Shown here in pieces: positions 1 through 64,000 of a stretch of 64,000 bases of DNA (positions within the stretch are counted from its first letter, which is position 1; the number at the start of each line of letters is the position of its first letter). The notes beneath the pieces were generated by a model. It was not told the origin of the DNA and made no database searches. It saw nothing but the letters and a program-made list of their open reading frames with translations. The stretch covers positions 124,001-188,000 of the forward strand of contig CANMFU010000001.1 of NCBI GenBank assembly GCA_947497295.1, read 5' to 3'. This stretch comes from an uncultured Roseovarius sp. GTDB lineage: Bacteria > Pseudomonadota > Alphaproteobacteria > Rhodobacterales > Rhodobacteraceae. The translations under genes and the position numbers were made by a program.

Positions 1-2
1 AC

Positions 3-1847
3 CGTCTGCCCGAGGCGATGATCCCGCCATTTGCGCAATGGCTGGATGCAGCGTTCAACTTCATCAAGGATGATCTGGGCCTGCTGGCCCTGACGCGGTT
101 TCTGACCACCGGACTGGAATGGCTGCTGGACGCCACCGCGAACCTTTTGTTCGGTCAGCGCCGCTGGCCCTTCCTTGGCCCGATCCCGTGGACGGCCATT
201 GCGGCGGTTGCCGCCGTGGTCGGCTATTACCTGGGCGGCTGGCGTATGGCGCTGCTGGGCGGCAGCGTCTTCGTCTGGACCGCGCTGATCGGTCAGTGGA
301 AGATCGCGATGCAGACCGCGTCGGTGCTGGTCGTCGCGGCGCCGCTGGCGTTTGTCATCGGCCTCACCTTGGGCATTGCCGCGTGGCGCTACGCATGGGT
401 CAGCCGCGCGATCAAGCCGGTGCTGGCGGTGCTGCAAACGCTGCCATTTTTCACCTACCTTCTGCCTGCGGTCATCTTCTTCAAGGTCGGGCCGACGGCG
501 GGCGCCGTGGCCACCACGATCTATGCCATCCCGCCGATGATCCTGATGACCACGCTGGGCCTGCAAAAAGTTCCGCACGAAGTGGTCGAGGCCGGCCATC
601 TGAGCGGCTGCACCCGCTGGCAGCTGTTGCGTCATGTCTATCTGCCCTCGGCCCGGCGCGAGATTCTGGTGGGCGTCAATCAGGTCATCATGCTCAGCCT
701 TGCGATGGTGGTTCTGACCGCGTTCATCGGCATGCCCGGGCTTGGTGCGAAACTGTTGGCGATGATGGGCAGCTTCAAGCTGGGCCGCTCGTTCGAGATC
801 GGCGTGACCATTGTCTTGATCGCCATCATGCTGGACCGCATGTCCAAGGCATGGGTGATCAAACAGCCCGAGCATTACATACGCGGCACGCCATGGTGGA
901 AGCGTCACATCCTGCTTCTGACCGGCATCGGCGCCTTTGTTTTCTTCTGCATCCTTGGCCAGTTTGTCGAGGTCGCCACCGATATCGGGCGCAAGCAGAA
1001 TTTCAGCATGGGCAGCGAAATTGACGACATCATGAAGTGGTTTCTGGCGCTGAAATGGGTCAATGCGATCACAGATTCGATCCGCTACGTGCTGAACGTC
1101 CAGGTGCTGATCCCGTTTCGCAACTTCCTGCTCAGCATCCCGACACCTGCGTTTATTCTTGTCATCGCGGCCTTCGCGATGTGGCTGGGCGGGCGCAAGC
1201 AGGCGTTTCTGGCGGCGCTGTTCTTCAGCCTTGTGGCGCTGTCGGGCTGGTGGGACCGGTCGGTGATCACGCTCTATTCGGTGATTTCGGCGGTGTCGCT
1301 GGCGCTGATCCTGGGCCTGCCCTTGGGCATCATCGCCGCGCGCAGCGAAAAATGGTCGCGCCGGGTGCTCTTGGCCTGCGATACCGCGCAGACCTTCCCC
1401 AGCTTCATCTACCTGATCCCCGCAATCATGCTGTTCGGGATTACCGATGTGGCGGTGATCTTCTCGATCCTGATTTTCGCGATGGTGCCACTGACGCGCT
1501 ACACGATCGAGGGGCTCCGCACCGTGCCCGAAGAAATGCTTGAGGCGGCGGATATGTCCGGCGCGACCCAGATGCAAAAGCTGTGGAAAGTGCAGCTGCC
1601 GCTGGCGCTGCCGACCATGGCGGTGGGGTTCAATCAGGCGATCATGTTCGCGTTCTTCATGGTGATCATCGCGGCCTTTATCGGCACGCAGGATCTGGGG
1701 CAGGAGTTGCAGCGCACGCTGGCGGGCACGGATATGGGCAAGAATTTCGTGCTGGGTATCTGCGTATCGCTGATGGCGCTGACCTTTGATCTGACGATCC
1801 TGAAATGGGCCAATGATCAGAAGAAACTGCTGGGTCTGGCCGAATAG
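3..1847 (+). CDS. Two-domain ABC permease, glycine betaine/proline type (5' end cut by window)
   Basis: Inner-membrane permease of a ProW/OpuAB-like importer for compatible solutes or quaternary amines. The reading frame is open to the first base, so the true start probably lies upstream; an ATG at 18 would give 609 aa but has no good ribosome site. Counting from that ATG, two complete permease modules lie in tandem (about 95-285 and 410-600). Each has an EAA loop, EAGHLSGCTRWQLLRH near 191 and EAADMSGATQMQKLWK near 509, joined by a hydrophobic linker. Most family members carry one module, so this is the fused form. Its ATPase and binding protein should lie upstream, outside the window. The exact substrate cannot be read from the sequence. 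Confidence 0.85.
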   Translation, partial: RLPEAMIPPFAQWLDAAFNFIKDDLGLLALTRFLTTGLEWLLDATANLLFGQRRWPFLGPIPWTAIAAVAAVVGYYLGGWRMALLGGSVFVWTALIGQWKIAMQTASVLVVAAPLAFVIGLTLGIAAWRYAWVSRAIKPVLAVLQTLPFFTYLLPAVIFFKVGPTAGAVATTIYAIPPMILMTTLGLQKVPHEVVEAGHLSGCTRWQLLRHVYLPSARREILVGVNQVIMLSLAMVVLTAFIGMPGLGAKLLAMMGSFKLGRSFEIGVTIVLIAIMLDRMSKAWVIKQPEHYIRGTPWWKRHILLLTGIGAFVFFCILGQFVEVATDIGRKQNFSMGSEIDDIMKWFLALKWVNAITDSIRYVLNVQVLIPFRNFLLSIPTPAFILVIAAFAMWLGGRKQAFLAALFFSLVALSGWWDRSVITLYSVISAVSLALILGLPLGIIAARSEKWSRRVLLACDTAQTFPSFIYLIPAIMLFGITDVAVIFSILIFAMVPLTRYTIEGLRTVPEEMLEAADMSGATQMQKLWKVQLPLALPTMAVGFNQAIMFAFFMVIIAAFIGTQDLGQELQRTLAGTDMGKNFVLGICVSLMALTFDLTILKWANDQKKLLGLAE

Positions 1848-1895
1848 GGCAGGCTGGCGATCCTTGGCGGAAGCGGCGCGTTGGCCGCTTCTGCC

Positions 1896-2447
1896 TCAGA
1901 ATGTCGGCGGGGTATTGGCCCACAGGATGCGCGCGCGGGCGTCGCCTGCGTTGCGATAGCCATGCTTGCGGTGCGATTTGAAGTGAAACGCATCGCCCGC
2001 GTGGAGCGTCAAAACCTGATCATCCAGAAACAGCTCGATCTCACCCTCAAGGATATATCCCATCTCCTCGCCGACATGCTCGATCTGGCCGTCGCTGGCG
2101 CCGCCCGGCTCGACGATGTGGATGTTGCATTGCAGCATGTGACCTTGGGTATTGGGGATCACGCGCTCAAGGCTCAGTCCGGTGCCTTGGCGCGTGGCAT
2201 CAATCGCTAAAACAGGGCGTGTCCCGGCGCGCGAAACTGACCTTTCAGCGGCGTCGTCTTCGTCGAACAGGAAATCCAGATTCAGCTCCAGCGCCTGCAC
2301 CGCGCGGTGCAGAAATGCCAGCGTCGGCTCGACCTTGCCGTTCTCGATCTTGGACATATGGCCTTCGGATATACCCGCGGCATGGGCCAGATCCTTGAGC
2401 GTCATATTCCGTTGCCGCCGGGCCGATTTGATCCGCGCACCTATCAT
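1896..2447 (-). CDS. XRE-family regulator with C-terminal cupin domain
   Basis: A 183-aa transcription factor of the HTH-plus-cupin class (PuuR-like). The N-terminal helix-turn-helix spans about residues 5-60 (LKDLAHAAGISEGHMSKIE). The C-terminal cupin spans about 105-178 and contains the GEEMGYILEGEIEL and HAGDAFHFKSHRKHGY segments. Cupins of this class usually bind a small metabolite. It is divergent from the ABC importer operon, with 238 bp between them holding an inverted repeat, so it is a good candidate for that operon's local regulator. That link is inference from position. Confidence 0.85.
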   Translation of the reverse strand: MIGARIKSARRQRNMTLKDLAHAAGISEGHMSKIENGKVEPTLAFLHRAVQALELNLDFLFDEDDAAERSVSRAGTRPVLAIDATRQGTGLSLERVIPNTQGHMLQCNIHIVEPGGASDGQIEHVGEEMGYILEGEIELFLDDQVLTLHAGDAFHFKSHRKHGYRNAGDARARILWANTPPTF

Positions 2448-2535
2448 CGCCTGCTCCTTTGTGCCCGGCCTTTTGGGTTAATTAAACGGCGGGCGCTGGC
2501 GCGTTACAAGAATATTTCCCCATTTCGCAGATCAT

Positions 2536-2554
2536 CATGCAAGATACTTGCATG
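2536..2554. promoter_or_regulatory. Inverted repeat between regulator and ABC operon, candidate operator
   Basis: A perfect palindrome with 8-bp arms, CATGCAAG then ATA then CTTGCATG, lies in the divergent intergenic region. A further half-site GCAAG follows about 9 bp downstream. Its size fits a dimeric HTH repressor site. The likely binder is the adjacent XRE-cupin protein, but no footprint evidence is available here. Confidence 0.5.
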
Positions 2555-2685
2555 GTCGCGCAAGTTACGCATAGGCTGATGCTAGGAGGAGGCGGCCCTG
2601 GGGAGGGCCGCAAGAAAAAGGGGCGGAAGGGTCGGCAGTAATCGCGGCCCTGCAACCGACCCCATCAACAGGGAGAGAGACAAAA

Positions 2686-4278
2686 ATGACGTATTTTTCA
2701 TTTAAACATGCGCCCAATCTGGCGCTGGCCGGAACGGTCGCCGCCACGCTGGCCGCCGCACTGCCCGCCAGCGCCGAGACGGTGCTGAAGATGGTGCCGC
2801 ATGCCGACCTGCGCAACATCGACCCGATCTGGACCACGGCCTACATCACCCGCAACCATGGCTATCTGGTGTTCGACACGCTGTTCGCGATGGACGAAAA
2901 CCTGGAAGTGCAGCCGCAGATGGCCGAAGGCCATGAGGTCAGCGAGGATGGGCTGGTCTATACGATCACGCTGCGCGACGGTTTGACATTTCACGATGGC
3001 GAACCCGTGACGGCCGAGGACGCGGTGGCATCGATCAAGCGCTGGGGCGCGCGCGACGGCATGGGCCAGAAGCTGATGCGCGTGACCGAAAGCGTCGAAG
3101 CGGTGGACGACAAGACGCTGAAACTGACCCTGACCGAGCCTTACGGTCTGGTGCTGGCGTCGCTTGGCAAAATCTCGTCCAACGTGCCGTTCATCATGCC
3201 CAAGCGGCTGGCCGATACTGATCCGAACAAGCAGATCGAGGAAATCATCGGCTCTGGCCCGTTCGAATTCGTGGCGGATGAATGGCAGCCCGGCAATCAG
3301 GTGATCTACAAGAAGTTCGAGGATTATGTGCCACGGGACGAGCCGGCTAGTTATGCGGCGGGCGGCAAGGTGGCCAATGTGGACCGCATCGAATGGCGCT
3401 ATATCCCCGACGCCGCCACCGCCAGTCAGGCATTGATGGCGGGCGAGGTGGATTATTACGAACAGCCCGCCGTGGACCTTCTGCCGATGATCCAGTCCGA
3501 TCCGGGCATCAAGGTGGAAACGGTCGATCCGCTGGGCACGCAGGGCGTCATCCGCTTCAACTTCACCCATCCGCCCTTTGACAACAAACTGGTGCGCCAG
3601 GCCGCGCTCTGGTCGGTCCAGCAGGCCGATTACATGTACGCGATCATGGGCGATCCGCAATATTTCGAGGAATTCTGCGGCGCCTATTTCATGTGCGGCG
3701 GCCCTTACGAGACGGACGTGGGCAGCGAGCCGCTGCGCGAGAAGGACGTGGAAAAGGCCAAGGCGCTGCTGGAAGAGGCCGGATATGACGGCACGCCTGT
3801 CGTGATTCTGGACCCGACAGATGTGCCGGTGGCACATGGTCAGGCGCTGGTCACCGCGCAGGCGCTGCGCGATATCGGCATGAACGTCGAACTGGCGGCG
3901 ATGGACTGGGCGACCATGACATCGCGCCGCGCCGTGCGCGAGGCGCCCAGCGAGGGCGGCTGGAACATCTTCCCGACGTGGTGGCTGGCGGCCGATCAGC
4001 TCAACCCGATCACCAACATCTCGGTCGCGGCATCGGGCGACAGTGCATGGTTCGGCTGGCCCGAGAACCAGAAGATCGAGGATCTGCGCAACGCCTTCGC
4101 GCAGGAAACCGATCTGGAGAAGCAAAAGGCCATCGTCGAGGATCTGCAGGCCGAGCTGTATGATTTTGTCCCCTACATTCCGACCGGGCAATATTACCAG
4201 CCGACCGCCTACCGCGACAAGGTCAAGGGCGTTCTGACCGCCCCGGTGCCGTTCTTCTGGAACATTTCGGTCGAATAA
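2686..4278 (+). CDS. ABC transporter periplasmic substrate-binding protein, peptide/nickel family 5
   Basis: A 530-aa extracytoplasmic solute-binding protein of the SBP_bac_5 (DppA/OppA) family. It has an N-terminal signal peptide with hydrophobic core and a likely cleavage after ALPASA (residue 30). The mature protein begins ETVLKMVPHADLRNIDPIW, a typical family opening. GGGAGAGAG precedes the ATG. It is the first gene of a five-gene importer operon and would deliver the ligand to the two permeases downstream. The substrate is unknown; the amide hydrolases downstream suggest a peptide-like or N-acylated compound. Confidence 0.9.
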   Translation: MTYFSFKHAPNLALAGTVAATLAAALPASAETVLKMVPHADLRNIDPIWTTAYITRNHGYLVFDTLFAMDENLEVQPQMAEGHEVSEDGLVYTITLRDGLTFHDGEPVTAEDAVASIKRWGARDGMGQKLMRVTESVEAVDDKTLKLTLTEPYGLVLASLGKISSNVPFIMPKRLADTDPNKQIEEIIGSGPFEFVADEWQPGNQVIYKKFEDYVPRDEPASYAAGGKVANVDRIEWRYIPDAATASQALMAGEVDYYEQPAVDLLPMIQSDPGIKVETVDPLGTQGVIRFNFTHPPFDNKLVRQAALWSVQQADYMYAIMGDPQYFEEFCGAYFMCGGPYETDVGSEPLREKDVEKAKALLEEAGYDGTPVVILDPTDVPVAHGQALVTAQALRDIGMNVELAAMDWATMTSRRAVREAPSEGGWNIFPTWWLAADQLNPITNISVAASGDSAWFGWPENQKIEDLRNAFAQETDLEKQKAIVEDLQAELYDFVPYIPTGQYYQPTAYRDKVKGVLTAPVPFFWNISVE

Positions 4279-4294
4279 ACTTTTCGGAAAACGG

Positions 4295-4327
4295 GCGGCG
4301 CGTGTCACTATGAGACGCGCCGCTTTT
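4295..4327 (+). terminator. Stem-loop between binding-protein and permease genes, partial terminator
   Basis: A perfect 9-bp stem, GCGGCGCGT pairing with ACGCGCCGC around an 11-nt loop, is followed by TTTT. It sits in the only sizeable gap of the operon, just after the binding-protein stop codon. Such elements commonly let the binding protein be made in excess of the membrane and ATPase subunits. Confidence 0.6.
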
Positions 4328-4361
4328 CTGCTGGCCATTCTCACCCGGATCGGACGCTGAC

Positions 4362-5303
4362 ATGATCGCCTATATCATCCGCCGCCTTCTGGCCACGATC
4401 CCGATCATGGCGCTCGTCGCCGTGTTCGTCTTCATGCTGCTGCATCTCAGCCCGACGGACCCCGCGCTGATCATCGCGGGCGATTTTGCCACGCCCGAAC
4501 AAGTGGACGAGATCCGCCGCCAGCTGGGCCTGAACGCACCGCTCTACCAGCAGTTCCTGAGCTGGGCGGTCAACCTGCTACAGGGCGACATGGGCAAATC
4601 CATCTATTCGGGCCTGCCGGTCACCACCCTGATCGGCCAGCGGGTGGAGCCGACCTTGATGTTGACGCTGTGCACCATGCTGATCGCCATCACGCTCGCG
4701 ATTCCGCTGGGCGTGGTGGCCGCATGGAAGGTCGGCACATGGATCGACCGGACGGTGATGACGCTGGCGGTGTTTGGCTTTTCGGTGCCGGTGTTCGTGA
4801 TTGGCTATCTGCTGATCCTGGGCGGGTCGCGCAAGCTGGGCTGGTTTCCGGTGCAGGGATATACCAGCATTTTCGACGATTTCGGCGGCTTCGTGTCGCA
4901 TATCACGCTGCCCGCGCTGGCGCTGGGGGCGGTCTACATGGCGCTGATCGCGCGCATGACCCGCGCCACCATGCTGGAGGTGCTGAACGAGGATTACGTG
5001 CGCACCGCCTATGCCAAAGGGCTGGCGACGCGCAAGGTGCTGGTGAAACACGCGCTGAAAAACGCCATGGTGCCGATCAGCACCACCATTGGTCTGGGCG
5101 TTGCGCTGCTGATCGGGGGTGTGGTGGTGACGGAAACGGTGTTTGCCATACCCGGCCTTGGGCGGCTGACGGTGGATGCGGTCCTGCGCACGGATTATCC
5201 GGTCATTCAGGGCGTGATCCTCGTCTTTTCGCTGACCTACGTCCTCTTGAATCTGCTGGTCGATCTCAGCTATGTGCTGTTCGATCCGCGCATCCGCTAC
5301 TGA
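4362..5303 (+). CDS. ABC transporter permease, DppB type
   Basis: A 313-aa inner-membrane permease that begins MIAYIIRRLLATIPIMALVA, the classic DppB/OppB start. It has about six membrane segments and the permease EAA-type loop near residues 210-240 (YVRTAYAKGLATRKVL). It forms the channel heterodimer with the next gene and follows the binding protein after a stem-loop. No oddities are seen. Confidence 0.92.
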   Translation: MIAYIIRRLLATIPIMALVAVFVFMLLHLSPTDPALIIAGDFATPEQVDEIRRQLGLNAPLYQQFLSWAVNLLQGDMGKSIYSGLPVTTLIGQRVEPTLMLTLCTMLIAITLAIPLGVVAAWKVGTWIDRTVMTLAVFGFSVPVFVIGYLLILGGSRKLGWFPVQGYTSIFDDFGGFVSHITLPALALGAVYMALIARMTRATMLEVLNEDYVRTAYAKGLATRKVLVKHALKNAMVPISTTIGLGVALLIGGVVVTETVFAIPGLGRLTVDAVLRTDYPVIQGVILVFSLTYVLLNLLVDLSYVLFDPRIRY

Positions 5304-5319
5304 TGCAGGAGCCATCCGC

Positions 5320-6207
5320 ATGACCGACACCACCATCAAGGACCCGTCCATCGGTGCCCGTCTGCGCCATCGCGCGGGCGTGGTCGTCGACAGTTTGCAG
5401 CGCAATCCGACGATGCTGTTCGGTCTCAGCGTGCTCTTGGTCATGGCGTTCATGTCCTTCATCGCCCCCTTTCTGGGCTTGCCCAGCCCGATGGAGCAAT
5501 CGCCCCGCGACCGCCTGCAACCGCCATCCGCCGAGGCGTTTTTCGGCACCGACATGTATGGCCGCGATCTGTTCAGCCGCGTGCTGCATGGCGGGCAGGT
5601 GTCGCTGGTGGTGGGCCTGTCGGTCGCGGCGCTGGCGACGGCGTTCGGGCTGGCCATCGGGCTGATCACGGGCTTCATGCGGCGGGTGGATGCGGTGCTG
5701 ATGCGCTTCATGGATGCGCTGATGTCGATCCCGTCGATCCTGCTGGCGATTGCGCTGGTCGCGCTCTGGGGCTCGAGCGTGCCGAATGTCATTCTGGCGC
5801 TGACCATCCCCGAAATCCCGCGCGTCGTCCGGCTGGTCCGGTCTGTGGTTCTGATGCTGCGCGACCAGCTTTATGTGCAGGCCGCCATCGCGGCGGGCAC
5901 CTCGACCCCGCGCATCCTGATCCGGCATATCCTGCCCAACACCATCCCGCCGCTGATCGTGCAGGCGACATATATCTGCGCGCAGGCGGTGATCTTCGAG
6001 GCGTATCTCAGCTTTGTCGGGGCTGGCACGCCGCCGGAAATTCCCAGCTGGGGCAACGTCATGGCCGAGGGGCGCATGTTCTTTTTCCAGACGCCCGCCA
6101 TCATCCTTTATCCCGGCGCGTTTCTGGCGATCACCGTTTTCGCGATCAACACCTTCGGCGACGGCCTGCGCGACTCGCTTGATCCGCGCATGCAAAGGAG
6201 CGTCTGA
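5320..6207 (+). CDS. ABC transporter permease, DppC type
   Basis: A 295-aa inner-membrane permease with the DppC/OppC architecture: a cytoplasmic N-terminus, a first membrane helix, then the FGTDMYGRDLFSRVLHGG segment typical of the family and a permease domain. The start is the ATG at 5320, preceded by AGGAG, which gives MTDTTIKDPS; an upstream in-frame ATG overlaps the previous gene and lacks a site. It is the partner of the DppB-type subunit. Confidence 0.92.
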   Translation: MTDTTIKDPSIGARLRHRAGVVVDSLQRNPTMLFGLSVLLVMAFMSFIAPFLGLPSPMEQSPRDRLQPPSAEAFFGTDMYGRDLFSRVLHGGQVSLVVGLSVAALATAFGLAIGLITGFMRRVDAVLMRFMDALMSIPSILLAIALVALWGSSVPNVILALTIPEIPRVVRLVRSVVLMLRDQLYVQAAIAAGTSTPRILIRHILPNTIPPLIVQATYICAQAVIFEAYLSFVGAGTPPEIPSWGNVMAEGRMFFFQTPAIILYPGAFLAITVFAINTFGDGLRDSLDPRMQRSV

Positions 6208-6211
6208 AATA

Positions 6212-7255
6212 ATGAGCGATACCTCCTACGCCCCCCGCATCATCGACCGCACCGCCGAGCCGGTGCTGGAGCTGGACGATCTACGCACGCATTTCGACAC
6301 CCGCGACGGGGTGGTCAAGGCCGTCGATGGCCTCAGCTTTGCCGTGCGCCCCGGCGAGATTCTGGGCATCGTTGGCGAATCCGGCTGCGGCAAATCCATC
6401 ACCTCGCTGTCGATCATGCAACTGGTCCCCAGCCCGCCAGCCCGCTACGCCTCGGGCGAGATCCGCTATAACGGGCGCGATCTGCTGAAGGCCAGCGATG
6501 CCGATATGCGCAGGGTCCGCGGCAATGACATCTCGATGATCTTTCAGGATCCAATGTCGTCGCTGAACCCGGTGCTGACCATCGGCGACCAGTTGACCGA
6601 GGCGATCATGCTGCACCAAGGCATGGGGCAAAAGGCGGCGCTGGACCACGCTCAGGAGATGATGGAACTGGTCCACATCCCCGAGCCGCGCCGCCGTCTG
6701 GACGAATATCCTCACCAGCTTTCGGGCGGAATGCGCCAGCGCGTGATGATCGCGATGGCCCTGTCCTGCAACCCCTCGGTGCTGATCGCGGACGAGCCGA
6801 CGACGGCGCTGGATGTGACCATTCAGGCGCAGATCCTGGCGCTGATGGAGGAGATCCGCGACAAGCTGAAGACCGCGATCATCCTTATCACCCATGATCT
6901 GGGCGTGGTGGCTGAAATGTGCGACCGGGTGCTGGTGATGTATGCCGGCCGCAAGGTCGAAGAGGCGGACGTGGTCGAGATTTTCGAGCGTCCGCAGCAT
7001 CCCTATACGCGCGGCCTGATGCGGTCCGTCCCGCGCGTCACGGGCGACGAGGCGCCCGAACATGGCGCGCGCCTGTCCGAAATCCCCGGCATCGTGCCGG
7101 CCCTGACAGCCCTGCCGCCGGGCTGCACCTTTGCCGCGCGCTGCAAATATGCGACGGACCGCTGCCGCGCCGAGTATCCACCGCTTGAGGCGAAACAGCC
7201 CGATCATCTGGCCGCCTGCTGGGAAAGCGACAACCTGCCGGAGTGGATCCTATGA
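6212..7255 (+). CDS. ABC transporter ATPase, DppD type
   Basis: A 347-aa cytoplasmic ATPase. Walker A GESGCGKS is at residues 55-62, the signature LSGGMRQR is near 170, and Walker B VLIADEPT is near 190. The C-terminal oligopeptide-transporter extension ends with a cysteine-rich stretch (GCTFAARC). AGGAG lies 11 nt upstream of the chosen ATG. The stop codon overlaps the start of the next ATPase gene by four bases (ATGA), which implies translational coupling. Confidence 0.92.
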
Positions 7256-8232
7256 CGAACGGCGCACCGCTTCTGGAAGTCAGAAATCTGGCCAAGCATT
7301 TCCCGATCAAGGGGGGGCTTCTCAACCGCGAACAGGCGCGCGTCTATGCGGTCGACGGCATATCCTTCGCTGTCGGCGCGGGCGAAACGCTGGGCATCGT
7401 GGGCGAATCGGGCTGCGGCAAATCTACCGTGGGCAAGACGATCCTGCGGCTGGAGGATCCGACAGAGGGGCAGATCCTGCTCAAGGGCGAGGACATTACC
7501 CACATCTCGCGCAAGCAGATGTTGCCACACCGCCGCGAGATGCAGGTGATTTTTCAGGACCCTTACGCCTCCCTGAACCAGCGGATGCGCGCGCAGGATA
7601 TCGTGGCCGAGCCCTTGGGCAATTTCGACACCGGCAGTCGCCGCGCCCGGCTGGAAAAGGTCGCGGACCTCTTTGCCCGCGTCGGCTTGCGCCCCGATGC
7701 GATGCACCGTTTCCCCTACGAATTTTCCGGCGGGCAGCGCCAGCGTCTGGGCATTGCGCGCGCGCTGGCGCTCAGCCCCGAGATTATCATCGCGGACGAG
7801 CCGGTGTCGGCGCTGGATGTGTCCGTGCAGGCGCAGGTCATCAACCTGATGATGGATTTGCAGCAGGAGATGGGCCTGAGCTATCTGTTCATCGCGCATG
7901 ATCTGGCGATCGTGCAGCATATCAGCCACCGTATCGGCGTGATGTATCTGGGCAAGATGGTGGAAATCACCGACAAACGGAGCCTCTTCCGCGACCCGCA
8001 ACATCCCTACACGCAGGCGCTACTTGAGTCGGTCCCCGTGCCGGACCCGCGCAAGCGCAAGCCGCGCACGGTGCTGAAGGGCGACGTGCCCAGCCCGCTG
8101 AACCCGCCCAAGGGGTGCAGTTTTAACACCCGCTGCCCCTTTGCCTTTGACCGCTGCTTCCATGACGAGCCGAAGCTGCAAGAAGTCGCGCCGGGCCATA
8201 TGGCCGCCTGCCATCTTCGCGACGCCGTCTGA
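7252..8232 (+). CDS. ABC transporter ATPase, DppF type
   Basis: A 326-aa partner ATPase. Walker A GESGCGKS is at residues 51-58, the signature FSGGQRQR is near 157, and Walker B IIIADEPVSALD follows. The same C-terminal oligopeptide_HPY-like tail with a cysteine motif (GCSFNTRCPF) is present. It completes the importer: one binding protein, two permeases and two ATPases. Confidence 0.92.
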   Translation: MTNGAPLLEVRNLAKHFPIKGGLLNREQARVYAVDGISFAVGAGETLGIVGESGCGKSTVGKTILRLEDPTEGQILLKGEDITHISRKQMLPHRREMQVIFQDPYASLNQRMRAQDIVAEPLGNFDTGSRRARLEKVADLFARVGLRPDAMHRFPYEFSGGQRQRLGIARALALSPEIIIADEPVSALDVSVQAQVINLMMDLQQEMGLSYLFIAHDLAIVQHISHRIGVMYLGKMVEITDKRSLFRDPQHPYTQALLESVPVPDPRKRKPRTVLKGDVPSPLNPPKGCSFNTRCPFAFDRCFHDEPKLQEVAPGHMAACHLRDAV

Positions 8233-8250
8233 CCAAACCGGAGCCTTGCC

Positions 8251-9381
8251 ATGACCGACCGCATCACCGGCCTCGATCTGACCCGCCGCCTGATCGCCTT
8301 TGACACGATCAACCCACCGGGCGATGAGGCGGAGTGTTTCAAGTATCTGGCCAGCCTCTTGGAGCCTGCCGGATACGTTCTGACATGGCATGACTGGCGC
8401 CCGAACCGGCCCAACCTGATCGCGCGCCTGCCCGCCACCGAGCCTGCCAAACGCGCGCCGCTGGTATATTCGGGCCATGTCGATACCGTGCCGCTGGGGC
8501 AGGCGAAATGGAGCGTTGCCCCCTTCGCGGGCGAGATCCGGGAGGGCCGCCTTTATGGGCGCGGCACCTCCGACATGAAGGCCGGGGTTGCCGCGTTCGT
8601 CGTCACCGCGTTGCGGCTGGCTGAAATCCCCGAACGCCACGCCGAGATCCAGCTGATCATCACTTCCGGCGAGGAAACCGGATGCGAGGGCGCGCTGGCG
8701 CTGGCCGAAACCGATCTGCTGGACGATGCTGCCGCGCTGGTCATCGCCGAGCCGACGGACAACCGCGCGCTGTGTGGTCACAAGGGCGCGCTGTGGATGA
8801 ATCTGGTGCATGAGGGCGTGACCGCGCATGGCTCCATGCCCGACAAGGGGCGCAATGCGATCTTTGCCGCTGTCGAGAGCATCGAGCGGCTGCGCAGCCA
8901 TGATTTCGGCATCAAGCCGCATCAGGTGATGGGCGGGCCAACGCTGAACGTGGGGAACATGAGCGCGGGGCTGAACGTCAATTCGGTGCCGGATCTGGCG
9001 CGCGTCGGCGTCGATATCCGCTCGGTCGTAGGACAGACCAATGCACAGATCCGCGAAGATTTGCAGCGGCTTCTTGGCAGCGACGTCCGGTTGGAGCCGC
9101 TGACGGATATGGACAACGTCTATACCGATTTCGACGATCCGTGGATGAGGCAGGTCTTCGCCGTGACCGAAGAAATCCTTGGCACCGCGCCCGAAGTCGC
9201 CACGGCGACCTATTTCACCGATGCCTCGGTTTTGAAACCGGCGATGGGCAATCCGCCGACCCTGATCATGGGGCCGGGCGCGATGGCGATGGCGCATCAG
9301 ACGGATGAATATTGCGAGGTTGCCCTGATCGATCCCTGCGTCGAGGTATTTACCCGGCTTGGCCGCGATCACATTGCCTGA
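8251..9381 (+). CDS. M20-family metallo-deacylase (ArgE/DapE-like)
   Basis: A 376-aa zinc-dependent hydrolase of the acetylornithine deacetylase / succinyl-diaminopimelate desuccinylase family. Metal and catalytic residues are visible: H76 in SGHVDTVP, D108 in GTSDMK, E141-E142 in SGEETG and E167 in IAEPT. It is co-directional with the importer and only 18 bp behind it, so it probably cleaves the imported N-acyl or peptide substrate. The true substrate is unknown; it should not be named argE or dapE from context alone. Confidence 0.88.
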   Translation: MTDRITGLDLTRRLIAFDTINPPGDEAECFKYLASLLEPAGYVLTWHDWRPNRPNLIARLPATEPAKRAPLVYSGHVDTVPLGQAKWSVAPFAGEIREGRLYGRGTSDMKAGVAAFVVTALRLAEIPERHAEIQLIITSGEETGCEGALALAETDLLDDAAALVIAEPTDNRALCGHKGALWMNLVHEGVTAHGSMPDKGRNAIFAAVESIERLRSHDFGIKPHQVMGGPTLNVGNMSAGLNVNSVPDLARVGVDIRSVVGQTNAQIREDLQRLLGSDVRLEPLTDMDNVYTDFDDPWMRQVFAVTEEILGTAPEVATATYFTDASVLKPAMGNPPTLIMGPGAMAMAHQTDEYCEVALIDPCVEVFTRLGRDHIA

Positions 9382-9542
9382 TGACCAAGTGCCTGATCTG
9401 CGGTGCCGAGGTGGGTCGGTCTGCCAGCCATTGCAAATCCTGCGGCACGGTGCAGCCACAGCGCCGCACCGGTGGCACCATCGCGCTGGCGATCCTGGTC
9501 GGCGGTCTGGCCGTTGCGGCGCTGGCGGCGATCCTGCTTTAG
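9381..9542 (+). CDS. Tiny zinc-ribbon membrane protein
   Basis: A 53-aa protein whose ATG overlaps the stop of the deacylase gene (TGATG), so it is probably coupled to it. Residues 4-21 form a four-cysteine zinc ribbon (CLICG, then CKSCG). Residues 33-53 form one membrane helix at the extreme C-terminus. Its stop overlaps the stop of the convergent amidase gene. No function is assigned; the layout resembles small tail-anchored zinc-ribbon proteins. Confidence 0.7.
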   Translation: MTKCLICGAEVGRSASHCKSCGTVQPQRRTGGTIALAILVGGLAVAALAAILL

Positions 9543-10981
9543 CCCGCCACCGGGTCAATCGGACCCAGCGGTCCGCCCACCGCCATCTCGACAAAGCGTG
9601 CGGCGGCCAGCAGCCCGGCCTCGCCGCGCGGCTTGCCGACCAGTTGCAATCCCACCGGCATCCCGCGCGGGCCCAGCCCCACCGGCACCGAGATCGCAGG
9701 CAAACCCGCCGTGGTGGCGAGGAAGGCAAAGCGCAGCCAGTCCATGTAGCCGTTCAGCGCAGTTCCGTCTATCTCGCGGACCCATTCCTCGGTCTGGGGA
9801 TGCGGCATGCAGCCGACCACGGGCAGGGCCAGCACGTCGAACCGGTCAAAGAAGGCGAGCATCGCGTTGAAGATCGTCGTGCGCCCGACCTCGGCTTCTG
9901 CCACGTCTTGGATTGTCAGGCCCTCGCCAAAACGGGTGTTCTCCTCCAACGTCGGCTTGAAATGCTGGCGCACCGCGGGGTCGATCGTCCGCGCTGCCGT
10001 GACCCAGCTGAGCCCGCGCAGGATATGATAGGTCCGCTCCAGTCCGGTAACATCGGGGCTGGCCTCCTCCACGGTCGCGCCGCCGCGCTCAAGCTGGGCC
10101 ATGGCGCCGCTCAGGTGGTCGCGCATTTCGGTATCAACAGGGCAAAGCCCGCCCAGATCGGGGGCAAAGCCGACGCGCAGCTTGCCATCCGCGCGGCGCA
10201 CGGCGTCCTGGAAAGGCAAATCTGGCGCGGGGTACGAGATCGGAAAGCGCGGCTCGAACCCCGCCATCGCGTCCAGAAACAGTGCACAATCGGTGACCGA
10301 GCGTGCCATCGGCCCCTGAACGCTTTCGATCATATACCCCGCCGCCAGTGATGCGCCGCCCGCGCGGCCCGGGGTGGGGCGCATCCCGACGATCCCGCAA
10401 TAAGCCGCAGGCGTGCGCAGCGATCCGCCGTGATCCGACCCGTGGCTAAGCCACACCTCGCCCGTGGCCAGCCCGGCCGCCGCCCCACCCGAGGAGCCGC
10501 CGGCGTTCATTTTTGTGTTCCAGGGATTGAACGTCGGGCCAAAGACCTCGTTAAACGTATTGGCACCGGCGCCCATTTCAGGCGTGTTGGTCTTGCCCAC
10601 CACCAGCGCGCCGCGCGCCTCCAGTCGCTGGACCAGCGGATCGCTGGCGCCCGGAATATGGTCGCTGAGCCCTTTGGTGCCATAGGTGGTGCGTACGCCG
10701 GCAACGGGCGTCAGATCCTTGATGCCAACCGGCAGCCCGGCCAGCCAGCCGGGCGCATCTCTGTCGCCGCCCTTTAAAGCCGAGATGGCCGCTCTCGCGC
10801 GGTCCCAGCAAGTGGTCGGCATCGCATTGATCTGCGGTTCGATCGTTTCGGTGCGGGCGCGTGCGGCATCCAGAAGATCCTGCGGGGAAATCTCGCCCTT
10901 GCGCAGAAGATCGACGACTTCATGCGCTTCACGCGCGCAGAGTTCCGGTCCGGTGAAAAGCTGTGATGCAGTTGGTGTCAT
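9539..10981 (-). CDS. Amidase signature family protein
   Basis: A 480-aa amide hydrolase of the amidase-signature superfamily (GatA-like fold). The Ser-cisSer-Lys triad is readable: K88 in GIKD, the cis-serine in NAGGSSGG (163/164) and the nucleophile S187 in SDHGGSLRTPA. The ATG at 10981 gives MTPTASQLFTG and is preceded by GGAG; a longer frame upstream has no family similarity. It is not gatA by context because no gatB or gatC is adjacent. It probably works with the neighbouring importer and deacylase on amide compounds. Confidence 0.88.
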   Translation of the reverse strand: MTPTASQLFTGPELCAREAHEVVDLLRKGEISPQDLLDAARARTETIEPQINAMPTTCWDRARAAISALKGGDRDAPGWLAGLPVGIKDLTPVAGVRTTYGTKGLSDHIPGASDPLVQRLEARGALVVGKTNTPEMGAGANTFNEVFGPTFNPWNTKMNAGGSSGGAAAGLATGEVWLSHGSDHGGSLRTPAAYCGIVGMRPTPGRAGGASLAAGYMIESVQGPMARSVTDCALFLDAMAGFEPRFPISYPAPDLPFQDAVRRADGKLRVGFAPDLGGLCPVDTEMRDHLSGAMAQLERGGATVEEASPDVTGLERTYHILRGLSWVTAARTIDPAVRQHFKPTLEENTRFGEGLTIQDVAEAEVGRTTIFNAMLAFFDRFDVLALPVVGCMPHPQTEEWVREIDGTALNGYMDWLRFAFLATTAGLPAISVPVGLGPRGMPVGLQLVGKPRGEAGLLAAARFVEMAVGGPLGPIDPVAG

Positions 10982-11297
10982 GGCCTGCTCCTGCTTGTCT
11001 GACCGCCATCGCGGCGCATGTGTGCAGATTAGTGAAGGAAGGTTGAAGGGCGCAAGCGCTGTAAGACGAAAGAGATTAGTCCGCCGCCAGACCAATGTAA
11101 TTCGCGCCATACTCGGCGCTGCTGGTCCAACAACCAACACGTGCAACGGAAATGTGCATGTCAGGAGTGCAGATGTTTACTTTAGTTATGAAATATGGTG
11201 CAGCTAGAGAGAGAAACTTTGAACTCTCTCTTCGACACGCTCCTGATCTGGGAAAAGCATCTCACACAACATGATCTTAGCGATCTGGGGTGTGGTG
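10982..11297. other. Intergenic left edge of the island
   Basis: No convincing gene is present. The left half is GC-rich and chromosome-like; from about 11150 the composition becomes AT-richer. The only clear structure is the inverted repeat at 11206-11231 just before mobC. The left boundary of the mobile element should lie here. Confidence 0.6.
11206..11231. repeat. Inverted repeat before mobC, candidate oriT (or diverged left att)
   Basis: AGAGAGAG and CTCTCTCT form perfect 8-bp arms around a 10-nt loop, about 70 bp upstream of mobC, where origins of transfer of MobC/relaxase systems often lie. The surrounding 41 bp (11196-11236), read on the minus strand, also share several blocks in order with the tRNA-Thr 3' end (GTCGA, GAGAGTTCAA, CTCTCT, CACCA). 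They could therefore instead be a decayed attachment site. Confidence 0.4.
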
Positions 11298-11726
11298 ATG
11301 AGCACTTCAGATAGAGGTAACAATAAGTTAGAAACATCGCAGCGCAGCAAGAAGCTGCCGACGTTCTCACTACGTCTGACGTTCGAAGAACGGGCGCGGC
11401 TGGAAGAACTGGCTGGAAGCGAGCCGCTGGGCACGTATATCAAGCGCCGAGTGTTCAACGGCAAAGGTGGCGGCGGTAAGCGTGCGCGCTCCCGTCAACG
11501 CCGTCCGATCAAGGATGAACAGAAGCTCGCACAAGTATTGGCGATGCTTGGTCAGTCCCGCATTGCCAACAATCTGAACCAACTCGCCAAGGCCGCGAAC
11601 CTCGGCACGTTGCCGATGATGCCCGATACTGAACGCGATATCCGCCGCGCCTGTGCCGATGTTGCATTGATGCGCCGCGAGCTGCTGCGTGCGCTTGGCC
11701 ATCGCACAGATAGCGAGCCGTCATGA
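11298..11726 (+). CDS. mobC: MobC-like relaxosome accessory protein
   Basis: A 142-aa basic protein with the MobC pattern: an N-terminal ribbon-helix-helix-like segment (FSLRLTFEERARLEELAG) and a C-terminal helix with SRIANNLNQLAKAAN, typical of plasmid mobilisation proteins. It helps the relaxase nick oriT. The ATG at 11298 was chosen because TGGGG lies upstream; an ATG nine codons earlier has no site. It overlaps the relaxase gene by four bases. Confidence 0.8.
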   Translation: MSTSDRGNNKLETSQRSKKLPTFSLRLTFEERARLEELAGSEPLGTYIKRRVFNGKGGGGKRARSRQRRPIKDEQKLAQVLAMLGQSRIANNLNQLAKAANLGTLPMMPDTERDIRRACADVALMRRELLRALGHRTDSEPS

Positions 11727-13144
11727 TCCTCAAAGGCTCACAGCGTGGCGGTGCAAAACAGCTCGGGCTTCACCTTCTGAAAACCGAAGAGAACGAGCAT
11801 GTCGAGTTGCACGATATTCGGGGGTTCATGTCCGAAGATGTTGTTGGCGCGCTTCGCGAAGCCGAAGCGGTCGCCAAGGGCACGAAGTGCCAGCAATATC
11901 TGTTCTCGGTGTCGCTAAACCCGCCCGAAACCGAAAACGTCCATATCCAGTCCTTCGAGCAAGCCCTTGCCGCCATTGAGGACAAGAACGGCCTGGACGG
12001 GCAACCGCGCGTGGTCGTCTTTCACGAAAAAGAAGGACGGCGGCATTGCCATGCGGTGTGGAGCCGGATCGATGCCGAGACGATGACCGCCAAGCCGATG
12101 TCGTTTTACAAGAACAAGCTGCGCGAAGTCTCGCGCCAGCTCTACCTTGAAAACGGCTGGCAGATGCCGCGCGGCCTGATCGATCCCAAGGATCGTGATC
12201 CGCGCAACTTTACCTTGGATGAATGGCAGCAAGCCAAGCGTTCGGGCCGCAATGCCGGTGATCTCAAGGAGTTGATCCAAGAGGCCTGGGCGACCTCGGA
12301 TTCGGGCGCAACCTTCTCCCACGCGCTTGAAGAACGCGGGCTGTATCTGGCGCGTGGTGATCGGCGCGGCCATGTCGCTGTGACGTTCGAAGGCGAAGTG
12401 ATTTCCATCGCGCGGGCGACGGGTATCAAGGCCAAAGACCTTAAAGCGCGGATTGGACAGCCCGACATCTTGCGAAGCGTCGAAGACACGCGCAAGCGGA
12501 TCGGTGAAGATATCCTGCCGCGTATCAAATCGCATATCGATGAGGCGCGCGCCAAAGCCGATCAATACAAAGCGGAGCTTGATGAGCGGCGACAAGAGCT
12601 GGCGCACGGCCACCGCGAAGAACGCGTCAAACTCGATGCGGGTCAAAAGGCCCGTGCGCAAACCGAGGCGCGGCAACGGGCCGAACGGCTGCGCACGGGC
12701 ATGAAGGGTCTTTGGGATCGCTTAATCGGACAACGCGCCAAGACCCAAAAGCAAAACGAAATGGAAGCCCTCTGGGCGCTGCGGCGTGATCAGGATCAGA
12801 GGCAGGCTGTTATCACGGCCCAGCTTCAAGAGCGTCAGACCCTCCAAGACGAAATCAGAGCCGCGCGGGCGCGGCATGCCCAGGCGCTGCGCGAGATTCA
12901 TTTTGATGCAACGAATTACCGTCTGATGCAGCGCGGCCAAGAGCCCAAAGCAAGGCCGTCCTTCGAGCAGACCCGTCCGCCATCGCCGCAACCGCTGAAA
13001 GATCAAAACAGGCATCGGTTGGATCAACTCCGCGCAAAAAATGCGGAGGACGCGCGTCACGAGGACCGGACGCAGGAGCGCTTGCGCCGCCTGCGTGAAA
13101 ACAAACACGACTCCCCCGATAAAGGGCCGGAGCCCGAACGCTAG
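11723..13144 (+). CDS. Relaxase/mobilisation nuclease (MobP/VirD2-like)
   Basis: A 473-aa relaxase. The N-terminal nuclease domain (about 1-200) contains the metal-binding histidine cluster H101 and H108-C-H110 (FHEKEGRRHCHAVW). The C-terminal half, about residues 255-440, is highly charged and predicted coiled coil, rich in E, R, Q and A. It would nick the transfer origin and pilot the DNA strand. The start overlaps mobC (ATGA), so the two are coupled. No coupling protein or secretion genes are nearby. Confidence 0.85.
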   Translation: MILKGSQRGGAKQLGLHLLKTEENEHVELHDIRGFMSEDVVGALREAEAVAKGTKCQQYLFSVSLNPPETENVHIQSFEQALAAIEDKNGLDGQPRVVVFHEKEGRRHCHAVWSRIDAETMTAKPMSFYKNKLREVSRQLYLENGWQMPRGLIDPKDRDPRNFTLDEWQQAKRSGRNAGDLKELIQEAWATSDSGATFSHALEERGLYLARGDRRGHVAVTFEGEVISIARATGIKAKDLKARIGQPDILRSVEDTRKRIGEDILPRIKSHIDEARAKADQYKAELDERRQELAHGHREERVKLDAGQKARAQTEARQRAERLRTGMKGLWDRLIGQRAKTQKQNEMEALWALRRDQDQRQAVITAQLQERQTLQDEIRAARARHAQALREIHFDATNYRLMQRGQEPKARPSFEQTRPPSPQPLKDQNRHRLDQLRAKNAEDARHEDRTQERLRRLRENKHDSPDKGPEPER

Positions 13145-13201
13145 ATTGACAATCCTTGGGTGCAGACCGCAAAGTTGATCTTGATACTGAGAGAAACATC
13201 G

Positions 13202-13228
13202 CAGCCTAAGAGTTACTTAGGCTGTCTT
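13202..13228. terminator. Hairpin between convergent relaxase and exported-protein genes
   Basis: A perfect 9-bp stem CAGCCTAAG / CTTAGGCTG with loop AGTTA is followed by TCTT. It lies between two genes that converge, so it may stop transcription from either side. The U-tract is weak. Confidence 0.5.
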
Positions 13229-13241
13229 GGGATCGCTTAGG

Positions 13242-13772
13242 TTATTCGTCTGGATTGGGGGATAGACCGCTGGCCGCATCAGCCGGCGCTTGTACCGTTT
13301 GTGAATACAGTCTTAGGCTCTCGGCCACCGACGGAATTGCATCGGATGCTTGTTGAAGGTCAAGGTCAATCACACCATCAGTTGCACCGAAAATGTTATC
13401 ACCATAATAGTAGGTCAGGCCCGTCGCACGAGCATTTAGATTTACCCTTGAAAACGCCTCGGCGGTGATACCGTGGCTCGCAAATGCCTGCTCAAAATGC
13501 GCCTCGACCTTGGCAATCACCTCATCTGTGTTCGGCATGGACTGAATATCTTCACCGATATGGAACAGTATCGCGACACTGTTGTTCTCGCGCGCGTAAG
13601 CGCCAGCAGCGAAGCGAGCTTCGTTGAACTCGGCGATCTCTTGCTCATGGGTCATCGCGGTCGGCGTTGCATCCTGCGCCATCGCCGTCATAGGCGTGAG
13701 TGCAGTCAAACCTGCGAGACCCGCGCCAAGGGCGCGTCCCGCGAATGATTTTTTGAGTGCTCCGAGAGGCAT
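13242..13772 (-). CDS. Exported protein of unknown function
   Basis: A 176-aa protein starting MPLGALKKSFAGRALGAG. The ATG at 13772 is fixed by AAGGAG nine bases upstream. Residues 1-32 form a signal peptide ending TAMAQD, with a probable cut after AMA. The mature part is acidic and helical (EEVIAKVEAHFEQAFASHG-like) and lacks cysteines. I do not recognise the family. It sits alone between the relaxase and a non-coding region of the island. Possible roles such as entry exclusion or envelope modification are speculation. Confidence 0.7.
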   Translation of the reverse strand: MPLGALKKSFAGRALGAGLAGLTALTPMTAMAQDATPTAMTHEQEIAEFNEARFAAGAYARENNSVAILFHIGEDIQSMPNTDEVIAKVEAHFEQAFASHGITAEAFSRVNLNARATGLTYYYGDNIFGATDGVIDLDLQQASDAIPSVAESLRLYSQTVQAPADAASGLSPNPDE

Positions 13773-14289
13773 AAGCCTTGCTCCTTCTTCGTTGGCGGGC
13801 AAAGCATGAACGGTTTGCATCCAGTTGAAAAAAACACAATTCACAGAGCCATTTTTGACCCCGACACGTCGCACCTCTGCCCGTTAAAATTAATATAAAT
13901 CAGCGCATTAACTTCTAAGCGCAACGTACAACAAAATTTACGCTCCTTGCAAGAAAAACGGTTTCTCTCTATCTGGCAACGATGTCTAACTCGTCTGGCA
14001 CCATGGCCGTGCCAAACGCCTCCGCGAGCGCCGGACCTTATGCGTGTCGCCACTTCACCTTCGATAAAACCGCTAGGCTCTGAACAAGATCGCGCCGCAC
14101 TGAGCGCGCGGGCGCGTACCCATCGGCATGAAAGCTTGGTGCCGTTCGATCCGAGCCAGTATCAACCGTCGCGGGTATCACCCCCCGTCAAACCGGTGGC
14201 GGCATGCTTCAAGCGCTTCTCTCCAACTGATCCAAGAGAGACTATCCCGATCCATCAGGGCCTTCACTGGGCCATGGATGATGTGTGCG

Positions 14290-14305
14290 AGGGCCGAAAG
14301 GCCCT
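14290..14305. repeat. GAAA-tetraloop hairpin upstream of small island ORF
   Basis: AGGGCC and GGCCCT pair perfectly around a GAAA loop. It is the first of three GNRA-capped hairpins in this part of the island. Confidence 0.6.
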
Positions 14306-14318
14306 GAGCGGTTCGGGG

Positions 14319-14338
14319 CCTCCTTGACACACAGGAGG
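14319..14338 (+). promoter_or_regulatory. Hairpin that masks a ribosome-binding site
   Basis: CCTCCT and AGGAGG form a perfect 6-bp stem around TGACACAC. The AGGAGG strand is the Shine-Dalgarno sequence of the small ORF that starts six bases later. Translation would be low unless the stem opens, so this may be a control element. Confidence 0.5.
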
Positions 14339-14344
14339 ATAGCG

Positions 14345-14524
14345 ATGAAACTCGTCTCACGATTTGAAGCGGCATCCTGCAGTACGGCAGAACTGCACGG
14401 CCTCTTGGCCAAAGCATTCAACGCCTTTTGCGTAGCGCCGCGCAGTAGCGCGGAGCGCCATGATGCTCTTCAGAGCATGCACAATATCGAAGATGAACTG
14501 GCGACACGCTCGCCAGGTCTCTAA
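14345..14524 (+). CDS. Small island protein of unknown function
   Basis: A 59-aa protein, MKLVSRFEAAS onward, with a strong AGGAGG site. It is rich in alanine and predicted helical (AELHGLLAKAFNAF, then SMHNIEDELATR). Proteins that look like this occur beside mobilisation genes of alphaproteobacterial plasmids and islands. I know of no function. It is flanked by GNRA hairpins on both sides. Confidence 0.6.
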   Translation: MKLVSRFEAASCSTAELHGLLAKAFNAFCVAPRSSAERHDALQSMHNIEDELATRSPGL

Positions 14525-14531
14525 CGGGCTC

Positions 14532-14555
14532 GCGGCTGGCCGAAAGGTCAGCCGC
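14532..14555. repeat. Left GNRA hairpin flanking the HEPN gene
   Basis: GCGGCTGGCC and GGTCAGCCGC pair over 10 bp (one G-T) around GAAA. The arms are nearly identical to those of the hairpin at 16095 on the other side of the HEPN gene. Confidence 0.65.
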
Positions 14556-14605
14556 TACCTTTCTTCCTACTTCTACAGCACAGTCCTTCATGCTAGCTTC
14601 AAGAA

Positions 14606-16069
14606 ATGGATATTTATCAAGAACTTGGTTTCGAGGTTGACGCAGCAATTGATGACCGGAATGTCGGTGGTATTGAGGGCGTTCTCTCGAAGATCGAGGC
14701 GCTTCTGAGTGACACGCATCCAGAAGACCCCACGCTACTTTATTTTCGGGCAAACTGCTTTGCCGGATTGAGACAAATTATTCGTACAGAAGAGGCGGAC
14801 CTATTCGACTGGAACCAGCCCGAACTGAGTCAGGAAATTCTGTCGCTCCGGCGTTCAATCCGAAGCGACGAATTTTCCAACCTGGATAGGATACGCAGGT
14901 GCCAAATCCTTACAAATCTCGGAAATGCTCTTAGCACAGTTGGCCGACCAATTGATGCAATCGCTGCTTGGGATGAAGCGCTTCGGCTTGAGCCGAGATT
15001 TGCCATGGCGAGCGCCAATCGTGCCTATGGAATTCTAAGTTACAACTCTGCGCTATACGACGCAGGACATCAATGCATATTCTTTATGGTTGCTGCGGAT
15101 AGCTTCAGGATGGCGCTGGATGATAACGCTGTTTTTGACAGCGATCATCCAAGCGATATTAAAGAGCAGTTTAGCGCCAAACTCGAAGAAGTTGAACAGT
15201 ATATGGACGTTCAATGTAAGCTTGACGACTTTAATCCCTATGGCTTCGAGCTTGGTAAGTGCGATGAAGCTATCGCGCTAAATCGATGGAGGCTTGAAAA
15301 TCGTCTGTTCCTGAACCCGTTGAACGATCTGGCGGCGTGGCCTGTTGCTGCTCAAGACGTTTTCCATCTTCCAAATCACACCTATGAGTTTGATGAACGC
15401 CCTGTTTATCCTCAATACTTCGACCTTATGAAGCAAGAATATGTTGCCGCATGTGTCCTTCTTTACGAGAGTTTGGACGATCAAGAAACGCACCTAGCTG
15501 ATCGTACGCTGCTGACTTATGAACACGCAGACTACTCAGTCACCAGCGTTCAGATTGAGAAGCGCAAGACTGCCTTTAGGATGGCCTATTCTATCTTGGA
15601 CAAATGCGCAGTCTTTATAAACGCTTACTTCGCGCTGGGTCATAACCCAAAGAGTACGAGAACATCATTCAGAAATATTTGGTTTGACGGCAAGAAAGGG
15701 GCTCTACATAGAAATTTGCCTGAAGGTAACTGGCGCCTTCGCGGCCTATACGCAATTTCGTTAGACCTCTATGATCCTCATTTTAAAGAGACATCCTCTC
15801 CGCTAGCATTGACGGCACACGACGCTCGTAATGCCGCCGAACATCGTTTTCTATCGGTTCATGAGTTCCTCGGGCCAATTGATCCTGATGAATGTCTTGA
15901 GCGCGTAACAATACATGAATTGGACGAGCTTGCCATGCAGGGCCTGAAGCTCGCGCGCGCGGCCATGATGGGATTATCATTGGCTGTCCATCACCACGAA
16001 TGGTTCCTGAAGCAGTCATCTGGCGACAAATTGATGATGCCTATTATGGCGGTGCCGAAAGAGCGCTAG
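14606..16069 (+). CDS. LA2681-type HEPN protein with TPR-like region
   Basis: A 487-aa protein. The C-terminal part (about 340-470) carries the HEPN ribonuclease motif R-x4-H as R408-N-A-A-E-H413, in a context (TAHDARNAAEHRFLSVHE) that I recognise as the LA2681-like HEPN family. An N-terminal helical repeat region, about 95-140 (LTNLGNALSTVGRPIDAIAA), resembles TPRs and may sense a partner. HEPN proteins of this type are commonly RNases in abortive-infection or toxin systems. It appears alone, without an obvious antitoxin, and its base composition is lower in GC than the backbone. The ribosome site is weak. Function in defence is inferred. Confidence 0.75.
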   Translation: MDIYQELGFEVDAAIDDRNVGGIEGVLSKIEALLSDTHPEDPTLLYFRANCFAGLRQIIRTEEADLFDWNQPELSQEILSLRRSIRSDEFSNLDRIRRCQILTNLGNALSTVGRPIDAIAAWDEALRLEPRFAMASANRAYGILSYNSALYDAGHQCIFFMVAADSFRMALDDNAVFDSDHPSDIKEQFSAKLEEVEQYMDVQCKLDDFNPYGFELGKCDEAIALNRWRLENRLFLNPLNDLAAWPVAAQDVFHLPNHTYEFDERPVYPQYFDLMKQEYVAACVLLYESLDDQETHLADRTLLTYEHADYSVTSVQIEKRKTAFRMAYSILDKCAVFINAYFALGHNPKSTRTSFRNIWFDGKKGALHRNLPEGNWRLRGLYAISLDLYDPHFKETSSPLALTAHDARNAAEHRFLSVHEFLGPIDPDECLERVTIHELDELAMQGLKLARAAMMGLSLAVHHHEWFLKQSSGDKLMMPIMAVPKER

Positions 16070-16094
16070 GTTTCATATTCGGTGTCAGTGACTG

Positions 16095-16116
16095 CGGCTG
16101 GCCGTGAGGCCAGCCG
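16095..16116. repeat. Right GNRA hairpin flanking the HEPN gene
   Basis: CGGCTGGCC and GGCCAGCCG pair perfectly over 9 bp around GTGA. The arms match the 14532 hairpin at all but one base, in the same orientation, so together they bracket the HEPN gene. Confidence 0.65.
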
Positions 16117-16141
16117 AAAATTTGCCTGCGTTGGAGCCGCC

Positions 16142-17050
16142 TTAAGCGGCGACTCCTTCCTTTTCCTCAGTCTCGATCACCGGCTGACATCCGTGCAGGA
16201 AATCGGCGGCACGCTGGGCATGTGCAGCGGCGCTGAAAATCGCGCGCTTGTCGTCCTTCAACACCTTTAGCCAGCTTTGAATATAGGCGGCATGATCCGT
16301 GCCCAGCTCAGGTGTCAGTTCCAGATCGGCGCAGAGGAATGCCGCGCCAAGCTCGGCGACAAGCTCTTCGCGGGCATAGCCTTCATCGCCCCAACGCTTG
16401 CGCCCAAATTCCCGATCAAGGCGGCGCTTGTGCTTGGTCCAGTGGGTCAGCTCATGGGCAAGGGTCGCATAGTAGGCTTCGGGACTTCGGAAGCTCTCAA
16501 AGATCGGCATCTGCACGTGATCGCTGCCACCTGCATAGTGGGCGTTGTTCCCGCCATGGCGAATATCCGCGCCGATATGCCCGAAAAACTTTTCGGCGTG
16601 ATCGATGCGCGTGGCAGGATCAATCACAGGCTCGGGCTTGGCATAGTAGTGCTCGGGCAAGCCTTCGATCTGCTCGACATTGAACACGCTGTATCCCTTC
16701 ATGAAGGGGATTTTGCGCTCTTCCTCGCTGCCGTCGTCCCGCTCTTCGGTCTTGGTGATGGTGTTGGCGTAAACCACCAGATTGCCGCGCTCGCCCTTTT
16801 TCACATGCGCGCCCAGCTCCTTGGCCTGTTTGAATGTCATCCAGAACGGCGAGAGATAGCCCGACTCCACCGCCGCGCCCCAAAGCATCAGGATATTGAT
16901 GCCGTTATAGGGCACGCTGTTGTGCCGCAGGGGCTTGGTAATCTTGCCTTCAAGGTTGCCGCTGCTCCACGGCTTGAGCCATGTCAGTTCGCCTTGTTTA
17001 AGATCGGCAATGATCTTGTTGGTCACTCTTTCATAAATATCGGTTTTCAT
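16142..17050 (-). CDS. ardC: ArdC-like antirestriction protein with zinc-peptidase domain
   Basis: A 302-aa protein with an N-terminal single-strand-DNA-binding domain (about 1-125, MKTDIYERVTNKIIADLKQG) and a C-terminal zincin domain. That domain has the HELTH metal site at 199-203 and a further glutamate in the REELVAELGAAF segment. ArdC proteins protect incoming conjugative DNA from host restriction. The ATG at 17050 follows AAAGGGGA; the frame runs further upstream through non-coding hairpin DNA, which I excluded. The gene is read leftward from a hairpin-dense region. Confidence 0.87.
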   Translation of the reverse strand: MKTDIYERVTNKIIADLKQGELTWLKPWSSGNLEGKITKPLRHNSVPYNGINILMLWGAAVESGYLSPFWMTFKQAKELGAHVKKGERGNLVVYANTITKTEERDDGSEEERKIPFMKGYSVFNVEQIEGLPEHYYAKPEPVIDPATRIDHAEKFFGHIGADIRHGGNNAHYAGGSDHVQMPIFESFRSPEAYYATLAHELTHWTKHKRRLDREFGRKRWGDEGYAREELVAELGAAFLCADLELTPELGTDHAAYIQSWLKVLKDDKRAIFSAAAHAQRAADFLHGCQPVIETEEKEGVAA

Positions 17051-17462
17051 CTGTTTCCCCTTTCCTCGGGTAGTCGGTTGCGCATGCAACCGGACTAGGC
17101 CCGCGCCAATGAGCGGGGGGAGACCGTCACAGACCGCAGACAGCGGAGGGGGATCGCCCGCCCTGCACAAACGAAGTGCGGAAGGACGGGGAGACCGCTG
17201 GTTTGCGCCCGAAGCCATAGCGAAGGGCTTGGTCTTGACGGAGGACGGGCCTGCAAGGCCCCAATCAAAGGAAAAAGTGTCAGCCGTTCACGGCTGGCGA
17301 TAGCTGCGCAAGGGATGGAAGCCGCATGGCCGAGACCGCCAAAGGCGGACTCGGTTTACGAGAGCCTGATCTGAAGGATGCGCACAAAAACTGTGATGCG
17401 ACTAAGTCTGTCAGCCTTGCAGCGGTGAAGCATTGGGAAATTCTAGATAAGGTCGGTACAGG
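17051..17462. other. Hairpin-dense leader region upstream of ardC
   Basis: This 412-bp GC-rich stretch holds no credible gene. It contains many short perfect hairpins: CCGC/GCGG at 17147, AAGCC/GGCTT at 17212, GGGCC/GGCCC at 17247, CAGCCG/CGGCTG at 17281, and CGAG-CCGCC/GGCGG-CTCG near 17331. The word AGGGATGGAA at 17311 recurs in the second structured region as AGGGATGCAA. The last 100 bp near the UDG-like gene are plain. It could be an untranslated leader, a single-strand-DNA promoter for ardC, or a recombination region. Confidence 0.5.
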
Positions 17463-18137
17463 TCAAATTAGTCGTGGTTGTCTTTCAGGCTTTTCAATCG
17501 AGTAAATTTTCGAAATACCTGATGCGAATTCGGCTTGACCGCCGTAGCTAGGGTGCCGAATGCTATGAACTTCAAGCTCTGGGAATAACCGACTAGCCAC
17601 CTTTGAAGCATCATTCCCAATGGCTATGACCTTTTCCGGTTTAATCAACTCTTGAATACCTTTGAGAATTTCCTCTCCGAAGCGGCGTTCGGCGGCATTA
17701 TGTGTCCGGTTAGAAAATTCATCGTTGGGCGAATGAGGATGAAACGGAAAAACATTCCACAAAAAGATGTTACGCTCAATCAAGTCAAGGAAATCCCACA
17801 CCATAGAAGCTGTTCGCTCTGCAACCGGACGTCCTTTTGTCGGTCGAGATGCTTCGAGCCCCCAGCGCTCCAAATGAGAAGAAAAACGAACATCATCTGT
17901 CAGTGCGAGCCCGGTCCTGCGGCCACCTCTATACCCCAAATCACGACCGATCCAGATCGCGTCGACTGACTTTACATCCGCGCGATTAAGCATTTCGAAA
18001 AGAATTTCGGCTCTCATATCGGCAGACTTAGAGTGATCGAAGGTTCTGCATATATCATGATAAGGATTAAATGCATTCTCGAATTCGAAGGCTTGCAGTG
18101 CACCCACAATATGCTCCGCACTTGATAGTTTGTTCAT
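17463..18137 (-). CDS. Uracil-DNA-glycosylase-superfamily protein
   Basis: A 224-aa protein of the UDG fold. Motif A is the segment IWIGRDLGYRGGRRTGLALT (62-81), and the family FPFHPH signature is at 130-135. Motif B is HPSYGG (195-200), with the catalytic-loop histidine. The usual acidic GEAPG of motif A reads GRDLG here, so activity or substrate may differ. It is the last gene of a four-gene operon, overlapping the MazG-like gene by four bases. In the cell it would excise a base from DNA. A role against phage with modified DNA is inferred from the neighbours only. Confidence 0.75.
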   Translation of the reverse strand: MNKLSSAEHIVGALQAFEFENAFNPYHDICRTFDHSKSADMRAEILFEMLNRADVKSVDAIWIGRDLGYRGGRRTGLALTDDVRFSSHLERWGLEASRPTKGRPVAERTASMVWDFLDLIERNIFLWNVFPFHPHSPNDEFSNRTHNAAERRFGEEILKGIQELIKPEKVIAIGNDASKVASRLFPELEVHSIRHPSYGGQAEFASGISKIYSIEKPERQPRLI

Positions 18138-19252
18138 GACAAAGGCCTGTAGGTTACAGTTCTCTTAGCCTTGTCACCAACGACAACGCCACCATTGTTC
18201 TTCTTGATTTGTCGAAAGACATCATATCCTTGTATGATCGCCTGCTCCCACAGGTACAAAGGACATCGTTCAACTTCGTAGCCGCGTACGAAATTACTTA
18301 CGGTCTTTAGTATATCAAATGATATTGTCGATTGCCCTTCGAAAAAATTTAGCTCTTTAGAGCAAGAAAATATGTAGGCTGACAACCCTTCCTCAATGAC
18401 AATCGCGCGCCCGCTGTCTTGTGCCTCATCAATATCGGGGTCACTCTTGCGCTTGTGCCGTATCAATGCACGAAAAGTCGGCGACCAATGTAGGATAGCT
18501 GCATGCGCAAAATGAAAAACATCGTGAAAACGATATCCATCTGGATCACCAATATTGTCGGAAAGGGGGTCGCCGATAAAAACACCCTTCCATCGAAGAT
18601 AGCTTTTTCCGTTTGGTCGTTCCTGGATTTCAATTTCAAATTTATTGGGAAGGCTTTCGTCGTCGGAGAAGGCATGATCAAACTTTGGAAGCATGGACGT
18701 GTCTGATGGGATAAATCTTCCGGTCGCCTTGTCTAAATTTGATCGCACGATTTTACCGAATGGCACATTTGAAGATTGAACGGCTTTCAGGTATGCAGCG
18801 GTGAATTCAACAACACGGGCGCGCAAATCCGCCTGGCCAATCTCAGCATTCAAAAGATTTGCTGCCTTTAGCCCCAACTCTTTCAGCAAAACATCTATGA
18901 CTTCAAGGTTTTGGAATTTATGAACCTTTGCAATTGGAGCTGACAAATGAAGGCTTGCTACTGTCATAGAAATGGTGCCTTCGCCTTTGCATGCATCATT
19001 AATTATTTGGTCCAGAGGCTCTCCAATGCGGCGGCAAATGGCACACAGATACCAAAGTGCATCGCCGAATTCTTCTTCCACCGCCGCAAGGTACGCGATA
19101 AACGCCTCGCCCTCGCGGTGAAGTTTTTTCGAAGTGGCCATGATGCTTCCAACTTCGCCAAACAGGCCAAGAAGAACAGGTGTTAGGGTATCGTTCGAAA
19201 GTCGGTCCGTCGGAGCGATTTGCTCTTCGTATTCCAATATTGTTAATGCCAT
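18134..19252 (-). CDS. MazG-like nucleotide pyrophosphohydrolase with MazG_C-like domain
   Basis: A 372-aa protein starting MALTILEYEE, with GAGG ahead of the ATG. Residues 20-80 form a MazG-type all-alpha NTP-pyrophosphohydrolase: E33 in GLFGEVGS and E61-x-x-D64 in EEEFGDALWY. The second glutamate of the first pair is a serine. The C-terminal half (about 215-340) carries the HDVFHFAHAAILHW segment and looks like the domain called MazG C-terminal. Such enzymes hydrolyse unusual or excess NTPs and have been linked computationally to nucleotide-modification conflicts. It is coupled to the UDG-like gene downstream and lies 7 bp behind the Nmad2 gene. Confidence 0.75.
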   Translation of the reverse strand: MALTILEYEEQIAPTDRLSNDTLTPVLLGLFGEVGSIMATSKKLHREGEAFIAYLAAVEEEFGDALWYLCAICRRIGEPLDQIINDACKGEGTISMTVASLHLSAPIAKVHKFQNLEVIDVLLKELGLKAANLLNAEIGQADLRARVVEFTAAYLKAVQSSNVPFGKIVRSNLDKATGRFIPSDTSMLPKFDHAFSDDESLPNKFEIEIQERPNGKSYLRWKGVFIGDPLSDNIGDPDGYRFHDVFHFAHAAILHWSPTFRALIRHKRKSDPDIDEAQDSGRAIVIEEGLSAYIFSCSKELNFFEGQSTISFDILKTVSNFVRGYEVERCPLYLWEQAIIQGYDVFRQIKKNNGGVVVGDKAKRTVTYRPLS

Positions 19253-19259
19253 GAATCCC

Positions 19260-19907
19260 TCATTTAAAAATCTGCACCCAATCCCATGGCTGCCCTTGAA
19301 CGCCATGCATCTGAAGCGACGCTATCCAGGCCTCAAATTCTTCAATAGTTTGATCGTCTTGAATTCTCGAGTAACCTCGTTTCGATTTGAGCACATCATT
19401 TGCTCCACCCTCACGAAACGGGCTTGGTAGAAGCGGACCCTCTGCACCGAAATAGATGAAATCTTCCGACACCAATATTCGCTGTACCGCCGTATCACGT
19501 GCTATATGTTCAGCCTTTGGCGATCCATCGTCTTGACTGTGATATGAATTTAATTGGTGCCAAGATCCGTCTGGAAGAGGTTGGTAAATATTATCGCCGC
19601 ACGCTTGCTTCCAGCTACCAGGAAAAATTGGCTTCTTTCGCTGAAAACGCAGGTCGTTCCAGTAATCTGCGGTTGGCAATGCTTCTTGAACGCGCATGGC
19701 ATAAACAATATGTCCGCCACGCTTTACCTGCTGACTTGAGCTTCCAGTTCCTAGTAACCAATCACCAATCTGAGCCGTCTTTCTAATACCCGGTTTGCAA
19801 GTCGCCAGCGTGCAATAGCCGCCATACGGATTTGGTGCGAAACCGCTATCATAGCGAACTACATAGGAGTAGAGGCTCTGAAGATGGGCCTTCTTAGCTA
19901 CAGGCAT
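19260..19907 (-). CDS. Nmad2-type protein (nucleotide modification associated domain 2)
   Basis: A 215-aa protein. The opening LYSYVVRYDSGFAPNPYGGY (12-31), then CKPGIRKTAQIGDW, VYAMRV and YWNDLRFQRKKP, match my memory of the Nmad2 family. That family was defined by its gene neighbourhoods with DNA-base modification. Its biochemistry is not known. The start overlaps the end of the TIR gene by 14 bp, which implies coupled translation. It is the second gene of the four-gene operon. Confidence 0.72.
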   Translation of the reverse strand: MPVAKKAHLQSLYSYVVRYDSGFAPNPYGGYCTLATCKPGIRKTAQIGDWLLGTGSSSQQVKRGGHIVYAMRVQEALPTADYWNDLRFQRKKPIFPGSWKQACGDNIYQPLPDGSWHQLNSYHSQDDGSPKAEHIARDTAVQRILVSEDFIYFGAEGPLLPSPFREGGANDVLKSKRGYSRIQDDQTIEEFEAWIASLQMHGVQGQPWDWVQIFK

Positions 19908-20370
19908 GTCGTTTGATTGGTTGAGGTTCGCAAGGCGTGCCGTCAGGATTGTTAAAGCCTTGATAGTCACCATTTACCGCATCAATGATATGGCCACCAT
20001 TCCAACCGACTACAGCGTCACCGTATTTCTCAAGCGCTTCGGGTATGTCGCACCCATTACTCCCTTGCTCCCATACCCCAACAATAGTTTTGTCTTTTTG
20101 AAATGCTCTCTCGATCTCCCAGTTCACCCAATCGCTGTCTTTTGTTTCGGGCGTAATGTAAACAATCATCGTGCTTGCCCAGTCAATTTTGGGCGCGAGT
20201 ATTTGAGATTTAATGTACTCTGGCGATGTCGCGTTGTTCGGTTTCTCAGAGTTTACTGAGCCGTCGCGAATGTCCATTCCGTTCTTCTTTAAAAGGTTCT
20301 TCAGGTCGCCAAGTCCAGCATCATCCTCGTGGATGTGGCTGATGAAGACATTCCTTGTGCTGTTTGCCAT
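19894..20370 (-). CDS. ThsB-like TIR-domain protein (MTH538/DUF1863 type)
   Basis: A 158-aa single-domain protein starting MANSTRNVFISHIHEDD. The TIR-like fold shows the first strand and SH motif (VFISHIHEDD) and the helix-preceding W-x-x-W-E motif (WVNWEIE). E85 is the likely catalytic glutamate for NAD cleavage. Thoeris ThsB proteins have this size and pattern. It heads a leftward operon with Nmad2, MazG-like and UDG-like genes, and is divergent from a second TIR operon. Sensing phage and making a signal is inferred. Confidence 0.78.
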   Translation of the reverse strand: MANSTRNVFISHIHEDDAGLGDLKNLLKKNGMDIRDGSVNSEKPNNATSPEYIKSQILAPKIDWASTMIVYITPETKDSDWVNWEIERAFQKDKTIVGVWEQGSNGCDIPEALEKYGDAVVGWNGGHIIDAVNGDYQGFNNPDGTPCEPQPIKRHACS

Positions 20371-20395
20371 CAGTTGAGCCCTTAACGCATAAATG

Positions 20396-20423
20396 TTGAG
20401 ATTTCTGATGACTACGATACTAT
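20396..20423 (+). promoter_or_regulatory. Candidate promoter for the TIR-SLOG operon
   Basis: TTGAGA and TACTAT are separated by 16 bp in the 94-bp gap between the two divergent defence operons. The leftward promoter must lie in the same gap but no clear hexamers are seen. Confidence 0.35.
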
Positions 20424-20464
20424 ATGGGGTAAGTTCGCACAACCTCGCACTGACAGGAAAACAG

Positions 20465-21715
20465 ATGCTTCCACCCGTACTCGAAGTCTATGTTATTTGG
20501 CATCCTTCGGACGTCGAGGGAGAGGCGTTGGCACGAGAATTTGTCGAACACTTCCGAGGTGTATCGTTCTCAGGCATCATAGGTGGTGGGATACACGTCG
20601 CGGCAAGAAGTGCTGGGTGGACCGGGGAGGACGACTGCCCGCAACCATGTTACCTGCCGGGTACTGAAGGCCCAAACGGTTTGGCATCTGCTGAATACGT
20701 TGCGTTGGTTCCCATACTCGGATTCGGTATGGCCGATGCCACACAAACTCAGGACTCGCCGTGGCACAGCTACATCTCAAGCTTAGTAGAACAGCAAGCT
20801 CTGAACCCGCAGCACATTGCCATTTTTCCATACTCTTTGAACAGAGGCGCTACAGATAAGACGAGACTTGCCGATCTTCTGGGGACGTTTCAACAAATTG
20901 CAGCTACCACGGAGATGTCACCAGGCGACGACGCTCTCGGCTTGAGGTGTAGGGACTTGAGTCAAGGCTTAGCCCAATTTTTGGCTGACGGTGATGATGC
21001 GCGCCTGACCGTCTTCCTATCCCATACGAAGAGAAGCAACCCCAGTGAGGGCGATGACGTTGACGTGTTGGTGGAGATGATCCGCAATTTCATTGCGTCA
21101 ACAAGGCTCAGCGAATTCTTCGACGCACATGACCTTCAGCCTGGACAAGACTGGGAGGCAGAGCTCGTCAAGAACGCCCAAAATAGTTCACTCTTGGCTG
21201 TTCGTACCGACTTGTATGCAAGCCGTGCGTGGTGTCAAAGAGAAGTCTCGGTCGCAAAAGTGTCTGGCATGCCTGTTGTGATACTTGATGCTCTCGGTTC
21301 AGGAGAAGAGCGCGGGTCATTTCTAATGGATCATGTTCCACGGATTCCATCGCGAAAGACCGATGGCTCTTGGCAGTTGGAAGACGTCGCCCGAGCGCTT
21401 AACCTGCTTACTGACGAGTGCTTAAAGCGAGAGATATGGTTAGTACAGCAATGGCTGGCTAAAGATCATGGTATTGTTTCCGTAGATTGGTGGGCATCAC
21501 ATGCTCCAGAACCAGTGACTCTGCTGGCCTGGATCGAACGGTGCATCATCCAAAAAACAAAAATTCCTGAAGAAGGAATCGTGAGAATTTTGCATCCTGA
21601 TCCTCCTCTCGGACATGATGAGATTAAAGTCTTGAGGTCTTGTGCGCGCAATTCGAAACTAGATTTCGAGATTGACATTATGACGCCCCGACAACTCGCA
21701 ATGAGAGGAGGTTGA
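20465..21715 (+). CDS. TIR-domain protein with an extra N-terminal Rossmann-like domain
   Basis: A 416-aa protein. The ATG at 20465 follows AGGAAA. The central TIR domain (about 180-275) has LTVFLSHTKRS, FFDAHDLQPGQDW and SRAWCQREVSVAK, with E260 the likely catalytic residue. The N-terminal 170 residues (VLEVYVIWHPSDVEGEALAR onward) look like a second, diverged TIR-like fold. The C-terminal 120 residues are helical. It is transcribed with the SLOG gene, whose start lies one base after this stop. It likely cleaves NAD or makes a cyclic nucleotide signal on infection; this is inferred from the family. Confidence 0.78.
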   Translation: MLPPVLEVYVIWHPSDVEGEALAREFVEHFRGVSFSGIIGGGIHVAARSAGWTGEDDCPQPCYLPGTEGPNGLASAEYVALVPILGFGMADATQTQDSPWHSYISSLVEQQALNPQHIAIFPYSLNRGATDKTRLADLLGTFQQIAATTEMSPGDDALGLRCRDLSQGLAQFLADGDDARLTVFLSHTKRSNPSEGDDVDVLVEMIRNFIASTRLSEFFDAHDLQPGQDWEAELVKNAQNSSLLAVRTDLYASRAWCQREVSVAKVSGMPVVILDALGSGEERGSFLMDHVPRIPSRKTDGSWQLEDVARALNLLTDECLKREIWLVQQWLAKDHGIVSVDWWASHAPEPVTLLAWIERCIIQKTKIPEEGIVRILHPDPPLGHDEIKVLRSCARNSKLDFEIDIMTPRQLAMRGG

Positions 21716-21716
21716 C

Positions 21717-22568
21717 ATGACGGTATCGAAACACTCCCTTTTGCCACCAAATGCACTGGAAGGTAAGGCCCTAGGAATTTCAGTTTCGGAAAGTGCTGAT
21801 CTAAAGCAACTAGGACTATTCGAAGATCATTTCAGGCTGGCTCTAGGTGATATCGCGAGAACCATCTTATTCGCGGGCGGAAATCTGTACTATGGCGGAC
21901 ATTTGCGCGCTGATGGATACACGCAGTTCTTAATTGACGAGCTGCAACGCTACGGGAACCGAAACAGGCCATTTAAGATTTGCCTCGCGTATAGCGAGCA
22001 CCAGAAAATGTCCTCCGACGATATCGTTCAACAGAAAGAACGATTGGGTTTATTTGGAGAAATAATCTTCCTAGATGAAGACGGAAACCCCAGCCAATTC
22101 TCCGAAAACAACGACCCAACCTCATATGAACCAACACAGGACGTTCTAGAAAAGTCGCTGACAGATTTGCGAATTTTTCTGGCTCAGTCTACCGACGCAC
22201 GAATTGTTCTAGGCGGAAAAAGAACTGGGTTTCTGGGCCGGTATCCGGGGATACTTGAGGAAGTGATTGTCTCGGTCAATGCAGGCAAGCCACTCTTTCT
22301 AGCTGGTGGTTTTGGTGGCGCAACCCTCGATGCGATTTCCGTTTTATCGCCAGAACATGCAGCTTGGTTCGAAAGGTACGCCGACGAGGGGGTTGATCAC
22401 AAAAAACTGGTTTCCGGGCTGGATGCACTCAATGATGCGGCAGCAAAAACCGATGGATGGAACGCAAACGGTTTGGCCCCTGCTCAGAACGCATTGTTGG
22501 CAGCAACTTATCGGCCAAGCGAGATCGCAGCGCTTGTCGGTCACGGACTAGGAAAAATAGGTGGATAG
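21717..22568 (+). CDS. SLOG-superfamily protein, possible TIR signal receptor
   Basis: A 283-aa protein with a strong GGAGGTTGAC site inside the end of the TIR gene. Two Rossmann-type glycine segments are readable: LFAGGNLYYGGHLRADGYTQ near 51-70 and PLFLAGGFGGATLDA near 191-205. That is the SLOG/LOG pattern for binding nucleotide ligands. In Thoeris the SLOG domain of ThsA binds the TIR-made cyclic ADP-ribose variant. Here SLOG appears as a stand-alone protein with no SIR2 or membrane effector fused, which is unusual. It could bind the TIR product or itself be a nucleotide hydrolase. Confidence 0.7.
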   Translation: MTVSKHSLLPPNALEGKALGISVSESADLKQLGLFEDHFRLALGDIARTILFAGGNLYYGGHLRADGYTQFLIDELQRYGNRNRPFKICLAYSEHQKMSSDDIVQQKERLGLFGEIIFLDEDGNPSQFSENNDPTSYEPTQDVLEKSLTDLRIFLAQSTDARIVLGGKRTGFLGRYPGILEEVIVSVNAGKPLFLAGGFGGATLDAISVLSPEHAAWFERYADEGVDHKKLVSGLDALNDAAAKTDGWNANGLAPAQNALLAATYRPSEIAALVGHGLGKIGG

Positions 22569-22599
22569 AAAGAGGTTTGCCGCGCTGCTTTTGGTTCTG

Positions 22600-22632
22600 C
22601 TGCTAAAGAATGAAAGCTTTTAGCAGGTTTTT
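22600..22632 (+). terminator. Intrinsic terminator after the SLOG gene
   Basis: CTGCTAAA and TTTAGCAG form an 8-bp stem, followed by GTTTTT. It separates the TIR-SLOG pair from the next TIR gene, so the latter probably has its own promoter. Confidence 0.6.
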
Positions 22633-22719
22633 GCAGCATATTTCATGAATACAGTGGCGGGTCTATAGTTACCTCTGCGTGTGTACTTAATTTGATTATA
22701 TTCTTTGGAAGGGAACCAA

Positions 22720-23253
22720 GTGGCTACTGTTCGACGCAAGTGTTTTATTTCTTATCATCATGCTGATCGAGATTCCGTAAACAGCTTTATTCGAGCTTTT
22801 GATCACGAGCGCGATTGCTTCATTGCTCGTGGACTCGGTGAAGAAATGTCATCTGACATTATTCAAAGCACTAACACTGACTACGTGATGCGTCGTATCC
22901 GAGATAGATTTCTCGGTGGTTCGACGGTGACTTTAGTTCTAATGGGTAGGTGTACATGGGCACGGCGCTACGTCGATTGGGAGCTGCAAGGCTCGTTGCG
23001 TAGAGGAGCCAATGCTATCCCGAATGGCCTACTTGGAATCAAATTGCCGTCCTTTGGCGGCTTTCCACCACGGTTTGAAAGCAATCTCTCATCCGATTGG
23101 CCAAGGTTAGATTGCTATGCTCGCCATATGACTTATCCATCATCGACGCAACAACTGGTCGATGCGATTGAAGCGGCCTACGAACGCCGAACTAGCCACG
23201 CACATTTGATAAGCAATTCGCGCGAGCGCATGTTTAACAACAGGCAGTGCTAA
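22720..23253 (+). CDS. ThsB-like TIR-domain protein (second copy)
   Basis: A 177-aa single-domain protein. The GTG at 22720 was chosen because GGAAGGG lies six bases upstream. The TIR motifs are CFISYHHADRDSV at the N-terminus and ARRYVDWELQGSL, with E88 the likely catalytic residue. A conserved HxTYPSSTQQLVDAIEAAY-like end fits Thoeris ThsB proteins. It has its own promoter region. Loci with one effector and several TIR sensors are known in Thoeris, and this arrangement is similar. It is distinct in sequence from the leftward TIR. Confidence 0.78.
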   Translation: MATVRRKCFISYHHADRDSVNSFIRAFDHERDCFIARGLGEEMSSDIIQSTNTDYVMRRIRDRFLGGSTVTLVLMGRCTWARRYVDWELQGSLRRGANAIPNGLLGIKLPSFGGFPPRFESNLSSDWPRLDCYARHMTYPSSTQQLVDAIEAAYERRTSHAHLISNSRERMFNNRQC

Positions 23254-23337
23254 TGGTTGACTTAATTAAAGCAAGTATATGACTTTTCATCTATCTCAAA
23301 AATGAATGGGCTGTTTAGAGGCTAGTTAGGAAAAATA

Positions 23338-23892
23338 TTGGTCGATTATATTACCCGTTCTGACCTTCGGGGTGTCAGAACAAATCTAAATGAAGAGACT
23401 GCTAACACGATCCGTAAAAGGGCTGAAGATCGCTCGCCTCAAGGAGCGACGTTTCTCTCACATTCGAGCAAAGATGAAGAACTTGTAGTGGGTGCAATCC
23501 GCGTGTTGGAAAACCATGGTGCCACGGTCTACGTTGATAAAAAAGACCCGAATTTACCGCCTTACACTAGCAAAGAAACCGCTTCGGCGTTGAAGAAGAG
23601 GATCGGTCAGGCCGGGAAGTTTGTTCTTCTTGCCAGTGCTAATAGCAAAGACAGTAGATGGGTTCCGTGGGAGCTGGGCCTCGCCGATGGGTACAAACGG
23701 ATGGAGAATATTGCGATATTTCCTGCTGTAGATTCCACCTATGAAACGGGTTGGACATCTTGGGAATATTTGGGGTTATACGACCGTATTGTTCACGGCA
23801 AGCTAGAAGGGCATGAGGACAGTGTAATGATGGTTCTTGATGTGCGGAAAAACACTGCAACGGAACTGTCGAAATGGTTGCGGGGTTACTAG
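23338..23892 (+). CDS. TIR-domain protein (fourth)
   Basis: A protein of about 184 aa. No ATG is available at the N-terminus; a TTG at 23338 with AGGA just upstream is the best start. The TIR domain spans about 36-160, with TFLSHSSKDEELVV, the YVDKKDPNLPP loop and SRWVPWELGLADG (E112 likely catalytic). It is the last gene of the rightward cluster, with a hairpin-rich non-coding region behind it. It may act as a sensor or an NADase effector. Confidence 0.72.
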   Translation: MVDYITRSDLRGVRTNLNEETANTIRKRAEDRSPQGATFLSHSSKDEELVVGAIRVLENHGATVYVDKKDPNLPPYTSKETASALKKRIGQAGKFVLLASANSKDSRWVPWELGLADGYKRMENIAIFPAVDSTYETGWTSWEYLGLYDRIVHGKLEGHEDSVMMVLDVRKNTATELSKWLRGY

Positions 23893-24498
23893 GCTTTCGG
23901 GCCGTCATCAGAGTAGTACCGATTCCATGAGTGCAATGGCAGAAATGAAATAATTGTGTTTCTGTCACTGCGGATCGCGACGCCGGACAATCATTCCGTA
24001 ACCTAAACAAGTGGTTCCCAAACTTGTGGCGGCTCCCTTCCTGGTCAGGGATGCAAGGGGCGAGACAATGCCCCTTGCTCTCGATGAAATCGTCTCCATG
24101 AAGTGGTCTGGGGTCTTGGGGGCAGGAACGCCCGCCAAGTCGATGGGTGCAGGGAGAGCGAAGTCTCCTTGTGAGTGGGTTTCAAGGGGCGCGATAGCTC
24201 CTTTGATCCATGGTTCGGTGCAGGTGGAGAGGGACGTCTCCAAGCCCTGCGAGTGTTTGACCGGCGATACGGTCTGCTGGCTCTGAAATGGGTTCAAAAC
24301 CCTGGAAGAGCCATGGCCGGAGGGATGCAACGGGAGCGCGCAGCGGGCTCCCTTGCCAAGATGCGGGGTACTACCCCGCACATCTTGCGGTACAGAGATA
24401 ACGTAAAATTGGGAAAAACAGGGTGCAGCGCAGCAAATGCACTCAGCACGGGGAGCTTACCCGTCAGCGTTCATTTCTGGTCGCCAATGATACATTGG
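23893..24498. ncRNA. Hairpin-array region, candidate large structured RNA or ssDNA element
   Basis: This 606-bp gene-free stretch lies between two convergent genes. Between 24007 and 24387 there are at least ten hairpins one after another: 24007-24027, 24053-24078 (9 bp perfect), 24082-24092, 24115-24139, 24151-24170, 24184-24203, 24220-24250, 24259-24274, 24290-24302, 24327-24356 and 24357-24387 (14 bp with a bulge). Two loops are GCGATA and one is GCGAAG. AGGGATGCAA begins hairpins at both 24047 and 24321. The regular spacing argues for selected structure. Whether it acts as RNA or as single-stranded DNA is open; the strand is not known. Confidence 0.45.
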
Positions 24499-25059
24499 CT
24501 ATGTGATGACGAGGAGCGGGTGTCTCGCCTCTTCTTTGAATTCGCCACCAGTTAATATTTTGCAAAATATGACTTCTGAAGCTTCTGGCAAGAATCCTGC
24601 TACAGATTCATCTACAGGCGTGCCGAATGGTCTTCTGGATTGGTTGGAAGTAACCCAAATAAGTTGCCTTTCCTCGGCAAAATATTCCAACCGCAATATT
24701 TCATGCTTCATAGGGCAGTCATAGAAAAAGTAAATTTCTTTATGTTCATTTACTGCGATCTCCACATGAACTCGGCCCAGATGTGAGGCATCAAACAAGT
24801 CCACAAGCGTATCAACCATTCCCGGATGTGGGCTGTCGTTTAGAACCTGACTGAGTTCCTCTTCGGAAATATTGAGTGCGACAACGAGGGCATCGATAGT
24901 TTTGCTTTGCGGGCGAGTCACGTGGCCGTTTTCAAGTTCAGAGATCCTAGATTTTCTTTCCTCGTCACCAAATGCCTGTGCTGCAAGGTTTTGTTGACTA
25001 AGGCCTTCTATGTCGCGTTTGCGGCGTACAAGTTGACCAAATCTCTTCCCAAAGCTCAT
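24499..25059 (-). CDS. XRE-family transcription regulator
   Basis: A 186-aa protein starting MSFGKRFGQLVRRKR. The HTH (about 8-62) contains LSQQNLAAQAFGDEERKSRI, then SELENGHVTRPQSKTIDALV. The C-terminal 110 residues are an unrecognised sensor-like part, with FFYDCPMKHEILRLEYFAEE. It is divergent from the small membrane protein/recombinase pair across 103 bp with a TTCCGGAA palindrome at 25078. It is a candidate regulator of island maintenance genes. Confidence 0.75.
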   Translation of the reverse strand: MSFGKRFGQLVRRKRDIEGLSQQNLAAQAFGDEERKSRISELENGHVTRPQSKTIDALVVALNISEEELSQVLNDSPHPGMVDTLVDLFDASHLGRVHVEIAVNEHKEIYFFYDCPMKHEILRLEYFAEERQLIWVTSNQSRRPFGTPVDESVAGFLPEASEVIFCKILTGGEFKEEARHPLLVIT

Positions 25060-25162
25060 GGACAGATTTCCGTAACTTTCCGGAACGACTGCAAGTTTAG
25101 CTCCCCTTAATCTACAGGTATGCGCACCGATTTCCGGCGCGATCATAGTGGGGAGAGGTTCC

Positions 25163-25558
25163 ATGCTCCAGAACAATAGTCAACGCGAGGCGGGTCGTTC
25201 GATCTTCATGTCCTCAATCCACGGGGTAGCCACTACGGTTGCCTTGGCGGCGACGGTGGTGGGTGCGCCGATCATCTACAACTTCTCTATCGAATGGGTG
25301 CAGAGTTTTACAGCTCGTCAGTACGGCTATGGTCTTGAAGACTTTGCTGCTGTCGTCTGGGGCGCAACCTGTGCTTCCACCGTCTTTTTCATCGCGCGTG
25401 CATCTGTTGGGACTGCCCTTGTCATGGGCGGCTTAACGAACACATTTGAGGAACCATGTCACAGACCATTCTCTACGCCCGCGTCAGCACTGCAGACCAG
25501 AACCGTGACCACCAGAGAACACAGGCCGAGGCCGCAGGCTTCGACATTGACGACGTGA
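25163..25558 (+). CDS. Small two-helix membrane protein overlapping the recombinase gene
   Basis: A 131-aa protein with GGGGAGAGG before the ATG. Hydrophobic helices lie near 20-50 (VATTVALAATVVGAPIIYNF) and 65-97 (AAVVWGATCASTVFFIARAS). The last 34 residues run out of frame into the start of the serine recombinase gene (103-bp overlap) and look like low-information sequence. The membrane part is probably real. No function is recognised. Confidence 0.5.
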   Translation: MLQNNSQREAGRSIFMSSIHGVATTVALAATVVGAPIIYNFSIEWVQSFTARQYGYGLEDFAAVVWGATCASTVFFIARASVGTALVMGGLTNTFEEPCHRPFSTPASALQTRTVTTREHRPRPQASTLTT

Positions 25559-26094
25559 TTGCAGATCATGGCGTATCGCGTGTCAGCACTAAGTTGGCAG
25601 AGCGACCGGAGGGCAAGCGTCTCTTCGACAAACTGCGGCGTGGCGATGTTCTGGTGGTCCGTTGGGTGGATCGGCTGGGCCGCGACTATCAGGACGTCAC
25701 TGATACGATCAGGGCGTTCATGCGGCAGGGTGTCGTCGTCCGTACGGTGATCAATGGCATGACCTTCGACGGTGCCACCACAGACCCCATGCAAGAGGCT
25801 GTGAGAGACGCTCTCATTGCGTTCATGGCGGCGACGGCACAGGCACAGGCCGAGGCGACGAAAGAGGCTCAGAAGGCTGGCATAGCCGCTGCCAAGGGCG
25901 ACCCAGTGAAGTATCGGGGTAAGAAGCCGGGCTATGATCTAGAGGCGCTAAACACGGTACAAAACATGGCGGCGATGGGCAAAGGAACCACGACAATCGC
26001 GAAGGCGACGGGACTGTCGCGTCAGGCAGTCTTGAGGATCAAGGGTGACCCTGCAGCGGCTCAGGCTGCGCTTGAGAGGTGGGCAGGGACGTGA
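25456..26094 (+). CDS. Serine recombinase (resolvase/invertase family)
   Basis: A 212-aa site-specific recombinase. The catalytic serine S11 is in ILYARVSTADQ. The arginine-bearing segments RPEGKRLFDKLRRGD and VVRWVDRLGRDYQD follow, then a C-terminal helix-turn-helix (TTIAKATGLSRQAVLRI). GAGGA precedes the ATG. It probably resolves or inverts DNA within the element. Directly repeated decamers lie just downstream. Confidence 0.88.
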   Translation: MSQTILYARVSTADQNRDHQRTQAEAAGFDIDDVIADHGVSRVSTKLAERPEGKRLFDKLRRGDVLVVRWVDRLGRDYQDVTDTIRAFMRQGVVVRTVINGMTFDGATTDPMQEAVRDALIAFMAATAQAQAEATKEAQKAGIAAAKGDPVKYRGKKPGYDLEALNTVQNMAAMGKGTTTIAKATGLSRQAVLRIKGDPAAAQAALERWAGT

Positions 26095-26130
26095 TGCTTA
26101 CTGTTCATCCGATACACACTTGTCTGATTG

Positions 26131-26202
26131 ACACGCAGTGGACGGATGGTTTGTAGTCATTGGGTTGCGTTTGCTCTGCATTTATCGGCAACTCACGCAG
26201 TG
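26131..26202. repeat. Direct repeat CACGCAGTGG between the two recombinase genes
   Basis: The ten-base word CACGCAGTGG occurs at 26131-26140 and 26193-26202 in the same orientation, within the 130-bp gap downstream of both recombinase genes. Arm-type integrase sites or a resolution site are possible. Confidence 0.4.
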
Positions 26203-26224
26203 GGAGCTAGTTAAAGGCACCGCA

Positions 26225-27790
26225 TCATCTCTTTCGTAGCTCTGTCATGCGGTCGATTTCCAAACTGGAGTATCGCGGTAACTTTTGGATCTCTCGATAG
26301 AGCGCTCTTACAGTCGTTTCGCCATAGCTGGCAGTGGATCGACCATCCTCGTGTCCCTGCAACACATCCATGTACTCGGGTGGCATACCAACATCCCGGG
26401 CGATTGTCTTGAACCGATGCCGCCATGCGTGATTTGGCCAAATCCTGCTGTCAGTCACGCCTGCAGTCTCCCGAACCCATGCTCCAATCTTCTTAGCCGT
26501 GTTTCCTGCGCGGACTACAGGGTCATCCCCTGATCTCTTAGGTGTATAAAACAGAGGGCCATCGGGTTGTTCCTCAATAAAAGTGAGTAGACCAAGATCA
26601 ATAAGGTGAGGGTGAACTGGGACAATTCGATAGTTACCGTTTTTAGTGGACCCCGCTTCGGGTGTGTTACGAAGGCAGGGGATGCCGGACTCCTCAATGA
26701 GATCGCTGCGGCGTAGCTGCATGATCTCGCCAACCCTTGCTCCTGTGTAAGCGCAGATCCAAGGCCCCCAGCGAATGGCTAACTTGTTATGCTTGGCCAT
26801 CCCACCGAGTGCAGACGGCTCGCGCAACGACTCGGACAAGATCGTGAGGGCCTCAGCATCGGTAAAACCTAAGGAGCGCTCTCGTTGCGGCTTTTTGTTG
26901 TACTTGATTTTGACATTGGCAGTGGGATCACTGGCGATCTTGAACTTACTGACTCCGACACGGAACACTGCCTTGAGTGCAGCCAGATACTTGTCGCTGA
27001 CCGTCCTTGCTCCCAGTCCTTGATTGTGACGAAGGTCTTCGCACCACTCAGCCACGTTTTTTGCGGTGACGCGCTGAGCTGTTTCGTGACCCAGAAAGGC
27101 AATAAAGCTGCCGAGTTTCTGTTGAAAGTCTGAAACAGTGCGCGTCGATTTGCCTTCTGCCAAGTGGTCGCGCTTCCACAACTCGAATAGATCGGAAAGG
27201 CTAATGCCTTCCACAGCGGTATCAGTAGCGTATGACGTAGTAGACGGGGCAGGAAAGCGAGACGCCTGCGGATCTGGACTGTAGTCACCCTTTGATCGCT
27301 TCAATTGTTGTTCTGCCCATTGGACAGCCGCCGAGTGAAGCTCAACGATCAATCTGTCAAAACTTGCCTGATCAGCAGAAAGGCCTTCCTCATCCAACAA
27401 CTTGCAGGCTGAGGGGCTGAACCATTGTATACGACTTTCACTCGAGGCTCCGACCTCTTCCAAGTGGGCCAAGGCCGCTTCCCACACTCTCGGTTCGCCC
27501 GGTTCGTCGTCCAGCATTTTCATTGAGGCGCCGTAATGCTTACCGGCTAGCGCAACGAGTTGACGGTGTGGGATAGGGGCAGGGCCTTGCTTGAGCGCTT
27601 CCCAGTGCCGCTGTGCCTTTTGTAGTTCGGATGCGAACAAGGCTTTTGCGGTATGCGGGTCTTTTGTTCCGAGGGATTTCACTAGGAACTTCTTGCCTAG
27701 TAAAGCAATCACGTCGGCCGGTACGCGTACTCTCAAGTAGTACACGCCAGTCTTAGGATGCTTAGTTGGGCTGGGCATACGCAGTACCAT
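26225..27790 (-). CDS. int: Tyrosine integrase of the island
   Basis: A 521-aa phage-type integrase. The start is the ATG at 27790 (MVLRMPSPTKHPKTGVYYLR), which has AGAGGTGG upstream; the frame extends on into the tRNA gene but that part is not protein. An N-terminal AT-binding-like region and a SAM-like core-binding domain are followed by the catalytic domain. Its arginine is in AYTGARVGEI near 350, HAWRHRF is near 448 and the tyrosine is in STASYGETT near 485. It lies 78 bp from the tRNA-Thr 3' end and points away from it, as in islands that use a tRNA gene as attB. Confidence 0.9.
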   Translation of the reverse strand: MVLRMPSPTKHPKTGVYYLRVRVPADVIALLGKKFLVKSLGTKDPHTAKALFASELQKAQRHWEALKQGPAPIPHRQLVALAGKHYGASMKMLDDEPGEPRVWEAALAHLEEVGASSESRIQWFSPSACKLLDEEGLSADQASFDRLIVELHSAAVQWAEQQLKRSKGDYSPDPQASRFPAPSTTSYATDTAVEGISLSDLFELWKRDHLAEGKSTRTVSDFQQKLGSFIAFLGHETAQRVTAKNVAEWCEDLRHNQGLGARTVSDKYLAALKAVFRVGVSKFKIASDPTANVKIKYNKKPQRERSLGFTDAEALTILSESLREPSALGGMAKHNKLAIRWGPWICAYTGARVGEIMQLRRSDLIEESGIPCLRNTPEAGSTKNGNYRIVPVHPHLIDLGLLTFIEEQPDGPLFYTPKRSGDDPVVRAGNTAKKIGAWVRETAGVTDSRIWPNHAWRHRFKTIARDVGMPPEYMDVLQGHEDGRSTASYGETTVRALYREIQKLPRYSSLEIDRMTELRKR

Positions 27791-27868
27791 GTTACCACCT
27801 CTGTGTATCACCGAGGGGCTTCCAATCTGCTGATTACACGCATCTTTCTGATAATTAACAGAAAAGAG

Positions 27869-27943
27869 TGGTGCTGTGAGAGAGGATTGAACTCTCGACC
27901 TCACCCTTACCAAGGGTGTGCTCTGCCACTGAGCTACCACAGC
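27869..27943 (-). tRNA. tRNA-Thr(GGT), island attachment site
   Basis: A full cloverleaf folds on the minus strand: 7-bp acceptor stem (GCTGTGG with TCACAGC), D-arm GCTC/GAGC, anticodon stem CACCC/GGGTG with loop TTGGTAA (anticodon GGT), T-arm GAGAG-TTCAATC-CTCTC, discriminator A and an encoded CCA. The integrase gene starts just past its 3' end, so the 3' half very likely contains the attachment core. Confidence 0.95.
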
Positions 27944-28025
27944 AATCGGGCGCTGATTAGACGCTTATCGGGCTTCGTGCAAGCCTTATCTGGACCAGCG
28001 GGTGCGCCTCATGTAGAGAAGCGCC

Positions 28026-28184
28026 ATGAGTAAAGGCGAGACCCCGAAACAGCCCAAACCAAAAGGCAATGCGCGCGACGACCGGCTAAAGCAGGCGTTG
28101 AAGGCCAATCTGGCCCGTCGCAAGGCTCAGGCGCGGGTGCGGGATGTAGAAAAGCCGCGGCAGAACGAGGACGACGACGTATGA
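28026..28184 (+). CDS. Small basic conserved protein upstream of murA
   Basis: A 52-aa hydrophilic protein, MSKGETPKQPKPKGNARDDR onward, rich in Lys, Arg and Ala with an acidic end (QNEDDDV). Its stop overlaps the ATG of the next gene (ATGA). Similar short proteins sit upstream of murA in other Rhodobacterales as far as I recall. No function is known. Confidence 0.65.
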   Translation: MSKGETPKQPKPKGNARDDRLKQALKANLARRKAQARVRDVEKPRQNEDDDV

Positions 28185-28516
28185 AATATTTGACGGCGTT
28201 CGTATTTGCGGTGTTTGCGAGCGATGCAAATGCGCAGCAGGCCGACCCGGCATTTTGCTATTTTGAAGCCGATGGAAATATCCTCATTCAAGGCCGGTGT
28301 CACTTCGTGCCGCAAGGTGGAGGAAGCTTCAGGGTTTTCGACACCGCGCCGAATTTCACCTATTTCGCCAATGTGCTGGTCGGCGCACAGAGTCAGGCAG
28401 ACGGCTATTGGAATGGCGAGCCGGGCGCCAATCATGCGCACGCGCCGCTGGGCAAGTTGATCCGCGTTGGCGGCTGCTGGGTGAACCAGCGCACCCGCGT
28501 TTGCGCTTGGAAGTAA
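28181..28516 (+). CDS. Small exported protein of unknown function
   Basis: A 111-aa protein with a signal peptide (MKYLTAFVFAVFASDANAQQ, cut after ANA). The mature part has four cysteines (FCYFEADGN, GRCHF, GGCWV, RVCAWK), suggesting disulphides in the periplasm. It is coupled to the preceding small gene and lies 36 bp before murA. Confidence 0.7.
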   Translation: MKYLTAFVFAVFASDANAQQADPAFCYFEADGNILIQGRCHFVPQGGGSFRVFDTAPNFTYFANVLVGAQSQADGYWNGEPGANHAHAPLGKLIRVGGCWVNQRTRVCAWK

Positions 28517-28552
28517 CCTTTAGAATTCAAGAAAACGGAAAGATATTCGGAT

Positions 28553-29821
28553 ATGGACAGCATTATCGTCACGGGGAATGGCCCGCTCAGCGGAACAATT
28601 CCCATCGCGGGGGCGAAAAACGCATGTCTTACGCTGATGCCTGCAACGCTTCTCAGCGACGAGCCGCTGACGCTGACCAATGCGCCGAGGCTGAGCGATA
28701 TCCGCACAATGTCGGAGCTGCTGGACTCATTGGGTGCGGAAGTATCGACGCTGCAAGGCGGGCAGGTCATCGCCATGTCATCCCACGCGCTGACCAGTCA
28801 GCGGGCCGATTATGACATCGTGCGCAAGATGCGCGCATCCATTCTGGTGCTGGGCCCGCTTTTGGCGCGGTTCGGCCACGCCGAAGTGTCGCTGCCGGGC
28901 GGCTGCGCGATTGGCGCGCGTCCAGTCGATTTGCACTTGAGGGCGCTGGAGGCGATGGGCGCCGAGCTGGAGCTGCGCGAGGGGTATGTGCACGCAAAGG
29001 CGCCCGGCGGGCTGAAGGGCGGCACGTTCGAGTTTCCCATCGTTTCGGTAGGGGCCACTGAAAACGCACTGATGGCTGCGACTTTGGCCAAGGGAACCAC
29101 GGTGCTGAAAGGTGCCGCGCGTGAGCCCGAGATCGTCGATCTGGCAACCTGCCTGCGCCGCATGGGCGCGCAGATCGAAGGCGACGGAACCGACACGATC
29201 ATCATTCAGGGCGTGGACCGCCTGCACGGTGCAACCCATCCCGTTGTCACAGACCGGATCGAGCTGGGCACTTACATGCTGGCCCCCGCGATTTGCGGCG
29301 GCAAGGTGACGTGCCTTGGCGGGCGAATCGATCTGTTGGCGGCCTTTTGCGAGAAACTGGACGAGGCCGGCGTGTCCGTCACCGAAACCGCTGAGGGGCT
29401 GACCGTCGCGTGCAAGAATGGCGACATTCGCGCCGTCGATGTGGCCACCGCACCGTTCCCCGGCTTTCCAACCGACCTGCAGGCGCAGTTCATGGCGCTT
29501 ATGTGTACCGCCAAGGGTACATCGGTTTTGCAAGAGAATATCTTTGAGAACCGTTTTATGCATGCGCCCGAATTGGTCCGCATGGGTGCCGATATCGACG
29601 TGCACGGCGGGGTTGCCACGGTCAAGGGCGTTGCACAGCTGAAGGGGGCGCCAGTCATGGCGACCGATCTGCGCGCGTCCGTTTCGCTGATCCTCGCCGG
29701 TCTGGCGGCGGAGGGCGAAACGATTGTGAACCGGGTTTATCACCTTGATCGCGGATACGAGCATGTCGAGGACAAATTGAGCGCCGTCGGCGCCAGAATA
29801 GAGCGGGTAAGCAGCCAATGA
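28553..29821 (+). CDS. murA: UDP-N-acetylglucosamine 1-carboxyvinyltransferase
   Basis: A 422-aa enzyme for the first committed step of peptidoglycan synthesis, transferring enolpyruvate from PEP to UDP-GlcNAc in the cytoplasm. The catalytic cysteine C118 lies in [17 protein letters not shown]. The N-terminal [20 protein letters not shown] is typical. With cysteine rather than aspartate at this place it should be sensitive to fosfomycin. The stop overlaps the next gene by four bases. Confidence 0.96.
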
Positions 29822-30285
29822 CCGACGACGCAAAATTTGAAGACGCACGCGAGGCGGCTCTGAACCTGGGTGCGCTGGACATGGACGATTTGCAAGTCAT
29901 CTCCGGCCTTGCGCAGGATGCGGTATTTCCCGTCACGGAAATGACCTGGCGGCCCGGCGCGCGGCGCTTTGCGCTGCTGCTGAACAGGTTCCGCTGGGAA
30001 GATGACGCCGCTAGCCGCGCGCCCGAACGGGTGCAGGCACTGCTGGTCATCGACGGCGTGCTGCGCGTTGCCAGTCAGGGCATCGTGCGCACCGATACGA
30101 ACCTGATCCTGTCGCTGCTCAGCATCACGTTCGAGCCGGGCGAGGATGGCGCGGGCTACGTGTTGTTGACGCTGGCGGGCGATGGTGCCATCCGGCTGGA
30201 GGTGGAGGCACTGGATGTTACCCTCAAAGATGTGACGCGCCCCTATGTCGCGCCTTCGGGCAAGACGCCACATCATCCGGACTGA
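29818..30285 (+). CDS. DUF2948 family protein
   Basis: A 155-aa cytoplasmic protein, starting at an ATGA overlap with murA. The family pattern is clear: [20 protein letters not shown], then [11 protein letters not shown]. It is found next to murA or hisD in alphaproteobacteria and has no known function. Co-translation with murA suggests co-regulation. Confidence 0.85.
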
Positions 30286-30324
30286 CCCGCCCTGAATCCC
30301 TGTACAGACAGCAAGGAGCCTGCG

Positions 30325-31626
30325 ATGCCCCGTTTCCTTGACCATTCCGCACCTGAGTTCGAGGCCGAATTTACCGCCCTGCTGAACGCCAAGCGCGAGG
30401 ATAGCCCGGATGTCGACGACACAGTTGCCGCTATCATTGCCGACGTGCGTAGGCGCGGCGATGCGGCAATCATCGAGCTGACCGAGCGGTTCGACCGCGT
30501 CGCGCTGACACCCGCCACGATGCGCCTGAGCGCTGATGAGGTCGCGCAGGCCGCGGACCTCGTTGCGCCCGATGTGCGCGCCGCGCTGGAGCTGGCTGCC
30601 GAGCGCATCCGGGTCTATCACGCGCGCCAGATGCCCGCCAATGACAACTGGACGGATGATACCGGTGCAGTGCTGGGCTGGCGCTGGACAGCGGTTGATG
30701 CCGCCGGGCTTTATGTGCCGGGTGGAATTGCGACTTATCCGTCATCGGTGCTGATGAACGCGATCCCGGCCAAGGTGGCCGGGGTGGGGCGGCTGGCCAT
30801 GGTGGTGCCCACGCCGGACGGGGCGCTGAACCCTGCCGTGCTGGCCGCGGCCCAGATTGCGGGCGTCGATGAGATCTACCGCATTGGTGGCGCGCAGGCC
30901 ATTGCCGCGCTGGCCTATGGCACCGAAACGATTGCCCCGGTGGACAAGATTACCGGCCCCGGCAACGCCTATGTCGCCGCCGCCAAGCGCCGGGTTTTCG
31001 GCAAGGTTGGCATCGACATGATCGCCGGGCCATCGGAAATTCTTGTCATCGCGGACGCCGACAACGATCCCGACTGGATCGCGCTGGACATGCTCAGCCA
31101 AGCCGAACATGACGAAAGCGCCCAATCGATCCTGATCACCACCGATGCCACCTTTGGGAAAAAGGTGGCGGATGCCATCGACGCCCGCCTGCAAACGCTG
31201 GAGCGGCGCGCCATCGCGGGCGTCAGTTGGCGCGACTTCGGCGCGATCATCACCGTGCCGGATCTGGACATCGCCGCGCAGCTTAGCAACCGCATCGCGC
31301 CCGAACATCTGGAGCTGTGCGTCGCTGACGTGGACGCGCTCAGCGCCCGGATCACCCATGCCGGCGCGATCTTCCTCGGCCAGTGGACGCCCGAGGCGAT
31401 TGGCGATTATGTCGGCGGTCCGAACCACGTGCTGCCCACGGCACGCTCGGCACGGTTCTCATCAGGCCTTGGCGTGCTGGATTTCCTTAAACGCACCACT
31501 CTGGCACGCATGACGCCCGAAGCTTTGCGCGCCATCGGCCCAGCCGCTGAGACGCTGGCAAGGTCCGAAAGCCTTGAGGCGCACGGGCTGTCGGTGCGGG
31601 TCCGGCTGGACCGATTGAACGGGTAG
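30325..31626 (+). CDS. hisD: Histidinol dehydrogenase
   Basis: A 433-aa enzyme for the last two oxidations of histidine biosynthesis (histidinol to histidine with NAD). Zinc and active-site segments are readable: [13 protein letters not shown] (Gln-His pair), RIAPEHLE and [10 protein letters not shown]. The full family length is present. It is separated from the rest of the histidine genes except the distant hisC. A short GGAGCC site precedes the ATG. Confidence 0.96.
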
Positions 31627-31690
31627 AGCCATTGCCCAGCGCGCCCCGGCGCGCTACTGCTACTTCAACACGACTTGCGAAAGACACGCC

Positions 31691-32170
31691 ATGAGCCGTA
31701 TCAGCCATATCGAACTTGATGACGCAAACCTGCCAGCGCCGACCCCTGAAATCGAACAGGAGCGCAAGGTTGCCATGTTTGATCTGATGGAAGAAAATAC
31801 CTTCTCGCTGCCTCCCCGCGACGGCCGCGAGGTGCCCGGCGGCCCCTACCGCGTGGCTCTTTCAATCCGCGATAAACGTCTGGTTTTTACCGTCACCACC
31901 GAGGCCGAGGCGCCGGCCGCCGAATTTCATCTGTCGCTCAGCCCCTTCCGGCAGGTGGTCAAGGATTACTGGGCCATCTGCGAAAGCTATTTTGACGCGG
32001 TAAAAAACATGCCGCCCAGCCAGATCGAAACCATCGACATGGCCCGCCGCGGTATCCACAACGAGGGTGCGCGCATCCTTGAGGAACGGCTGGAGGGTAA
32101 GGCAGGCATCGATAGCGACACCGCGCGACGCCTGTTTACGCTGATTTGCGTGCTGCATTTTGGCAGCTGA
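31691..32170 (+). CDS. UPF0262 family protein
   Basis: A 159-aa protein of a family restricted to alphaproteobacteria, with the recognisable stretches ERKVAMFDLMEENTF and RRGIHNEGARILEERL. No function is known. It lies immediately before the phosphatase gene with five bases between, a pairing conserved in the clade. Confidence 0.88.
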   Translation: MSRISHIELDDANLPAPTPEIEQERKVAMFDLMEENTFSLPPRDGREVPGGPYRVALSIRDKRLVFTVTTEAEAPAAEFHLSLSPFRQVVKDYWAICESYFDAVKNMPPSQIETIDMARRGIHNEGARILEERLEGKAGIDSDTARRLFTLICVLHFGS

Positions 32171-32174
32171 CGCC

Positions 32175-32639
32175 ATGGTGCATGACCTCCCCCATTCAGT
32201 GCTGTTTTGTTGCGATTACAACGCTGTAAGATCGCCAATGGCCGAGGGCATCATGAAAAAACTCTACGGCACCGGCACCTATGTGCAATCGGCGGGCGTC
32301 AAGAGTGATCTGGATATTGACGGGTTTTCCATCGCTGTGTGCAAGGAAATCGGCGTCGAGTTGGCCCGCCACCGCGTACGCAGCTTTGACGAGATGGAGC
32401 AGTGGGGCGACGATCTGGGATCGTTTGACATGGTCGTCGCGCTCAGCCCGGCCAGCCAGCGCCGCGCGCTTGATTTAACCCGCGTCTTTCACCTCGATGT
32501 GCTGTACTGGCCGATCATGGACCCGACGGGACTCGGTGAAACGCGTGAGGCTAAGATGACCGCTTACCGCCAATCCCGCGACCAGATTCTGGCGCATATG
32601 ATCGAACGCTGGGGCGACCCAAGAGGAGAAAAGACATGA
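32175..32639 (+). CDS. Low-molecular-weight protein-tyrosine phosphatase
   Basis: A 154-aa enzyme. The phosphate loop C-x5-R-S is C13-DYNAV-R19-S20, and the general-acid aspartate is in YWPIMDPTG. Proteins of this subgroup are sometimes labelled arsenate reductase, but no resistance genes are nearby. The ATG at 32175 is preferred over an upstream TTG. It overlaps the next gene by four bases. Confidence 0.88.
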   Translation: MVHDLPHSVLFCCDYNAVRSPMAEGIMKKLYGTGTYVQSAGVKSDLDIDGFSIAVCKEIGVELARHRVRSFDEMEQWGDDLGSFDMVVALSPASQRRALDLTRVFHLDVLYWPIMDPTGLGETREAKMTAYRQSRDQILAHMIERWGDPRGEKT

Positions 32640-33028
32640 GCGAAACCATCAAGCATTATTTCGACGCCTTCAACATCGGTGACACCGAAGGCATGCTGGC
32701 CTGCCTTTCCGACGACATCGCCCACCATGTCAACGAGGGCGGCACGCGCCGGGGCAAGGACATGTTCCGCGATTTCTGCGATCACATGGAAGAAAGCTAT
32801 CGCGAAGAGCTTTCGGATATTGTGCTGTTCACCTCCGAGGATGGTACCCGCGCCGCCGCCGAATTTGTGGTCAGCGGCACCTATCTGAAAACCGACGAAG
32901 GCCTGCCCGAAGCCGACGGCCAGACTTACAAACTGCCCGCAGGCACGTTTTTCACGCTCAAGGACGGGCTGATCACGCGGATCACCACCTATTACAACCT
33001 GTCCGACTGGATCAATCAGGTCTCATGA
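32636..33028 (+). CDS. SnoaL-like ketosteroid-isomerase-related protein
   Basis: A 130-aa NTF2-like fold protein with the opening IKHYFDAFNIGDTEGMLACL and the DLSDWINQ-type end. In this subfamily the role is unknown; many are small-molecule isomerases or hydrolases. It is coupled by ATGA overlaps on both sides, in an operon with the phosphatase and an acetyltransferase. Confidence 0.8.
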   Translation: MSETIKHYFDAFNIGDTEGMLACLSDDIAHHVNEGGTRRGKDMFRDFCDHMEESYREELSDIVLFTSEDGTRAAAEFVVSGTYLKTDEGLPEADGQTYKLPAGTFFTLKDGLITRITTYYNLSDWINQVS

Positions 33029-33633
33029 AGGCGGGGCGTGCTCCGGATGTGCGCATCCTGTCCGGCGCCGCACTTGATGCTGCGCTGGACGATGTCGCGC
33101 GGCTGCGGATGGCCGTATTCCACAGCTATCCTTACCTGTATGATGGCGATCTGGGGTATGAGCGGCGCTATCTGCAAACCTATCGCGACAGTCCCGGCGC
33201 CATCGTTGTAGGTGCCTTTGACGGCGCGCGTCTGGTCGGCGCGTCGACCGGGGCACCGCTGGAGGATCACGCAGATGATTTCGCGGCGGCCTTTGCCGAT
33301 CAGGGGCTGCCGCTCACCGACATTTTCTACTGTGCCGAATCGGTGCTGCTGCCCGAGTATCGCGGGCGAGGCGTGGGCCACGCCTTCTTTGACGAGCGCG
33401 AAGCGCATGCGCGCGCGCTGGGCCGCCAGATCTCGGTGTTTTGCAGCGTTCAGCGCCCCGCCGATCACCCGCTTAAACCGCAAGGATATGCCCCGCTTGA
33501 CGCATTCTGGCGTGCGCGCGGCTACGCGCCACTACCGGGTGTGGTCGCCAACTTTCGTTGGAAGGATATCGACGCAGACGCCGAGACGGATCATCCGCTG
33601 CAGTTCTGGATGCGTAGGCTGGAGTCGGATTGA
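33025..33633 (+). CDS. GNAT-family N-acetyltransferase
   Basis: A 202-aa acetyltransferase. The acetyl-CoA loop LLPEYRGRGVGHAFFDERE lies near 108-126. The substrate is unknown. It is the last gene of the phosphatase operon. Confidence 0.85.
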   Translation: MKAGRAPDVRILSGAALDAALDDVARLRMAVFHSYPYLYDGDLGYERRYLQTYRDSPGAIVVGAFDGARLVGASTGAPLEDHADDFAAAFADQGLPLTDIFYCAESVLLPEYRGRGVGHAFFDEREAHARALGRQISVFCSVQRPADHPLKPQGYAPLDAFWRARGYAPLPGVVANFRWKDIDADAETDHPLQFWMRRLESD

Positions 33634-34735
33634 TACCGGCCAACTTACTTTGCCAGTCACATCGCTCAATTCGACAAGACGCCCTTACCACGTTTTTGCA
33701 CATCATAGGCCGGAACAGGCAACATTCGCAGGGCTGTCTGCATGAGGTCACCAGGGACATATTGCCTGGATGCGATTGCTTTGCGCATTCGCCGTTCTGC
33801 CAGTCTGGTGCAGGCGGCGCTACCGATGATCGCCGGTCCGGCGTTGGCCGTGTCGGGGGCCGGTACTGGGGCGGCTCGCCCGGAAGCTATGGCCAGTTCG
33901 GGCAGGGCGCCCAGATGCTGCGCGATCCCGTCACCGGCCCCCGCTATCGCACCGTGCAAAGCTATCGCACCGTGCAGAATGGTCTGCGCAGAATGGTCTG
34001 CCTGAATATGCGTCCCTGCCGGAGCCGATACGGCCTGTAGTGACAGCAATGCTTTGCCGCCTGCCAGTCGTGGCTGTCGCCTGAGCGATGCGCGCAACCG
34101 GGTGCGCGCAAGGATGCTTGGAAATCGCTCGCCGAGAATCGTACGGTTTACGGAATCGCTTGGATCGGTCGCGATTTCAAAGGCCGATGTGAGGGCCAGA
34201 TTGTGGGATCGCTGCGACTACACATGGAATTCTGACAGGTGCTCCTTGACGCATCTTCCCACACGTCTGGTCATTTGATGCCTTTCCTGCACTTAAAAAA
34301 CGATCGAGGCAGGATAACTCAGGTTTGGGAACGGGATTTCGGGGTACCTTCCTCATTTCCTGGTCGCAGACCAAAGTGGACGGCTTTTCGCCCGACCTGG
34401 TCGAGCAGATTTCCGTCGGCCCACATGGCGCTGGCAGGGAAGCCGGGTGCGCATCGATGGACCGCCCGAATTGCTGCGGCTGGATCCGGTGCGCGAGATT
34501 ACCTATATCCACCTGCTTTTGCCGCGTCATCAAATCGTCTGGGTCAACGGTCTGGAAACCGAAACCTTCCATCCCGCCAGCGCCGTGTTGTCGACCCTCA
34601 ACGACGCAGATCGCCAGCGTCTGCTTGCGCGCTATCCGTCACTGGAATCCAAGCCGCACACCTATGGCAGCTTTTCCAGACGCGGCCTTAGCGCGCCAGA
34701 AGCTGCGATTATAGCCCACGAGGCGGCGTAACCCC
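33634..34735 (+). pseudogene. Decayed Hint-domain gene and surrounding degenerate DNA
   Basis: No intact gene is present. The end of the stretch (34447-34731) translates to a fragment, YIHLLLPRHQIVWVNGLETE then HTYGSFSRRGLSAPEAAII, that matches the C-terminus of Hint_2 (hedgehog/intein-like) proteins common in this group. Upstream parts of such a protein appear in other frames, implying frameshifts. Around 33840-34040 another degraded frame with GQGAQMLRDPVTGPRYRTVQ and small tandem duplications is seen. I interpret the whole as one or two dead genes. Confidence 0.6.
33943..34001. repeat. Two short tandem duplications in the decayed region
   Basis: An 18-bp unit beginning GCTATCGCACCGTGCA is repeated head to tail with one mismatch (33943-33960, 33961-33978). 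A 14-bp unit GCAGAATGGTCTGC follows twice (33974-33987, 33988-34001). Both are consistent with slippage in unselected sequence. Confidence 0.8.
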
Positions 34736-34817
34736 ATCTCGTTTTCCCGCGCGCCCGTGTTTTTTCTTGGTGAAAATACCCAAATCCACCAGTGGTTTCG
34801 CGCGAAACCGGGTAGAC

Positions 34818-35447
34818 CTAGCGTACCGGATCCAGCCGCGCATCCTTCAAACGGCAATCACGCAGCACGTCCTGCCCACAGGGCACCGGGTCCAGACTGC
34901 GCGACAGGCAAATGCGCGCCTCCTGAATGCGTCCCTCTTTGCAGGTGATGGCCACCATATCCGGCTCGAGCGCTGGATTCGCTTTAAGAAACGCTGCCTC
35001 CACGACCTGTGCGGGCAGGGTCACCGACCGGGTTAGTTTGGCAAACACAGCGGGCCGGTTGACGCTCTCATATGCCTCGCGTGCCAGCGCATAATAATCG
35101 CTGCCGCTCAGGTCGGTGCAGCGGCCGTGTTTTTTCCACTGGTGCCATGCCAGCCCCGCACTGCCCATGATGTCGGCCATGCCGCCTGACATCGCCCGCG
35201 AGGGCGGGCGTTTGGCGGACTTGCAATAGCTGGGCCAGCCGCGATGGTATTGCGGCCATAACCCGTGCAACGACCACCCGCGATCCGCCGCCGGACTGCA
35301 TTCCGGCGCGCTGCGCGTATCACCGGTGGTGGCGCACCATGTCGGCGTCCAGCTGAGCGCCAGCACGTAATAGTCGAATGCGCCCGCTTTTTCGCCCTCT
35401 GCGTGGGCAATCGTGGCTGTCAGCAGCAGGATCAGCAGCGCGCGCAT
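34818..35447 (-). CDS. Ribonuclease T2 family protein
   Basis: A 209-aa secreted ribonuclease with a signal peptide ending ATIAHA (residue 16). Active-site segment I is SLHGLWPQY (H61) and segment II is WHQWKKHGRC (H102, K106, H107). The usual glutamate after the first histidine of segment II is glutamine 103, so catalysis may be altered. Eight cysteines fit periplasmic disulphides. The ATG at 35447 starts a proper signal peptide; the frame upstream of it was rejected. A perfect GGTTTCGC/GCGAAACC palindrome lies just past the stop. Confidence 0.85.
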   Translation of the reverse strand: MRALLILLLTATIAHAEGEKAGAFDYYVLALSWTPTWCATTGDTRSAPECSPAADRGWSLHGLWPQYHRGWPSYCKSAKRPPSRAMSGGMADIMGSAGLAWHQWKKHGRCTDLSGSDYYALAREAYESVNRPAVFAKLTRSVTLPAQVVEAAFLKANPALEPDMVAITCKEGRIQEARICLSRSLDPVPCGQDVLRDCRLKDARLDPVR

Positions 35448-35596
35448 GATTTCCGTCTTTCCATTTCGCAATTTGCGCACTATACGCAAGTCCAAGTTTC
35501 CCGACAATGGCGACCCGCCTCGGACCAGCTTCCGAGGCCTCCTGGAGACAGGGGACAGGGAAGGCTTGCCGGAATTCACAGCTGTAGGAGAGACAC

Positions 35597-36358
35597 ATGG
35601 CGAAACCACTGATGGCCAAGGCCACCGCCGTCTGGCTGGTGGACAATACCACGCTCAGCTTCAAGCAGATCGCGGATTTCACTGAAATGCACGAACTTGA
35701 GGTTCAGGGCATCGCGGACGGCGACGTCGCCGCCGGCGTCAAGGGGTTCGATCCGGTCAGCAACAACCAGTTGGACCAGTCCGAAATTGACGCGGCGGAA
35801 AAAGACCCGATGCGCAAGCTGAAGCTGAAATACAACGCCTCTGCCGAGGGCGAGGAAAAGCGTCGCGGCCCGCGTTATACACCTCTGTCCAAGCGGCAGG
35901 ATCGTCCGGCCTCCATTCTGTGGCTGGTCAAATTCCACCCCGAACTGGCAGATGCCCAGATATCCAAACTGGTCGGAACGACCAAGCCGACTATTCAGGC
36001 GATCCGCGAGCGCACGCATTGGAATATTTCGAACATTCAGCCGATTGATCCCGTCGCGCTGGGCCTGTGCAAGCAGTCCGAATTGGACGCCGCCGTGCAA
36101 AAGGCCGCCGCCAAGAAGGCCCGCGAAGGCGAGACCATCAGTGACGATGACCGCCGCAAACTGCTTAGCACCGAGCAGAGCCTGTCGAGCGACGACGAAT
36201 ACAAGATCCCGACCGCGATTGAGGGTCTGGAGACGTTCACGCTGGGCAATGCCGAGCCGGAAGTCACTGAAAAGCAATACGATGCCGACAGCCTTTTCAA
36301 AGTGCCGGACGGTGAAAAAGACGAAGATGACGACGGCGACAGCGAAAGCGAGAGCTGA
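35597..36358 (+). CDS. trcR: DUF1013 family transcription factor TrcR
   Basis: A 253-aa protein that begins MAKPLMAKATAVWLVDNTTL, the hallmark of DUF1013. The family was characterised in Caulobacter as TrcR, which travels with RNA polymerase and affects the cell cycle. Residues 15-50 and 115-145 (ILWLVKFHPELADAQISKLV) look like two HTH-like segments. The end is acidic and disordered. GTAGGAGAG precedes the ATG, and a strong terminator follows. Confidence 0.88.
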   Translation: MAKPLMAKATAVWLVDNTTLSFKQIADFTEMHELEVQGIADGDVAAGVKGFDPVSNNQLDQSEIDAAEKDPMRKLKLKYNASAEGEEKRRGPRYTPLSKRQDRPASILWLVKFHPELADAQISKLVGTTKPTIQAIRERTHWNISNIQPIDPVALGLCKQSELDAAVQKAAAKKAREGETISDDDRRKLLSTEQSLSSDDEYKIPTAIEGLETFTLGNAEPEVTEKQYDADSLFKVPDGEKDEDDDGDSESES

Positions 36359-36389
36359 TCGGCCCGACCTTCGGCCAGCCCAGCAGATC

Positions 36390-36424
36390 AATCCCGGCCG
36401 CAAAGCAGCGCGCCGGGATTTTTT
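36390..36424 (+). terminator. Intrinsic terminator after trcR
   Basis: AATCCCGGC and GCCGGGATT form a perfect 9-bp stem, followed directly by TTTT. Confidence 0.85.
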
Positions 36425-36461
36425 ATCTCTGATGCGAAAAAACCTCTTGCGTGAATCCGAG

Positions 36462-36545
36462 ATGCGTTTAAATGCAAAATTCAAGACGCCAACGCACGCG
36501 CCTCTGGCCGGTCAGTCCTTCCTGACTGACCCCGCGTTTATGTAG
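36462..36545 (+). CDS. Possible 27-aa leader peptide upstream of the decarboxylase
   Basis: An ATG-to-TAG frame encodes MRLNAKFKTPTHAPLAGQ and nine more residues. It sits in the long leader of the decarboxylase gene, and its last third overlaps a 7-bp hairpin. Leader peptides control ornithine decarboxylase in other bacteria (speFL in E. coli). The ribosome site is weak, so this is a proposal. Confidence 0.4.
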   Translation: MRLNAKFKTPTHAPLAGQSFLTDPAFM

Positions 36546-36589
36546 CGACGGTAACGTCTCTGACTGCCGATCCCCCCGCTCGGGCGGGG
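36510..36589 (+). promoter_or_regulatory. Structured leader of the decarboxylase gene (speF-type element possible)
   Basis: Three hairpins follow each other: GGTCAGT/ACTGACC at 36510-36531, GACG-gtaa-CGTC at 36547-36558, and CCCCGC/GCGGGG at 36574-36589. The gene's ribosome site comes 12 bases later. A conserved RNA leader called speF is known upstream of ornithine decarboxylase in alphaproteobacteria; I cannot confirm the match by eye. Confidence 0.45.
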
Positions 36590-36610
36590 CTATCCTTTTG
36601 GAGATGACCC

Positions 36611-37801
36611 ATGACAGCCATATTCCCCGGCGCCCTGCGCGCCGATTCCTTCTGCGCATGCGATGCTGCAACCCTGTCCGATCCGGCGGCTGCCTTCATC
36701 GCGTCGCGCCAGTTTGACCGCCCAACGCTGGTGGTCAGCCGCGCGCGGGTTGCGGCGCAGTATGACGCACTGGTGGCAGGTCTGGGCGACGCCCGCATCC
36801 ACTATGCGGTCAAGGCGAACCCGGCGCCCGAAATCATCCGTACGTTGGTCCAGCGCGGCGCACGTTTCGACGCCGCCAGCCGGGGCGAGATTGAGTTGTG
36901 CCTGTCGCAGGGCGCCTCGGGCACCGATATTTCCTTTGGCAACACGATCAAGAAACCGGCCGATATCGCCTATGCACATGCCCATGGCGTGGCGTTGTTC
37001 GCGGCCGACAGCGAGGCCGAGATCGACAAGCTGGCAGCGCATGCCCCTGGCGCTCAGGTCTATCTGCGCGTGATCGTCGAGAATTCTTCGGCCGACTGGC
37101 CGCTCAGCCGCAAATTCGGCTGCGCCCGCAGTGCGCTGGCTGATCTGATGGACTACGCGCGCGCCAAGGGTGTGGATGTGGCGGGTCTGTCGTTCCATGT
37201 TGGCAGCCAGACGCGCCGCCCCGAATTCTGGAACCCCGTTCTGGACCAGATCGCCGAGCTTTGGCACGCGGGCCGCGCCGCCGGGCATGACCTGCGCGTG
37301 CTGAACCTCGGGGGCGGTTTCCCCGCCACCTACGAGGATGAGGTGATGGGCGCGCAAAGCTATGCTGCCGCCGTCATGGACGCCGTGGCCGAGCGGTTCG
37401 GCGACGTGCCCTACATCATGGCCGAGCCGGGCCGCGGTCTGGTGGCCGAAGCGGGCCACATCGTGGCCGAAGTTCTGCTGGTGTCGCGCAAGTCGGCGGA
37501 CGATCTGCACCGCTGGGTCTACCTCGATATCGGCATGTTCTCGGGGCTGGCCGAAACCATGGGCGAGGCGATCCGTTACCGGATCGAGACGCCGCATGAC
37601 GGTGCTGAGACCGGCGCCTGCATCCTGGCCGGTCCGTCCTGCGACAGTGCCGACATCCTTTATGAGCAGCGCCCCGTCATGCTGCCGCTGGCGCTGGCAT
37701 GCGGCGACCGCATCGTGATCCGTCACTGCGGTGCCTATACCAGCAGCTATTCGTCGGTTGGCTTCAACGGCTTTCCGCCGCTGGATGTGGTGGTGATCTG
37801 A
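36611..37801 (+). CDS. PLP-dependent ornithine/lysine decarboxylase, fold type III
   Basis: A 396-aa enzyme of the eukaryotic-like ODC family, making putrescine (or cadaverine) in polyamine synthesis. The PLP lysine K68 is in HYAVKANPAPE, the glycine-rich phosphate loop NLGGGFPATY is near 235, and the active-site cysteine is in AGPSCDSADILYE near 343. GGAG precedes the ATG. The structured leader and terminator mark it as a single transcription unit. Ornithine versus lysine preference cannot be decided here. Confidence 0.9.
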   Translation: MTAIFPGALRADSFCACDAATLSDPAAAFIASRQFDRPTLVVSRARVAAQYDALVAGLGDARIHYAVKANPAPEIIRTLVQRGARFDAASRGEIELCLSQGASGTDISFGNTIKKPADIAYAHAHGVALFAADSEAEIDKLAAHAPGAQVYLRVIVENSSADWPLSRKFGCARSALADLMDYARAKGVDVAGLSFHVGSQTRRPEFWNPVLDQIAELWHAGRAAGHDLRVLNLGGGFPATYEDEVMGAQSYAAAVMDAVAERFGDVPYIMAEPGRGLVAEAGHIVAEVLLVSRKSADDLHRWVYLDIGMFSGLAETMGEAIRYRIETPHDGAETGACILAGPSCDSADILYEQRPVMLPLALACGDRIVIRHCGAYTSSYSSVGFNGFPPLDVVVI

Positions 37802-37810
37802 GATATCCCT

Positions 37811-37845
37811 GCGCCGCCGCCTTGCATTTGGCGGTGGCGCGGCTT
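37811..37845 (+). terminator. Terminator after the decarboxylase
   Basis: An 11-bp stem (GCGCCGCCGCC with GGCGGTGGCGC, one G-T) is followed by GGCTTT. The stem is strong and the U-tract short. Confidence 0.65.
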
Positions 37846-37882
37846 TAGGCTGAGGCTTGGATTACCAGCCGGAGCCTCGCCC

Positions 37883-38707
37883 ATGCGTCGCCTTATAGAT
37901 ATTGCCTGCCTCCAACTTCGCCCCATGCCTGATATGGATGCCGCCTTGTCCGAAGCGCTGCCATTGTGCGAACAGGCGGTGGCGGGCGGCGCCCAGATGC
38001 TGTTTCTGCCGGAATATTGCGGTGGTCTGAAATCTGACGGCGCAGCGGTGGCGCCACCCTCTGCGCCGGAAGCAGATCATCCGTTCTTGAAGCGCATGCA
38101 GGCATTTACAGCCGAGCATGGCGTCTGGACGCATCTCGGCTCGATCGCCGTTGATGGTCCGAACGGGCGCATCATCAATCGTGGGTTTATGCTGGCGCCG
38201 GACGGCGGAATTGCCGGACGATACGATAAGATCCATCTGTTCGATATTCAGTTATCCGACGACGAAATTTACCGTGAAAGTGACCGTGTCGATCCCGGCA
38301 GTTGCGCGGTGATACATGACACGCCGCTTGCGCGCGTGGGGCACACGATTTGCTATGATCTGCGGTTTGCGCATCTGTTCCGCGCACTGGCGCAGGGAGG
38401 GGCCGAAATACTGGCCTGCCCGGCGGCCTTTACCGCCAAGACCGGCGCCGCGCATTGGCATGTGCTGAACCGTGCCCGGGCGATCGAGACGACGCGGTTT
38501 GTCGTGTCGGCGGCCATGACGGGGCCAATACCCGGTGGTGGCGCGACTTATGGTCATTCGCTGATCGTAGACCCGTGGGGGGCGGTTCTGGCGGATGGCG
38601 GCGAGGGTCCGGGCGTCGTGGCGGCACGTATTGATCTGGACCGGATCGCCGAGACCGAAGGGCGAATACCCAGCCTGATGAATGATGTGGATTTTGCGCG
38701 GGTCTAA
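37883..38707 (+). CDS. Carbon-nitrogen hydrolase (nitrilase superfamily)
   Basis: A 274-aa cytoplasmic amidase with the full Glu-Lys-Cys triad: E44 in LFLPEY, K116 in GRYDKIHLFD and C157 in HTICYDLRF. The pattern fits the Nit/omega-amidase branch, which cleans up deaminated glutathione or ketoglutaramate. It ends with an AT-rich palindrome right after the stop. Confidence 0.88.
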   Translation: MRRLIDIACLQLRPMPDMDAALSEALPLCEQAVAGGAQMLFLPEYCGGLKSDGAAVAPPSAPEADHPFLKRMQAFTAEHGVWTHLGSIAVDGPNGRIINRGFMLAPDGGIAGRYDKIHLFDIQLSDDEIYRESDRVDPGSCAVIHDTPLARVGHTICYDLRFAHLFRALAQGGAEILACPAAFTAKTGAAHWHVLNRARAIETTRFVVSAAMTGPIPGGGATYGHSLIVDPWGAVLADGGEGPGVVAARIDLDRIAETEGRIPSLMNDVDFARV

Positions 38708-38763
38708 GAAAATTCTGCGAATTTTCCGTGCCTTCGGCGAGAGTATTTCTGCCAAGATGAAAA
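38708..38763 (+). repeat. Gene-end palindrome plus dispersed GAGTATTT...CAAGATGAA motif
   Basis: Directly after the stop codon, GAAAATTC-tgc-GAATTTTC forms a perfect palindrome. It is followed by GCCTTCGGCGAGAGTATTT and then GCCAAGATGAAAA. Related motifs occur at 34761-34783 (minus), 47174-47201 (plus) and 53041-53074 (minus), always beside gene ends or in intergenic DNA. Confidence 0.6.
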
Positions 38764-38800
38764 TGCGGGCGGCGTTTGGGTCTGGCTGGTGCCCGAGTGA

Positions 38801-39127
38801 TTATTTACAATAGTCTCCGATGTAGTCAGTCAGCAGTTGCTCAAACTCTGGATCAACCGGATTCGAGACAATGATATCGGCAGAAACATACTTCTCCTGC
38901 TCATAGGCATCGCCGTTGCAGTGATAGACTATCTCGCCAGGTTTCACGCTGGCAGGCCGCCCCCAGATCTTTGACATCAGGTTGTTCCTGGCTGGCCACA
39001 GCCCGACATGCGTGTCGCCGTGAACCGACGAAACCCTCACGCTTTTGACAGTGGCAAGGTCGGATTTGCCAAGCTGTTGTCGCAGCTTTTGAAGTTTGCT
39101 GTGGCTTGACGTGTCCGGCTGAGCCAT
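38801..39127 (-). CDS. Hypothetical protein
   Basis: A 108-aa soluble protein starting MAQPDTSSHSKLQKLRQQLG. It has no signal peptide or membrane segment, and three aromatic- and acid-rich stretches toward the end. I do not recognise it. It could be downstream of the small exported peptide gene on the same strand. Confidence 0.5.
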   Translation of the reverse strand: MAQPDTSSHSKLQKLRQQLGKSDLATVKSVRVSSVHGDTHVGLWPARNNLMSKIWGRPASVKPGEIVYHCNGDAYEQEKYVSADIIVSNPVDPEFEQLLTDYIGDYCK

Positions 39128-39166
39128 TTTTGCTATAGCAATGCTGAATCATCAGGTCGCAACCCT

Positions 39167-39310
39167 CTAGCAGGGAGTGGGCACCACACGCTCGGCTTTG
39201 TTGGCAAACTTGGCTTTGACCTGTCCGGCAAAAACTTCCTGTGAGCGATCCTTAGCCGACACCAAATGGGCGTAGAGCAAAATCGGGACGAATAGAGCCA
39301 TGGCTCGCAT
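39167..39310 (-). CDS. Possible 47-aa exported peptide
   Basis: The frame starts MRAMALFVPILLYAHLVSAK, with GGAG six bases upstream of the ATG. The first 19 residues form a credible signal peptide (cut after VSA). The mature part is 28 residues, basic, ending TPC. It could be a small secreted protein or the front of a truncated gene. Confidence 0.4.
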   Translation of the reverse strand: MRAMALFVPILLYAHLVSAKDRSQEVFAGQVKAKFANKAERVVPTPC

Positions 39311-39343
39311 CGGGATCTCCGCTGAAGCAGTTCGTCAGAAGCT

Positions 39344-41248
39344 TCAGCTTGATGACTGGCCTTTCGGAAAGCCGATGGTTTTCAGCGCCTCTGCGATCTC
39401 GTCCAGAACGGCGGGATCGTCGATGGTGGCGGGCATCTTGAATTCTTCGCCATCGGCGATGCTGGCCATGGTGCGGCGCAAGATCTTGCCCGAGCGGGTT
39501 TTCGGCAGGCGGTCCACCACCACGGCCAGTTTGAAGGCGGCGACCGGGCCGATCCTGTCGCGTACGAGGGCGACGCATTCGCGCGTGATTTCTTCGGCCG
39601 GTCGATCGACGCCTTTGGTCAGGCAGACGAAACCAACGGGGACCTGGCCTTTCAGATCGTCCTTGGCGCCGAGCACGGCACATTCGGCCACATCAGGGTG
39701 CGAGGCCAGCACCTCTTCCATCAGGCCGGTGCTGAGGCGGTGGCCTGCGACGTTGATCACGTCATCGGTGCGCGCCATGATGTAGAGATACCCATCCTCG
39801 TCGATCATGCCGGCATCGCCCGTCTCATAGTAGCCGGGGAATGTGTCGAGGTAGGATTTGCGAAACCGCGCCTCGGCATTCCAGAGGGTTGGCAGCGTGC
39901 CGGGGGGCAGGGGCAGTTTAATGGCGATGGCGCCCAGTTCGCCAACGGGTTTGGGCGTGCCATCCTCGGCAAGGATATGGATATCATAGCCGGGCATCGG
40001 CACGGTGGGCGAGCCCAGCTTGACCGGCAGTGCCTCCAGCCCGGCGGGATTGGCGGCGATGGCAAAGCCGGTTTCGGTCTGCCACCAATGGTCATAGACC
40101 GGTTTGTCCAGCATTTTTTGCGCCCAGTGGATCGTGTCGGGGTCGGCGCGTTCGCCCGCGAGGTAGAGCGCCTGAAGGTTGGACAGGTCGTATTTTTTGA
40201 GCAGCTCGCCGTCGGGGTCCTCGCGTTTGACGGCGCGGATGGCGGTGGGGGCGGTGAAGAAGCTGCGCACGTTGTGTTCTGCGATGACGCGCCAGAATGT
40301 GCCGGCGTCGGGGTTGCCCACGGGCTTGCCCTCGAACACGACGGTGGTGTTACCGTGGATCAGCGGCGCGTAGCAGATATAGCTGTGGCCAACGACCCAG
40401 CCGACATCGGAGGCGGCCCAGAACACATCGCCCGGATCGACGTTGTAGATGTTTTTCATCGTCCAGTTGAGCGATACCAGATGGCCTGCCGTGGCGCGGA
40501 TCACGCCCTTGGGCGCGCCCGTGGTGCCGGACGTGTAGAGGATATAGGCGGGATGGTTGCCCGCGACCGGGACACATTCGGCAGGCGTCACGCCATATTG
40601 GAAGGCGTACCAGCTGACGTCGCGGCCCTCGACCAGTTTGGCGACCTCTTGTTCGCGTTGGAAGATGACGCAGAAATCGGGCTTGTGGGTGGCTTGTTCG
40701 ATGGCGCCGTCGAGCAGGGGCTTGTACTGGACGATGCGGTTCGGTTCGATCCCGCAGGAGGCGGCGATGATCGCCTTGGGGGTGCAATCGTCGATGCGCA
40801 CGGACAGCTCGGAGGCCGAAAAGCCGCCGAAGACGACCGAGTGGATCGCGCCGATGCGCGCGCAGGCCAGCATCGCTTCCAGCGCTTCGGGGACCATTGG
40901 CATGTAGATGATGACGCGGTCGCCTTTTTCCACGCCCTTTGTGCGCAAGGCGCCGGCAAGGCTGGAAACGCGCGCCTGTAGGTCGGAATAGGTGATGCGC
41001 TGCTTGATACCGGTGACCGGGCTGTCATAAATGATGGCGGCCTGCGCGCCGCGCCCGGCTTCGACATGGCGGTCGACGGCATTGTAGCAGGTGTTCACCT
41101 TTGCATCCGCGAACCATTCGTACATGTCATTGCCGCGATCAAACAGGGCCTTTGTCGGCGCTTCGATCCAGTCGATCGCCTCGGCCTGTTTCAGCCAATA
41201 GGCCTCGGGGTCGGATTTCCAGCTTTGATAGATCTCGGCGTAGCCCAT
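39344..41248 (-). CDS. prpE: Propionate-CoA ligase
   Basis: A 634-aa AMP-forming acyl-CoA synthetase. The adenylate motif YTSGTTGAPKGV is near 246, EVEYETGDAGMIDEDGYLYI-like segments lie in the second half, and the C-terminal catalytic lysine is in RSGKILRRT. The opening MGYAEIYQSWKSDPEAYW matches PrpE more than acetyl-CoA synthetase. GGGAGAG fixes the ATG at 41248. It activates propionate for the methylmalonyl or methylcitrate route. Confidence 0.9.
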   Translation of the reverse strand: MGYAEIYQSWKSDPEAYWLKQAEAIDWIEAPTKALFDRGNDMYEWFADAKVNTCYNAVDRHVEAGRGAQAAIIYDSPVTGIKQRITYSDLQARVSSLAGALRTKGVEKGDRVIIYMPMVPEALEAMLACARIGAIHSVVFGGFSASELSVRIDDCTPKAIIAASCGIEPNRIVQYKPLLDGAIEQATHKPDFCVIFQREQEVAKLVEGRDVSWYAFQYGVTPAECVPVAGNHPAYILYTSGTTGAPKGVIRATAGHLVSLNWTMKNIYNVDPGDVFWAASDVGWVVGHSYICYAPLIHGNTTVVFEGKPVGNPDAGTFWRVIAEHNVRSFFTAPTAIRAVKREDPDGELLKKYDLSNLQALYLAGERADPDTIHWAQKMLDKPVYDHWWQTETGFAIAANPAGLEALPVKLGSPTVPMPGYDIHILAEDGTPKPVGELGAIAIKLPLPPGTLPTLWNAEARFRKSYLDTFPGYYETGDAGMIDEDGYLYIMARTDDVINVAGHRLSTGLMEEVLASHPDVAECAVLGAKDDLKGQVPVGFVCLTKGVDRPAEEITRECVALVRDRIGPVAAFKLAVVVDRLPKTRSGKILRRTMASIADGEEFKMPATIDDPAVLDEIAEALKTIGFPKGQSSS

Positions 41249-41352
41249 GGCGCTCTCCCTGCTTGCTGCTCCCATTCTACGGCGGGGGCGGGGGGCACGG
41301 CAAGATGTGTCGCGCAGATTGGACGTTGGACAGAGCCCTCGCGCTGGCCCGT

Positions 41353-43629
41353 TCAGCCATAATGCGCAACGGGTGTGCCGGCGATGGCCGCCATGTTCAG
41401 CAGGCCGCGCGGGGTGATCGAGGGCGACACGATATGGGCGCGGTTGCCCATGCCCATCAGGATCGGGCCCACCTCAAGGCCGCCGCCCTTCATTTTAAGG
41501 ATGTTGCGCACGCCGGATGCTGCATCGACGTTTGAGAAGATCAGCACGTTGGCCGATCCTTCCATCCGGTTGTCAGGCAGCAGGCGCGCGCGCAATTCCT
41601 CGTCCAGCGCGGCGTCGATATTCATCTCGCCCTCGTAGCTGAAATCGCGCGGTTTGGCGTCCAGCAGGGCAATCGCGGCGCGCAGGCGCTTGCCCGAATC
41701 CTCGCCCTGATTGCCGAAATTCGATTGCGAGCAAAACGCGACCTTGGGTTCTATCCCAAAGCGGCGCACATGGCGGGCCGCGCCGATGGCCGTCTCGGCC
41801 AGATCTTCGGGCGTTGGGAAGACGCGCACATGCGTGTCGCCGATGAACAGCGGGCCGTCCTCAAGGATCATCATCGACAGGGCGCCGTGGGGGTGGTGAC
41901 CTGCGTCCCCCAGCACCTGGGTGACGTATTTCAGATGCCAGCTGTATTCGCCGAACGTCCCGCAGATCAGCGCATCGGCCTCGCCGCGATGGACCATGAC
42001 GGCACCGATTGCCGTGGTGTTGGTGCGCATCACCGCACGGGCCAGATCGGGTGTGACGCCGCGCCGCTTCATGATCTCGTGATAGCTGGTCCAGTAGTCG
42101 CGATAGCGCGGATCATCCTCGGGATTGACCAGCCGGAAATCGCGACCGGGGCGGATGTTGAGGCCCAGCCGCTCGCAGCGGGATTCGATCACGGAAGGGC
42201 GGCCGATCAGCAGGGGCTGCTCGCTTGTTTCCTCCAGAACGGCCTGGGTGGCGCGCAATATCCGCTCATCCTCGCCCTCGGCAAAGACGATGCGGCGGGC
42301 GTCCTTTTTTGCGGCCTCAAAAACCGGGCGCATCAGCAGAGCGGATTTGAACACGGACGCATCCAGCTTGGCCTTGTAGGTGGTCAGATCCTCCAGCGGC
42401 CGGGTGGCGACACCGCTGTCCATCGCCGCGCGCGCGACGGCGGTCGATACGATGCCCGACAGACGCGGATCGAACGGTTTGGGGATCAGATAGTCGGGTC
42501 CGAATGTCATCGGTTCGCCGTGATACGCGGCGGCGGCCTCGGCCGAGGTGGTGGCGCGGGCCAGCGCGGCGATGCCATCGACGCAGGCGATCTGCATCTC
42601 GTCGTTGATCTGGTTTGCACCAACATCCAGTGCGCCGCGAAAGATGAAGGGAAAACACAGCACGTTATTGACTTGGTTGGGAAAATCACTGCGTCCCGTG
42701 GCGATGATCGCGTCTGGCACAGCCTCGCGCGCAAGGTCTGGCATGATTTCAGGCGTTGGATTGGCCAGCGCAAAAACGATGGGGCGCGGTGCCATTCTGC
42801 GCACATGATCCACCGTCAGTGCGCCGGGACCGGACAGCCCAAGGAAAAGATCGGCGCCATCAATCACATCGTCCAGACTACGCAGATCGGTCTGTTGCGC
42901 GAATTCCGCTTTTTGCGGGTTCATACCCTCGGTCCGGCCTTCAAACACTAGCCCCTGGATGTCGCACAGCCAGATGTTGCTGCGCCGCGCGCCCAGTTTG
43001 ACCAGCATGTTCAGGCAGGCGATACCGGCCGCGCCGCCACCGGTCGAGACGATCTTGATATCCTCCCAGCGCCTGCCGGTCACATGCAGCGCATTTTTCG
43101 CCGCCGCGCCGACGACGATGGCGGTGCCGTGCTGATCGTCGTGGAACACCGGGATTTTCATCCGTTCGCGGCAGATCTTTTCGACGATGAAACAATCAGG
43201 CGCCTTGATATCCTCAAGGTTGATCGCGCCGAATGTCGGCTCCAGCGCGCAGACGATTTCGGCCAGCTTTTCCGGATCAGGTTCGTTCAGTTCCAGATCA
43301 AAGCAATCGATGTCGGCGAATTTCTTGAACAGAACCGCCTTGCCCTCCATCACCGGCTTGGAGGCCAGCGCGCCGATATTGCCCAGCCCCAGGACGGCGG
43401 TACCGTTGGTGACGACCCCCACCAGATTGCCGCGGATGGTGTAGCGGCTGGCATTGGTCGGATCTGCCTTGATTTCCAGACATGCCTCGGCGACGCCGGG
43501 TGAATAGGCACGGGCCAGATCGCGGCCATTGGCCAGCGGTTTTGTCGCGCGCACCTCCAGTTTTCCGGGTTTGGGAAATTCATGGTAGAGCAGTGCCGCT
43601 TGCCTTAGTGTATCGCCTGTGTCGGTCAT
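41353..43629 (-). CDS. maeB: NADP-dependent malic enzyme with phosphotransacetylase-like tail
   Basis: A 758-aa fused protein. Residues 1-430 are malic enzyme: YSPGVAEAC, the metal site [10 protein letters not shown] and the cofactor loop GGGAAG. Residues 440-758 resemble phosphotransacetylase, which is thought to bind acetyl-CoA as a regulator. It makes pyruvate and NADPH from malate. It is divergent from upp, with a palindrome between. Confidence 0.94.
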
Positions 43630-43658
43630 CTGGCAGATCCTAGTCTTAGTTGGTTTAA

Positions 43659-43672
43659 CGGTTATTTAACCG
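43659..43672. promoter_or_regulatory. Palindrome upstream of maeB
   Basis: CGGTTA-TT-TAACCG is a perfect inverted repeat 30 bp upstream of the maeB start codon. A regulator site is plausible; no binder can be named. Confidence 0.35.
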
Positions 43673-43822
43673 CCGCATGATGATGTGTCCGGGGGATACC
43701 AGAGTGTGCAGCCTTGCACGCCGGTTCGCAATCGGGAATCCTGCGCAGGGCGGCGCGGGCCATTGCCCTTGGTTGCCGCATCCGGGTAGAAAGCGCACAA
43801 TTATTCGCCGGAAGGGTACGCC

Positions 43823-44455
43823 ATGCAACAGCATCTTACGATCGTCAAACATCCGCTGGTCCAGCACAAGCTGACCCTGATGCGCGAGAAGGACGCCTCG
43901 ACCGCTGTTTTTCGGCAGCTTTTGCGCGAAATTTCGCAATTGCTGGCCTACGAGGTCACGCACGAGCTGCCGATGACCACGCGCGAAATCGACACGCCGA
44001 TGCAAAAAATGCACGCGCCGGTGCTGGCGGGGCGCAAACTGGCGCTGATTTCAATCCTGCGGGCCGGGAATGGTCTGCTGGACGGTATGCTGGAGTTGAT
44101 TCCGTCCGCGCGGGTGGGATTTGTCGGGCTTTACCGGGATGAGGCGACGTTGCAGCCTGTGCAATACTACTTCAAGGTGCCCGATCAGTTGGACAAAAGG
44201 CTGGTGATCGTGGTTGACCCGATGCTGGCCACCGGCAATTCCTCGGCCGCCGCTGTCGATCTGCTGAAGCAGGCCGGCGCCACTGATATCCGCTTTCTGT
44301 GCCTGCTGGCTGCGCCCGAAGGTGTGGCGCGTATGAAAGAGGCGCATCCGGATGTGCCCATCGTCACGGCATCGCTGGATGAGGCGCTGGATGAGAAGGG
44401 CTATATCCTGCCGGGTCTGGGTGATGCAGGTGACCGCATGTTCGGGACGAAATAA
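43823..44455 (+). CDS. upp: Uracil phosphoribosyltransferase
   Basis: A 210-aa salvage enzyme making UMP from uracil and PRPP. The PRPP loop is in [19 protein letters not shown] (near 131-149). The uracil-binding end [26 protein letters not shown] is complete. Confidence 0.95.
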
Positions 44456-44533
44456 GGCACAGCCGCGGCCGCTTGGCTGCTTACTCGCGATTCGAATTGA
44501 GGCAGGATAAATAACACATATTGTAGGGGCACT

Positions 44534-45943
44534 ATGAGATTTACACGACTTATCGCGCTGGCGGTCATCGCTGCGTCCTGTAGTATGGGGCTCGCGCAGG
44601 CCAAATCGCTGCGCGATACCGGACAGCCGACCGAGTTTCCGCCCAGCTCGTATACCGGACGTCAGTACGTCGACAGCACGGGATGCGTTTTCGTACGCGC
44701 CGGTATCGACGGTAATGTGGCATGGGTGCCGCGCGTGTCGCGCGCCCGCCAGACGCTGTGCGGCCAGCAGCCATCGTTGCCAACAGCCCGCGCGCCAGAG
44801 CCAGCTCTGCGGAGCCAGCCAAGCGCCGTTGCAGCCACTCCGGCGCCCAGGGCGACACCAGTCCGCCCAGCACAAACCGGCGCCGTTCGCGCGCCGATGG
44901 TTCAAACTGTCGTGCGACCCTCCCGCACTCAACCGGCAGTGTCAGCGCGCACTGCGCCGGTGCTGGTCGCAGCGCCGACACCGGCGCCAGTCCGCCGCGC
45001 GCAAGTGCAGGTGGGGCGCGCTACCGCCACCTCAGGCTGCCCCGGGGGGAGTGCCATTTCGTCGCAATACATGCGTACAAATTCGGGCTTTTCCGTGCGC
45101 TGCGGTCCGCAAGCCACTGCGTATACCACCCGTGTTCCGGGTACGAATGCCGTGCGGGTTGCGCCGCGTGCGGCCCCTGCGTCAGTCTATAGCGCGCCGG
45201 CCTACGCGGCGCCGTCCTACGCGGCCCCCCTTTATGGCGGGACAGGTTACGCGGCTGAGGCGACCTATGTGCCGCGCACAGCGGTCGCCGCGCCAAGGAC
45301 GCGCGTTGTCGACCCTTACACAACCCGCGTTGCCCCTCGCCACGTGGTGAGGTCGCAGCAGCGCACGCAGGCTGTGACCATTCCCGATGGGTACAAGCGG
45401 GTGTGGATGGATGGCCGTTTGAGCCAGCAGCGGGCGCACCAGACCTTCGCCGGCAAGGCCGCGATGGAGCGGATGTGGACAAAGACCGTGCCGCGCCGAC
45501 TGATCCTGACGGACACCGGACGCGACGTGACGGCGCTTTATCCCGGTCTGGTCTACCCCTATGTCAGCTATGAAGAGCAGCGCGCGGCGATGTCCGGCAA
45601 CAGCTATCGGATCCCGTCCGGGCCAGTAGCGTCAGGCCAAGTCGTGATTGCCTCGAGCAAGTCGCGCCAGCCTGCTGCGGCTACTGCTGCCCGGCCCGCT
45701 GCCCAGGCGCGCCCTGCCAGCCACAGTTATGTGCAGGCCGGTGTTTATGCCAGCCGCGCGCAGGCACAGCAGGCGGCGCAACGGCTGGCTGGGACTGGTC
45801 TGTCTGCACGGTTGGGACGGATGACCAGGGGCGGCGCGCAGTACACTCTGGTGCTGAGCGGTCCTTATAGCAACCAAGCTGCGCTGGATGGCGCATTGGC
45901 GCAGGTTCGCCGGGCCGGGTTTGGCAACGCAAAACTGCGCTGA
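44534..45943 (+). CDS. SPOR-domain exported protein
   Basis: A 469-aa secreted protein with a signal peptide (ending GLAQAK near 27). The middle, about 90-330, is low-complexity and rich in Ala, Pro, Arg, Val and Tyr. The C-terminal SPOR domain is at about 398-469 (YVQAGVYASRAQAQQAAQRL). SPOR domains bind denuded peptidoglycan at division sites, so it probably acts at the septum. A four-cysteine N-terminal part (CVFVRAGIDGNVAWVPRVSR) may form a small fold. Confidence 0.82.
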   Translation: MRFTRLIALAVIAASCSMGLAQAKSLRDTGQPTEFPPSSYTGRQYVDSTGCVFVRAGIDGNVAWVPRVSRARQTLCGQQPSLPTARAPEPALRSQPSAVAATPAPRATPVRPAQTGAVRAPMVQTVVRPSRTQPAVSARTAPVLVAAPTPAPVRRAQVQVGRATATSGCPGGSAISSQYMRTNSGFSVRCGPQATAYTTRVPGTNAVRVAPRAAPASVYSAPAYAAPSYAAPLYGGTGYAAEATYVPRTAVAAPRTRVVDPYTTRVAPRHVVRSQQRTQAVTIPDGYKRVWMDGRLSQQRAHQTFAGKAAMERMWTKTVPRRLILTDTGRDVTALYPGLVYPYVSYEEQRAAMSGNSYRIPSGPVASGQVVIASSKSRQPAAATAARPAAQARPASHSYVQAGVYASRAQAQQAAQRLAGTGLSARLGRMTRGGAQYTLVLSGPYSNQAALDGALAQVRRAGFGNAKLR

Positions 45944-45969
45944 CGTCTGCATTGAGATTTAATACAACA

Positions 45970-46000
45970 AACGCCGGGCCTGAGAGGGTCCGGCGTTTTT
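45970..46000. terminator. Terminator after the SPOR gene
   Basis: AACGCCGG and CCGGCGTT form a perfect 8-bp stem followed by TTT. It may serve both convergent genes. Confidence 0.8.
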
Positions 46001-46028
46001 GCATCTGACTCTGCCGCGCCATTTTGGT

Positions 46029-47057
46029 TTATCCGCCGCAAATTCCCTGAAGGCGCAGCCAGTCGCCATCGCTCAGGACCGCGGGCGGGGCGCTTGATGC
46101 GAAAGGGTCCGCCTCGATCAGGTGCAGCACCGTCTCGCCGGTGATGTCACGGGCGTAGGCATAGGGCGTGCTGCGAATGGACCATGCCGCGAATCCATCA
46201 AGCAATGCGGCGTCATTCGTCGGGGCCGACGGGGCGTCGGTCAGAAGGTGCTCGGCATAGCTGCGCAGCGCTTCATGCCCCGGCTCGCCTGTGGTCAGCA
46301 GCCGGAATGCGGCGATCAGGCCGGCATGGTCCAGCAGGCGTCCCAGCGGATCATAGCTGCGCGCGCGGATACGCTCGGCCACGATATAGCCGGCGACAAC
46401 GTCGGGTTCTTCAAAGTCTTCAACCAGTGAGCGGTGCAGTAAGATTGTGCCGCCGGGCAGGGTGGCGGTCGTGCTCACGCCGTCGCGCACGACGCGCAGT
46501 GCGCCGGTGCCGCGCCTTGCGGGCAGGCGTTCGGCCAGACGCAGCAGCGCGGCGGCGCCTGCGGGCGCGCGGCAGGGCGGGCCGGTCACCGCCTGCATCT
46601 GCGCCTCCAGCGCGGCGCCGATCTGGGCGCGCTTGACCGGTGGCACCACGCGCAGCGCGTGATCGCGCACGGCGCCGGGCAGCCAGAAAATTGCCAGCGC
46701 CGCTGCGGCGGCCATCGAGCCCAGCACCATCGCCAGTCGCAGTCGCCCCGGACGCGGCCTGAGGCGCGCAACGCCGGTGCGCAGTTTCTCGATCGCGTCG
46801 ATCATCTGATATTCGGCAGCGTCCAGTTCCAGCGTTTCGCCGGTGTCGCCGTCGGGATGATAGATCGCGGGCATCTGGCCGGGATTGGCACGCACGACGG
46901 CCGGGATGGACCAATGCGTCAGCGCGCGGTCGCGTGTATCGGTGATAACGAGCGTCGCATTGCCCATCGATACAACCACTTCGCAGCGCTGGTCGTCGGG
47001 CGCGGCGCGCCACAGGCCCTGCGCTTCGAGCCGTTCATATTCGCTGAGTGCGGTCAT
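46029..47057 (-). CDS. Membrane-anchored M48-like protein with a degraded active site
   Basis: About 342 aa from the ATG at 47057. An N-terminal cytoplasmic part (to about 105) is followed by one membrane helix (LRLAMVLGSMAAAAALAIFW) and a periplasmic domain. The segment LHRSLVEDFEEPDVVAGYIV then AERIRAR sits where M48 peptidases have the HExxH helix, but both histidines are absent. It may be a pseudo-peptidase. The start is uncertain because no good ribosome site is seen. Confidence 0.65.
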   Translation of the reverse strand: MTALSEYERLEAQGLWRAAPDDQRCEVVVSMGNATLVITDTRDRALTHWSIPAVVRANPGQMPAIYHPDGDTGETLELDAAEYQMIDAIEKLRTGVARLRPRPGRLRLAMVLGSMAAAAALAIFWLPGAVRDHALRVVPPVKRAQIGAALEAQMQAVTGPPCRAPAGAAALLRLAERLPARRGTGALRVVRDGVSTTATLPGGTILLHRSLVEDFEEPDVVAGYIVAERIRARSYDPLGRLLDHAGLIAAFRLLTTGEPGHEALRSYAEHLLTDAPSAPTNDAALLDGFAAWSIRSTPYAYARDITGETVLHLIEADPFASSAPPAVLSDGDWLRLQGICGG

Positions 47058-47173
47058 GTAGTGGAAGCTGCCCTGCGTTTTTTTGTGAGACCCTAGCACG
47101 ATGGCAATAGCAGCAGCAATCATTCGGACGCAATGCGAGACGCAGCGTGTCCGGCGATCTTGGAATGCGCACC

Positions 47174-47201
47174 GCGCAGGAGTATTTGAGGAAAGATGAA
47201 A
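47174..47201 (+). repeat. Dispersed GGAGTATTT...AAGATGAAA motif
   Basis: GCGCAGGAGTATTTGAGG then AAAGATGAAAGC matches the motif at 38730 in the same relative order, upstream of the GAPDH gene. Confidence 0.55.
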
Positions 47202-47275
47202 GCCGTGCGAGGGGGGTGGCGGGCGGACGTCGGGCGCGCTAACGATTGTGACGTACCGCTTTTGGAGCCTATGTG

Positions 47276-48295
47276 ATGTCCCAGCCGCCTGTCAGGATCG
47301 CCATCAATGGATTTGGCCGGATTGGCCGCGCCATCTTGCGGATCGCTTTGCAGGGGCGCGATGACATCGAACTGGTTCTGATAAACGAGATCGAGCCGCT
47401 GGAGACCTGCGCCTATCTGTTTGAATACGACAGTGTTTACGGCACATGGGCTGGCAATGTCGACACAGCGCCGGGCGTTTTGATCGCTGGCGGGCGCGAG
47501 ATTGCCTTTCATGCGGCGGCGGATCTGCGCCAGCTGGACCTGAGCGGTGTCGATCTGGTGCTGGAATGCACCGGGATGGCAGGCAGGCGGGCCATGGCCG
47601 CGCGCGGGATCGAGGCGGGGGCGGGCGCAGTTCTGGTATCGGGTCCAGCGCCCGAGGCGGACGTGACGCTTGTTCTGGGCGCCAACGAAGCAGCGCTAGC
47701 CGGCCAGGACATAATCTCGAATGCGTCCTGCACCACAAACGCGCTTGCGCCGCTGGCGCGGCTGCTGGACGAGGCGTTCGGCATCGTGTCGGGCCAGATG
47801 ACGACCGTGCATTGCTATACCGGCAGCCAGCCCACGGTCGACAAGCCGCGCGGCAATCTGGAGCGCAGCCGCGCCGCCGCCCTGTCGATGGTGCCGACCA
47901 CGACCAGCGCGCGGGGACAGATGGAGCTGGTCCTGCCGGGTCTGGCAGGGCGGATCGAGACGCGCGCGATAAGGGTGCCTACAGCGAGTGTGTCCTGCAT
48001 TGATCTGACGGTACAGACGGCGCAGCCGGTATCGGTGGATCAGGTCAACGACGTTCTGCGCGAGGCGGCGCAAACCGGACCCTATACCGGCGTCTTTGGC
48101 TGGACGGAACGGCCGCTGGTATCGTCGGATCTGCGCGCACGCCCCGAGTCGATCATCATGTGTGGGCGCGAGACGTCGGTATCGGAGGGCGGGCTTTGCC
48201 GCGTCTTTGGCTGGTATGACAACGAGTGGGGATTTTCGTGCAGGATGCTCGACATGGCCGCGCGCATCGGGGCGGGCCTTAAAACCAGGGCTTGA
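47276..48295 (+). CDS. Glyceraldehyde-3-phosphate dehydrogenase paralogue
   Basis: A 339-aa protein of the GAPDH family. The NAD loop is INGFGRIGRA and the catalytic cysteine lies in SNASCTTNALAP. The C-terminal WYDNEWGFSCRM is present. Two family positions deviate: NEI instead of NDL after the second strand (as in erythrose-4-phosphate dehydrogenase) and VHCYTGSQ instead of VHAYTNDQ. A specialised paralogue is likely. A GTG one codon earlier is an alternative start. Confidence 0.85.
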   Translation: MSQPPVRIAINGFGRIGRAILRIALQGRDDIELVLINEIEPLETCAYLFEYDSVYGTWAGNVDTAPGVLIAGGREIAFHAAADLRQLDLSGVDLVLECTGMAGRRAMAARGIEAGAGAVLVSGPAPEADVTLVLGANEAALAGQDIISNASCTTNALAPLARLLDEAFGIVSGQMTTVHCYTGSQPTVDKPRGNLERSRAAALSMVPTTTSARGQMELVLPGLAGRIETRAIRVPTASVSCIDLTVQTAQPVSVDQVNDVLREAAQTGPYTGVFGWTERPLVSSDLRARPESIIMCGRETSVSEGGLCRVFGWYDNEWGFSCRMLDMAARIGAGLKTRA

Positions 48296-48962
48296 AACGG
48301 GCCTCGAATTCGGCCTGAACGGCGGTGTTGTCGTATTCGGTCTGCACCCAGTCCTCAAAGCCGATGCCGGTTTCGGCATGGCGTGCCTCGTAAAGATCCA
48401 GGATGTAATCCAGCACCCCGGTGCGCGAGCGGCGCACATGCAAAAACCGCAGGCCCAGCATCGGACGGGCTTCGGCTACGCTGCGCCCCTCGATCACCAT
48501 CAGATAGATGGCCGAGGCAAAGCCGGCCCGGTCGGCGCCGGATTTGCAGTGCATGACAAAGGGCCGCTCGATACTGCGGAAGGCGTCGATCAGCGCCTGG
48601 ATATCCTCGGGCGGGGCGGCATAGCGGGCATGCAGTGTCACATCGACCAACGTCAGGCCCAGTGCCGCGCAGCTTTCCTTTTCGGTCAGGTAATGCGCCG
48701 CGCCGGCCGAGCCGCGCAGGTTGAGGATGGATTTGACACCCAATTCCTTGAGTTGCTGAAACCGCTTGTGCGTGGGGTGGTTTGATCGCCAAACACCCGG
48801 CGCGACCTCGTATTGGTTCGTCCAGATGCCGCGCAGGATGGCGTGGTCAAACCACAGGTTGTAAATATGCGCGCGGCGCCGGTTTTCGGGTGTCGACAGG
48901 TCTGTATTGTAGGATTGGCGCAGTTCACGCTCCCACGCGGCGAGTTTTTTGAAGGGTGTCAT
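48279..48962 (-). CDS. Tyrosine/dual-specificity phosphatase family protein
   Basis: A 227-aa protein with the phosphatase loop HCKSGADRAG (C-x5-R) near 140. The segment LNLRGS precedes it. Such bacterial proteins act on phosphoproteins or phosphoinositide-like compounds; the substrate is unknown. Its end overlaps the GAPDH gene end by 17 bp, so the two converge. Confidence 0.82.
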   Translation of the reverse strand: MTPFKKLAAWERELRQSYNTDLSTPENRRRAHIYNLWFDHAILRGIWTNQYEVAPGVWRSNHPTHKRFQQLKELGVKSILNLRGSAGAAHYLTEKESCAALGLTLVDVTLHARYAAPPEDIQALIDAFRSIERPFVMHCKSGADRAGFASAIYLMVIEGRSVAEARPMLGLRFLHVRRSRTGVLDYILDLYEARHAETGIGFEDWVQTEYDNTAVQAEFEARFKPWF

Positions 48963-49012
48963 TCGGGCCTCGGCGCTGGGGCAGGAATGCCCCATCTAGT
49001 CGCCCGCGCCGC

Positions 49013-50119
49013 TCAAGGCAAGGCGCGCGCGTCCGTCAGCGCGCCGGGCAGGGCGGCGGCAAACAGCGCCAGATCGTCCGGCGTACCACAGCTTACCCTG
49101 ATGCAGCGGTTCTGCGGCGCCGCAAACGGCATGCGCACAAAGATATCGCGCCGTGCCAGCCCTTCCAGCACTGCGCGGGCAAAATCGCCATCGCCGCCGC
49201 AATCGATGCTGACGAAATTGGTGGCCGAGGGGATGGCTTTCAGGCCATTTTCGTCAGCGATGCCCGCGATTTCGTCCCGCGCGCGAGCCACCTGCGCCTG
49301 TACATGCGCCAGCCAGCCGGTATCCTCGACAGCCGCCAGCGCCCCGGCCTGCGCGGCGCGGTTCATGCCAAAATGGTTGCGGATTTTCTCGAATTCCGCG
49401 ATCAGCGGCACCGGCCCTATGGCATAGCCGACGCGCGCGCCGGCCATCCCGTGCGCCTTGGAGAAGGTGCGCATGCGGATAACGCGGGGATCGCCTGCAT
49501 CAATCGGCGCGACGGCGGGCGCGAATTCGACATAGGCCTCGTCAAGGACCAGCAACGCGCCTTCCGGCAATTGGTCCAGTGCCGCCGACACCGCCATCCC
49601 ATCATGCCAAGTGCCCATCGGGTTATCGGGGTTGGCCAGATAGATCAGCTTGGCGCCCACCTCGGCCGCGCGGGCCATCAGCCCGGCAGGATCCTCGAAA
49701 TCGCCTGCGTAGGGCACTTTGTGCAGCGTGCCGCCATATCCGGTGACGTGATAGTTGAACGTCGGATAGGCGCCGTCCGAGGTCACCACCGCATCGCCCG
49801 GCGCGATCATCAGGCGCACCAGATAGCCCAGCAGGCCGTCGATCCCTTCGCCGACGACGATGTTTTCGGGGGTGACCCCGTTCTGCGCGGCCAGCGCGTG
49901 GCGCAGGTCGTGGCTGGTGGAATCCGGGTATTTCCAGATCTCGGTACTGGCCGCCTCCATCGCGGCGATTGCGCGGGGCGAGGGGCCAAAGACGCTCTCG
50001 TTTGCGCCAAGGCGGGCGGCGAAGGGCGCGCCGCGCGTGCGCTCCATCGTTTCCGGCCCGACAAAGGGGACTGCGGCGGGCAGGGACTGGATCAGCTTGG
50101 TTGTGCGATTATCTGGCAT
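49013..50119 (-). CDS. Histidinol-phosphate-aminotransferase-like enzyme
   Basis: A 368-aa class-I/II PLP aminotransferase. The PLP lysine is in TFSKAHGMAGARVGYAIG, and YPDSTSHDLRHALA and NPDNPMGTWHDG are typical of the HisC branch. A second, more canonical HisC is encoded in this window next to tyrA, so this one probably has another substrate, such as an aromatic amino acid. Confidence 0.85.
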   Translation of the reverse strand: MPDNRTTKLIQSLPAAVPFVGPETMERTRGAPFAARLGANESVFGPSPRAIAAMEAASTEIWKYPDSTSHDLRHALAAQNGVTPENIVVGEGIDGLLGYLVRLMIAPGDAVVTSDGAYPTFNYHVTGYGGTLHKVPYAGDFEDPAGLMARAAEVGAKLIYLANPDNPMGTWHDGMAVSAALDQLPEGALLVLDEAYVEFAPAVAPIDAGDPRVIRMRTFSKAHGMAGARVGYAIGPVPLIAEFEKIRNHFGMNRAAQAGALAAVEDTGWLAHVQAQVARARDEIAGIADENGLKAIPSATNFVSIDCGGDGDFARAVLEGLARRDIFVRMPFAAPQNRCIRVSCGTPDDLALFAAALPGALTDARALP

Positions 50120-50158
50120 GGGGCCAATTAACGCGACCGCGCGCACGGGTGCAAGTCG

Positions 50159-51343
50159 TCAGATGCCGATACGGGCCACCGCGTGCGCCAGTGGCGCAAC
50201 CGTATCCGCGTGCAGCCCGGCGACGTTGATGCGCCCGTCCGGAGCCATGTAGATCGCGTGTTCATCACGCAACCGCTCCACTTGGCCTGGCGTGACGTCA
50301 AGGCGCGAAAACATGCCGCGATGTCGCGTCAGATAGGCGAAGCGGTCCGATCCGGTCGCCTCCTCCAGCGCCTGCGCCAGCAGGGCCCGCAACGAAATCA
50401 TGCGGCTGCGCATCGCGTCCAGTTCCGCCTGCCAGTCGGCGCGCAAGGCGTCATCATTCAGCACCATCGTTACCAGCCGTGCGCCATGATCGGGCGGAAA
50501 GGAATAGGCCTGACGGTTCAGATGCGTCAGCGCGCTTTGAGTTCTGTCCCGCACCGCGCTGTCCTGCATAACGGTCAGCAAAATGCCGGTGCGCTCGCGG
50601 TAGATGCCGAAATTCTTGGAACAACTGGCGGCGATCAGAACCACCGGGCAACGTTCTGAAATGGCGCGCGTGGCGGCAGCGTCGGCCTCCAGCCCATCGC
50701 CAAACCCGAGATAAGCGAGATCAATCATCGGCACTGCGCCGCGCGCGTTCACCACATCTATCAGCGCGCGCCAGCCCTCCATGTCCGGATCGGCGCCTGT
50801 GGGGTTGTGGCAGCAGCCATGCACCAGAACCACATCGTCGGTCCGTAAATTCGCCAGATCGGCCAGCATCCCCGCGATGTCGACGGCGTGTGTGGTGGGA
50901 TCGTGGTAGCGGAAAGGGACAGTTTCGATCCTCAGATACTTTAGGATGCTCAGATGGTTGGCCCATGTCGGGTCGGGGACAAAGACGCGCGCGCCGGGCC
51001 GAGCCATGCGCAGCAGCTCGAACCCCTGCCGTACCGCGCCGGTGCCACCGGGCGTAGCGATTGCCGCCACGCTCGCCTGGGAAAATCCATCGCCCAGCAC
51101 CAGCCGCTGCATCGCCCGCAAAAACGCCGGATCGCCCGCCAGTGCGACATAGGTCTTGCTGGTTTCAGCCTGCCAGAGCAGGCGCTCGGCCTCTTTGACG
51201 CTGCGCATGACCGGCGTCGCGCCAGTAGCATCCTTGTAGACGCCCACCCCAAGGTCGATCTTGTGCGCGCGGGTGTCGCCTGCCAATTGCGCGATCAGCT
51301 GAAGAATGGGGTCGGGGGTCTGCGACGCCAGCAGATGCAGCAT
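50159..51343 (-). CDS. Aromatic/aspartate aminotransferase (class I alpha)
   Basis: A 394-aa enzyme starting MLHLLASQTPDPILQLIAQL. The motifs IDLGVGVYKDATGATPVM and LVHGCCHNPTGADP, and the PLP lysine in AASCSKNFGIYRERTG, are of the AspC/TyrB group. It lies one base after the sulfurtransferase stop, so the two are cotranscribed. Aspartate versus aromatic preference is uncertain. Confidence 0.88.
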   Translation of the reverse strand: MLHLLASQTPDPILQLIAQLAGDTRAHKIDLGVGVYKDATGATPVMRSVKEAERLLWQAETSKTYVALAGDPAFLRAMQRLVLGDGFSQASVAAIATPGGTGAVRQGFELLRMARPGARVFVPDPTWANHLSILKYLRIETVPFRYHDPTTHAVDIAGMLADLANLRTDDVVLVHGCCHNPTGADPDMEGWRALIDVVNARGAVPMIDLAYLGFGDGLEADAAATRAISERCPVVLIAASCSKNFGIYRERTGILLTVMQDSAVRDRTQSALTHLNRQAYSFPPDHGARLVTMVLNDDALRADWQAELDAMRSRMISLRALLAQALEEATGSDRFAYLTRHRGMFSRLDVTPGQVERLRDEHAIYMAPDGRINVAGLHADTVAPLAHAVARIGI

Positions 51344-51344
51344 G

Positions 51345-52202
51345 TCAGGCGTCGCCGGTCGCGACCGGCACTGTCGGAAAGGCACCCCATTCGGTCCATG
51401 ATCCATCATAAAGCGCATGATCCAACACACCTATCCGCTCCAAGGCGAGGTTGATAATCGCCGCCGTGGTGCCGGATCCGCAGGTGGTGATGATCGGCTT
51501 GGTCAAATCCGCCCCGACAGCGTCAAAGACAGCCTGCAGATCGGCGGTATCCTTCATCGTGCCGTCCTCATTCAACAGATCGGCATAGGGCACGTTCAGC
51601 GATCCGGGGATATGCCCCAAGCGAAGCCCGTCGCGCGGTTCGGGTGCCTCGCCGCGAAACCGGCCCGCCGGGCGTGCGTCCAGGATGGTGTGATCGCCCA
51701 GCTTGGACGCGGCAGAAACTTGGGTGACGTCCTTGATCATCTGGTTCTGGCGCCGCACGGTCATGTGCCGGTCGCGTACGATCGGGGCCATGTCTTCGGT
51801 CGGGCGTCCCTCGGCCAGCCATTTCGGCAGCCCGCCGTCCAGCACGGCAATGTGTCGCTGGCCCATCAGGCGGAACAACCACCAGACGCGTGCGGCGGAA
51901 AACAGCCCGTGCGTGTCATAGACCACCACTTGATGCCCGTCGCCGACACCCATGGCGCGCAAGCGCGACATGAATTTTTCGTTCGTCGGCGCCATATGCG
52001 GCAAATCCGAGCGATTATCGCTGATGTCGTCAATGTCAAAGAAGCGTGCGCCGGGAATGTGCTGATCCTCGTATTCGGCGCGCGCGTCGCGATCAACGCC
52101 CGGCAGGAACAAGGTTGCATCAAGGATCCGCAGATCGGGGTCCTTCAGATGCGCGGCCAGCCACTCGGTTGAGACCAGAATTCCCGGATCGTTCTCAGCC
52201 AT
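51345..52202 (-). CDS. sseA: 3-mercaptopyruvate sulfurtransferase
   Basis: A 285-aa protein with two rhodanese domains. The active loop CGSGTTAAI is near residue 241, where the MST consensus is CGSGVTA. It moves sulfur from mercaptopyruvate (made by an aminotransferase from cysteine) to thiols or cyanide. The coupled aminotransferase downstream could supply mercaptopyruvate; that is inference. Confidence 0.88.
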   Translation of the reverse strand: MAENDPGILVSTEWLAAHLKDPDLRILDATLFLPGVDRDARAEYEDQHIPGARFFDIDDISDNRSDLPHMAPTNEKFMSRLRAMGVGDGHQVVVYDTHGLFSAARVWWLFRLMGQRHIAVLDGGLPKWLAEGRPTEDMAPIVRDRHMTVRRQNQMIKDVTQVSAASKLGDHTILDARPAGRFRGEAPEPRDGLRLGHIPGSLNVPYADLLNEDGTMKDTADLQAVFDAVGADLTKPIITTCGSGTTAAIINLALERIGVLDHALYDGSWTEWGAFPTVPVATGDA

Positions 52203-52262
52203 GATATTCCCTCTTTATAGCTAAAACCTGACTACAACCGCATTGATACCAAGGCAAGCGCG

Positions 52263-52508
52263 TCACTTGGCGACACGCCGCCGCATGATCCCCGCGGCAA
52301 GTGCCAGCCCCGCACCCAGCGCCGCACCGACGGCGCCATGGACCACAACAATCGGCCCTGCCTTCAGCCCCGGCCCGACCAGCGCCAGCAGATAAAACGC
52401 AACGGCACCGCCGACGATTCCCAGCCCCGTTGCCAAAACCAGCGCCAGTGGCCCGCGCAGTACAGCACCCCCGACCGCGCCCGATAGCATCGCGACCAAA
52501 AGCTCCAT
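52263..52508 (-). CDS. Small membrane protein coupled to smpB
   Basis: An 81-aa hydrophobic protein ([20 protein letters not shown] onward) with three likely membrane helices and a basic end, RRRVAK. Its ATG overlaps the smpB stop (TGATG). Glycine-zipper-like spacing is seen. No function is known. Confidence 0.65.
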   Translation of the reverse strand: MELLVAMLSGAVGGAVLRGPLALVLATGLGIVGGAVAFYLLALVGPGLKAGPIVVVHGAVGAALGAGLALAAGIMRRRVAK

Positions 52509-52984
52509 CAGCGGTAGTCCTTCAGCAGGCGTTGCTTCTGGCGGCCCCAGTCTCGTTTCGCTTCGCTCTCGCGCTTGTCGTGGTTTTTCTTGCCTTTTGC
52601 GATGCCGATCTTCAGCTTGGCCAGCCCGCGATGGTTGAAATACATCACCAGCGGCACCAGCGTCATGCCCTTGCGCTGCGTATCCGACCACAGCCGCGCC
52701 ATCTCGCGCCGCGAGACCAGCAGCTTGCGCTTGCGCTTTTCCTCGTGGCCAAAGGTCTTCGCCTGCTTGTAGGGCGCGATATAGCTATTGACCAGAAACA
52801 GCTCACCATCCTCGACGCTGGCATAGCTTTCGGCGATGTTCGCGCCGCCCTCACGCAGCGATTTCACCTCGGACCCCTCCAGGATGATACCGCATTCGAT
52901 ATCGTCCTCGATCGCATAATCATACCGCGCGCGCCGGTTTTCGGCGATCACCTTGTAATTCTTGTTTTCGTCTTTTTGTGCCAT
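52508..52984 (-). CDS. smpB: SsrA-binding protein
   Basis: A 158-aa tmRNA partner for trans-translation. The conserved [20 protein letters not shown], then [10 protein letters not shown], and the C-terminal [15 protein letters not shown] are all present at the family length. The tmRNA gene is not in this window. Confidence 0.96.
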
Positions 52985-53040
52985 GAGGTCGATCTAATCA
53001 CGCCCTGCGCCGGTGTCCAGCAATAGGCGCGCCGCCCCTT

Positions 53041-53074
53041 GCTTCATCTTGGCCCAAATACTCCCGCCGGAGGC
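53041..53074 (-). repeat. Dispersed GGGAGTATTT...CAAGATGAA motif
   Basis: On the minus strand, CGCCTCCGGCGGGAGTATTT is followed by GGGCCAAGATGAAGC. This is the cleanest copy of the motif in the window. Confidence 0.6.
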
Positions 53075-53100
53075 GATCTTGTCTTTTGGCGCAGCGCCCG

Positions 53101-53128
53101 TTGACACGGCCCCAAACCCCGATATAAG
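53101..53128 (+). promoter_or_regulatory. Promoter of rpsD
   Basis: TTGACA at 53101 and TATAAG at 53123 are 16 bp apart, a near-consensus housekeeping promoter about 100 bp before the GTG start. Confidence 0.7.
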
Positions 53129-53225
53129 CGCGGCTTCATTGGTGTTGGTGGCCCCCGCAAGGGGATGCCTGTCGGGAGCGATCCAAAGGACAACGCCCTT
53201 CGCAGTTCAAAGAAGGAGATCAGCC

Positions 53226-53846
53226 GTGACCAAACGCACGTCTGCCAAGTACAAGCTAGACCGCCGCATGGGCGAAAACATCTGGGGCCGTCCCAAATCC
53301 CCCGTCAATCGCCGCGAATACGGCCCCGGCCAGCACGGCCAGCGCCGCAAAGCCAAGATTTCCGATTTCGGCCTTCAGCTGCGCGCCAAGCAAAAGCTCA
53401 AGGGCTATTACGGCGACCTGACCGAAAAGCAGTTCAAGCGCGTCTACATCGAGGCCGCCCGCGTCAAGGGTGACACCGGCGAGAACCTGATCGGCCTGCT
53501 GGAGCGCCGCCTGGACGCTGTCGTTTACCGTGCCAAATTCGTTGTGACAATGTTCGCCGCGCGCCAGTTCGTGAACCACGGCCACGTCACGGTCAACGGC
53601 CAGCGCGTCAACATCCCCTCCTACCGCGTAAAAGAGGGTGACGTCATCGAGGTCCGTGACCGGTCCAAGCAGTTGGCCGTCCTTCTGGAAGCTGTTCAGT
53701 TGGCCGAGCGCGATGTGCCCGACTACATCGATGCGGACCATTCGAAAATGAAGGCAACATTTGTGCGCACCCCCGGCCTGACAGACGTGCCCTACGCCGT
53801 CGTGATGGAGCCGAACCTCGTGATCGAATTCTACGCGCAGAACTAA
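53226..53846 (+). CDS. rpsD: 30S ribosomal protein S4
   Basis: A 206-aa primary rRNA-binding protein. The start is GTG, fixed by GAAGGAGAT six bases upstream, and gives (M)[20 protein letters not shown]. The S4 RNA-binding domain spans about 96-160 ([20 protein letters not shown]). A strong terminator follows, so it is a single-gene unit here, away from the large ribosomal operons. Confidence 0.97.
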
Positions 53847-53874
53847 TCCTTCTGCACATTTACCACAAGGTTGG

Positions 53875-53906
53875 GGGCCGCGCCGGGAAACCGGGGCGGC
53901 CCTTTT
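53875..53906 (+). terminator. Terminator after rpsD
   Basis: GGGCCGC-g-CCGG and CCGG-g-GCGGCCC pair around GAAA, then TTTT follows. The stem is 11 bp with a G-G mismatch. Confidence 0.85.
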
Positions 53907-53966
53907 CATTGGTGCTGGTCAATGGGCGGCACGGTGGCTAAAACGGGCGCTGTTGGAGGGGGGCTT

Positions 53967-55052
53967 ATGAGTAACATCACACCGCAGCCGGGAATTATGG
54001 ACATCACGCTGTATCAGGGGGGTATTGCGCATCTGCCGGGTATCGCCAACGCGGTCAAGCTCAGCTCGAACGAAAATCCCTTTGGTCCCAGTGACGCCGC
54101 CAAGGAAGCGTTTCGCAAGGCGTCCTATCACTTGCACCGCTATCCGTCCTCGGATCACACCGAACTGCGCACCGCAATTGGCGAAGTGCATGGTCTGGAC
54201 CCCGAACGCATCATCTGCGGCTCTGGCAGTGACGAGATTATTTCGCTTCTCTGCCAGGCCTATGCCGGACCGGGCGATGAGGTGATCCATACCGAACACG
54301 GCTTTGGCATGTACCGCATCAGCACGCTGGCCAATGGCGCAACCCCTGTCGAAGTGTCCGAGCGCGAGCGCGTCACCGATGTCGATGCGATCCTTGCGGC
54401 CTGCACCGATGCGACCAAGCTGGTCTTTATCGCCAACCCCAACAACCCCACCGGCACCATGATCGGCGAGGGTGAGGTCGCCCGCCTTGCCGCTGGATTG
54501 CCAGACCATGTGTTGCTGGTGTTGGACGGCGCTTATGCTGAGTACGTCGATGGGTATGATGGCGGTGCATCGCTGGTCGAGGCACGCCAGAACGTCGTCA
54601 TGACGCGCACGTTTTCCAAGCTGTACGGTCTTGGCGGGCTGCGCATCGGCTGGGCGTATGGCCCCGATCATGTCATTGCCGTACTGGCGCGGGTGCGCGG
54701 GCCGTTCAATCTGTCCTCTGCCGCTCTTGCCGCTGCCGAAGCGGCCGTGCGTGATACCGTGTGGGCCGAGAAATGTCGCGTGGATAATGCCCGCTGGCGG
54801 CATTGGCTGGCCGAGGCGCTCAGCGAACATGGCGTGCAGTCCGACACCTCTCTGGGCAATTTCATCCTTGCCCGTTTCGCCAATCAAGCCGAGGCCGAGG
54901 CCTGTGACGAACATCTGAAATCCGAAGGTTTGATCGTGCGCGGCGTGGCGGGGTACAATCTGCCCAATTGCCTGCGCATCACCGTCGGGGACGAGGCCAG
55001 TTGCCGCCGCGTTGCCCATGCCGTCGGGCAATTCATGGCCACTGCGCGATGA
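53967..55052 (+). CDS. hisC: Histidinol-phosphate aminotransferase
   Basis: A 361-aa PLP enzyme of histidine synthesis. [19 protein letters not shown], the PLP lysine in [18 protein letters not shown] (near 217) and the NCLRITVGD end are typical. GGAGGGGGG precedes the ATG. It overlaps tyrA by four bases; in many bacteria HisC-type enzymes also serve tyrosine and phenylalanine synthesis, which fits the pairing. Confidence 0.92.
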
Positions 55053-55972
55053 GCGTAATCTACGACCGCATCGCTCTGATCGGCCTTGGTCTGATCGCCG
55101 GGTCGATGTCGCTGGCGATCCGCCGCGCCGGGCTGGCGGGCGAGGTGGTCGGCTATGCCCGCTCGGCCGAGACGCGAAGCATTGCGCGCGAGATCGGGCT
55201 GTGCGACCGGATTGAGGATAGCGCCGCCGCCGCCGTCAAGGACGCCGATCTGGTTGTGCTCTGCGTGCCTGTCGGGGTCATGGGCGATGTCGCCGCCGAA
55301 ATCGCCCCTGCGCTGAAGCCCGGCGCGACGGTCAGCGATGTCGGATCCGTCAAGCGGGCGGTGATCGACGCCGTCGCGCCGCATCTACCGGAAAACGTTC
55401 ATTTTGTGCCGGCCCACCCGCTTGCGGGCACCGAACATTCCGGCCCGCGTGCGGGCTATGCCGAACTGTTCGACAACCGCTGGTGTCTGATCGTGCCACA
55501 GGACGGCGCCGACCGCGCCGCAGTGCACCGACTGGAGACACTGTGGAAGGGTATCGGTGCGCAGACCGATGAGATGGACGCCGACCACCATGATTTGGTG
55601 CTGGCCGTGACCAGCCATACGCCGCACCTGATCGCCTACACGATGGTCGGCGTGGCCGACGATCTGCGCCGGGTGACGGATAGCGAAGTCATCAAATATT
55701 CCGCGGCTGGTTTCCGCGATTTCACCCGCATCGCCGCCAGCGATCCGACAATGTGGCGCGATGTGTTTCTGAACAACCGTGACGCGACGTTGGAAATTCT
55801 GGGCCGCTTTACAGAAGAGCTGTTCGCGCTGCAACGCGCGATCCGGACCGGCGACGGCGATCATCTGCACGATTATTTCACCCGCACCCGGGCCATACGG
55901 CGCGGCATTATCGAGGCGGGGCAGGACACCGACGCGCCCGACTTTGGCCGCACGCGGACGCGCAGCGGATGA
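55049..55972 (+). CDS. tyrA: Prephenate/arogenate dehydrogenase
   Basis: A 307-aa enzyme of tyrosine synthesis. The NAD loop [15 protein letters not shown] is at 10-24, and the catalytic [19 protein letters not shown] is near 128. It starts at the ATGA overlap with hisC and ends at one with the extensin-like gene, so the three form a coupled operon. Confidence 0.93.
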
Positions 55973-56871
55973 GGCGGGCGGCGATCCTGCTTGGCCTGAT
56001 CGCCGCCTCCAGCGCCGCATTTGCCGGCGCGCCTGATGTATCGCTGCGCCCTGTCGCCCGGCCGGCCGCCTTGGCTCCCGCGGCGCCGCGGGCGGCGGCA
56101 CCGGTACGCGCGCTGTTTACCCATGTCAGACCGGTTGCGCGCCCGTCTGGTTTGGCGCCTGTCGCCGTCATCCCGGCGCCTGCGCGCAAACCTGCCTCCT
56201 CATCGCAGACCCGCGGATCTGGCCATCAGCCCATCCCCAGGATTGAGCAGAAATCGGCGGGCGGCGGTCTGATGGCGTCCCTGCGCCCGCTGCTGCGCCC
56301 CTTGGGGGTCAACCGCAAAGGGCAGGAGCGCAAAAGGCAGCTGTCGCGCGGCGCCATCTGCGGCGATATCGCCATTCAGGGCGAAGAGGTTGGCCGGGTG
56401 CCGGGCCGGATATCCGGCTGCGGAATTGAGGACGCGGTCAAGGTGCGCAGCATCAACGGGATTTCCCTCAGCCAGCACGCACTTATGGATTGCCAGACCG
56501 CCCGCACAATCAAGGCATGGATGCAAAAGGGCATGGCGCCAGCCGTGGGGACCTATGGCGGAGGTGTCGCGCAACTGCGCGTGGCGGCGCATTATTCCTG
56601 CCGTACGCGTAACAATCAAAAGGGCGCCAAGATTTCAGAACACGGCAAGGGCCACGCCATCGACATCGCCGGTTTCACATTGCGAGACGGCAAGACGATC
56701 ACGGTGCTGAATGACTGGGGCAGCGGCAGAAAGGGGACCATTCTGAACCAGATGCACCGCTCGGCCTGCGGGCCGTTCCGCACCGTTCTGGGCCCCGAAT
56801 CCGACCGGTTTCATCAGGACCATTTCCATTTCGATACAGTCCGGACCCGCAGCGGCAGTTATTGCCGTTGA
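55969..56871 (+). CDS. Extensin-like family secreted protein
   Basis: A 300-aa protein with a signal peptide (ending AAFAGA near 20) and a Pro/Ala/Arg-rich linker to about 120. The extensin-like C-terminal domain follows (CGIEDAVKVRSING, SEHGKGHAIDIAGF, DRFHQDHFHFD). The H-x6-D and H-x-H residues resemble D,D-peptidase metal sites of the M15/MepA type, so cell-wall hydrolysis is plausible. Confidence 0.85.
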   Translation: MRRAAILLGLIAASSAAFAGAPDVSLRPVARPAALAPAAPRAAAPVRALFTHVRPVARPSGLAPVAVIPAPARKPASSSQTRGSGHQPIPRIEQKSAGGGLMASLRPLLRPLGVNRKGQERKRQLSRGAICGDIAIQGEEVGRVPGRISGCGIEDAVKVRSINGISLSQHALMDCQTARTIKAWMQKGMAPAVGTYGGGVAQLRVAAHYSCRTRNNQKGAKISEHGKGHAIDIAGFTLRDGKTITVLNDWGSGRKGTILNQMHRSACGPFRTVLGPESDRFHQDHFHFDTVRTRSGSYCR

Positions 56872-56872
56872 T

Positions 56873-57889
56873 CTAGTGCAGGCGCAAAACGGGCGCCGGC
56901 GCGATCGGTAGCGGGCCAATCCAGATGCGACCGCCAGCAAAGCGCAAAGGCACCTCCAGCGATTTCGGATCATCGCCCATTTCGGACATGATCGACAGCG
57001 CCTGTTCTGCGGTATCTGCTACATCTGCGGCCAAGGCCCCAGAACGTGCTGCGATGTCCAGCATCTGACGCCAGTTGCGTGCGGTGATGGTCAGTGTTCC
57101 ATTCGGGCGTCCGCCCAAATTCACCGTCAATACGCCCGACGCGGCCAGCGTCATGGCACCCCACTGGATCTCGGCTGACTGGACGGCGATGCGCGTGGGC
57201 TGCGGGCGCGCCTCTTCCACGGCGCGGCGATCCCACGGAACGTCGAAATCGACCGTGATATCGGCCGCGACGGTCTGGACGACGCGCGGCAATGTGCCAT
57301 CTATACCGGCCTGCGCGATCAATGGTGCGGGAGGGGCGATGTCGCTGGCCGCCAGTCCCAGACGGTAACGCGCGTTGTCGATATGGCCGGTGTCTTCGAT
57401 CCGCTCGCCTGCCAGCCGCAGGGCGGCGGCCGCAAGTGTGCCGCTGCCATCGTCCGGCGCAAGGGCCAAGCCTTTGGCCGTCAGCGTGAAACGTCTTGGC
57501 GCCAGCGCGGTACTGGGCGCGACCACCAGCGAGGCCCGCATGTCCTGATTGGTCAGCGTATAGCTGCGCAGAGGGGTGCGAAGCTGCTGTTCTTTTGGCC
57601 ACACTGCTATCACATGGTTCGGCGTATAGCTGAGCGTTAGGACCTGAAAAAATGGCGCCTCCCAGCCCAGCCCCGATGCGGGATCAGCCAGCGCAAGATC
57701 CGTAAGGGTCGTGTCGAACCGATTGGGAAATCCCTGAACAGTCAGATCCGTATACTCTGCCTGCCAGCCGTCCGCCTGGCGCGCATCGAACCATGCCACC
57801 AGCCCCGAGCGCAGCGCAGTTGACCCGATAACCCAGTATCCGGCCCACGCTGCGGCCAGCGTTATGACGATCGCCAGCAACATCCGCAT
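56873..57889 (-). CDS. DUF2125 domain protein
   Basis: A 338-aa envelope protein with one N-terminal membrane helix (MRMLLAIVITLAAAWAGYWV). The DUF2125 pattern GWQAEYTDLTVQGFPNRFDT is present, followed by repeated beta strands. Its function is unknown; it is anchored in the inner membrane with the rest periplasmic. Confidence 0.82.
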   Translation of the reverse strand: MRMLLAIVITLAAAWAGYWVIGSTALRSGLVAWFDARQADGWQAEYTDLTVQGFPNRFDTTLTDLALADPASGLGWEAPFFQVLTLSYTPNHVIAVWPKEQQLRTPLRSYTLTNQDMRASLVVAPSTALAPRRFTLTAKGLALAPDDGSGTLAAAALRLAGERIEDTGHIDNARYRLGLAASDIAPPAPLIAQAGIDGTLPRVVQTVAADITVDFDVPWDRRAVEEARPQPTRIAVQSAEIQWGAMTLAASGVLTVNLGGRPNGTLTITARNWRQMLDIAARSGALAADVADTAEQALSIMSEMGDDPKSLEVPLRFAGGRIWIGPLPIAPAPVLRLH

Positions 57890-57955
57890 GATCAGCCCCT
57901 TTCGCGTCTTCGTCCAATCGTGTTTATAGATCTAAATGGCAAGAGGGACTTGGCA

Positions 57956-58486
57956 ATGACGATGTGGGTTTTCGGCTATGGATCGCTGGTGTGGAATCCC
58001 GGCTTTGACGTGGCGCAGCAGCGTATCGCGACATTGCCGGGCTACGCGCGCAGTTTTTGCATGCGCTCGATCCATCACCGCGGCACGGTCGAGGATCCTG
58101 GGCTGGTTCTGGCGCTGGACGAAAGCCACGGCGCCCAGTGCCACGGTGTCGCGATGGCCGTCGCCGATGGGCAGGAGGATCAGACACTGGAATATTTACG
58201 CGCGCGCGAGTTGATTTCATCTGCCTATCTTGAACGTATGCTGGATATCAGGCTGGACGACGGCAGCAAGGTTGAGGCGGTGACTTATGTCATCGACGCG
58301 CATCACGTGCAGTATTGCGGCGCCCTGCCACTGGAGGAGCAGGCCCACATCATCGCCCGCGCGGTGGGCGATCGCGGCGCGAATACAGAATATCTGTTCA
58401 ACACAGCCGCTCATCTGACCGAGCTGGGTATCAGCGACGGCGACCTTGAGTGGCTTGCCGCGCGGGTGCGGGGGCTGTGCGCATAA
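57956..58486 (+). CDS. Gamma-glutamylcyclotransferase, ChaC family
   Basis: A 176-aa enzyme that degrades glutathione to 5-oxoproline and Cys-Gly. It has the substrate loop FGYGSLVWNPGF near 7-18. The usual glutamate lies in the VIDAHHVQYCGALPLEEQAH region. GAGGGAC precedes the ATG. Confidence 0.88.
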   Translation: MTMWVFGYGSLVWNPGFDVAQQRIATLPGYARSFCMRSIHHRGTVEDPGLVLALDESHGAQCHGVAMAVADGQEDQTLEYLRARELISSAYLERMLDIRLDDGSKVEAVTYVIDAHHVQYCGALPLEEQAHIIARAVGDRGANTEYLFNTAAHLTELGISDGDLEWLAARVRGLCA

Positions 58487-58553
58487 CCGCTTGGCCCCAC
58501 GCAATGATCCGCGTAGGGTGCCGCGAAATGAAACAAGTGTCGGGAGCGTCCAT

Positions 58554-59771
58554 ATGGACCAGCCGGACCGCAAGGTCGTGCCGCATTTTTCCCAGCCGCG
58601 GCGCCAGATTGTCATCATGGTGCTCGTGCTGGCCCTCGCCGCGCTTGGCGCGTTCATGGCGCTGCCCCGCGTCTTGCCGGTGTTCGAGGCGAACCCCTAC
58701 CTGAACGGGTTCATCTTCTTCGTTTTCCTGATCGGAGTGGTCGCTTGCTTTTGGCAGGTGTTTCAACTGATCGGATCTGCCCGCTGGCTGGAGAATTTCG
58801 CCGGCAATGTGCCCGGCTCCGAAATGGCCACGCCGCCTTTGCTGCTGGCACCTTTGGCATCGCTGCTGCGCCAACGCAATAAACGGATGCAGATCTCGCA
58901 ATCGTCGGCCCGCTCAATGCAGGACATGGTGGCGCAGCGCATCGACGAGGCGCGCGAGGTTACGCGCTATATCGTCAACGTTCTGATTTTCTTGGGACTT
59001 CTGGGCACATTCTACGGCCTTGCCACAACCGTTCCGGCGCTGGTCGAAACGATCAAGGGTCTGGCCCCACAAGAGGGCGAAGGCGGGGTCGAGGTGTTCA
59101 CCCGTCTGATGACCGGCTTGCAATCGCAGCTGGGGGGCATGGGAGTCGCCTTTGCGTCCTCATTGCTCGGTCTTGCCGGATCGCTGATCGTGGGCCTGCT
59201 CGAGTTGTTCGCAAGCCACGGCCAGAACCGGTTCTACCGCGAGCTTGAGGAATGGATGACCACGATCACGCGCGTCGGTTTCGCCGGCGCCGAGGAGGGT
59301 AGTCCCGAACAGGCGCTGCTGACCGGCATCGTCGACCAGATGAGCGAGCAGATGGAATCGCTCCAGCAAATGCTGACGCAATCGGATGTCAGCCGCGCGG
59401 CGGCGGATGAACAAATGGCGGCATTGGCGGGCGCCGTGGGCCGGCTGGCAAGCAGCATGGATGATGACGGCAGTACGGCCGCTGCACTGGACCGGGTCGC
59501 GGACGGGCAGGACCGGCTGATTGGCGTGCTGGAGGCGCGCGAGGCGCCGGGCCACATTGGGCTGGACGCCGAAAGCCGTATGCGCTTGCGCTCGATCGAC
59601 GTGCAAATGCTAAAAATTCTTGAGGAAATCAGTGCCGGTAGGCAAGAGAGCATGACCGAACTGCGCACCGATCTGGCCGGGTTGAAGCAGGCGGTGCACA
59701 CCGCCCGCACGCCACGGCGTAGCTACCGCGTACCCGGCGCCGCCAGCCAGCCACCGGAGCAGGAGGGCTAG
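58554..59771 (+). CDS. MotA/TolQ/ExbB-type proton-channel protein
   Basis: A 405-aa inner-membrane protein. Two N-terminal helices lie at about 20-70. The conserved proton-channel domain, with a helix pair near 140-235, contains VLIFLGLLGTFYGLATT and MGVAFASSLLGLAGSLIVGL. The C-terminal 170 residues are a helical/coiled-coil cytoplasmic tail. It is paired with the next gene, a MotB-like OmpA protein, three bases downstream. Together they resemble a stator. No flagellar or Tol genes are adjacent. Confidence 0.82.
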   Translation: MDQPDRKVVPHFSQPRRQIVIMVLVLALAALGAFMALPRVLPVFEANPYLNGFIFFVFLIGVVACFWQVFQLIGSARWLENFAGNVPGSEMATPPLLLAPLASLLRQRNKRMQISQSSARSMQDMVAQRIDEAREVTRYIVNVLIFLGLLGTFYGLATTVPALVETIKGLAPQEGEGGVEVFTRLMTGLQSQLGGMGVAFASSLLGLAGSLIVGLLELFASHGQNRFYRELEEWMTTITRVGFAGAEEGSPEQALLTGIVDQMSEQMESLQQMLTQSDVSRAAADEQMAALAGAVGRLASSMDDDGSTAAALDRVADGQDRLIGVLEAREAPGHIGLDAESRMRLRSIDVQMLKILEEISAGRQESMTELRTDLAGLKQAVHTARTPRRSYRVPGAASQPPEQEG

Positions 59772-59774
59772 ACC

Positions 59775-61535
59775 ATGGGGCTGTCGCGTCGCAGCGGGCA
59801 CCGTTTTCAGGCCTCGATCTGGCCGGGCTTCGTGGATGCGATGACCGGGCTTTTGCTGGTACTGATGTTCGTGCTGACAATATTCATGGTTGTTCAGTTT
59901 GCCCTGCGCGAGACGATCACCGGACAAGAAACCCAGTTAGAGACACTGTCGGGCGAAGTTGCGGCCCTGTCGCGCGCACTTGGACTGGAGCAGGACCGCA
60001 GCGCCGCCTTGCAGGAGCGCGTCGGCGCGCTGACCGCCACGCTGGGCGATGCGCGCGAGCGTCAGGCAGAGCAGACAGCGCAGATTGCATCTTTGACCGC
60101 GCAGAACGAGGCATCACAGGCCCGTATCGCCAGCTTTGAGCAACAGGTTGCCGGGCTTTTGGCGGCGCAGGATACCGCGCAGGAACGCATTGCGGATTTG
60201 GAAGGGGCGCGCGACAGTCTGACATCAGAAAAGGAGGCGCTTCAATTGGCCGTCGCAAGCCTGCGTGATGAGGTGAGCGCCGAGGCCGAGGCCGCCCGAT
60301 TGGCAGCTGCCCAGCGGGACGCTTTGGAGGCATTGGCCGCCGATCTGCGCAGCAAGGCAGGCGACGCAGAAACCGCGCTGAGCGCGCTTCAAGAAGATCT
60401 GAGCGACGCCGAAGCCGCTCGCCTTGCGCAGGCCGCCGCCGCCGAGGCGCTACGCGAGCGACTGAAGAACTCTCAGACCGAACTGACCGCGATGACCCTC
60501 GCCCTGGAAGAGCAGCGCCTCCGCGCCGAGGATACGCTGACCCTTCTGGCCGCCGCACGCGACAAAACCGGAGATCTGGAAGCGCGGCTGGCCGATGCAT
60601 TGGCCGACCGCAACTCGCGCCCCGATGAGGTGGCGGCGCTGAAGGCCGAACTGGCCGCGCTCAAGGCTGATCAAAAAATGTCGTTGGAAGATGTGCGTGC
60701 CCGGCTGGCCGCCGCGCTTGCGGCGCAGGCCAAAGCCGAGACGGCTGCAGATGCCCAGATGAGCGCCGCCGAGGAGCGCGCTGCTCTGCTGAGTGAAGCG
60801 CGCAAAAACCTGTCGGAGCAAAAGGCCCAGACGGAAGAGGGGGATCGCGCGCGCGAGTTGCTAAATCAACAGGTCGCGGCGCTGCGCGACCAGCTGGGCC
60901 AATTGCAAGCGCTGTTGGACGATTCTCGGGAGCGCGAGGCCGCCAGCGACGTGCGCGTCGAAGCGCTTGGTCAGGATCTGAACGCTGCGCTGGCCCGCGT
61001 TGCCGCCGAAGAAAAGCGTCGCAGGCAAGCTGAGCAAGAGAAAAACAAACTGCTTGAGGCAGAAAAGCAGGATCTTGAAAAATATCGCTCGGATTTCTTC
61101 GGACGCTTGCGTGATGTGCTGGGCAACCAGGACGGTGTGCGGATCGAGGGCGATCGCTTTGTGTTTTCCTCCGAGGTTCTCTTCGGGCCGGGACAGGCGA
61201 CGTTGTCGAATGAGGGCAAGAATGAGATCGCCAAAGTCGCGGAAATCCTGCGCAAGGTCGTCGACGACATTCCCGAAGAAATTGAGTGGATCATTCGTGT
61301 CGACGGACACACCGACAACGTGCCAGTCCTCGGCACCGCCGGATTCGCTGACAACTGGGAACTCAGCCAGGCGCGCGCACTGTCCGTCGTGCGCTACATG
61401 ATCGAATTTCTGGGCGTGCCCGCCGAGCGTCTTGCGGCGAACGGTTTTGGACAATACCAGCCCATCGCTTCCGGTAATAGTCCGGATGCGCTCGCGCAAA
61501 ACCGCCGGATCGAGCTGAAATTTACGGAGAAATAG
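59775..61535 (+). CDS. MotB-like protein: membrane helix, long coiled coil, OmpA domain
   Basis: A 586-aa protein. One helix near 22-43 (VDAMTGLLLVLMFVLTIF) carries an aspartate, as in MotB/ExbD proton paths. Residues 50-430 are an almost continuous coiled coil. The C-terminal OmpA peptidoglycan-binding domain is about 455-586 (IRVDGHTDNVPVLG, LSQARALSVVRYM, ANGFGQYQPIASG). The coiled coil is far longer than in flagellar MotB and could span the periplasm. GGAGGG precedes the ATG. Confidence 0.84.
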   Translation: MGLSRRSGHRFQASIWPGFVDAMTGLLLVLMFVLTIFMVVQFALRETITGQETQLETLSGEVAALSRALGLEQDRSAALQERVGALTATLGDARERQAEQTAQIASLTAQNEASQARIASFEQQVAGLLAAQDTAQERIADLEGARDSLTSEKEALQLAVASLRDEVSAEAEAARLAAAQRDALEALAADLRSKAGDAETALSALQEDLSDAEAARLAQAAAAEALRERLKNSQTELTAMTLALEEQRLRAEDTLTLLAAARDKTGDLEARLADALADRNSRPDEVAALKAELAALKADQKMSLEDVRARLAAALAAQAKAETAADAQMSAAEERAALLSEARKNLSEQKAQTEEGDRARELLNQQVAALRDQLGQLQALLDDSREREAASDVRVEALGQDLNAALARVAAEEKRRRQAEQEKNKLLEAEKQDLEKYRSDFFGRLRDVLGNQDGVRIEGDRFVFSSEVLFGPGQATLSNEGKNEIAKVAEILRKVVDDIPEEIEWIIRVDGHTDNVPVLGTAGFADNWELSQARALSVVRYMIEFLGVPAERLAANGFGQYQPIASGNSPDALAQNRRIELKFTEK

Positions 61536-61595
61536 TGCTGGATTTGTGGCTGGTGCAAAGGAAACTCTGCGAATTTCGGGCACCCGGCGGCACCG

Positions 61596-62564
61596 TCACT
61601 GGCTGACTATTTTATCGGTTATCGTGGCGACGATAGCGCCGCTCCGCATCAGGTCCACCCGCACTGTGTAGATGCCAGAAGTCCACTCCGGGCCGCGCGC
61701 CTTGCGCCCGGCAGCGCGGTAGAATTGCGCCTGTGCGCGGTCAAATGTGTTATCGCTCTGGTGCAGAATGCGACTGTCCGGGCCAGTGATCGTCAGTCGC
61801 ATGACGTCTGCGGACTGCGCGCCAAACCCATATCCCCAGCCCACCAGCGCGGGCGCGTCCGGGCGCAGATGTTCTATTGCCGCGCTACCTGCCTTTACCG
61901 CGTCATACGTCGGGACAGCCGTTGACAATCCAGCGCTCAGCAAACCGCCGGGCTGATAGGCCGGTGGATCTGCCCAAAGCGTATCATCGCCTGCGCTGCC
62001 GCAGCCGCCGCCCGGGCGAAACGGATCGACGGTTTTACCGTCCTTGCGCACGCTGATATGAACATGCGGAAACTGCGTCCGTCCCGACAGCCCTATAAGT
62101 CCAAGAGGCGCGCCGCGCTCTACGATGTCGCCTGCGCGCACCGTCAGCGAGCCCTGCCGCATATGGCACAGCTGCGTCTCCCAGCCGTGGCTGTGGTCGA
62201 TCACGACACCGTTTCCGCAATCGCGCCCGGCCAGTTCGGCCGACGTCTCCTTGCTGTACATCTGGTCTGGCACATCATCGCGCACGCGCAGGACTGTGCC
62301 TCCAGCGGGAGCGATGACAGTCACGCCTGCATGCATCGCAGCCAGCGATGGCAGACCAAAATCGGTGCCTTGGTGCCCGTCATAGCTTAGACCGCTGCAC
62401 ATATAATCCTGCGCTGCGGGGCCGGGATCGTTATCGGGGTATTGCTGGATAAAGCAGGTATCGCCCAGCGTACAATCGGCCGGAAGGCTGAACCGAGGTT
62501 CGGTCTGTTGGCCTGCGGCGCCAGCCATGAGGACCAGCGCCGCAAAAAGTTGCTTCAGGATCAT
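61596..62564 (-). CDS. M23-family metallopeptidase
   Basis: A 322-aa secreted LytM-type endopeptidase with a signal peptide (ending AGAAGQ). The zinc residues lie in YDGHQGTDFGLPS (His and Asp) and PHVHISVRKDG (H-x-H). A beta-sandwich tail follows (about 225-322). It probably cleaves peptidoglycan cross-links. It starts at an ATGA overlap with the end of clpA. Confidence 0.87.
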   Translation of the reverse strand: MILKQLFAALVLMAGAAGQQTEPRFSLPADCTLGDTCFIQQYPDNDPGPAAQDYMCSGLSYDGHQGTDFGLPSLAAMHAGVTVIAPAGGTVLRVRDDVPDQMYSKETSAELAGRDCGNGVVIDHSHGWETQLCHMRQGSLTVRAGDIVERGAPLGLIGLSGRTQFPHVHISVRKDGKTVDPFRPGGGCGSAGDDTLWADPPAYQPGGLLSAGLSTAVPTYDAVKAGSAAIEHLRPDAPALVGWGYGFGAQSADVMRLTITGPDSRILHQSDNTFDRAQAQFYRAAGRKARGPEWTSGIYTVRVDLMRSGAIVATITDKIVSQ

Positions 62565-64000
62565 TCAGCCGTCAGGAGAGGGGGCTTTTTCCCGCTCAGG
62601 CGCGGGGTGTCCGGGCCGTTGATTTGCAGGTCGATCTTGCCGTCTTTGACCGCCACTTTGACCACGCCACCTTTGGCCAGCTTGCCAAACAGAAGCTCTT
62701 CGGCCAGCGGCTTCTTGATGTGCTCCTGAATTACGCGCGCAAGAGGGCGTGCGCCCATCTTTTCATCATACCCTCGGTCGGCCAGCCACTCTGCAGCGGG
62801 CGTTGTCAGCTCGATTGTGACATTGCGATCCATCAACTGCGCCTCAAGTTGCAGCACGAACTTTTCGACCACCTGCATTATCACTTCTTTGGGCAGGGTG
62901 CCGAAGGAAATGACAGCGTCCAGCCGGTTGCGGAATTCCGGCGTGAACGTTCGCTCGATCGCGGCCGTATCCTCGCCCTCGCGGCGGTCACGGCCAAAGC
63001 CGATGGCGGATTTCGCCATTTCGGACGCGCCGGCATTCGAGGTCATGATCAGGATCACGTTGCGGAAATCGACAGACCGACCGTTGTGATCCGTCAGCGT
63101 TCCGTGGTCCATCACCTGCAGCAGAATGTTGAACACGTCGGGATGCGCCTTCTCGATCTCGTCCAGCAGCAGCACGCAATGCGGATGCTGGTCGACGCCG
63201 TCGGTCAGCATGCCGCCCTGATCGAAGCCGACATAACCCGGAGGCGCGCCGATCAGGCGCGAAACCGCGTGCTTCTCCATATATTCGGACATGTCGAAGC
63301 GGATCAGCTCGACACCAAGCGTGTCGGCCAACTGCTTGGCCACTTCGGTCTTGCCCACACCGGTGGGACCCGCGAACAGATAGTTGCCGATGGGTTTCTC
63401 AGGCTCGCGCAGGCCCGCGCGGGCCAGTTTGATGGCCGAGCTGAGCGCGGTGATGGCGGCGTTCTGGCCGAAGACCACGCGCTTGAGCGACGTCTCCAGG
63501 TCGCGCAGCACCATCGCGTCATCCTTGGACACGTTTTTCGGCGGGATGCGGGCGATCTTGGCAACCACTGCCTCAATCTCCTTGACGCCAATGCTCTTGC
63601 GGCGCTTGGAAGCGACGACAAGATGCTGCGCCGCGCCGGCCTCGTCGATCACGTCGATCGCCTTGTCTGGCAGTTTGCGGTCATTGATGTAGCGCGCAGC
63701 CAGATCGACGGCGGTCTTGATCGCATCGTTGGTGTATTTGACGCTGTGATGCTCTTCGAAATAGGGCTTGAGGCCCTTGAGGATCTTGATCGAATCCTCA
63801 ACCGATGGCTCGGCCACGTCGATTTTCTGGAACCGGCGCGACAGCGCGCGGTCCTTCTCGAAATGCTGGCGGAATTCCTTGTAGGTCGTTGAGCCCATGC
63901 AGCGCAGTTTACCACCCTGAAGCGCAGGCTTCAGCAGGTTGGACGCATCCATCGCGCCGCCCGAAGTGGCGCCGGCGCCGATCACGGTGTGAATCTCATC
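62561..64000 (-). CDS. clpA: ATP-dependent Clp protease ATPase subunit ClpA (N-terminal part outside window)
   Basis: The last 480 residues of an AAA+ unfoldase. The end of the first ATPase module (DEIHTVIGAGATSGGAMDAS) is followed by the whole second module, with Walker A GPTGVGKTEVAK, Walker B CVLLLDEIEKAHPDV and sensor GFGRDRREGE. The middle domain is short, which separates ClpA from ClpB. The gene runs past the window edge. It is coupled to the M23 peptidase gene. Confidence 0.93.
   Translation of the reverse strand, partial: DEIHTVIGAGATSGGAMDASNLLKPALQGGKLRCMGSTTYKEFRQHFEKDRALSRRFQKIDVAEPSVEDSIKILKGLKPYFEEHHSVKYTNDAIKTAVDLAARYINDRKLPDKAIDVIDEAGAAQHLVVASKRRKSIGVKEIEAVVAKIARIPPKNVSKDDAMVLRDLETSLKRVVFGQNAAITALSSAIKLARAGLREPEKPIGNYLFAGPTGVGKTEVAKQLADTLGVELIRFDMSEYMEKHAVSRLIGAPPGYVGFDQGGMLTDGVDQHPHCVLLLDEIEKAHPDVFNILLQVMDHGTLTDHNGRSVDFRNVILIMTSNAGASEMAKSAIGFGRDRREGEDTAAIERTFTPEFRNRLDAVISFGTLPKEVIMQVVEKFVLQLEAQLMDRNVTIELTTPAAEWLADRGYDEKMGARPLARVIQEHIKKPLAEELLFGKLAKGGVVKVAVKDGKIDLQINGPDTPRLSGKKPPLLTAE

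Follow-up and report, generated by a model that had tools for sequence, protein, structure and literature searches.

A conserved TIR-Nmad2-MazG/MazG_C-UDG operon in Roseovarius, a candidate for the sensing and signalling part of Thoeris-like phage defence

The operon and its proposed role

Four minus-strand genes encoding TIR, Nmad2, MazG/MazG_C and UDG-like proteins (17463-20370) form a conserved operon in the window, i.e. the whole 64,000-nucleotide stretch of an uncultured Roseovarius sp. analysed here. The operon is proposed, with roughly an even chance of being right, to supply the sensing and signalling half of a Thoeris-like anti-phage system that polices 5-substituted deoxyuridine. The evidence came from the conservation of the gene order and of the TIR and UDG catalytic residues, the predicted folds, the association with SLOG-domain modules, and the mutual exclusion of the UDG and a 5-hmdU DNA kinase-type protein in related loci.

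Organization and conservation of the quartet

The quartet comprised a ThsB-type TIR protein of 158 aa with a putative catalytic E85 and a conserved C-terminal His-x-Cys tail (19894..20370), an Nmad2 protein of 215 aa (19260..19907), a two-domain MazG/MazG_C protein of 372 aa (18134..19252) and a UDG-superfamily protein of 224 aa (17463..18137), all on the minus strand and all with Pfam matches exceeding the curated cut-offs (ThsB_TIR 8.2e-22, Nmad2 4.5e-73, MazG_C 1.1e-77, and UDG, PF03167, 3.2e-6). The ORF positions bore out the spacing given in an earlier sequence-only reading of this DNA, with a 14 bp overlap between the TIR and Nmad2 genes (ATGCCTGTAGCTAA), a 7 bp gap between Nmad2 and MazG/MazG_C, and a 4 bp overlap (ATGA) between MazG/MazG_C and UDG.

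That reading had also proposed that the four genes belong together, which was confirmed by their neighbourhoods. Among 80 loci holding the best-scoring Nmad2 relatives in species genomes, 62 possessed all four genes contiguously and in the same order, a count that includes one locus with MazG in two frames (L041) and, by its rule, loci whose overlong Nmad2 start overlaps TIR. The full quartet was also found on 6 of 17 Nmad2-bearing plasmids, and TIR adjoined Nmad2 in 76 of the 80 loci. Chance assembly of four unrelated neighbours was rejected, since Nmad2 (6/398 and 6/394 sampled genomes) and MazG_C (3/299) are rare families and yet the order was kept. The 4 bp MazG-UDG overlap recurred in 46 of the 62 quartets, with starts as given by the ORF caller. 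Distance correlations among the four genes ranged from 0.84 to 0.95 (0.949 for MazG-UDG; Mantel p = 0.001 in all six pairwise comparisons), but weigh little for function because vertical descent or block transfer yields the same. The nearest relative, in Roseovarius aestuarii (L027), showed 75-85% identity with a dN of 0.09-0.20, and no dN/dS ratio is given as dS was saturated.

No relatives of MazG_C, Nmad2 or UDG were detected by tblastn in 50,697 phage records (thresholds 1e-5 and 1e-3), and a single-protein MazG_C query of IMG/VR returned two pattern matches, neither of them confirmed. Nine IMG/VR loci possessed Nmad2: one contained the full quartet (L108), one Nmad2-MazG-UDG (L109), one TIR-Nmad2 (L107), and six had no adjacent partner, including two with UDG elsewhere in the locus (L113, and L114, which also had MazG).

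In the window, the operon is carried by an element whose mobilisation genes are MobC and a MobA/VirD2-type relaxase (11271..13144, plus strand; PF05713 2.3e-6, PF03432 2.2e-14). A resolvase on the plus strand (PF00239 4.5e-25) and a tyrosine integrase on the minus strand (DUF6538 1.9e-17, Phage_int_SAM_1 6.7e-6, and Phage_integrase 6.3e-5, the last under its cut-off) occupied 25456..27943, beside a tRNA-Thr (27869-27943; ARAGORN), and likely mark the integration end of the island. Its left end is not fixed, because the stretch 27781-27960 shares no exact same-strand repeat of at least 12 bases, as an att repeat would be, with any other part of the window.

The TIR protein and the adjacent SLOG modules

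Residue conservation was calculated on 68 sequences, namely 67 loci and the window protein, after removal of the copies of the window's own locus (L001, L026, window slice); the set was picked by score thresholds rather than adjacency, takes in plasmid loci and one viral locus, and counts one plasmid twice (L005 and L048). The TIR E85 was conserved in 68/68 of these members and in at least 90% of a wider set (n = 39); the motif around it was conserved too. The protein matched the PADLOC ThsB profile PDLC00418 (1.8e-68), and a profile search of the PDB matched TIR/ThsB chains. The locus encodes a ThsB-family TIR with its putative catalytic glutamate, as in Thoeris. It lacks the ThsA effector (SIR2-SLOG or TM-macro) of that system, a stand-alone SLOG2 protein lying beside a TIR protein instead, and no match to SIR2, macro or ThsA in Pfam or PADLOC came from the ten proteins scanned, which cover the quartet and its surroundings.

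The TIR partner of that SLOG protein is encoded divergently from the quartet (20393..21715, plus strand; 440 aa, or 416 aa if translation begins at the codon corresponding to 20465, as in several homologues), matched TIR_2 under the cut-off (1.3e-5), and belongs to a cluster (c7) found in 29 loci, own copies included. The SLOG protein follows on the same strand (LD_cluster2, 21717..22568; PF18163 3.1e-54; cluster c8, 27 loci including the own copy) and is likely the sensor of a TIR-made ADPR-type signal. Two further plus-strand TIR genes lie downstream, one ThsB-like (22705..23253; ThsB_TIR 1.6e-15; cluster c15, 9 loci including the own copy) and one of the PADLOC ThsB family (23338..23892; TIR_2 8e-10, PDLC00436 7.5e-76; cluster c11).

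Overall, a SLOG-domain module adjoined 51 of the 62 quartets. The modules consisted of TIR+SLOG3 (27 loci), TIR+SLOG2 as in the window (17), ThsA (6) or SLOG-patatin (8, of which 7 occurred together with a TIR-SLOG pair), so that two-gene TIR+SLOG modules rather than ThsA were present in 44 of the 62. Counting by profile in place of clusters gave SLOG2 in 24/62 and SLOG3 in 28/62; the excess of SLOG2 is attributed to fused proteins with a SLOG domain, as ThsA and SLOG-patatin match LD_cluster2 too. The four genes therefore stand as an operon, as the sequence-only reading had it, but not as the whole unit, since the SLOG module, here the divergent TIR+SLOG pair (20393-22568), extends it.

Because of this association, the quartet TIR most likely makes a Thoeris-type signal, in agreement with its earlier description as the probable alarm. 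The TIR protein could also kill alone, as an NADase that would deplete NAD+ once Nmad2 or UDG senses phage, and the conservation of E85 and its surrounding motif is compatible with this. The SLOG genes would then be mere co-residents, defence genes being known to cluster in islands. Two observations make this explanation improbable: even in distant genomes the modules recurred beside the quartet, most of them upstream in divergent or downstream in convergent orientation, with other arrangements too, and SLOG2 is rare in the family of the window (6/394 genomes).

Candidate sensor proteins

The UDG-superfamily assignment rests on the PF03167 match together with a motif A acid, a base-binding asparagine and a motif B HPS. 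The changed motif A (GRDLG) pointed out from the sequence alone proved real and conserved, with D66 present in 67/68 members, N128 in 68/68 and H195 of motif B (H195PS) in 67/68. A PDB profile search returned weak matches only, the best (0.048) to the UDG called family 4 in PMC11078745.

In related loci, a 5-hmdU DNA kinase-type protein takes the place of the UDG. The kinase-type gene was present in 0 of 65 loci with UDG against 9 of 15 without (Fisher p = 2e-8), no locus scanned possessing both. A thymidylate synthase-like gene accompanied it in five of the nine loci, and sister cassettes of TIR-Nmad2-kinase-thymidylate synthase were identified (L018, L024, L099, L100, L102, L103, L106, L127). 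Both added genes are known modified-base builders, and Nmad domains owe their name to modified-base gene neighbourhoods. These features would suit an operon involved in poisoning or self-marking, as part of a pathway by which a modified deoxypyrimidine is made or edited in the DNA of the host or the element, with the TIR guarding the pathway from phage interference. This is unlikely, only slightly less so than killing by the TIR alone, as the thymidylate synthase-like gene was absent from all 62 quartet loci and a UDG takes bases out.

The third gene had been called MazG-like, which holds for the family and less well for the fold. Its N-terminal part (residues 1-183) had no Pfam match at E ≤ 1 as a single sequence, whereas a PDB search with a profile of 51 sequences matched iMazG/dCTPase chains (best 7.6e-8), and it is assigned to the all-alpha NTP pyrophosphatases. 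The predicted fold of this domain was closer to dimeric dUTPases than to MazG, and the fold matches listed for the whole 372-aa protein fell to this domain. MazG and the all-alpha NTP pyrophosphatases bind metal through an ExxE + ExxD motif. Compared against an iMazG alignment, the protein retained E33 and E61xxD64 but had lost one of the four metal acids in 68/68 members, position 36 being occupied by G (47) or S (21). In the MazG_C domain (residues 188-370), H243, D244 and H247 were invariant. Nmad2 was modelled, with middling scores, in an ASCH/YTH-like (PUA-like) fold, and is a candidate modified-base reader.

A dUTPase-like fold and a UDG form a classical uracil-exclusion pair and mobile elements carry the operon, which might suggest nucleotide house-cleaning or repair cargo devoid of any immune role. 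This is the least probable of the explanations considered, as it leaves the TIR, the SLOG modules and the universal loss of the metal acid without explanation.

A stronger competitor, although still rather unlikely, is a direct, Brig-like attack on DNA, in which the UDG would excise a modified phage base to leave abasic sites, the dUTPase-like/MazG_C protein would clear the matching nucleotide and so spare host DNA, and the TIR would serve as a backup suicide arm. The UDG catalytic residues are conserved, MazG-UDG is the tightest pair in both overlap and distance correlation and also occurs without TIR (L007, L008, L010, L011), and there is a precedent in Brig1 and Brig3 (PMC11078745, PMC13160076). 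However, in 14 of the 80 loci, some of them truncated by a contig end, TIR-Nmad2 persisted with no UDG next to it, and SLOG modules accompany the quartet although direct attack needs none.

Proposed mechanism

In the favoured Thoeris-like reading, three proteins (UDG, dUTPase-like/MazG_C and the base-reader-like Nmad2) would survey phage DNA and the nucleotide pool for 5-substituted deoxyuridine. The target would most probably be 5-hydroxymethyl-dU or its derived bases, in line with the earlier idea that unusual nucleotides or modified DNA are detected or destroyed. The TIR, set off via Nmad2, its neighbour in 76 of the 80 loci, would turn NAD+ into an ADP-ribose-type signal, which the adjacent SLOG module (TIR+SLOG2 in the window) would take up so that the infected cell is killed or stalled. 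ADPR-type signals are products of ThsB proteins, and the SLOG domain of ThsA binds 3'cADPR (PMC11204291). The varying choice of effector (SLOG3, SLOG2, ThsA, SLOG-patatin) counts for this mechanism, because it is expected of signal/effector immunity.

A more speculative version, to which little probability is attached, makes the base cut from phage DNA the raw material of the alarm: the UDG would free a modified uracil, which the TIR would attach to ADP-ribose through base exchange on NAD+, and the SLOG protein would sense the resulting adenine dinucleotide, specific to the phage. The idea arises because a Thoeris ThsB TIR performs base exchange with free heterocycles, adenine not being accepted by the one ThsB tested (PMC11204291), and the operon pairs a TIR with a base-liberating enzyme.

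Relation to known systems

The quartet shares with Thoeris a TIR of the ThsB family in both Pfam and PADLOC, SLOG partners and, beside six quartets, ThsA itself. It differs in that ThsB lies inside an operon with Nmad2, the dUTPase-like/MazG_C protein and UDG, and in the prevalence of two-gene TIR+SLOG modules over ThsA. With the glycosylases Brig1 and Brig3, which protect against modified phage DNA (PMC11078745, PMC13160076), the window's UDG would share the excision of modified bases from phage DNA, a likeness drawn from their description and from the UDG fold modelled for Brig1. Their targets are alpha-glucosyl-5hmC and 5hmC, whereas the partners of the quartet UDG and its mutual exclusion with the kinase-type gene point to a 5-substituted uracil.

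A 5-hydroxymethyluracil kinase and a thymidylate synthase are reported to be newly validated defence domains of DefensePredictor (2026; PMC13092281), whose Fig. 3C legend also names dNMP kinase and NMAD. Going by that legend, these domains recall the sister cassettes, and in the quartet the UDG and dUTPase-like/MazG_C protein take the place of the kinase and thymidylate synthase. The same paper draws NMAD, MazG, MazG-C and UDG as components of unvalidated, predicted defence systems (Fig. 6F), which share with the quartet domain names, as given in the text rather than as gene order, and a predicted defensive role; it describes the nucleotide modification associated domain as "of unknown function", and "TIR" is absent from its main text. 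A literature search found no paper naming the quartet operon. The earlier label of a candidate new anti-phage system is therefore kept as regards candidate and reduced as regards new: the quartet stands as a candidate variant of TIR-SLOG (Thoeris-like) immunity, with parts already foreseen as predicted defence domains.

If correct, the proposal would join two branches of bacterial immunity known apart, TIR-SLOG suicide signalling on the one hand and, on the other, enzymes that act on the modified bases of phages. Nmad2 and MazG_C would gain a specific candidate substrate, and what ThsB proteins sense would become directly testable, because candidate sensor enzymes share the operon with the TIR.

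Gene content and carrier of the quartet

The four minus-strand open reading frames (TIR, Nmad2, MazG/MazG_C and UDG; window 17463-20370) were present where a sequence-only reading had placed them. TIR (158 aa) starts at 20370 and is overlapped by 14 bp by Nmad2 (215 aa; ATG at 19907), and the gene for the 372-aa MazG/MazG_C protein begins after a gap of 7 bp and overlaps UDG (224 aa) by 4 bp. TIR, Nmad2, UDG and the MazG_C part of the third protein all scored over their Pfam cut-offs. The N-terminal MazG half had no Pfam match at E ≤ 1, and a MazG profile built from 51 sequences matched iMazG and dCTPase PDB chains (7.6e-8 and weaker). Based on PADLOC, TIR was assigned to ThsB (1.8e-68), and the other three proteins had no match at E ≤ 0.1.

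The surrounding DNA contained mobilisation genes (11271-13144), a minus-strand gene of anti-restriction type near the defence operon, encoding an ArdC N-terminal domain and a polyvalent-protein metallopeptidase (16142-17218), and a resolvase and tyrosine integrase adjoining tRNA-Thr (25456-27943). Together, these genes suggest an integrated mobilisable island that carries the quartet as cargo; one integrase cluster was represented in 18 neighbourhood loci. A plus-strand TPR protein with an LA2681-like HEPN domain (14606-16069; PF18733, 5.4e-51), also near the operon, is likely an RNase-type conflict gene.

Conservation and distribution

Searching species genomes with Nmad2 yielded at least 526 relatives, of which the best 80 were taken with their flanks. 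Sixty-two of these 80 loci possessed the four genes on one strand in the same order, confirming the co-occurrence for which the sequence-only reading had proposed a search. By their titles, four quartets were MAG loci from outside Pseudomonadota (Gemmatimonadetes L029, Binatia L098, Nitrospira L101 and Chloroflexi L104). Among the other 18 loci, nine lacked UDG but carried a 5-hmdU DNA kinase-type gene (L028, L030, L033, L099, L100, L102, L103, L105, L106), and in four a contig ended inside or beside the gene set (L037, L062, L072, L096). The last five had UDG about 1 kb further along (L079), no UDG (L039), MazG on the opposite strand with UDG elsewhere (L094), only Nmad2-MazG (L097) or Nmad2 alone (L069). 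Nmad2 was also found on 17 plasmid records, with an adjoining TIR match in 11 and all four genes in six (Tistrella, Cupriavidus, Beijerinckia, Mesorhizobium, Roseicitreum and Sulfitobacter, the last with the two pairs on opposite strands).

The TIR C-terminus (window 19894-19910) carries a conserved His-x-Cys tail: RHPC was exactly terminal in 39 of the 62 quartet TIRs, with near variants in most of the remaining ones, and the window TIR ends in HAC followed by S. As a guess, it might be a docking tail. Three loci (L016, L090, L093) held the TIR-Nmad2 pair twice, the second pair being divergent and adjoining a large patatin-like gene.

Nmad2 was rare in genomes not chosen by similarity (6/398 of the phylum, 6/394 of the family), as was MazG_C (3/299). 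Both Nmad2 scans pooled gave 11 genomes, the window's own counted once. TIR adjoined Nmad2 in five (own, L127, L132, L134 and, weakly at 41 bits, L133), three of which also had MazG_C (own, L132, L134). UDG was detected by profile in two of the 11 (own and L133; the L132 DNA stops inside MazG). The other six (L128-L131, L135, L136) encoded divergent Nmad2 proteins with no quartet partner, L128 with a thymidylate synthase-like gene and L131 with a weak ThsA-type match. Among the three MazG_C genomes, the quartet occurred in the window's own only; in the other two, MazG_C was accompanied by HTH, ImmA-like and 5-hmdU kinase-type genes. As the quartet was confined to part of this unbiased sample, it is a trait of subfamilies near the window and not of the whole Nmad2 or MazG_C families.

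SLOG modules adjoining the quartet

SLOG modules, recognised by neighbour clustering with Pfam and PADLOC searches on one representative per main cluster, adjoined 51 of the 62 quartets (at least one each). TIR+SLOG3 was present at 27, TIR+SLOG2 at 17, ThsA (SIR2-STALD) at six and SLOG-patatin at eight, seven of the latter alongside a TIR-SLOG pair. In the window, the module comprises a divergent TIR (20393-21715) and SLOG2 (21717-22568), followed by two further TIR genes; SLOG2 was rare in the family (6/394 genomes, own included).

Among the 11 quartets without a SLOG module, L082 and L088 adjoined a large patatin-like gene (cluster representative 27.0 bits, slightly under the 27.7 cut-off), and L104 had a 162-aa frame of the same cluster. 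L060 retained the TIR of a SLOG3 pair without a called SLOG gene, the sequences of L057, L070 and L083 stopped within about 0.5 kb of UDG, and no SLOG-type module was recognised among the genes clustered or scanned in L029 and L086. In L068 and L089, as in L062, a protein of neighbour cluster c41 lay immediately upstream of TIR; it also occurred in L094 and, immediately after MazG, in L134 (9742-10431), and is possibly another swapped partner. By eye, this protein (about 225 aa, no Pfam match) has an apparent N-terminal membrane helix.

The quartet resembles Thoeris in its ThsB-type TIR and adjoining SLOG-containing partners. In Thoeris, as described in PMC11204291, ThsB makes a signal that is bound by the SLOG domain of ThsA; if the quartet TIR is likewise the maker of the signal, a ThsB-type TIR that stays constant while the adjoining SLOG modules are exchanged would be expected.

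Exchange of UDG and a kinase-type gene

A kinase-type profile was built from the cluster whose representative matched PF18723 (2.3e-93), a helical domain belonging to 5-hmdU DNA kinases. The kinase-type gene occurred in none of 65 loci with UDG vs 9 of 15 without (Fisher p = 2e-8, overstated by kinship of the loci), and the two were never found together among the genome, plasmid and viral loci scanned. In L127 and five actinobacterial loci, TIR-Nmad2 was accompanied by both a thymidylate synthase-like gene and the kinase-type one.

A TIR-less sister cassette was also observed, with HTH, an ImmA/IrrE-like peptidase, MazG_C and either UDG or the kinase-type gene. Its UDG form combined MazG_C-UDG with HTH, ImmA-like and papain-like protease genes (L007, L008, L010, L011), and its kinase form had HTH and ImmA-like genes alongside MazG_C and the kinase-type gene (L012, L013, L014, L137, L138). 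TIR-less cassettes often held a protein of cluster c22 (no Pfam match), and some had acyl carrier protein, AcpS or dCTP deaminase genes annotated nearby. The UDG/kinase swap is seen in two settings, with and without TIR. Provided that the kinase family is aptly named for its substrate, a pyrimidine base in DNA is the target of both enzymes; as that name points to 5-hydroxymethyl-dU, our guess is that this is also the quartet substrate.

Published precedents and proposed mechanism

No paper among the matches listed from an open-licence library named the quartet operon. The predicted systems in Fig. 6F of the DefensePredictor study (PMC13092281) include MazG, MazG-C, NMAD and UDG parts, and the study states that the nucleotide-modifying domains it names there all lack validation. 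The same source lists 5-hydroxymethyluracil kinase and thymidylate synthase among newly validated defence domains, explains dNMP kinase and NMAD as well in the legend of the figure for these domains (Fig. 3C), and credits Burroughs 2015 with predicting several of these domains. Brig1 (PMC11078745) and Brig3 (PMC13160076) are described as DNA glycosylases able to defend against modified phage DNA.

We infer the substrate, trigger, signal and outcome of a full mechanism, to which we give about even odds. A 5-substituted dU in phage DNA or nucleotide pools would be met by three proteins: UDG would excise the base, the dUTPase-like/MazG_C protein would bind or hydrolyse the nucleotide, and Nmad2 would read the base. 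TIR would then produce an ADPR-type signal, through which the SLOG partner would act on the cell.
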